IMG/VR virus record: IMGVR_UViG_3300020222_003397
Span: 1 to 20,975 of that record
From: a virus
Direction: 5' to 3' (one strand)
DNA length: 20,975 bases
Under the pieces are notes generated by a model that worked only from the letters and a program-made list of their open reading frames with translations, made no database searches and was not told where the DNA came from. Both the position numbers and the translations under genes were made by a program. This document shows positions 1 to 20,975 of the stretch, one piece after another (the stretch's first letter is position 1; every line of letters starts with the position of its first letter).

Positions 1-339
1 TCACCTTTCGCCGTTCCCGCTTTCCGCTGCCTTCACCTGCTTCACGCTGCTCACCAGCCCGGGCAACGCGCTCCAATCGCTGCCCATAACGGAAAAAAAA
101 CGCCCGATCACCTCAATGATCTCATTCCCGCTCAGCGCTCCCCAGTCAGTAGCATTATCTTTCGTGATCACCGCCAGGAACTCTTTCAATTGTCCACCTT
201 TTAGCAGCTTGTTCAGCAGCGCCCGCACCTCGATCTTGATCTCGCCACCGTCCAGCATCGCTGCCAGCCCAATCTCATCCAATATGTTCCACGCCTCCGT
301 TACCACGTCCAGATTCGTATATACTTTGATCTCCATCAT
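1..339 (-). CDS. Possible tail-assembly chaperone
   Basis: A 112-residue, mostly helical protein whose stop codon falls exactly on the window edge, so it is complete. The start chosen is the ATG at 339 (a second ATG follows at 336), because GAGGAG lies just upstream; earlier in-frame codons have no ribosome site. There is no signal peptide or membrane segment. The acidic, helical C-terminal half, with an EIIEVIGRFF stretch, resembles the small chaperones that sit before the tape-measure gene in long-tailed phages. Its position after the lectin-like tail gene fits that role. The family assignment is inference from size, composition and place; no diagnostic motif is visible. It could equally be an unrelated small tail protein. 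Confidence 0.5.
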   Translation of the reverse strand: MMEIKVYTNLDVVTEAWNILDEIGLAAMLDGGEIKIEVRALLNKLLKGGQLKEFLAVITKDNATDWGALSGNEIIEVIGRFFSVMGSDWSALPGLVSSVKQVKAAESGNGER

Positions 340-356
340 ATCTCCTCTTTTACTGA

Positions 357-563
357 TTATTCTGCTGCCGGTGCAGTAAATGTGACTTCTACTCTCGGGC
401 AAGCAGCCAATATCGCCTGCACACTTTCATAAGCAGTACTGGCTAACACGCAAATAGGCAATACAAACCCGTCAGCATGGGCAATCGGATCAAGCACATA
501 GATGTTATCATAGACGCCGCGAACGGCATCAGCTTGTTCTGCCGTTAGATATATCATGCTCAT
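357..563 (-). CDS. Small conserved-type phage tail-region protein
   Basis: A 68-residue protein beginning MSMIYLTAEQADAVRG. Its ATG at 563 overlaps the stop of the preceding gene by four bases (ATGA), with GGGGG four bases upstream, so translation is probably coupled. Small proteins with a similar opening (LTxxQADAVRG, then a short segment about a position or value and 'LP..VL') are common beside tail-fibre genes of Mu-like and other phages, where they have no assigned function. No membrane segment or catalytic motif is visible. It ends just before the possible chaperone gene. The coding call is well supported by coupling and ribosome site; the role is unknown. Confidence 0.65.
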   Translation of the reverse strand: MSMIYLTAEQADAVRGVYDNIYVLDPIAHADGFVLPICVLASTAYESVQAILAACPRVEVTFTAPAAE

Positions 564-1411
564 ATTGCCCCCATCTCTTCCAGATAGATAGCAATTGCTC
601 CGTTGAAACTTGCCCACTCTCCGGAGGTCAAATGCAATCCGGCAAAAAACACGGCAGGGTATATTGCTTTCCCATTGCCAAACACACCGTTTATGTTACT
701 CCCGCCCAAAACAATTGTTTTCAATGTTCCGGCAGGAACTCCCACTGCAGCACTGTTTGCGGAGACCGCAACCGAATAATTACCGTCCACGATGAAATGA
801 TGATGCGTCGATAACGCCCTGGTCATAGCAATATAGCGGGAATTACTGGTGATTGTTCCAGCAGCAGTAAGTGCCGCTGCTCCGTTCATCCTGTAAGCAA
901 GCTTACCATCACTATATATATGCAACCGGATAATGCCGTCACCGACAGTCCCGGTTGACCAGCCGACATCATACCAGCCGTTGGTTTGCGGGATAGAATC
1001 CCAATGTGCTACCCAGCCGATGATCGCATTGTTCCTTTTGTATTTCATGCCATCATCAGTCGGTTGGAATCCGGTGTCAACATAATTCGTTGAACCGTTT
1101 GTAGTGTAACCTTTTATCTGCTCCCACGTCGGCGTATTAACCGCTCTCCCGGTCTCAGCAGGGTTGACCACATTCAGCAAACCAGCCTGCTCTGTGTGTG
1201 CGGTATAATACAGCTCCAAACAAGCTAATTTATCCCATATTCCTGAGGATATCATTGATTTAATCAAGGTGTTATACACATTGGCTATGGCACTGGTCGG
1301 CCGCACTGTCATGGCAGCAATATATGCCTTTGTCTCCGGCAATATCCTCTTCCGGACGCTGACATTGCCATTCAGCCAGCTCATCCGCCCCAATTGACCC
1401 AGCCGGTTCAT
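560..1411 (-). CDS. Lectin-like (concanavalin/LamG-type) tail or adhesin protein
   Basis: A 283-residue protein. The N-terminal third (to about residue 95) is a helical segment rich in phage-like text. The rest is predicted beta-sheet rich, with many Gly, Asn, Thr and Trp residues and a pattern seen in jelly-roll carbohydrate-binding domains of phage tail proteins: a 'GYTTNGSTNYVDTGFQPT' stretch around residues 105-122, then alternating strands with 'FIVDGNYSVAV'. Mu-like phages often encode such a protein for surface attachment. Its ATG at 1411 overlaps the stop of the preceding gene by four bases (ATGA). There is no signal peptide, as expected for a virion protein. The fold assignment is inference from the residue pattern; the ligand is unknown. 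Confidence 0.6.
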   Translation of the reverse strand: MNRLGQLGRMSWLNGNVSVRKRILPETKAYIAAMTVRPTSAIANVYNTLIKSMISSGIWDKLACLELYYTAHTEQAGLLNVVNPAETGRAVNTPTWEQIKGYTTNGSTNYVDTGFQPTDDGMKYKRNNAIIGWVAHWDSIPQTNGWYDVGWSTGTVGDGIIRLHIYSDGKLAYRMNGAAALTAAGTITSNSRYIAMTRALSTHHHFIVDGNYSVAVSANSAAVGVPAGTLKTIVLGGSNINGVFGNGKAIYPAVFFAGLHLTSGEWASFNGAIAIYLEEMGAI

Positions 1412-1707
1412 AACGCCACGCTAACGTTGCATATCCCGCCGATTACGGCTACCTTGTGCCCCGCTGCCACCGGAATCCACAGCTCGCTCCCTTCCATGAT
1501 TATAATATCGGTGCTGACTGCCACCGGCGTCGCTCCCGTCACGTATCTCACATTACCGCCCGTCGCCACCAACCGCACTAACCTGCCCCGGGTGGCATCG
1601 ATCACTCCGGACGCAGCACTCGCATTTGTCCCGTCCAGATCAGTATTCTTCACCAGCTCCACGACCCCTGTCGACCGTCCGTTCAAATCCAATACTATTT
1701 TAGTCAT
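1408..1707 (-). CDS. Small beta-rich virion-associated protein
   Basis: A 99-residue protein made of short strands separated by Gly, Thr and Asn turns, ending in 'IPVAAGHKVAVIGGICNVSV'. Comparable roughly 100-residue proteins with a 'VRLVATG…', 'ME.SELWIPVAAGHKVAV' layout occur next to tail-fibre or adhesin genes in many phages and are taken to be small structural proteins; the function is not established. The ATG at 1707 is preceded by GAGAGG at a suitable distance. It is coupled by ATGA overlap to the lectin-like gene downstream, suggesting the two products are made together. It sits behind a repeat-containing leader that also occurs ahead of the gene starting at 3231. Confidence 0.6.
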   Translation of the reverse strand: MTKIVLDLNGRSTGVVELVKNTDLDGTNASAASGVIDATRGRLVRLVATGGNVRYVTGATPVAVSTDIIIMEGSELWIPVAAGHKVAVIGGICNVSVAL

Positions 1708-1784
1708 CTATCTTTCCTCTCGCCGGCATCGCCGGTCTGTTGCATAATCCCGCTTATCCCTTATTCATCCGTCCGATCCGCGTT
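1708..1784 (-). repeat. Repeat-bearing leader with small GC hairpin
   Basis: This 77-base gap contains, in transcription order, a GATAGAACGCGGAT segment, a GGGATAAGCGG segment, a TTATGCAACAGACCGG segment and a short hairpin (CCGGC-GAT-GCCGG) immediately before the ribosome site of the gene at 1707. The same blocks in the same order lie before the gene at 3231. No other coding signal is present. Confidence 0.6.
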
Positions 1785-2069
1785 CTATCTCTTCCGCACG
1801 CCCTTCGGGCTGATCTGCTCATTATTGATCAGATTCAATTCAAACGCCGTCAGTTCTTCTCGCAAGATCTGACGCAACCGGTCTTCCGTCAAACTCCCAC
1901 TCCGCAGCAGTGCCATGTCCTTGTCCAAACACGCCATCTTTTGCTCCAGTTCATCGATCCGCCGATCCCGTCCGTCTTCCTTATCCCCGCGCTTTTTCAG
2001 GTAATACAGCACGTATGCGTTGATCAACCCTATTATGGTTATCACGATTGTTCCCGGATTCAGCATCAT
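1785..2069 (-). CDS. Small membrane-anchored coiled-coil protein, possible holin or spanin
   Basis: A 94-residue protein with one hydrophobic helix near the N-terminus (about residues 7-24, 'TIVITIIGLINAYVLYYL'), followed by basic residues and a charged heptad-like helix (about 32-75). It lies directly after the glucosaminidase-type lysin, and its first ATG overlaps the lysin stop by four bases (ATGA); a second in-frame ATG at 2066 may be used instead. Small one-helix proteins next to a lysin commonly act as holins, antiholins or inner-membrane spanin subunits. The sequence alone does not choose between these. The lysis role is inference from topology and neighbours. Confidence 0.55.
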   Translation of the reverse strand: MMLNPGTIVITIIGLINAYVLYYLKKRGDKEDGRDRRIDELEQKMACLDKDMALLRSGSLTEDRLRQILREELTAFELNLINNEQISPKGVRKR

Positions 2070-2542
2070 TCCCCCAAGACCTTCCGGATTCGTTCCGCAA
2101 TCTTCACCACATTCTTCGTATAGTTCACCGCCGTGGCATACCTGCCTCCCCGCGGTCTCACGAAGTCATGCTTCACCATCATCTCCACCGTCACCGTATC
2201 ACCTTCATTACGATACAGATACTCCCTCGCCATCAGATGAATATACGCTCCTATCCCGCTCTCCCAGCTCGGAAAGAACCGGTTCCCGCCATCATCCACG
2301 TTGCCCACGTTATAGATGTTACGTGTCTTCCTGGTGCGCACCGCTGCCGGATTCACGCCAAAATGACTTTCTAATACACCCTGTGCTAAAGCAAGCACTG
2401 GATCTACCCTATACTGCTCCGCCTTCACCGCCACTGCATGTGCGATCGCTTCCAAATCCCAGTCCGCCGGGATCTCCGCTTTCTTGCCAAACATGTCCAG
2501 GCACATCCGCTGGATCACCAGTTTTACTTGCTCCCAGGTCAT
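2066..2542 (-). CDS. Glucosaminidase-type peptidoglycan hydrolase (endolysin)
   Basis: A 158-residue lysin that probably cuts the glycan strands of peptidoglycan to release virions. Residues around 45-95 match the glucosaminidase/FlgJ-type lysozyme pattern: 'VDPVLALAQGVLESHFG' holds the likely catalytic Glu, followed by 'TRNIYNVGN' and an 'FPSWESGIGAYIHLM' segment typical of the family's substrate-groove helices. No signal peptide is visible, so export would rely on a holin. The start is the ATG at 2542, because it overlaps the stop of the upstream gene as ATGA and follows AGGG; an upstream in-frame start at 2635 would overlap that gene deeply and has no ribosome site. The small membrane gene follows, coupled by overlap. 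Confidence 0.8.
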   Translation of the reverse strand: MTWEQVKLVIQRMCLDMFGKKAEIPADWDLEAIAHAVAVKAEQYRVDPVLALAQGVLESHFGVNPAAVRTRKTRNIYNVGNVDDGGNRFFPSWESGIGAYIHLMAREYLYRNEGDTVTVEMMVKHDFVRPRGGRYATAVNYTKNVVKIAERIRKVLGE

Positions 2543-3231
2543 GCCGGTGTCCCTAATATGTTGTATTGAATCTTGCCGGCTTTGATATCTACACTCTGTG
2601 GCTCTGGGAATAAATACCCGGACTTGACTGCACATACATAATACGTGCCCAATTTCAGCAACAGCAGATACATCCCGTCTTTGTCCGCCATATCGCCAAT
2701 CGTATATCCGCCACCCGTGGCTGTTACGCCCACTTCCGTGATCGGCTCTCCACCTTCATTCCGCACATAACCCCATAGTATCCCGCTTGGCTCCGCCGCC
2801 AATACGCTCAACGCCGCTCCCGTCACTTCGCTGCTGATCTCGCGTTTGCCAATCACCTTGACAGTAATCGTGTTCCCGCTTTCTGCCAACTTCACCACGT
2901 TCACCTGAATCCCCCAGGCGCATACGACCATATCAGTATTCTCCGGATCCACCAGCATCACGTCCACCCGCTTGTTGTTAAACGCCGCCCGCAGATAATC
3001 CCATTCCTCCTTGCTCACCCGCAACGTCCCAACCTCGGTCTCCACTACCTCCGTCTCCGTCAGCCCTTGACCCGTGGACAGCATCTTCACCACGCCTTGT
3101 ACCAGCGTGATCCGCGCCACTTCATCCGGCAGTTCCAGTTGATCCCATTCCGCCAGCACATCAGTCGCCAAATCAACCTCCGCCAGTGGCGTCCCTGCCA
3201 ACCTGACAAATACCTCATAAAACCTTCTCAT
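2539..3231 (-). CDS. Tail-tube-like virion protein with C-terminal carboxypeptidase-regulatory/Ig-like domain
   Basis: A 230-residue protein in two parts. Residues 1-135 align by eye with the whole of the protein encoded at 3884-3414: both open with an 'F..xxxR.A.TP' pattern and share a 'LR.A..N.kVD.m.vD.e..d.v..aW' core. The two are probably paralogues and, from their place after the capsid gene, candidate tail-tube or neck proteins. Residues 151-228 form an added beta-rich domain, with 'GYVRNEGGEPITEVGVTATG' followed by 'DKDGMYLLLLKLGTYYVCAV', the pattern of carboxypeptidase-regulatory-like folds. Such domains decorate phage virions and may bind surfaces. The ATG at 3231 follows AGGAG. It overlaps the lysin gene by four bases. 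Confidence 0.65.
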   Translation of the reverse strand: MRRFYEVFVRLAGTPLAEVDLATDVLAEWDQLELPDEVARITLVQGVVKMLSTGQGLTETEVVETEVGTLRVSKEEWDYLRAAFNNKRVDVMLVDPENTDMVVCAWGIQVNVVKLAESGNTITVKVIGKREISSEVTGAALSVLAAEPSGILWGYVRNEGGEPITEVGVTATGGGYTIGDMADKDGMYLLLLKLGTYYVCAVKSGYLFPEPQSVDIKAGKIQYNILGTPA

Positions 3232-3413
3232 CTATCTCCTCTCTTACCGGCACCGCCGGTCTGTTCAGTTGCACATGCTCCGCTTGTCCATCCTTTATCC
3301 GTCTCATCCGCATTCTATCCCCGCCCGTGCTTTTCGGTTTTTCCGCGGTTAATATCCGGGAACGGACATCTCTGCCCGCCCCCGTTCTCTGTTCAGTTGC
3401 ACCTGGATAATCA
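3232..3413 (-). repeat. Repeat cluster between two virion genes
   Basis: This 182-base gap holds two copies of a GTGCAACTGAACAGA block (near 3405-3391 and 3276-3262), GATAGAATGCGGAT and GACGGATAAAGGATGGACAA blocks, and an ACCGGC-GGT-GCCGGT hairpin just before the ribosome site of the gene at 3231. These match the gap at 1708-1784. A 21-codon reading frame (ATG at 3414, stop near 3349) and a longer frame crossing the gap exist, but both consist of repeat sequence and I do not call them genes. Confidence 0.6.
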
Positions 3414-3884
3414 TCACACACTTACGGTTACATGCGTAAACGGTGTATTCGCTGCCCCCGTCCCACGCTTGCATTCCCCGCCGATCTTCAGCGTCGGTTG
3501 CTCTCCGCTTTGAAAGTCCGCCGCTGGATACACGATCGTGTTCCACACGGCCAGACCAACACTATCCTGCTCGCTGTCGATGAACAGCAGATCCACCTTC
3601 ACATTCAGTAATGCGCTGCGCAACGTCGCAAAGTTGGCTGCACTGAACCCGATCGCATGGATCTCTGCCATGCCCTTTTCACTGCCGGTATAGGTCTGTC
3701 CACCGCCCAGTTCTGTCTGTCCATCAGCCTCAATCCCGATTTTCACGCCATCTTTGGTCGGCAAACCCACCAGCTTCGTCCAGTTGGTGATTGCCAGCGT
3801 TGCTCCGGCACCCGTCTTCGTCACGCTGCTTACCGGCGTCGCTGCCACCCGGTAAAAGATGCTGTCAAAGTTCCTGACTGCCAT
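3414..3884 (-). CDS. Tail-tube-like virion protein, paralogue of the next gene
   Basis: A 156-residue protein with no signal peptide or membrane helix. It is rich in short beta strands and Gly/Thr turns, as in major tail proteins of siphophages. The central segment 'ATLRSALLNVKVDLLFIDSE' and the following 'VGLAVWNTIVYP' correspond to 'YLRAAFNNKRVDVMLVDPE' and 'VVCAWGIQV' in the downstream protein. The ATG at 3884 shares a base with the stop of the upstream gene (TGATG) and has GGAGG six bases away; a GTG three bases earlier is less well spaced. The virion role is inferred from its position between capsid and lysin genes and from the fold pattern. A neck or connector protein is an alternative. 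Confidence 0.6.
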   Translation of the reverse strand: MAVRNFDSIFYRVAATPVSSVTKTGAGATLAITNWTKLVGLPTKDGVKIGIEADGQTELGGGQTYTGSEKGMAEIHAIGFSAANFATLRSALLNVKVDLLFIDSEQDSVGLAVWNTIVYPAADFQSGEQPTLKIGGECKRGTGAANTPFTHVTVSV

Positions 3885-4345
3885 CACTTGCCTCCTTCAT
3901 TCTTGTTCTTCAAAACAAATCCGATGGCGTTGCTCCGCTGCGCAATACTGCTAACCTCATATGCCGCCTGCACCGCGGTCTCGATACTGCCGTATTTCTT
4001 CACCAGCGCATTCACCTCACGTCGGCTCAACATCGCCACCACTGTGTTCGTTACGATTTTCTTCCGCTCCGCACCGCTTATGTTGCCATGCTTCTTCTCC
4101 GCCACAACTATCCATTCGATGATGCGCACCAATAGCGCCTCGATCTGACTGTCGCCGATCTCCAGCCCCAGCCACTGAAACAGCCGCTTGACCACCGGCA
4201 ATAGCAGTATCACGCCTATCGGCTTCAACCAGTCCAGCCAGTTATCTCCCTTTTCGGTGGACGCCGGCATCACTGCCGGCGCCACCACAAGGAGCACGAT
4301 GAATAATATGATCCCCAGCCCGTTCATCCACTTCATGCTACGCAT
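3884..4345 (-). CDS. LL-H-type holin-like membrane protein
   Basis: A 153-residue protein with two hydrophobic stretches (about residues 9-28, 'GLGIILFIVLLVVAPAVM', and 42-60, 'PIGVILLLPVVKRLFQWLG'). They are followed by a helical soluble tail with 'IIEWIVVAEKKHGNISGAER' and a later 'ALVKKYGSIETAVQAAY'. This tail resembles the C-terminal region of the LL-H holin family, where an N-terminal anchor precedes a segment ending in an 'IE.AV' helix. If so it forms the membrane lesion that frees the lysin. The ATG at 4345 follows GGAGGTGG. The gene is oddly placed, between the capsid and tail-tube-like genes rather than beside the lysin, so a virion-assembly membrane protein is also possible. Confidence 0.55.
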   Translation of the reverse strand: MRSMKWMNGLGIILFIVLLVVAPAVMPASTEKGDNWLDWLKPIGVILLLPVVKRLFQWLGLEIGDSQIEALLVRIIEWIVVAEKKHGNISGAERKKIVTNTVVAMLSRREVNALVKKYGSIETAVQAAYEVSSIAQRSNAIGFVLKNKNEGGK

Positions 4346-4359
4346 CTTCCACCTCCATC

Positions 4360-5232
4360 TCAGTTGTCGCGCACAGTTACGGCATAGTCATCGTTCTGCG
4401 TGCACTTGCCCTGCTTGGCATACAGATTCCACTTCTCTTTCCCACTGCCCACGTCCATCTCCGGTCCCAGCATCTTATACGCATGCCGGCCGTAAGCCAC
4501 CGCATAACGCTGGTAATAGATCGCACAGTCCTTTCCGCTTTGAGCCACCTGTCCTGTGGTCGCATTCAGCACGGGCATCTCACTGTCCGGCACCAGGATC
4601 ACTTTGAATCCGCGGATCATTCCGATCAGATTCAACGGAATTACTTCGCCCTTGTCACCCATCTTGTCCCGGCTGATGAAGTTCGGTATGCTCACCACAT
4701 CGGCATAGTCACTCGCCCCGATCGCGGCATAACGGTCGCTAAACGGCGCTTTAGCATTGTTCAACGCCGTCGCAGCTGCTATAAAGTCCGCATCCGTCAG
4801 TTTGTTGTCCGTGCTGTCCTTCTTCTTCAACCGCTGTCCGGATTTCGTTGCATCGGCTATCGCAGCCAGTAACAACCCGTTTCGATAGGTCTTGTGTGCT
4901 TGCACTCCGCCCCAGGCACGTGTGTCGCGCAGATTGATGTTCGTCTCCAATTGCTCGCCCACGCCCACCAGAATCGGATATCCCTTCTCATCACTGATCG
5001 CCAGGTTGATCGTGTCTTCCACCGAGCCGTTATCAAAGCTCTCGCCCGTGATCGGCATCGTCAGCACCGCCCCAGGCGTAAATTTCGGAATCACCAAAGT
5101 GTCTTCCTGTCCCTTCAGTTCTCCGCTCCGGTCATGCACCGTTGCCAGGATGTCGATCTCATCTTTCTTGCTCTCGATCTCGATCTCCATCACCTTCGCC
5201 AGAAACTGCTTCTGTCCAAAGCCCGTCGCCAT
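4360..5232 (-). CDS. Major capsid protein (HK97-like fold, inferred)
   Basis: A 290-residue protein placed immediately after the protease/scaffold gene, the usual site of the major head protein in Mu-like phages. The N-terminal 35 residues are a charged helix, followed by 'DTLVIPKFTPGAVLTMPITG' (about residues 44-63), a pattern like the extended arm of HK97-fold and P22-type coats. The middle has 'NGLLLAAIADATKSGQRL' and an 'AAATALNNAKAPFSDRYAAI' segment in the style of coat proteins. The end carries 'YAVAYGRHAYKMLGPEMDVG'. The ATG at 5232 overlaps the protease stop as TGATG, with AGGAGG upstream, so expression is coupled to the scaffold. The fold is inferred; no close family member is recognised with certainty. 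Confidence 0.75.
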   Translation of the reverse strand: MATGFGQKQFLAKVMEIEIESKKDEIDILATVHDRSGELKGQEDTLVIPKFTPGAVLTMPITGESFDNGSVEDTINLAISDEKGYPILVGVGEQLETNINLRDTRAWGGVQAHKTYRNGLLLAAIADATKSGQRLKKKDSTDNKLTDADFIAAATALNNAKAPFSDRYAAIGASDYADVVSIPNFISRDKMGDKGEVIPLNLIGMIRGFKVILVPDSEMPVLNATTGQVAQSGKDCAIYYQRYAVAYGRHAYKMLGPEMDVGSGKEKWNLYAKQGKCTQNDDYAVTVRDN

Positions 5233-5690
5233 CACTTCCCTCCTTTCATGTATGCGTCATACAGTTCGTTGAACCGCTCCGGACGCACATCAAACATTTT
5301 GCGAGCCAGGGCGGTGTTATTCACCAGTTCCGCATAGCTCTTCACCTTATCCAGATCATTGCCCTCACCGCCTGTTCCGCCTTCTCCCGCCGGGAGTTGC
5401 TTTTCCCGGGTCAGATTCAGGGCTGCCGAATTACTGATCAGTTGCTCATACAGCTTGCGATCCTGATTGATCAAAGCCACAGCCAATTCACGCTGAGCCG
5501 GGAGCAGCTTGCCTCTATTGATCGCCGCTTCCACTTCCTGCCCGTTCAATTTTACGTTCAGTTCCGCCACCTGCTGCTCATTCGCCACCTTCGCTTCCGC
5601 CAAAGTCACGATCTCGCCCTGCAGCCGCTTCACTTCCGCCTTTGCTTCTTCCTCGCTGGTTACCCCCAGCAGTTTCAGCAGTTCATCCAT
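5232..5690 (-). CDS. Z: Internal-start scaffold protein (Mu Z-like)
   Basis: The protease gene contains a second well-formed start: GGAGG lies four bases before an in-frame ATG at 5690 (residue 176). Initiation here would make a 152-residue protein beginning MDELLKLLGVTSEEEAKAEV, which is exactly the coiled-coil scaffold half without the protease. In Mu the separate scaffold protein Z is made in this same way from inside gene I. The match between ribosome site, domain border and known family behaviour makes this likely; direct evidence for the shorter protein is lacking. Confidence 0.7.
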   Translation of the reverse strand: MDELLKLLGVTSEEEAKAEVKRLQGEIVTLAEAKVANEQQVAELNVKLNGQEVEAAINRGKLLPAQRELAVALINQDRKLYEQLISNSAALNLTREKQLPAGEGGTGGEGNDLDKVKSYAELVNNTALARKMFDVRPERFNELYDAYMKGGK

Positions 5691-6215
5691 TTTACCTCCA
5701 TTGGTATCGTTATTCGCTATTGCCGGCAGTTCCTGCAGATACGGAGTATTGGTCAGCGCTACGCTGTGCATTCTCCAATCTGTCATTACCTTGCCGGTAT
5801 TTCTTTCTCGCCTCCGCGTTTCGTACACCGGGCTCAAATACCGGTATTCCTTGTTCTCGATCGCTGCCCTTCCCGCCGGCGTCGGCTCCATCTCCACAAT
5901 GATCCGCCCATTATCAATCCGCATGCTCTTGCCCCAGCCCGCGGCCTTCGTGCCGCCACCCCAAATACTGTTATGATCCAGATCAAACAACAAATCGCGC
6001 CCTTCCGCTTCATAATTGTTCACCATCTCCTGCAAACGCTGCTCCGTCACGATCATGTCCCGCTCTTTCCATTCGCCCACCAAGGCCACCTGAACCGCAT
6101 AATTGCCGTTCTCCATGGAGCTGCACACAATGGCACTATCGCACACCAGCATCCCCTCCGGCATTTTACCCCGGTTCTGCTCGCCACATGCGATCAATCT
6201 CCTGCGCTTATTCAT
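5232..6215 (-). CDS. I: Mu I-type prohead protease/scaffold protein
   Basis: A 327-residue protein matching the layout of Mu gpI: an N-terminal protease domain and a C-terminal scaffold. Protease landmarks are 'DLLFDLDHNSIWGG' (about residues 74-87, with the Asp-His pair usual in this family), 'GWGKSM', 'YRYLSPVY' and 'SVALTNTPYLQELPA' near residues 151-165. The C-terminal half is helical and charged, with 'EEEAKAEVKRLQGEIVTLAEAK', the sort of coiled coil that scaffolds prohead assembly and is later cut away. The ATG at 6215 follows GAGGTGAG. The stop overlaps the capsid start (TGATG). An internal start at 5690 probably makes scaffold alone. Confidence 0.85.
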   Translation of the reverse strand: MNKRRRLIACGEQNRGKMPEGMLVCDSAIVCSSMENGNYAVQVALVGEWKERDMIVTEQRLQEMVNNYEAEGRDLLFDLDHNSIWGGGTKAAGWGKSMRIDNGRIIVEMEPTPAGRAAIENKEYRYLSPVYETRRRERNTGKVMTDWRMHSVALTNTPYLQELPAIANNDTNGGKMDELLKLLGVTSEEEAKAEVKRLQGEIVTLAEAKVANEQQVAELNVKLNGQEVEAAINRGKLLPAQRELAVALINQDRKLYEQLISNSAALNLTREKQLPAGEGGTGGEGNDLDKVKSYAELVNNTALARKMFDVRPERFNELYDAYMKGGK

Positions 6216-6375
6216 TGCTCACCTCTCGTCTCAATTATACTCACCTTATTTATCCCTTCCCGATTTATTGTCATTTTGCACCACCACCATCGTAGGGGCG
6301 CTTTCCCTCAGCGCCCCAGCCGCCATTCTCAAATCTCAATTTCATTCCGTGCCTCTCCGTGCCTTCCGTGGTAAT
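6216..6375 (-). repeat. Intergenic repeat cluster (three blocks)
   Basis: A 160-base gap. On the plus strand, 6268-6291 has a TTGTCATTTTGCACC block also present near 12658. Positions 6292-6320 hold the GC hairpin (GGGGCGCT at 6295-6302 with AGCGCCCC at 6310-6317). Positions 6321-6375 hold the CATTCTCAA and TTCCGTG…CCGTGGT blocks. A TATAAT-like hexamer lies at 6239-6234 but has no matching -35. No gene is seen. Confidence 0.75.
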
Positions 6376-6765
6376 TCACCTCACCACCTTCAACGCCACC
6401 TCGTAAATGATCAACCCCGGAAATGTCGTATTATTCCGGTACCCTTCATAATACCCCCGACCCAGATACGCTCTCTTTTCATCCCGCAAACCCTTATCCT
6501 GGAATAGCCCGATCACCGTCTCGATCATCTCCAGCATATTCCCCGGATTCCGCTCCAGCTTGCTCGTCATCAAAAACAGGATAAAGTTCATTGTCCCAAA
6601 CGGATCCTCGGTCTCAGTCCCCTCACCGCTTACATAATCGATATACACCGCCGGTGGATTGATCACCTGCTCGTCAAACCGCTCAAACTGACCCTCATAA
6701 TACTCCACTTGCTTAAATTTCGTCTCCAATACCGCCTTGATCGATTCACCAACCTCTTTCAGCAT
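6376..6765 (-). CDS. Mu gp37-like (DUF1834-type) head-tail protein
   Basis: A 129-residue protein without membrane segments. It has an N-terminal helix ('VGESIKAVLETKF'), a short central 'PPAVYIDYVSGEG' strand region and a C-terminal 'YYEGYRNNTTFPGLIIYEVAL' part, an arrangement seen in the small gp37 family encoded after gp36 in Mu-like phages. This family probably helps join head and tail, but the role is not firmly known. The start taken is the ATG at 6765, overlapping the upstream stop as TGATG with GGAGG six bases away; a GTG three bases earlier is too close to the ribosome site. Position between gpG-like and protease genes supports the call. Confidence 0.55.
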   Translation of the reverse strand: MLKEVGESIKAVLETKFKQVEYYEGQFERFDEQVINPPAVYIDYVSGEGTETEDPFGTMNFILFLMTSKLERNPGNMLEMIETVIGLFQDKGLRDEKRAYLGRGYYEGYRNNTTFPGLIIYEVALKVVR

Positions 6766-7256
6766 CACCTGCCTCCTTCCTGATTCATCAGCCAGCCCCG
6801 CACCGCTGTCTCGATCTCGCTCCGATCTCCTTCATCCAGATACATATACGCCCGCCCCGGCATCACCACCTCTTTCTTCAAGACATACACCGGCACCGGC
6901 TTTCCGCCGTCCTTCTTGACAAAAATCACGCCTTTCGCCACAAACGTCTCACCCGGATAGTTCCGCGGTTTATACAACGCTGCCTCCGGCGTCAACGGGA
7001 TCGCCAGGTACTGCGCATTCCGCGGTCGGATCACCCCGCCTTCGTGATGGATCCGGGCATACGGCACGTCACGACCACCCGCTGTAATGATCACGCTGTC
7101 ACCCCGTTCACTGTTCCGGATACTCCGCAGCAGATGCCCCCGCTTCACCAAAGTCGTCCCTTTCTTGTCCGTCCGCGGCGCCACCCGCGCTTCCCGGATC
7201 CGACGCTGAATCTGACGCACCGCCAATCGTCCCACCAATATCATTAACTCACGCAC
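6765..7256 (-). CDS. Mu gpG-like virion morphogenesis/tail completion protein
   Basis: A 163-residue basic protein with the signature of the phage virion morphogenesis (gpG/HK97 gp10-like) group. It has 'LVKRGHLLRSIRNSE' (about 36-50), then 'DVPYARIHHEGGVIRPRN' (about 63-80), then 'MPGRAYMYLDEGDRSEIE' near 131-148. The usual pattern is a 'pYA.iHqfGG' core and an 'aRPFlgls..d' end, both of which are seen in variant form. Such proteins complete the tail or head-tail joint. A GTG at 7256 is taken as the start; an ATG at 7244 is a plausible alternative, and the ribosome site is weak for both. It is coupled to the next gene by TGATG. Confidence 0.65.
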   Translation of the reverse strand: MRELMILVGRLAVRQIQRRIREARVAPRTDKKGTTLVKRGHLLRSIRNSERGDSVIITAGGRDVPYARIHHEGGVIRPRNAQYLAIPLTPEAALYKPRNYPGETFVAKGVIFVKKDGGKPVPVYVLKKEVVMPGRAYMYLDEGDRSEIETAVRGWLMNQEGGR

Positions 7257-7386
7257 CGCTCACCACGCTCATCGTAGCGGCGCTTTCCTTCAGCGCCCCA
7301 GCTCCTCAACCTTCTCAACCCTCTCAACCCCTTTTTAATTCTCAATTCTTTTCCGTGCTCTCCGTGTTTTCCGTGGTTAAGCCCCA
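7257..7386 (-). repeat. Intergenic repeat cluster
   Basis: A 130-base gap made of repeats. Positions 7274-7302 hold a variant GC hairpin (one base in the 5' arm changed to GCGGCGC). Positions 7306-7331 hold CAACCTTCTCAACCCTCTCAA, a tandem 9-base unit also found at 13362-13407. Positions 7332-7349 are an AATTCTCAATTC block, and 7350-7380 are the TTTTCCGTGC…CCGTGGTTAA block. No gene is seen. Confidence 0.7.
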
Positions 7387-7782
7387 TCATAAATACTCCC
7401 CCAGTTGCCGCGTTGTACTACCAAAGAAACTCTCCACCGCACCCGGCGTTGCCACCACCAGGTCGATCTTCCCTTCTTGGATCTGAGCCAGTGTCTTCAT
7501 CGCCTCTTCCTTGTCCTTCCGAACGCTCTCCGGCACCTCGTCCCGAGCATACTGATTGAACACGTCATACTTACTGATCTGCAGACACACCCGCTTCAAT
7601 ATCGCATTATCCTCCACGTCCTTCGGATCCACCCGACCGCTGATCATCGCATCGATCACCGCCGTCACTGCCTCGATCACCGCCTCGCATTCGTCCTCAA
7701 ACTCACCTTCTTCCTTCCCCGCTGCCATTGCCGGCGCCTGGAAGCCGATCGCCACTACCAGCTCATCTACTTCGATATACAT
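7387..7782 (-). CDS. Mu gp36-like (DUF1320) protein
   Basis: A 131-residue helical protein with the layout of the DUF1320/Mu gp36 family. An N-terminal 'YIEVDELVVAIG' is followed by the helix 'CEAVIEAVTAVIDAMISGRV' (about 32-51). Next come 'AILKRVCLQISKYDVFNQYA' (about 59-78), 'VPESVRKDKEEAMKTLAQI' and 'EGKIDL', closely following the family pattern of 'vdgyLagRy', 'L...a.dia.Y.L' and 'r...al.wL..ia.G'. These proteins are thought to act at the head-tail connection. The ATG at 7782 is used, as AGGAG lies six bases upstream; a GTG just before it is less well placed. It has lost direct contact with the terminase gene through a repeat insertion. Confidence 0.7.
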   Translation of the reverse strand: MYIEVDELVVAIGFQAPAMAAGKEEGEFEDECEAVIEAVTAVIDAMISGRVDPKDVEDNAILKRVCLQISKYDVFNQYARDEVPESVRKDKEEAMKTLAQIQEGKIDLVVATPGAVESFFGSTTRQLGEYL

Positions 7783-7785
7783 CAC

Positions 7786-7903
7786 TTTCTCCTCTTTCGT
7801 GCCAAACTTCTGTCCTTTTCCTTAGCCCCGGCATTCCAGCGCAGGATAGAATCCAGTTCTTTTCCCTTCCGTTCTTTTCCGTGCCTCCCGTGGTTAATCC
7901 CCA
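7786..7903 (-). repeat. Intergenic repeat cluster
   Basis: The gap between large terminase and the gp36-like gene. Positions 7828-7862 hold the CATTCCAGCGCAGG…GAATCCAGTTC repeat (the 'WIPAYAGMT' type, a short hairpin), and 7874-7898 hold the TTCCGTGC…CGTGGTTAATCC repeat. The remainder is the ribosome site of the downstream gene. No gene is seen. Confidence 0.7.
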
Positions 7904-9487
7904 TCAAAACATCCCCACATTTCCCCGCCTCTGCAAGCTTTCATACCCCGCGCCCTGGCTCATCACCCTAAACTGCGCTACCGCTCCCGCCAACGCATCC
8001 GGTCCATCATCATACTCAGCGTGCGGAAAGCCCACCAGTTGCTCTTTCATCTGCTCCCAGTCCTCGCCAACCGTGCAGTTTATGATATGCCCCCACTGAT
8101 ACAACGGCTCCAGCATCAAGATCCGCTCTTCCTTCTTCAGCCGGCTTTCCACCCCGCTCACCGGCAGCATATACCCATATTCCTCCGCCTTTTGCGGTAA
8201 AAACTGCCAGATCAGCTTCTGCCAAAAGTTGCTCTCCATAAAATGCCGCGTCCGGAACCGCTTATCCACCTGATACATATAATCCAGCATATCCAGGATG
8301 CTCATCCGCCGCAGACAGATATCCACCACGTAATACAGCCCGCCAAACTGCGCTATCGTCACGATCGCCTTATAGTCATTCGTCTCGCCACCACCCAAGC
8401 TCGGGTCGCAATATGTCACCGTCCGCGCCACCTGCAGATCCTCCCAGCTCGGCAGCACAATGTTAAAGCCCACGTTCTTAATGCTCTTGACCAGTTCCTG
8501 GTTATACGGATTGTGCGGGTTATACTGCTTCAGCCATTCTTCCTGGAACACATCGCCATCGATCCCCGGCTTCATCATATAATGCCGATCAAATCCATGC
8601 TTTCCGACCACCGCCTGGATCGCTTCCAGCTTCTTCATCGGATACGCCGCTTCCCATGCGCTCTTGCCCTCTTCCACTGCCCGCACTGTCCGCACCTGCA
8701 CAAATCGATTATCCGGCTCCCGCTCGCATTTCATCACAAATTGTTTCAACGCACTCTGGCTGTTTGTCAGATTGCCAAGCCAGATCAACAGTCCGCCCTT
8801 CTCGCCAAATGCACCAAACGCCTCTTCCGTGACAAACTCATACTTCTGCCTCGCTATCCGTGGATTCGTGTCCAGATGGCTTTCCAGATCATCCACAATG
8901 ATCAGCCGCGGCCGATGCGGTCCGTTCATCTTGCCCCGAATCGTCTGCCGGTAGCCCTGCGCCCGATAACGCTCATTTGTCGGCGTGTTAAAGTCCGTCT
9001 CCTCGCCGATCCCCTCGTCCATCGCTATCTCCGGATAGTCATGCCTCAGCCGTGCATTGTGCTGATACTCCAGCCGGATCGCCACCGTCCGCTCTTTCGA
9101 CAACTCCCGGTCAGCACCCACGTGGATCGCAAACTTCACCTTCCCCGTCACAGCAGCCCAGATCGGCAGGATGATCGCCAGTAGCGAACTCTTCCCCGCC
9201 CCCCGGAACCAGATCTCAGCCATGATCTGGCTCTCATCATCATCCAGCGCCTCCGCTGCCTTCCGCATCTCCTCCTCGTGAAATTCGGCAAATTCAGATG
9301 TCACGTAATGCGGAAAGTAGGTCTTTGCAAAATATAGCGGATCGCCCTTCGCCTTCTTCACCCGCGCAAGCTGCTGATCCGCCGTATCGTTATGAAATAT
9401 CACGGCCCGCTCCCGGATCGTCGCCGTCAGTTCCCGGATCCGCTCCTCAAATTCCTTCCGGTTCCGGATTATCTCAACCCGGCTCAT
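7904..9487 (-). CDS. Terminase large subunit
   Basis: A 527-residue DNA-packaging motor and headful nuclease. The ATPase half has a Walker A-like 'WFRGAGKSS' (93-101), the Walker B 'LIIVDD' (195-200) and a coupling-motif-like 'WLGNL' (236-240). The nuclease half carries the three acidic sites of terminase RNase H folds: 'YCDPSLGGG' (Asp361), 'FMESN' (Glu418) and 'YDDGPDALAG' (about Asp494/Asp497). Length is normal for Mu gp28-type terminases. The ATG at 9487 overlaps the small-subunit stop by four bases (ATGA), so the subunits are translationally coupled. All key residues are present and the gene looks functional. Confidence 0.92.
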   Translation of the reverse strand: MSRVEIIRNRKEFEERIRELTATIRERAVIFHNDTADQQLARVKKAKGDPLYFAKTYFPHYVTSEFAEFHEEEMRKAAEALDDDESQIMAEIWFRGAGKSSLLAIILPIWAAVTGKVKFAIHVGADRELSKERTVAIRLEYQHNARLRHDYPEIAMDEGIGEETDFNTPTNERYRAQGYRQTIRGKMNGPHRPRLIIVDDLESHLDTNPRIARQKYEFVTEEAFGAFGEKGGLLIWLGNLTNSQSALKQFVMKCEREPDNRFVQVRTVRAVEEGKSAWEAAYPMKKLEAIQAVVGKHGFDRHYMMKPGIDGDVFQEEWLKQYNPHNPYNQELVKSIKNVGFNIVLPSWEDLQVARTVTYCDPSLGGGETNDYKAIVTIAQFGGLYYVVDICLRRMSILDMLDYMYQVDKRFRTRHFMESNFWQKLIWQFLPQKAEEYGYMLPVSGVESRLKKEERILMLEPLYQWGHIINCTVGEDWEQMKEQLVGFPHAEYDDGPDALAGAVAQFRVMSQGAGYESLQRRGNVGMF

Positions 9488-9936
9488 TGATCCCCCGCAT
9501 ACTTCCGCCTCAGCCAGTCCGCCAATAGCGGTATGTGCTTATGCAGTTTCTCTAACCACTCCCCATCATTCTCATGCTGCACAAAGTAGTTCACCGCATC
9601 CTCCATAAAACTGAACACGTTACTCAGCATCACCCGCTTCGGACGCATCTTCTCCATCATCTTCGCGATCTTCCACAGCGCATCTGCCGTTGCCGGATCA
9701 GTCAACCGCTCCTCATCCAGCGCCTTCCTGATTTCGCCCACAAACTGCCGCTCCATCTCCATGCTCAGAGCCAGCCCACTGCCGTCACGGATATCCTTGT
9801 CCCACTCTCCCTTCTTCACCCACTTATACACCGTGTCATGCGGCAGTTTCATCACTTCGCTGATCTCTCGGACACTCTTGCCTTCCACCACGTAAAACTG
9901 TCTCGCCGTCTCGATCGTCTGTTTCTTATGCGCCAT
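9484..9936 (-). CDS. Terminase small subunit (DUF1804/Mu gp27-like)
   Basis: A 150-residue DNA-recognition subunit of the packaging terminase. The N-terminus carries a helix-turn-helix (about residues 8-42): 'TARQFYVVEGKSVREISEVM' followed by 'LPHDTVYKWVKKGEW', a typical small-terminase pattern. The rest is helical and suits oligomer formation. The ATG at 9936 is preferred over an ATG 18 bases upstream because GGGG is suitably placed before it. The gene overlaps large terminase by four bases. Unlike in Mu, it lies after rather than before the portal gene. Confidence 0.8.
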   Translation of the reverse strand: MAHKKQTIETARQFYVVEGKSVREISEVMKLPHDTVYKWVKKGEWDKDIRDGSGLALSMEMERQFVGEIRKALDEERLTDPATADALWKIAKMMEKMRPKRVMLSNVFSFMEDAVNYFVQHENDGEWLEKLHKHIPLLADWLRRKYAGDQ

Positions 9937-10025
9937 CACCTGCCCCCTTTCCATGTCTTCCGTGGTTATACCCCATCTGCGCTATCTGTGGGATTATCTG
10001 CGTCATTTGCGGGAACCAACCCATC
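9937..10025 (-). repeat. Short repeat-filled gap
   Basis: Eighty-nine bases between portal-F and small terminase. On the plus strand it contains a degenerate TTTCCATGTCTTCCGTGGTTA block (9948-9968) followed by a CATCTGCG…TTTGCGGGAACC block (9974-10019). Both families recur across the window in the same orientation. No independent coding or promoter signal is recognised. Confidence 0.65.
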
Positions 10026-12605
10026 TCACACCCCATATTCCTGGAATCCACGACGTCCTTGTCCCATGTATTCGCTCACCGGATATTCCACCACCATGTT
10101 CGCCTTGCCCTCTGTGACGCTCATAACCCCTATTTTTTGCCCCTTCCTCCGCAGGTAGTAGGTTACACCCTTCCCCTGCCAGATCTCGCTCGCAGAACGC
10201 AACATTTCCACCGCCTGCCGTCCCTTGTCAGCCCGCCGCTTATCCCGATCCACTAATACCGGATAATTCAGCACGTCCTTCACCACCTCAACCTTACCAT
10301 CCAATTCTCCATTCTTTTCGCGCTTTTCCGTGCCTTCCGTGTTTTCCGTGGCTAATCCTACATCTGCGCAAACCGCGTTTTTATCCGCGCCATCTGCGGG
10401 AACCTCTCCTTCCCCCCGGTCCGCATATCGCTCATAATCCGCTTCCGCTCCACCCGGGATCTTGCCATTTTTCCCCACGTTCCCACGAAACGACGCATCA
10501 TGCTCCACGCCCGGATCTTCTCGCGTCAGCCCCGGATCTTTCTCCCCTTCCCCTTCGGTCAGTTGCTCCACGTCACAGCGGCAATTCCAGCCATTAGGCG
10601 GGTAATTCATATCCCAGAAAGGATCATCCACTGCCCGCACGATCCCGTCCAGCAACGCATGCTCTGCCCGCACCAGCTCATCCCGCATCGTCACATACTT
10701 CAGATATGGGAATAGCGCCTTGTCCGCCATCCACTGCTGCCACCGCCCGCACTGCGCCGCCGTTGTCCGTGCATTGTCAAATTCAGTCCGCAGATGATAC
10801 GGATTTGCCGAAGCATAGCCCGCCAGTTCCGCCCGCTCGATAAAGTCCGCAAAGCTCCCGCCGGCTGCCACTGCCGCTACCGCTTCCGCCTTCAGCGCTT
10901 CCACCGCTGTCCGTGTCCGCACCCCGCTGATGATCATCGCCTGGTTCCGCAACGCCGCAATCGTCCGCACGTTCTCCGCATCCCACTCGAATTCTATCGA
11001 CGGTAAGCCCCGGTTGGCGGTCTTATTACCCCGCTTCCGGTTTGCCACATACTCCAGCACCGCCGCTCTGCCCAGCTCCTGACCATACTCCGCAATGAAC
11101 CCCCTGGGAATATACGCCTCCAGATCCTCCAGCTCCGGCAATGCCCGGATCTCCATCTGCAGTTGTGCCAAACTTCTGTCCATTCCACCCACGCCCGCAT
11201 TTGCCTCCGTAGAGCAGGATGCCAATCCTACTGCCTGGGATGCCGAACTCCGATTCGGCACTGCTCTGTCACCATCCGTAGGGGCGTTTTCCCTCAGCGC
11301 CCCAGCCTCCATTCTCAATTCCTTATCCGCTCCATCCGCTTTTTCTGTCCGATCCGTTTTGCTTTTCTTTTCATCTGCGCTATCCGCGTTTTTATCCGCG
11401 TCAATCTGCGTGAACCTTTCCACCACCACCTGACCCTCCCCCGGTCGATCCACTCCATACGTTGCGTAAAAATGATCCACCGCCACCGGCACGCCCAACC
11501 GCACCAGTTTCTCATCGATCATGATCCGTCTCTCCAGATCCACCGGCTTCGGCGCTTCAAACCACACCCTCACCCCGCCACCGCCAAAGTTGATCCGATC
11601 GACCCGGTCCAATATCTCGTTCACAAACACACGTAGATCTGCCAGATCCGCGTTCAGTATGTCTTCCTTCACCTCCGCCTGCACCTCGCCCAGCGTCTGC
11701 GTCCCATACTTAGCAGCTTCCGTCGTCATCGTCTGACCCAGGATCACCTTCGTCACCCGGCTGCTCACAAATTCACACAGCACCATATACAGATCCCGGC
11801 TCTCGCTCTTCCCCGTAAAGTCCTTGAAGTCGATCTCCGTGTTCTTGCTCACCACCGCCGCCTGATCCGTGCCCAGCGCCGTCACCGCCTGCTTCAGCCA
11901 TGCGATCTCCTGCGCCGTTGCTGTCGGCTCATACTTGCCCACCCGCTGCGGTTTACCGTATGTCTCCGTAAATTGCGCCCAGTTATTGATCGCAAAACAA
12001 TAAAAAACATAATACTTCAGGATACTGTGCAACTTCGGACGGCGATAAAGATAACGCACAAACCGCATCTCTTCCAGCTCATACGGCTTGTCCTTGTGAT
12101 ACATCACGATCTCATTATCCACCTTCCGCAGATCCAGCCCGTGATACTCCCGCAACCCTGCCGGCACATACTTGCCCTCTTCCAACGCCCACAATATCTG
12201 TACAAAATGCCAGCCATACAACTTCTGCTCCAAAAATACATCGATCCAACCCGGCAGATAACGCTCCAGCAGCCCGTCATAATACTCCTGCTTCGGCTTA
12301 GGTAATGTCTCGCCAAAACTCCAGAGCGCCCGCTTGATCGCCTCTTTGCGCACATCCACCAGATACTGCAAATTGTCGTCCGCATCGATGAATAAGTCAA
12401 ACAACTCACTCAACTCCTTATACTTGCCCTCTTCACGGTACTCCCGCAACGCACTGATAATCTCTGCTGGCGTGATCCGCTCCAATACCGTCGCCCACGC
12501 ATACCGCGGCAACACCATATCCTTCATTACCGCCGATCTGCGCGCCTCTGCCAGCGCTTCCGCGCTTACGCCCATTGCCCTCGTCTTCCTAAACTTCCAA
12601 TTCAT
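10026..12605 (-). CDS. Portal (Mu gp29/DUF935) fused to Mu F-like head morphogenesis domain
   Basis: An 859-residue fusion. Residues 1-397 match the DUF935 portal family: 'EIISALREYREEGKYKEL', 'FIDADDNLQYLVDVRKEAI', 'GWHFVQILWALEEGKY', a 'TVTALGTDQAAVVS'-like region and 'ILGQTMTTEAAKYGTQ' (289-304). Residues about 545-680 match Mu F/SPP1 gp7-type minor head proteins, with 'LRTEFDNARTTAAQCGRWQQ' (605-624) and the closing 'HALLDG…PPNGWNCRC' (649-677). Portal and F are separate genes in Mu. The joint (398-478) is repeat-derived sequence, as is 733-770. The C-terminal 90 residues form a further small domain. The ATG at 12605 follows GCGAGG. It opens the late gene block after a terminator. Confidence 0.88.
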   Translation of the reverse strand: MNWKFRKTRAMGVSAEALAEARRSAVMKDMVLPRYAWATVLERITPAEIISALREYREEGKYKELSELFDLFIDADDNLQYLVDVRKEAIKRALWSFGETLPKPKQEYYDGLLERYLPGWIDVFLEQKLYGWHFVQILWALEEGKYVPAGLREYHGLDLRKVDNEIVMYHKDKPYELEEMRFVRYLYRRPKLHSILKYYVFYCFAINNWAQFTETYGKPQRVGKYEPTATAQEIAWLKQAVTALGTDQAAVVSKNTEIDFKDFTGKSESRDLYMVLCEFVSSRVTKVILGQTMTTEAAKYGTQTLGEVQAEVKEDILNADLADLRVFVNEILDRVDRINFGGGGVRVWFEAPKPVDLERRIMIDEKLVRLGVPVAVDHFYATYGVDRPGEGQVVVERFTQIDADKNADSADEKKSKTDRTEKADGADKELRMEAGALRENAPTDGDRAVPNRSSASQAVGLASCSTEANAGVGGMDRSLAQLQMEIRALPELEDLEAYIPRGFIAEYGQELGRAAVLEYVANRKRGNKTANRGLPSIEFEWDAENVRTIAALRNQAMIISGVRTRTAVEALKAEAVAAVAAGGSFADFIERAELAGYASANPYHLRTEFDNARTTAAQCGRWQQWMADKALFPYLKYVTMRDELVRAEHALLDGIVRAVDDPFWDMNYPPNGWNCRCDVEQLTEGEGEKDPGLTREDPGVEHDASFRGNVGKNGKIPGGAEADYERYADRGEGEVPADGADKNAVCADVGLATENTEGTEKREKNGELDGKVEVVKDVLNYPVLVDRDKRRADKGRQAVEMLRSASEIWQGKGVTYYLRRKGQKIGVMSVTEGKANMVVEYPVSEYMGQGRRGFQEYGV
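10316..10405 (-). repeat. Repeat-derived insert in the portal-F C-terminal region
   Basis: Inside the portal-F gene, 10322-10358 carries the CCGTGCCTTCCGTGTTTTCCG repeat family and 10361-10405 the CATCTGCG…GCGGGAACC family. They are read in frame as 'EVPADGADKNAVCADVG' and 'LATENTEGTEKREKNG' (residues 733-766). The reading frame stays open through both blocks. Confidence 0.7.
11200..11420 (-). repeat. Repeat-derived linker joining portal and F domains
   Basis: This stretch encodes residues about 398-470 of the fusion. From the plus-strand left it holds a CAGGATGCCAATCCTACTGC block with a CCGAA…TTCGG palindrome (11213-11262), the GC hairpin (11278-11306), an ATTCTCAATTC block, and a CATCTGCG…CGTGAACC block (11376-11417). 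It is translated as 'FTQIDADKNADSADEKKSK', 'GADKELRMEAGALRENAPTD' and 'VGLASCSTEANAGVGG'. It lies exactly between the two conserved domains. Confidence 0.7.
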
Positions 12606-12627
12606 ACGAACCTCGCCTCTCCATCAT
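12589..12627 (-). other. Out-of-frame mini-ORF over the portal start
   Basis: AGGAGG at 12641-12636, the best Shine-Dalgarno site here, is eight bases from an ATG at 12627. That ATG opens a 12-codon frame (MMERRGSYELEV) ending at 12589, beyond the portal ATG at 12605. The portal itself has only GCGAGG. Ribosomes loading at the strong site would read the wrong frame or reinitiate, which could set portal output. Confidence 0.35.
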
Positions 12628-12779
12628 AACATTATCCTCCTCGCACAACCCAATATATTGTCATTATGCACCGCCACCACCATCGTAGGGGCGCTTTCCC
12701 TCAGCGCCCCAGCCTCCATTCTCAATTCTCAATTCTCAATTTCATTCCTTGCCCTTCCGTGCTTTCCGTGGTTAAATCA
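12606..12779 (-). repeat. Junction between early and late gene blocks (repeats)
   Basis: On the plus strand: TTGTCATTATGCACC (12658-12672), the GC hairpin (12685-12713), a triple ATTCTCA block (12719-12741) and TTCCGTGC…CCGTGGTTAA (12745-12777). It lies between an intrinsic terminator and the late genes, so a late promoter would be expected here or inside the repeats. No convincing -35/-10 pair is visible; in Mu late promoters need the activator C. Confidence 0.7.
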
Positions 12780-12804
12780 AAAGCCCCGGTCATCCCGGGG
12801 CTTT
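12774..12804 (-). terminator. Intrinsic terminator ending the early operon
   Basis: On the minus strand a ten-pair stem (AAAGCCCCGG with CCGGGGCTTT, arms 12804-12795 and 12789-12780) closes a five-base loop and runs into TTTTGATTT. The 5' arm encodes the final Lys-Ala-Pro-Gly of the upstream gene, and the loop holds its TGA stop. It should separate early from late transcription. Confidence 0.8.
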
Positions 12805-13500
12805 CCGCTCGCGCTTCGCTTTCTGGTATTCCTTCTCCACCCATGCCGGCACCCGTCCCGTCGCTACCTTCATCAGCGATCCTTCCGCCTCCCGCAACTT
12901 TCTGATCCAATCCGGCATCTCATACCGCTTCAGCGCCTCCGCACTGCTCAATTGACTCGTCCACCTTACAAACTCCACCCACTTGTCAAACTCCCACCAA
13001 GCCCGCACCATCAGATCCCGATCCTTCACCCTTGGATCCTCTTTTTCCGCGTCAATCTGCGCCCCCATCTGCGCCGATCTGCGGGAACCCTTACTCACCC
13101 GCTCCTGACGCTTCCGCTCAAATTCATCCCACTCCGCCAGATACTCATCAAAATGACTCTTCCGGTATAGTGTGCTCGGTCGCAAATACAGCGCCATCTT
13201 CTCATCCGCCAGCCACTGCGCCGCCTTCACCTCATGCACCCGCATAAAATCTTCCAGGATATACCCCTCAATTATCAATGCCTTGATCATCACCATCACC
13301 TGCTTCGTCGCCCGGTAGCCCCGCCCCGCCTTCGCATTCAGATCCCGGATGATCTCCTCTGCCACCTTCTCAACCCCCTCAACCCCCTCAACCTTCTCAA
13401 CCTTCTTAATCACCATCAATATCCACCGGCGAAACCGCTTCTGAAGTGTCTCCACCCCGATCAGTTCCGCCGCCTTCTGCCACAGTTCCCGATCCGTCAT
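12790..13500 (-). CDS. Replisome-organiser-like protein with Phg_2220_C-type domain
   Basis: A 236-residue basic protein. Residues about 47-124 match the conserved phage C-terminal domain found in replication initiators of non-Mu phages: 'IIRDLNAKAGRGYRATKQ' (50-67), 'EGYILEDFMRVHEVKAAQW' (78-96), then 'DEKMALYLRPSTLYRKSHF' (99-117). In those phages the protein opens the origin and recruits helicase. Here the usual N-terminal DNA-binding domain is missing or reduced to about 30 residues. Repeat-derived inserts lie at residues 31-47 ('KKVEKVEGVEGVEKV') and 137-155. The ATG at 13500 has GGAGG nine bases upstream; an ATG 24 bases earlier lacks a site. It is the last gene before a terminator. The replication role is inference. 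Confidence 0.7.
   Translation of the reverse strand: MTDRELWQKAAELIGVETLQKRFRRWILMVIKKVEKVEGVEGVEKVAEEIIRDLNAKAGRGYRATKQVMVMIKALIIEGYILEDFMRVHEVKAAQWLADEKMALYLRPSTLYRKSHFDEYLAEWDEFERKRQERVSKGSRRSAQMGAQIDAEKEDPRVKDRDLMVRAWWEFDKWVEFVRWTSQLSSAEALKRYEMPDWIRKLREAEGSLMKVATGRVPAWVEKEYQKAKRERKAPG
13048..13091 (-). repeat. In-frame CATCTGCG repeat
   Basis: Within the replisome-organiser-like gene, a CCGCGTCAATCTGCG…TCTGCGGGAACC repeat is translated as 'KGSRRSAQMGAQIDAEKE'. It belongs to the same family as copies at 9974, 10361, 11376, 20188 and 20727, but is read in a different frame from the two portal-F copies. Confidence 0.6.
13362..13407 (-). repeat. Tandem nine-base repeat, in frame
   Basis: Five imperfect copies of a CAACCCCCT/CAACCTTCT unit lie inside the replisome-organiser-like gene and encode a KVE/GVE alternation (residues 31-45). 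A related run (7306-7331) is intergenic. The region is flanked by the Phg_2220_C-type domain, suggesting expansion in a tolerated linker. Confidence 0.65.
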
Positions 13501-13504
13501 CCGT

Positions 13505-13672
13505 TCAATCCTCCCTGGTCTCATAGTATATCCGCTTCACTTGCTCCGCACTCAGGAAGTACTTCTCCGCCACCACATAACGCGCTTCCTTAAACGTCAG
13601 CCCGTCTTCGATCAGTTTCTGGACTTCCCGCTTGATCAGCCGGTTCCGCTTTTCTCGGTGTTCTCGTCCCAT
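13505..13672 (-). CDS. Small helix-turn-helix protein, possibly a Mor-like activator remnant
   Basis: A 55-residue basic protein. Residues about 12-50 ('KREVQKLIEDGLTFKEARYV' then 'AEKYFLSAEQVKRIYYETR') look like a helix-turn-helix of the type seen at the C-terminus of Mor/C activators, where 'ea...va..y.vs...v.ri' is common. It lies at the end of the early region, where Mor sits in Mu. The dimerisation part of Mor is absent. The ATG at 13672 follows GGGG and GGAG; a longer frame from 13789 would overlap the upstream gene heavily. A DNA-binding role is likely; activation of late genes is speculation. Confidence 0.5.
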   Translation of the reverse strand: MGREHREKRNRLIKREVQKLIEDGLTFKEARYVVAEKYFLSAEQVKRIYYETRED

Positions 13673-13875
13673 ATCCCCATCCGCTCCATTCGCTTCCGCC
13701 AAATATTCCTCGTTCTTTCGCTCTGCGCCTCGGCATACCGCTCCCGCAGTTTTGCCGTTTCGCTTAAGTATTCTCTTCTTAATGCGCATGTTCGCTTCCT
13801 CTCTGGATCACAGTGGGCTGCCTGGCACAATTGCACCTCACAGCCCACCTGATCCTGGATCTTACTTCTGCCCAT
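13636..13875 (-). CDS. Small cysteine-motif protein
   Basis: A 79-residue basic protein with Cys12-x4-Cys17-x4-Cys22-x7-Cys30 and His21 near the N-terminus, a spacing that could bind zinc. A charged helix follows ('SETAKLRERYAEAQSERTRN'). The ATG at 13875 is chosen because GGGGG lies nine bases upstream; an earlier in-frame ATG at 13911 falls inside the preceding gene. It overlaps its neighbours on both sides, as is usual in compact phage early operons. No family is recognised. A regulator or small nucleic-acid-binding protein is plausible but unproven. Confidence 0.5.
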   Translation of the reverse strand: MGRSKIQDQVGCEVQLCQAAHCDPERKRTCALRREYLSETAKLRERYAEAQSERTRNIWRKRMERMGIWDENTEKSGTG

Positions 13876-13978
13876 ATGCAATTTCCCCCAGCGCCGTCCA
13901 GCTACCGGCAAGCTTCTCCAATGCCCGCACCAAACTCCACAAATACTGCTGCTGATCCCTAAATTCCGCCTTCGCCAT
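13862..13978 (-). CDS. Very small early protein (38 residues)
   Basis: A 38-codon gene beginning MAKAEFRDQQQYLW, too short for most gene finders. GGAGGT lies five bases before its ATG at 13978 and inside the end of the upstream coiled-coil gene, and its stop overlaps the next gene. The protein is helical and amphipathic ('YLWSLVRALEKLAGSW'), with no membrane segment. Strong ribosome site and tight packing support it as real. Function unknown. Confidence 0.5.
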   Translation of the reverse strand: MAKAEFRDQQQYLWSLVRALEKLAGSWTALGEIAYGQK

Positions 13979-15125
13979 TACCCACCTCCTTTTTGTCATT
14001 CCTGCGTAGGCAGGAATCCAGTTCCTTAATTCTATCTTCCAAAGCCTCCACATACCGCTCCTCATCCTGCTGCGTCCATGTGCCTTGCTCCTTCTCCTGC
14101 TGGCGGATTATCCTATAAACATCCAGGTAATACGGCTCCGTCTCAGTCACGAGCAGAAACTCCTTTCCGCTCGCCAAGACCTTGCTCAGCCTTGGGCTCA
14201 GCGCCATCTCCAGGAACAGCGGCTTTTCATAAGGCTCCGTAGCACCACCCTCTTGTCCTTCCATCCCGTGCTTTTCCGTGTTTTCCGTGGCTACATTCCC
14301 CTCCGGAAACTGCTCTCTCAGCTCATTACCCTCTTCCAGTACCGGTGCCCTGACTTCCAAACGATCCGACAACACCTGGATAAATGGCTTGTCCAGCTCC
14401 GCATGTATCCGCTTCAAGTCACTCCGTAGTTTGCTGATCTCAGCTTGCGCCAACCGCAATTCCGCCCGCTGTTTATCCCGCTCTTCCCAGCTCTTCTCCA
14501 GATCCCGAGCATACTGCCAGCTCGCTTTCGTCTCGCCTGCCACCCGCTTCAGCAGAATATCATTCTCTTTCCGCAGGTTCTCATTTACCGCTTCCATCCG
14601 CTTCAGATCCCGCACCTTTCCTTCCAGGCACAACCGCAACGTCTCCTCAGCGGGCGTCCGCACCATCGCCAGGGATCGATCCGTATGGCCGCATTCCAAT
14701 GCGACCTTTCCACCAACGCAGGCCTGTTGCATAAGCATCGCTTGTCCGTCCTTTCCGTTCTTCTTCGTGCCTTCCGTGGTTAATCTCTCCCACACATTCA
14801 GCTCCTCATCTTTCATCTGAACCAGCTTCTCCAGATCATCGATCGTCTCCTGCATCATCCGGATATGCTCATGACTCACGTCCAGGTCACTGTCCATCTT
14901 GTCCCGCACGATCTCCAGATCGCTCACCTGACGCTTCAGCCCCGCTATCCGCTCCGCATTCTTCAAACCCGCATGCTTATACCGGCACCTGTCCTGCATC
15001 GCACTGCGATATAGCGCCCGGTAATACCGCTTCTCGTGCCAGAATCCCAACACTCCCACCAATGCTACAACGCTGATCACCAGCGCACACACCAGCAGGT
15101 ATCCCATGGTAATTGCGTCACTCAT
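13959..15125 (-). CDS. Membrane-anchored coiled-coil protein with repeat inserts
   Basis: A 388-residue protein with one N-terminal transmembrane helix (about residues 8-29, 'GYLLVCALVISVVALVGVLG'), a basic segment, and long coiled-coil helices (about 52-112 and 165-247) full of Lys, Glu and Leu heptads. Three stretches are repeat-derived: 115-157 ('RLTTEGTKKNGKDGQAML' onward), 276-296 ('GNVATENTEKHGMEG') and 366-388 ('KELDSCLRRNDKK'). The ATG at 15125 follows AGGAGG. It sits in the early operon after the DUF3164 gene. The topology suggests a soluble cytoplasmic coiled coil tethered to the membrane; no family or function is recognised. Confidence 0.65.
   Translation of the reverse strand: MSDAITMGYLLVCALVISVVALVGVLGFWHEKRYYRALYRSAMQDRCRYKHAGLKNAERIAGLKRQVSDLEIVRDKMDSDLDVSHEHIRMMQETIDDLEKLVQMKDEELNVWERLTTEGTKKNGKDGQAMLMQQACVGGKVALECGHTDRSLAMVRTPAEETLRLCLEGKVRDLKRMEAVNENLRKENDILLKRVAGETKASWQYARDLEKSWEERDKQRAELRLAQAEISKLRSDLKRIHAELDKPFIQVLSDRLEVRAPVLEEGNELREQFPEGNVATENTEKHGMEGQEGGATEPYEKPLFLEMALSPRLSKVLASGKEFLLVTETEPYYLDVYRIIRQQEKEQGTWTQQDEERYVEALEDRIKELDSCLRRNDKKEVGNGEGGI
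13993..14033 (-). repeat. 'WIPAYAGMT'-type palindromic repeat
   Basis: On the minus strand, ATTCCTGC-CTAC-GCAGGAAT forms a small hairpin flanked by GGAACTGG and GACAAAAAGG. It overlaps the C-terminal codons of the coiled-coil gene, where it is read as 'KELDSCLRRNDKK'. Related copies lie at 7828-7862 and twice in 19341-19399. Confidence 0.7.
14640..14785 (-). repeat. Repeat composite inside the coiled-coil gene
   Basis: A run of blocks encoding residues about 115-162. Plus-strand order is GCACCATCGCCAGGGATCGA, a CCGCATTCCAATGCGACC palindromic block, TGTTGCATAAGCATCGCTTG, and TTCGTGCCTTCCGTGGTTAA (14764-14784). The GTTGCATAAG and CCGTGGTTAA blocks recur inside the transposase gene in the same orientation. 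Confidence 0.6.
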
Positions 15126-15134
15126 CGCTTCCTC

Positions 15135-15785
15135 CTAAAACTCGTAATAGTTCACCGGGATCCCTTCCAATTTACCCGTGGCGCCCGCTTTCTTAAACCG
15201 GATATAACGCTTCTTCCCAGATATCTGCTCGCTCTCGTTCAGCAGTCGGATTGCTTCCACCCATTCCGGCGCATTCGCAAATTCAAATTTCTTCAGCATA
15301 TTCAGCTTCTTCTGATCCACCTTGCCCTGCTGATCCACTCGCAACGCTGCCTTGGCGATACTGCTCAACTGGATCAGCGCTTCCCGCGTCCCCGGATCAT
15401 CCACGTTATCCAGTTTGCTGTCGATCCACCGCCGGATCTTCTCCGCAGCGATCGCCAACCGCTCATCATACGACTTCTGCTGCTGGATATCCACTTCCAC
15501 CTGCATCGTACCGTCCAGCGTCCGCAGGATCGTGTTACCTACCCATTCCTCGCCATATTCGCCCGCTTTGCCCGCCAGATACTCATCCACGTCACGCGCC
15601 ACATCATACGCATACTTCTGCACCAGTTCGCTCAGTTTCTCCGCCCTGCTGATCAGCCGGCGCACCAGCGCATCACGCTTTACGATCGTGCTATCCAACA
15701 CATCCGCCAGATAGGTCTCGCCATTCGGTCCCGGGATCACCCTTTTCATGTTCACCCGCTTTGTCCTTTTCTTCTTCTCGTTCAT
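15135..15785 (-). CDS. DUF3164 family Mu-like early protein
   Basis: A 216-residue helical protein matching DUF3164 along its whole length. It has 'DSTIVKRDALVRRLISRAEK' (31-50), 'YAGKAGEYGEEWVG'-like middle text, the strand 'LRTLDGTMQVEV' (87-98) and 'SYDERLAIAAEKI' (104-116). It then has 'AALRVDQQGKVDQKKLNML' (145-163) and the end motif 'SEQISGKKRYIRFKK' (185-199). This family is common in the early region of Mu-like phages; its biochemical role is unknown. The ATG at 15785 has AGGAG at good distance. Intact and of normal length. Confidence 0.85.
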   Translation of the reverse strand: MNEKKKRTKRVNMKRVIPGPNGETYLADVLDSTIVKRDALVRRLISRAEKLSELVQKYAYDVARDVDEYLAGKAGEYGEEWVGNTILRTLDGTMQVEVDIQQQKSYDERLAIAAEKIRRWIDSKLDNVDDPGTREALIQLSSIAKAALRVDQQGKVDQKKLNMLKKFEFANAPEWVEAIRLLNESEQISGKKRYIRFKKAGATGKLEGIPVNYYEF

Positions 15786-15856
15786 TTTGTTCTCCTTTAT
15801 TCGTTTATCGTCTTGTCTCTTTCCCTTTTTTTTTTCCTTCCCGCACCTTTTCGTGC
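15786..15856 (-). repeat. Short gap with degenerate repeat
   Basis: Seventy-one bases between the GemA-like and DUF3164 genes. The TTCGTGCCTTCCGTTGCTTCCG repeat (plus strand 15850-15889) starts here and continues into the GemA-like gene, supplying its last residues ('NHGSNGRHE'). A ten-adenine run lies on the minus strand near 15832-15823. The DUF3164 ribosome site ends the gap. Confidence 0.55.
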
Positions 15857-16270
15857 TTATTCGTGCCTTCCGTTGCTTCCGTGATTACCAAACATCCCCT
15901 GCACCGTCTGCAGCACCTTTACCGTATCCTGATAGCCCAGCTCTCTCATGCTCCGTCCATAACCCCACGCCTCCATCTGGTCATGCAGCCAGTCCACGTC
16001 ATGCCCCGCTCGCACCACCGTCGCCATCACCGTCTGCCTCAGCCGCTTCTTCTTGTCATGCGCCGCTTTATCAGCATACCGCTTCATCGTCGCTATCGCC
16101 GCCCGCATCTGCTCCTGATCCAGGCAGTTCGCATGCGTCACCCCGAATGTCTTCAGCAGATACGCCTCAAACCGCGAACACGGCTTGCTCCCCGCCTGCT
16201 TGTCCCAATCCGCCATCCGCACGTAATGCCACAGCAAACTGGCTTGCTTAGTAAATTCTTCCCGCGGCAT
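15857..16270 (-). CDS. gemA: GemA-like (gp16/DUF1018) regulatory protein
   Basis: A 137-residue basic protein resembling the Mu GemA/gp16 family. The N-terminal 'QASLLWHYVRMADW' (9-22) and 'LLKTFGVTHANCLDQEQMRAA' region (38-58) follow the family pattern of a 'k.lw.la.elg' helix, then 'r.fGv.s...Lt..q...ai'. The C-terminal half is helical ('HDVDWLHDQMEAWGYG'). In Mu, GemA modulates host gene expression and DNA topology. The ATG at 16270 is used, as AGGGGGTAAGG precedes it and it directly follows the upstream stop; an in-frame ATG at 16351 lies inside the previous gene. Its C-terminus is repeat-encoded. Identification is moderate. Confidence 0.6.
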   Translation of the reverse strand: MPREEFTKQASLLWHYVRMADWDKQAGSKPCSRFEAYLLKTFGVTHANCLDQEQMRAAIATMKRYADKAAHDKKKRLRQTVMATVVRAGHDVDWLHDQMEAWGYGRSMRELGYQDTVKVLQTVQGMFGNHGSNGRHE

Positions 16271-16272
16271 CC

Positions 16273-16677
16273 TTACCCCCTCATCCAATAATTGCTTCTC
16301 TTGTAATCTCCAAACCGGTGCATGATCCTGCCCTCTTCCACTAATGCGCACAACTGCCGGTAGCTGATCCTTACCCGCGTCTCTCGCCGCAGCGTCTTGC
16401 TACTGTACCACACCCCTTTCATCATCTTAGTGAGCAGCTTCTCCTTCGCATCCTTGCCCTCATCCGCATCCTTCTTACCTTTCGGCTGACTACGCACATA
16501 TATGTAACGCTGCCCTTCTCGCTTGATCACTTTTACTTTGCCATCTATATGCAATTGCTCCAGGATGTACTGCACTGTCGCTATACACACCCCGGTATCC
16601 GCCACCACCTGTCTCGCTGTGAATATGCCGCTATGCATATACACGTAATCCCGCACCATGTTAGCTTTTGTCCGCAT
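16273..16677 (-). CDS. Double winged-helix protein
   Basis: A 134-residue basic protein that reads as two winged-helix domains. The first (about 7-58) has 'FTARQVVADTGVCIATVQYI' as helix-turn-helix and 'GKVKVIKREGQRYIYV' as wing. The second (about 82-132) has 'VWYSSKTLRRETRVRISYRQ' and a wing ending 'YKRSNYW'. They are joined by a Lys/Asp-rich linker. It probably binds DNA and may regulate early transcription or replication. The ATG at 16677, seven bases after GGAG, is preferred over one 30 bases earlier deep in the ATPase gene. It overlaps the ATPase stop by 17 bases. Specific target unknown. Confidence 0.65.
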   Translation of the reverse strand: MRTKANMVRDYVYMHSGIFTARQVVADTGVCIATVQYILEQLHIDGKVKVIKREGQRYIYVRSQPKGKKDADEGKDAKEKLLTKMMKGVWYSSKTLRRETRVRISYRQLCALVEEGRIMHRFGDYKRSNYWMRG

Positions 16678-17383
16678 TGAGCCGCTCCAGTACCTCCAAA
16701 CTCGCACTTTGGATATGATGCTTCATGCAAATGCTCTCGATCAGCGAAATCCACTTGATCACGTTACGCAGCGTACCGCTACTGTCCTTCTGGATGAATT
16801 GGATCAGATCCTTGTCCATCGCCACCTCACTCACCTCCTGCACCACGATCGCCACATCCTCCGCCGTTAGCGGTTTGAAGTGTGTGAACCGCAGACACCG
16901 GTCAAAATAGTGCGCATTTGCTGCCAATAAACTATGATAGGCGTCCTGCATCCCCACCAATACGATCGTCACTGTCGTCTTGTCCACCAGGTCCCGGATC
17001 GCTCCCAATATGTCACGACGCCGGAACGCATAATCGATCTCATCAATGAAGATCACCAGATCCGGCGCATCATGCAACACGCTGATGATGTCCATAAAGA
17101 TCCGGTGATTGCTCCCCACTGGTGGTAATACCTGATACTTATAGCTCAGCAACCGGTGCAATTCCTTCAAAAACGCCTTCTGCGTCATCGCCGCATCTAA
17201 ACGCATATACAAATACCCGTTCTGCACCGCAGTCCGCCACACGTACCGCGTCTTGCCCAGCCCCGGCGCTCCGTAGATCAGGCTCAAACCCACCATCTCG
17301 GTAGGATTCCGGCTCAGGATCAGCTTCAGATCCTCCTCCGCCATTTTCACGTTCACCGTTCTGCTCATTACTAATTCTTTCAT
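16661..17383 (-). CDS. B: MuB-type AAA+ ATPase, transposition target activator
   Basis: A 240-residue ATPase. In Mu the B protein binds DNA with ATP, delivers target DNA to the transposase and stimulates strand transfer. Visible motifs are Walker A 'GAPGLGKT' (38-45), Walker B 'LVIFIDEIDYAF' (109-120, Asp114-Glu115), a sensor-1-like 'VTIVLVGMQDAYH' (138-150) and a sensor-2-like 'SGTLRNVIKWI' (202-212). It is shorter than Mu B (about 310 residues) and lacks the N-terminal helix-turn-helix region, so it resembles compact TniB/IstB-like forms. The ATG at 17383 follows AGGAG, which overlaps the transposase stop. Its place directly after the transposase confirms the pairing. Confidence 0.88.
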   Translation of the reverse strand: MKELVMSRTVNVKMAEEDLKLILSRNPTEMVGLSLIYGAPGLGKTRYVWRTAVQNGYLYMRLDAAMTQKAFLKELHRLLSYKYQVLPPVGSNHRIFMDIISVLHDAPDLVIFIDEIDYAFRRRDILGAIRDLVDKTTVTIVLVGMQDAYHSLLAANAHYFDRCLRFTHFKPLTAEDVAIVVQEVSEVAMDKDLIQFIQKDSSGTLRNVIKWISLIESICMKHHIQSASLEVLERLNADKS

Positions 17384-17393
17384 CGCTATCTCC

Positions 17394-20246
17394 TTATCTT
17401 AAGCCCATTCGGCGTAATTCTTCGATTACTTCTTTGCTTAACTTCACCTTCGCTACTCCACTCTCCGCTTCTGCGCCTACTCCCGCACCGGCGCTATCCG
17501 GACCAGGGATCAACCGCTGTTCCTGGATCAGTGACGCCTTCGTCTCCGGCAATGCCAGCACCTCGTCCAACGCACTACCGATCCGCTTCTGCGTCTCCGC
17601 TACCGCCTGCCGTGCGTCCCGCTCCACTCCCTTGATCTGCTTCAGCTCCGCCACCAACTCCCGCACCGTCTGCGGATCATCACTCAGCCGCACCAACGGA
17701 TGCTGCAGCTTCCGCGCCCCCGCCTGACAGATAAACCGGTCATTCTCGTCATATACCAATACGCTCCGCACGTCCCAATAGTCCCAACGCACCCGTACAT
17801 CACTCTTCACATGATGCACCAACGCCACGTCCCAATAGATCACGCCGTTCACTCGGATCCCCTGGTTCGTTACCCGCTTTTGATCTATCGCTAACATCAG
17901 ATAATTCAATTGATCAGCACTGATCCGCCTGCTCTCATCGATCCGCTCGCTGCCCTCGATAAACACTTCCAGCGGCGTCCGTCCCCCCAAGCCCCGGTGC
18001 TCCCGCTTGCCATACCGCTCCACCGCCCAGTGCTCAAAGATCTGCTTGAATTGCTCCACCGTCACCGCCTGATGCGGAAACCGCTGCTGCATATACTTCT
18101 CATTACGCAGCATCGTCGCCGGCTTATCCGCCGGACTCGACCCCGTCCAACCCGTCATGAACCGCTCCACCTCTTCCTGTAAACTCTGCCACCACCGCTC
18201 GATATGCTTCGCCTTCGCATTATACGGCATGCTGTTGATCACCTTGACCCCCAACCGCCCATAAACCCCCTGCATCGTCATATCTATATCCTCTGCGCTC
18301 ACATCGGCTCCGCCGATCCGTTGCATAAGTTCCATTTGTCCGTCCGTAGGGGCGCTTTCCCTCAGCGCCCCAGCCGCCATTCTCAATTCTTTTCCGTGCC
18401 TCTCCGTGCCTTCCCTGGTTAATCCCTTCCGTCCCTTTCCGCTGTTCTCCCCCGTAAAATACTTGCTCACATACGCCTTGGCATTATCGATATACACCGC
18501 CAACGGCACATAACCCGTCCACAACGCCGCATTCCGGAAAGCGATCTGGATCCCCTCCGTATTCTCCGTGATATTGATACTCGCACCCACCGGCATCCGG
18601 CTCCGGCAATCGAACCACACGATTATCTCGTGCTTCCGCGCCTTCCCGTCCCGCGGATCGATGATCATCACCTCGAGCGTATGACCGTCACTCATCCAGG
18701 CATCGCCAACTTCCACCAGGTCCCAGTCCCGGATGATCGTCTTGTTGATCGTCTCCTGGAATTGCTTCACTCCGCCCCTTGCCAGCGTCCACTGCGCCAG
18801 ATGCTCCTTCCGCCAGTCCTCGCACCACCGCACCGCCGTTTTAACGCTATAGCCCATCTCACGCCGGTGGATCCGGTACCAGTCCGCAATCACGTTCACC
18901 GCCGTCGTTACCCGCACCCGGTTCGGATGCAGCAAGAGCGCTAATAGTTTATTCTGATCATCCACCGGGATCTTACGCCCGCCACTACCCTTCTCATAAC
19001 CCGGCACCAACGCCGCAGCACCATCATCCTGATACTGCTTCACCCACCGGTAAACCGTCCGCACCGCCAACTGACCCGTCACCCGCAGCGTCCCCCCGCT
19101 GATCATTCCCAAATTATACAATTCCACCCACTTCCGCAATTCCGCCCCCTTCAAACCAGACACCTCGCTCACCACCGCTACCCGCGCCTCCACCATAGCC
19201 CGGTACCGCTCCGGCACCTCCGCCCGACGCGGACGCAGATCCAAGCCCCGCTCCTCCAACGTAGGGGCGCTTTCCCTCAGCGCCCCTTCTCCATCTCCAT
19301 CTATCCCCACCGGATTCGAACCGGCTTTCTCCGTCTCTCCGTCATTCCAGCACTCGTTACTCCCGTCATTCCAGCGCAGGCTGGTATCCAGTTCTTTTTT
19401 AGTGGAAGAGTCATCCTGACTGAATTCATTCAGCCTGTCTGGCGAGATGGCCAGATGGCCAGATGGTGAGGTGGGGGCTTGGTGTGGCAAGTTGCACTTG
19501 CCTCCAGCAGCATCGCTGCTATCGGAGGCGCATGGGTCTGGTACACCAATCCCCAGATTGGCAGCTTTGGCAGCCCTCGACCGTAATAATGGAGTATCCA
19601 CCAAGGATTCATATGTCTTCTCCCATCCATTGGGACGGCCAGTGGCGGCAATCATCGCTTTTTTTGCATGATCCGCCAAAACATGACACATTTGGCCACT
19701 ATTGCATCGACTATTGCATATCCGGCAGCATCCATCACAATATGGATGTGCAAATTTGCACACACGGCACAGATCGGTGGTGGGGAATGGTTCGCATGGT
19801 CCTGGTTCCGCACCCTGGACTCCACCTCCCCCCCTCCTGCCATGACCCGGTGGCACAACATCTACCTGCTTGTCATGCTTGTCATCGGTTATCAGTGGCG
19901 GGTTGTCATGGTTGTCATGGTTGTCATGGTTGTCATGGTTGTCATGGTTGTCATGGTTGTCATGGTTGTCATGGTTGTCATGGTTGTCATGGTTGTCATT
20001 GTTGTCATGGTTGTCATGGTTGTCATGGTTGTCATGGTTGTCATGGCATCTGATCATCCAGGACATTCTACCTGGTATGGTTGGATGAGATTCTTCCCTC
20101 ACCTCCAACTTACCGCTCTTGATCGCCTTCAATACCGCCTGCCGGCTCTTACCGCTCCGTTCCGCATACGCCTTCACACTCAACCAATCTGCGTTATCTG
20201 CGCATCGATCTGCGCTCTTCTGCGGGAACCTTTCATCCCTTGCCAT
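17394..20246 (-). CDS. A: MuA-type DDE transposase, enlarged by repeat inserts
   Basis: A 950-residue transposase (Mu A is 663) that should cut and join phage ends for integration and replicative transposition. Order: winged helix-like 'WLSVKAYAERSGKSRQAVLK' (21-40); sixteen His/Asn-Asp-Asn units (68-115); a nine-cysteine cluster (151-187); repeat-derived stretch (about 235-330); helix-turn-helix (386-405); DDE domain with Asp520 ('MSDGHTLEV'), Asp587 ('AVYIDNAKAYVSK') and Glu683 ('AKAKHIERWW'); a beta-barrel region; basic C-terminus ('KEVIEELRRMGLR') that in Mu contacts B and has nuclease-assisting activity. A 45-residue repeat insert separates Asp587 and Glu683. The ATG at 20246 has AGGAG seven bases upstream. 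All catalytic residues remain. Confidence 0.93.
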   Translation of the reverse strand: MARDERFPQKSADRCADNADWLSVKAYAERSGKSRQAVLKAIKSGKLEVREESHPTIPGRMSWMIRCHDNHDNHDNHDNHDNNDNHDNHDNHDNHDNHDNHDNHDNHDNHDNHDNPPLITDDKHDKQVDVVPPGHGRRGGGGVQGAEPGPCEPFPTTDLCRVCKFAHPYCDGCCRICNSRCNSGQMCHVLADHAKKAMIAATGRPNGWEKTYESLVDTPLLRSRAAKAANLGIGVPDPCASDSSDAAGGKCNLPHQAPTSPSGHLAISPDRLNEFSQDDSSTKKELDTSLRWNDGSNECWNDGETEKAGSNPVGIDGDGEGALRESAPTLEERGLDLRPRRAEVPERYRAMVEARVAVVSEVSGLKGAELRKWVELYNLGMISGGTLRVTGQLAVRTVYRWVKQYQDDGAAALVPGYEKGSGGRKIPVDDQNKLLALLLHPNRVRVTTAVNVIADWYRIHRREMGYSVKTAVRWCEDWRKEHLAQWTLARGGVKQFQETINKTIIRDWDLVEVGDAWMSDGHTLEVMIIDPRDGKARKHEIIVWFDCRSRMPVGASINITENTEGIQIAFRNAALWTGYVPLAVYIDNAKAYVSKYFTGENSGKGRKGLTREGTERHGKELRMAAGALRESAPTDGQMELMQRIGGADVSAEDIDMTMQGVYGRLGVKVINSMPYNAKAKHIERWWQSLQEEVERFMTGWTGSSPADKPATMLRNEKYMQQRFPHQAVTVEQFKQIFEHWAVERYGKREHRGLGGRTPLEVFIEGSERIDESRRISADQLNYLMLAIDQKRVTNQGIRVNGVIYWDVALVHHVKSDVRVRWDYWDVRSVLVYDENDRFICQAGARKLQHPLVRLSDDPQTVRELVAELKQIKGVERDARQAVAETQKRIGSALDEVLALPETKASLIQEQRLIPGPDSAGAGVGAEAESGVAKVKLSKEVIEELRRMGLR
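18310..18446 (-). repeat. Repeat insert within the transposase catalytic domain
   Basis: Plus-strand order: GTTGCATAAGTTCCATTTG (18320), the GC hairpin (18346-18374), CCGCCATTCTCAATTC, and CCGTGCCTCTCCGTGCCTTC…GGTTAA (18391-18423). Translated as 'GLTREGTERHGKELRMAAG' followed by 'ALRESAPTDGQMELMQRI' (residues about 608-645). It is a full composite of blocks otherwise seen in intergenic gaps. Confidence 0.8.
19261..19545 (-). repeat. Large repeat-derived segment in the transposase N-terminal half
   Basis: On the plus strand: GC hairpin (19261-19286), two CATTCCAGC-type 'WIPAYAGMT' repeats (19341-19399), a CCAGATGGCCAGATGG short tandem (19450-19466) and a GGCAAGTTGCACTTGCC palindrome (19486-19502). 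Together they encode residues about 235-329, with 'KCNLPHQ', 'KKELDTSLRWNDGSNECWND' and 'GALRESAPT'. The segment lies between the cysteine cluster and the conserved transposase core. Confidence 0.7.
19902..20045 (-). repeat. Sixteen-unit tandem 9-bp repeat encoding (HDN)n
   Basis: Sixteen head-to-tail GTTGTCATG units (plus strand), identical except the eleventh (19992-20000), where the last base is T. Read on the coding strand each gives His-Asp-Asn, the variant giving Asn-Asp-Asn (residues 68-115). The unit length keeps the frame open whatever the copy number. Confidence 0.95.
20188..20231 (-). repeat. CATCTGCG-type repeat at the transposase N-terminus
   Basis: CAATCTGCGTTATCTGCGC…TTCTGCGGGAACC (plus strand) encodes transposase residues 6-20 ('RFPQKSADRCADNAD'). 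The winged helix begins right after. The family recurs at 9974, 10361, 11376, 13048 and 20727 in the same orientation. Confidence 0.65.
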
Positions 20247-20271
20247 ACATATTCTCCTTTACCGCCCCACA

Positions 20272-20307
20272 CAAAAAATGGACGCCAGATTCGCGGGTCT
20301 GGCGTCC
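20272..20307 (-). terminator. Intrinsic terminator just upstream of the transposase
   Basis: On the minus strand a perfect ten-pair stem (GGACGCCAGA with TCTGGCGTCC, arms 20307-20298 and 20289-20280) closes an eight-base loop and is followed by CATTTTTTGTG. It ends only 26 bases before the transposase ATG. Transcripts from upstream must pass it to express the transposase, unless a promoter lies inside this short gap. Confidence 0.8.
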
Positions 20308-20329
20308 TCGTATGGCACGGTTCTTGTCA

Positions 20330-20395
20330 CAAAGATTAACGGGCACATCTCCACCCGAAGCGCAACCGGATGTCTCTTTGAAATACGCCCGTTAA
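20330..20395 (-). promoter_or_regulatory. Candidate pseudoknotted leader RNA
   Basis: On the minus strand, TTAACGGGC (20395-20387) pairs with GCCCGTTAA (20344-20336). ACATC (20373-20369) pairs with GATGT (20349-20345). CAAAGA (20380-20375), inside the first stem, pairs with TCTTTG (20335-20330) just outside it. The three 3' partners are contiguous, so 20 base pairs could stack end to end. A terminator follows 22 bases later. No known riboswitch or ribozyme class is recognised. Confidence 0.45.
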
Positions 20396-20509
20396 GCCCT
20401 GATCCGTTGGGGCGCTTTCCCTCAGCGCCCCAACCCCCATCAAATCTGATCTCCTACCTTCTTCTGCCCGCCCATTGCGATGCAATGTTCCCGCTTTACT
20501 TCGTCTCAT
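20336..20509 (-). CDS. Possible 57-residue leader peptide containing a repeat
   Basis: A 57-codon frame. Its ATG at 20509 overlaps the stop of the preceding gene by four bases (ATGA), with GGGAGG eight bases upstream, a good sign of coupled translation. The peptide begins MRRSKAGTLHRNG, contains 'GALRESAPTD' from the GC hairpin repeat in the same frame used in the transposase and portal-F proteins, and ends 'DIRLRFGWRCAR'. Its stop codon lies in the 3' arm of the long stem of the candidate pseudoknot, 28 bases before a terminator. It may be a regulatory leader peptide rather than a functional protein, or a chance frame. No homologous family is recognised. Confidence 0.35.
   Translation of the reverse strand: MRRSKAGTLHRNGRAEEGRRSDLMGVGALRESAPTDQGLTGVFQRDIRLRFGWRCAR
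20406..20434 (-). repeat. GC hairpin repeat, perfect copy
   Basis: GTTGGGGCGCT (20406-20416) and AGCGCCCCAAC (20424-20434) form an eleven-pair perfect stem with a seven-base loop. The other six copies share the loop and the inner pairs, but have a GTA/AGC outer end that pairs imperfectly. It is followed downstream on the coding strand by the candidate pseudoknot. Confidence 0.85.
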
Positions 20510-20718
20510 GAGATCACCCTCCCCAATCTCTTCAACCTTCTATACTCACCCCGGTCGATCCACCGCTCTATCTTAAAACACCTGGCACACACCACCGCAT
20601 GTCTGTAAGTGGTATGCTCATACCCGTTATGGAAACCTTGCTCTCTGCGATACACGCCCCACTTATGCCCCCGGATCGCACATATACTCTTCCGGAAGAT
20701 CCGCTTAATCTGCTTCAC
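20506..20718 (-). CDS. Small basic protein with possible zinc-binding Cys/His residues
   Basis: A roughly 70-residue, strongly basic protein upstream of the transposase leader. 'CAIRGHKW' near the N-terminus and 'VVCARC' in the middle give a Cys-His and Cys-x2-Cys arrangement, common in tiny phage proteins thought to bind zinc ('IGHkW…CxRC'). The start is uncertain. The frame opens at a TTG at 20739, inside the upstream gene and in repeat sequence; a GTG at 20718, close behind GGGGGTGTGAG, is used here. It occupies the place where Mu keeps its early regulator Ner, but shows no helix-turn-helix. Function unknown. Confidence 0.45.
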   Translation of the reverse strand: MKQIKRIFRKSICAIRGHKWGVYRREQGFHNGYEHTTYRHAVVCARCFKIERWIDRGEYRRLKRLGRVIS

Positions 20719-20975
20719 CTCACACCCCCATCTGCGCAATCCCCGCCTTGATCCCCGCCCATCTGCGTATTCAATAGATCTTCACTGGCTGCGACAACAA
20801 CCGTAAATCCTGATTTTGCGAGTTGCTTAATCATTACGTTTATATACTTACTATAGAACTCACTCATCTTCTCAGCGATTATAATTTCCGCTTTGTTGGG
20901 ATTCAGGGCTACATGCCCTGGTGTTATGTTGAGCGTATTGCCTTCAACTTCGATTTGATATGATATTCCCGTCAT
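20715..20975 (-). CDS. Unrecognised small protein at the window edge
   Basis: An 86-residue frame opening with an ATG exactly at the right edge, so the true start may lie outside. It has an early strand region ('ISYQIEVEGNTLNITPGHVA') and a helix pair ('MSEFYSKYINVMIKQLAKSG') ending 'FTVVVAASEDLLN'. The last 16 residues ('MGGDQGGDCADGGVR') are encoded by a CATCTGCG-type repeat (20727-20770) and were probably added when the repeat arrived. No family is recognised. It is probably the first visible gene of the early operon. Confidence 0.45.
   Translation of the reverse strand: MTGISYQIEVEGNTLNITPGHVALNPNKAEIIIAEKMSEFYSKYINVMIKQLAKSGFTVVVAASEDLLNTQMGGDQGGDCADGGVR
20727..20770 (-). repeat. CATCTGCG-type repeat at a gene end
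   Basis: CCCCCATCTGCGCAATCCCC…CCATCTGCGTATTC (plus strand) belongs to the family seen at five other places. It supplies the C-terminal residues of the gene at 20975 and covers the uncertain start of the next one. Confidence 0.55.

Follow-up and report, generated by a model that had tools for sequence, protein, structure and literature searches.

A conserved RNA element before the transposase gene of Mu-like phages of Cloacimonadota, probably a leaky terminator combined with a translational switch

A conserved RNA element in the transposase leader

The segment 20241-20321 (minus strand) of a 20,975-base virus contig, the whole of which was analysed and is called the window, is best explained as a conserved element of the transposase mRNA in Mu-like phages of Cloacimonadota. 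It would lie in the 5' leader and probably combine a leaky terminator with a translational switch (probability about 0.6). Positions used in the following sections are listed here.

17394-20246, minus strand: Mu-type transposase, the gene presumed to be regulated (Pfam Mu-transpos_C; PHROG 310).
20241-20249, minus strand: strand S (UGUAUGGCA), which contains the start codon (20246-20244) and is complementary to strand A.
20254-20260, minus strand: Shine-Dalgarno sequence AAAGGAG of the transposase (sequence).
20261-20272, minus strand: strand D (GUGUGGGGCGGU), the decoy and 3' strand of the outer stem (fold; pair counts).
20273-20279, minus strand: U-run AUUUUUU, bulged out on closure of the outer stem (sequence; fold).
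20280-20307, minus strand: ten-pair terminator-like hairpin with the conserved loop CCCGCGAA at 20297-20290 (terminator scan; covariation).
20310-20321, minus strand: strand A (ACCGUGCCAUAC), the 5' strand of the outer stem, pairing with D or S (fold; shuffles; swap test).
20336-20395, minus strand: element B, a 16-pair stem with a 7-nt 5' bulge AAAGAGA and a 7-pair inner stem (folds).
20336-20509, minus strand: 57-codon coupled frame, the leader peptide of a preliminary description of this DNA, with no sign of a regulatory role (ORF list).
20406-20434, minus strand: dispersed palindromic repeat of the host; it lies within the 57-codon frame and does not belong to the RNA element (repeat copies).

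The phage and its host

The minus strand of the window encodes the Mu-type transposase, a TniB-like ATPase, portal, terminase and head genes. The order of transposase A followed by ATPase B, together with Mu-like head genes, identifies a Mu-like transposable phage, and this assignment is based on Pfam Mu-transpos_C, PHROG 310 and 296, a portal with a fused minor head domain, and the terminase. The fused protein is a single 859-aa frame (10026-12605) in which the portal protein is joined to a Mu F-like minor head protein. In the transposase, a helix-turn-helix-like N-terminal domain is followed (19901-20050) by a 9-nt tandem repeat (GACAACCAT, Asp-Asn-His), which varies in length and recurs in the loci L008, L119, L159 and L162. 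L008 and L009, the nearest phages, end inside the transposase. The transposase reading frame of both runs through a tRNA-Glu(TTC), complete by ARAGORN (L008:655-730, L009:326-401), which lies in the linker of the protein, where the window has dispersed repeats.

Among the genome contigs searched, the dispersed repeat GTAGGGGCGCTTTCCCTCAGCGCCCC was found in one genome only, a Candidatus Cloacimonadota MAG with 63 matches, and transposases of the window kind are present in 39 of 125 Cloacimonadota genomes. Since the repeat occurs in this MAG and such transposases are common in the phylum, the host of the window phage is very probably a member of Cloacimonadota. The window genes are dense in host dispersed repeats of several families, many of which are read in frame within phage genes to give ALRESAPT, WIPACAGMT and other products; copies lie at 6281, 7263, 11267, 12674, 18335, 19250, 20395 and elsewhere.

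The terminator-like hairpin and its covariation

At the DNA level, the phage DNA collection gave no more than short matches to the dispersed repeat, all by chance, and a search of 125 Cloacimonadota genomes with the 144-nt core gave nothing significant. A transposase scan of the genome contigs found none. Loci with upstream DNA were reached via the transposase N-terminal domain (GKSRQAVLKAI), namely L119 and L120, the viral loci L159-L162, and L176-L182 from genomes.

The preliminary description had placed a terminator-bearing regulatory RNA before the transposase. The perfect 10-pair hairpin (20307-20280) and the AUUUUUU after it are present, as is the transposase ribosome site AAAGGAG downstream, and the G+C-rich stem with its six U has the form expected of an intrinsic terminator. 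The window shares with L162, L178 and L179 a hairpin of at least 10 pairs, the loop CNCGCGAA, a U-rich stretch and a closing outer stem, and in all four the hairpin stands directly before the transposase ribosome site. Over the 17 pairs of hairpin and outer stem in the alignment of these four sequences, 100% of scorable cells are paired, with both partners changed in 8 of the pairs. A model of the four (R2) searched in the 125 genomes found one new case, L191 (G008:C439), with E = 8e-10. Its surroundings are a phage early region that resembles the one in the window, in which a chain of coupled small frames accompanies a CI-like repressor and a Ner-like gene; the gene after the element is not recognisably the transposase. 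When the five sequences are compared, 7 of the 10 hairpin pairs have changes in both strands and no pair is broken, a covariation, G-U pairs included, which bears out the proposed regulatory RNA for this first hairpin type of five loci only, two of them in one genome. A second type with the loop GGAGUCGAYRCC occupies the same place in L160, L161, L177 and L181.

The loop CNCGCGAA is almost invariant and was found only before these phage genes. The element itself is not a dispersed repeat; a dispersed repeat away from transposases was one of the findings that the preliminary description had named as speaking against it. No cis partner for the loop was noticed; the loop is the best candidate site for a trans-acting factor. 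Rfam covariance models, those of known riboswitches included, gave no match above chance in the window and none in L159-L162 except one sub-threshold match, elsewhere in L161.

Several further candidates were set aside. An exact viral scan for TTAACGGGCGTATTTC gave six matches, all by chance, and chance also accounts for L183 and L184 (from the D-strand pattern) and L195 (from the A-plus-loop pattern). The sole new place for the type 2 pattern, L200, is a terminator between other genes. A decoy-like resemblance is seen in L159, where it is not significant, and in L213. No element is visible in L208, L214 and L215, and the upstream DNA of 36 other transposases holds no counterpart.

Two mutually exclusive partners of strand A

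The preliminary description had overlooked that the terminator is enclosed by an outer stem, ACCGUGCCAUAC/GUGUGGGGCGGU, and that ACCGUGCCAUAC is also complementary to the start-codon region. Strand A binds S as UGCCAUACG (20317-20309), and D and S are mutually exclusive partners of A. In the window, A:D amounts to -19.9 kcal/mol (p = 0.009 against shuffles) and A:S to -16.6 kcal/mol (p = 0.0025). The A/S pairings are as follows.

Window: TGCCATACG/TGTATGGCA, 9 pairs, one G-U.
L162: TGCCATACC/GGTATGGCA, 9 pairs.
L191: TCGCCATACC/GGTATGGCGA, 10 pairs.
L178: ATCCATGCCA/TGGCGTGGAT, 10 pairs, one G-U.
L179: ATCCACGTC/GGCGTGGAT, 9 pairs, one G-U.
Type 2: strand CUACAACUCC with the Shine-Dalgarno region GGAGAUGUAG, one mismatch.
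L177 (type 2): compensated pair CUGCAACUCC/GGAGAUGCAG.

The A:S complementarity is better than in shuffles at p <= 0.018 in 9 of 11 loci. The remaining two are L120 (p = 0.12), whose resemblance (UUAACG...CGCUAAUCUU) was not counted as proof, and L182 (p = 0.98), which does not fit. When strands were swapped between groups, own pairs had a mean of -17.6 kcal/mol against -9.8 with other groups, and 0 of 100,000 permutations were as good, although closely related loci are not independent and the A:S statistics overstate the evidence somewhat. A scan without a preset A reached p <= 0.05 in 8 of the 9 loci of the two main types (L162, L178, L179, L191, L160, L161, L177 and L181), with the window at p = 0.12 and not significant alone; the controls reached this level in 1 of 36 other transposases and 2 of 26 other window genes. 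The core of the evidence, as read from the sequences, is that both strands change between the groups formed by the window, L162 and L191, by L178 and L179, and by type 2.

The two folds expose or hide the start codon, with a predicted accessibility in the window of 0.96 as against 0.00, and they are conserved with covariation as is expected of a translational RNA switch. In most phages the two differ by no more than about 5 kcal/mol. The balance favours A:S in L178, L179, L160 and L177, whereas in the window it is one-sided, A:D being favoured by about 8 kcal/mol. Because the terminator hairpin is compatible with both folds and forms in each, the folds do not switch termination, and control would be exerted on translation once read-through has occurred.

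A plain intrinsic terminator would involve no switch: it would stop transcription of the host or of the upstream early genes from running on into the transposase, and the outer pairing would be incidental or would only stabilise the hairpin. Its position between co-directional coupled frames and the transposase is suitable, and the hairpin and U-run of the window make a good terminator. However, a terminator needs neither the conserved loop nor a strand that tracks changes at the start codon, and we consider this explanation unlikely. Weak U-runs in some relatives (L161, L179) speak against it as well and mean that termination is not certain throughout.

It is less probable still that A, D and S act at the DNA level, as inverted and direct repeats bound by a repressor or by the transposase N-terminal domain, whose helix-turn-helix-like character would suit such a role. 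D and S are indeed partial direct repeats, with 9 nt (GGCGTGGAT) in common in L179 and 8 nt (GGAGATGT) in L161, but they share merely 3-6 nt in most phages. The G-U pairs within A:D and A:S favour selection at the level of RNA rather than DNA, and the intervening hairpin also covaries with G-U pairs.

The combination of a leaky terminator and a translational switch, which we prefer, would work as follows. Transcription from the upstream early genes would meet the terminator-like hairpin, which would let only a fraction through to the transposase. In a read-through transcript, pairing of A with D would close the outer stem around the hairpin and leave the start codon free (ON), and pairing of A with S would bury the start codon (OFF). 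Since D is made before S, nascent RNA should form A:D first and begin in the ON state. The OFF state is predicted to be the more stable end state in several relatives, and translation is perhaps confined to fresh transcripts; alternatively, it may be set by a factor which reads the conserved loop. A tentative extension, possible but doubtful, is a family of phage RNA timers in which the mRNA is born ON through its decoy and then refolds to OFF or is held by a loop-reading factor of the phage, with CNCGCGAA, or GGAGUCGA in the second type, as the candidate loop. If this were true, only fresh transcripts close to the prophage would give rise to transposase.

The 57-codon frame and the bulged hairpin

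The region upstream of strand A had been described as an attenuator, in which termination depends either on the position of a ribosome in the 57-codon frame or on a ligand bound by the stem and pseudoknot. The frame is there (20336-20509), coupled through an ATGA overlap with the frame 20506-20739, and its TAA (20338-20336) forms the end of the 3' arm in the stem UUAACGGGC/GCCCGUUAA; together with the stable hairpin, these are the points in favour of attenuation. Relatives of the frame were sought, and none was found apart from weak matches around the dispersed repeat that it carries; no conserved leader peptide, as attenuation of this kind would have, was thus seen. The nine-pair stem exists, but only as the base of the 16-pair stem of element B. 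The six-pair pseudoknot CAAAGA/UCUUUG could not be upheld, as runs of at least 6 occur in 6.5% of shuffled flanks and it is not kept in relatives, where the longest such runs are 3 or 4 nt, or 5 nt in L120 (P = 0.39). The suggested antiterminator, ACGCC with GGCGU, consists of 5 pairs in competition with the 16-pair stem and is unsupported. With no Rfam match either, leader-peptide or ligand attenuation appears very improbable. Equally hard to credit is a small RNA that ends at the terminator, with a transposase start of its own further down: a folded RNA followed by a terminator would suit it, but the A:S relation would have no cis role, and a sigma-70 scan saw no promoter-like site nearby and none between A and S, although promoters of this phylum may differ.

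The region 20247-20520 folds better than shuffles (z = -6.3, 0 of 200), as does 20272-20400 (z = -3.6). The palindrome 20406-20434 has six further copies in the window and 63 matches in the Cloacimonadota MAG; being a host repeat, it accounts for a part of the folding strength of the whole region that is unrelated to the transposase. Element B resembles bulged hairpins at the same place in L177-L179 (bulge AAAAGGG or UAAAGGG). A model of these hairpins, built without the window, missed element B with filters on and found it weakly with filters off (E = 0.11, the best of the stretch). Because of this weak match, common descent is not claimed, and that element B is part of the regulatory RNA is probable but unproven.

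Comparison with known systems

Transposable phages are usually described as controlling their transposase by repressor, Ner and promoter. In the insertion sequences IS200, IS10 and IS50 the transposase is controlled at the RNA level via mRNA structure at the ribosome site, and IS200 has a terminator ahead of the transposase gene as well. The element described here is like all three in the former respect and like IS200 in the latter, but it differs in the type of element and in the host, and we know of no start-site decoy copy or conserved CNCGCGAA loop in them. In erm-type translational attenuators, exclusive pairing of segments sets access to the start site and depends on a leader peptide and a stalled ribosome. 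Mutually exclusive pairing would decide access in our element too, whereas no conserved leader peptide was found.

In the transposase mRNA of ISPpu9, a 5'-leader structure hides the ribosome site and an antisense RNA opens it; antisense control of IS10, IS30 and IS200 is named in the same paper (PMC8450116). Leader folding would hide the translation start of a transposase gene in both cases, but here, in a phage, the alternative partner is a decoy strand in cis instead of an antisense RNA, with the terminator-like hairpin in between. RNA control of transposase translation is therefore already known from insertion sequences such as ISPpu9, and the likeliest reading of our sequence comparison is that a cis decoy with a conserved loop makes a new variant of it. 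The Mu-like phage Fc02 has, like the window phage, a repressor opposite ner and an early operon with transposases A and B, and passages on that early region describe control by promoters and repressor and no RNA switch before transposase A (PMC9936078). Open papers yielded no literature on transposable phages of Cloacimonadota, and earlier studies of phage Mu may have escaped such a search. Conserved RNA control at the start of the transposase, with its decoy strand and loop, would place one more checkpoint, a post-transcriptional one, on the choice between silent prophage and replication, and the element gives an RNA marker for phages of Cloacimonadota.

Additional structures upstream of the transposase

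An inverted repeat GGGACGC...GCGTCCC followed by TTTTTGTCAAG lies upstream of the transposase in most relatives (L119:2598-2650, L120:1230-1300, L162 near 3000-3100, L160, L161, L180 and L181), with the variant GGGATAC...GTATCCC in L119 and L120. More folded RNAs with long covarying basal stems are present in L160 and L161, upstream of the type 2 hairpin, and in L162; they lie between the inverted repeat and the terminator-like hairpin, differ among phages and have no Rfam match. In L120 and L162 the inverted repeat fronts a gene on the opposite strand and overlaps its ribosome site.
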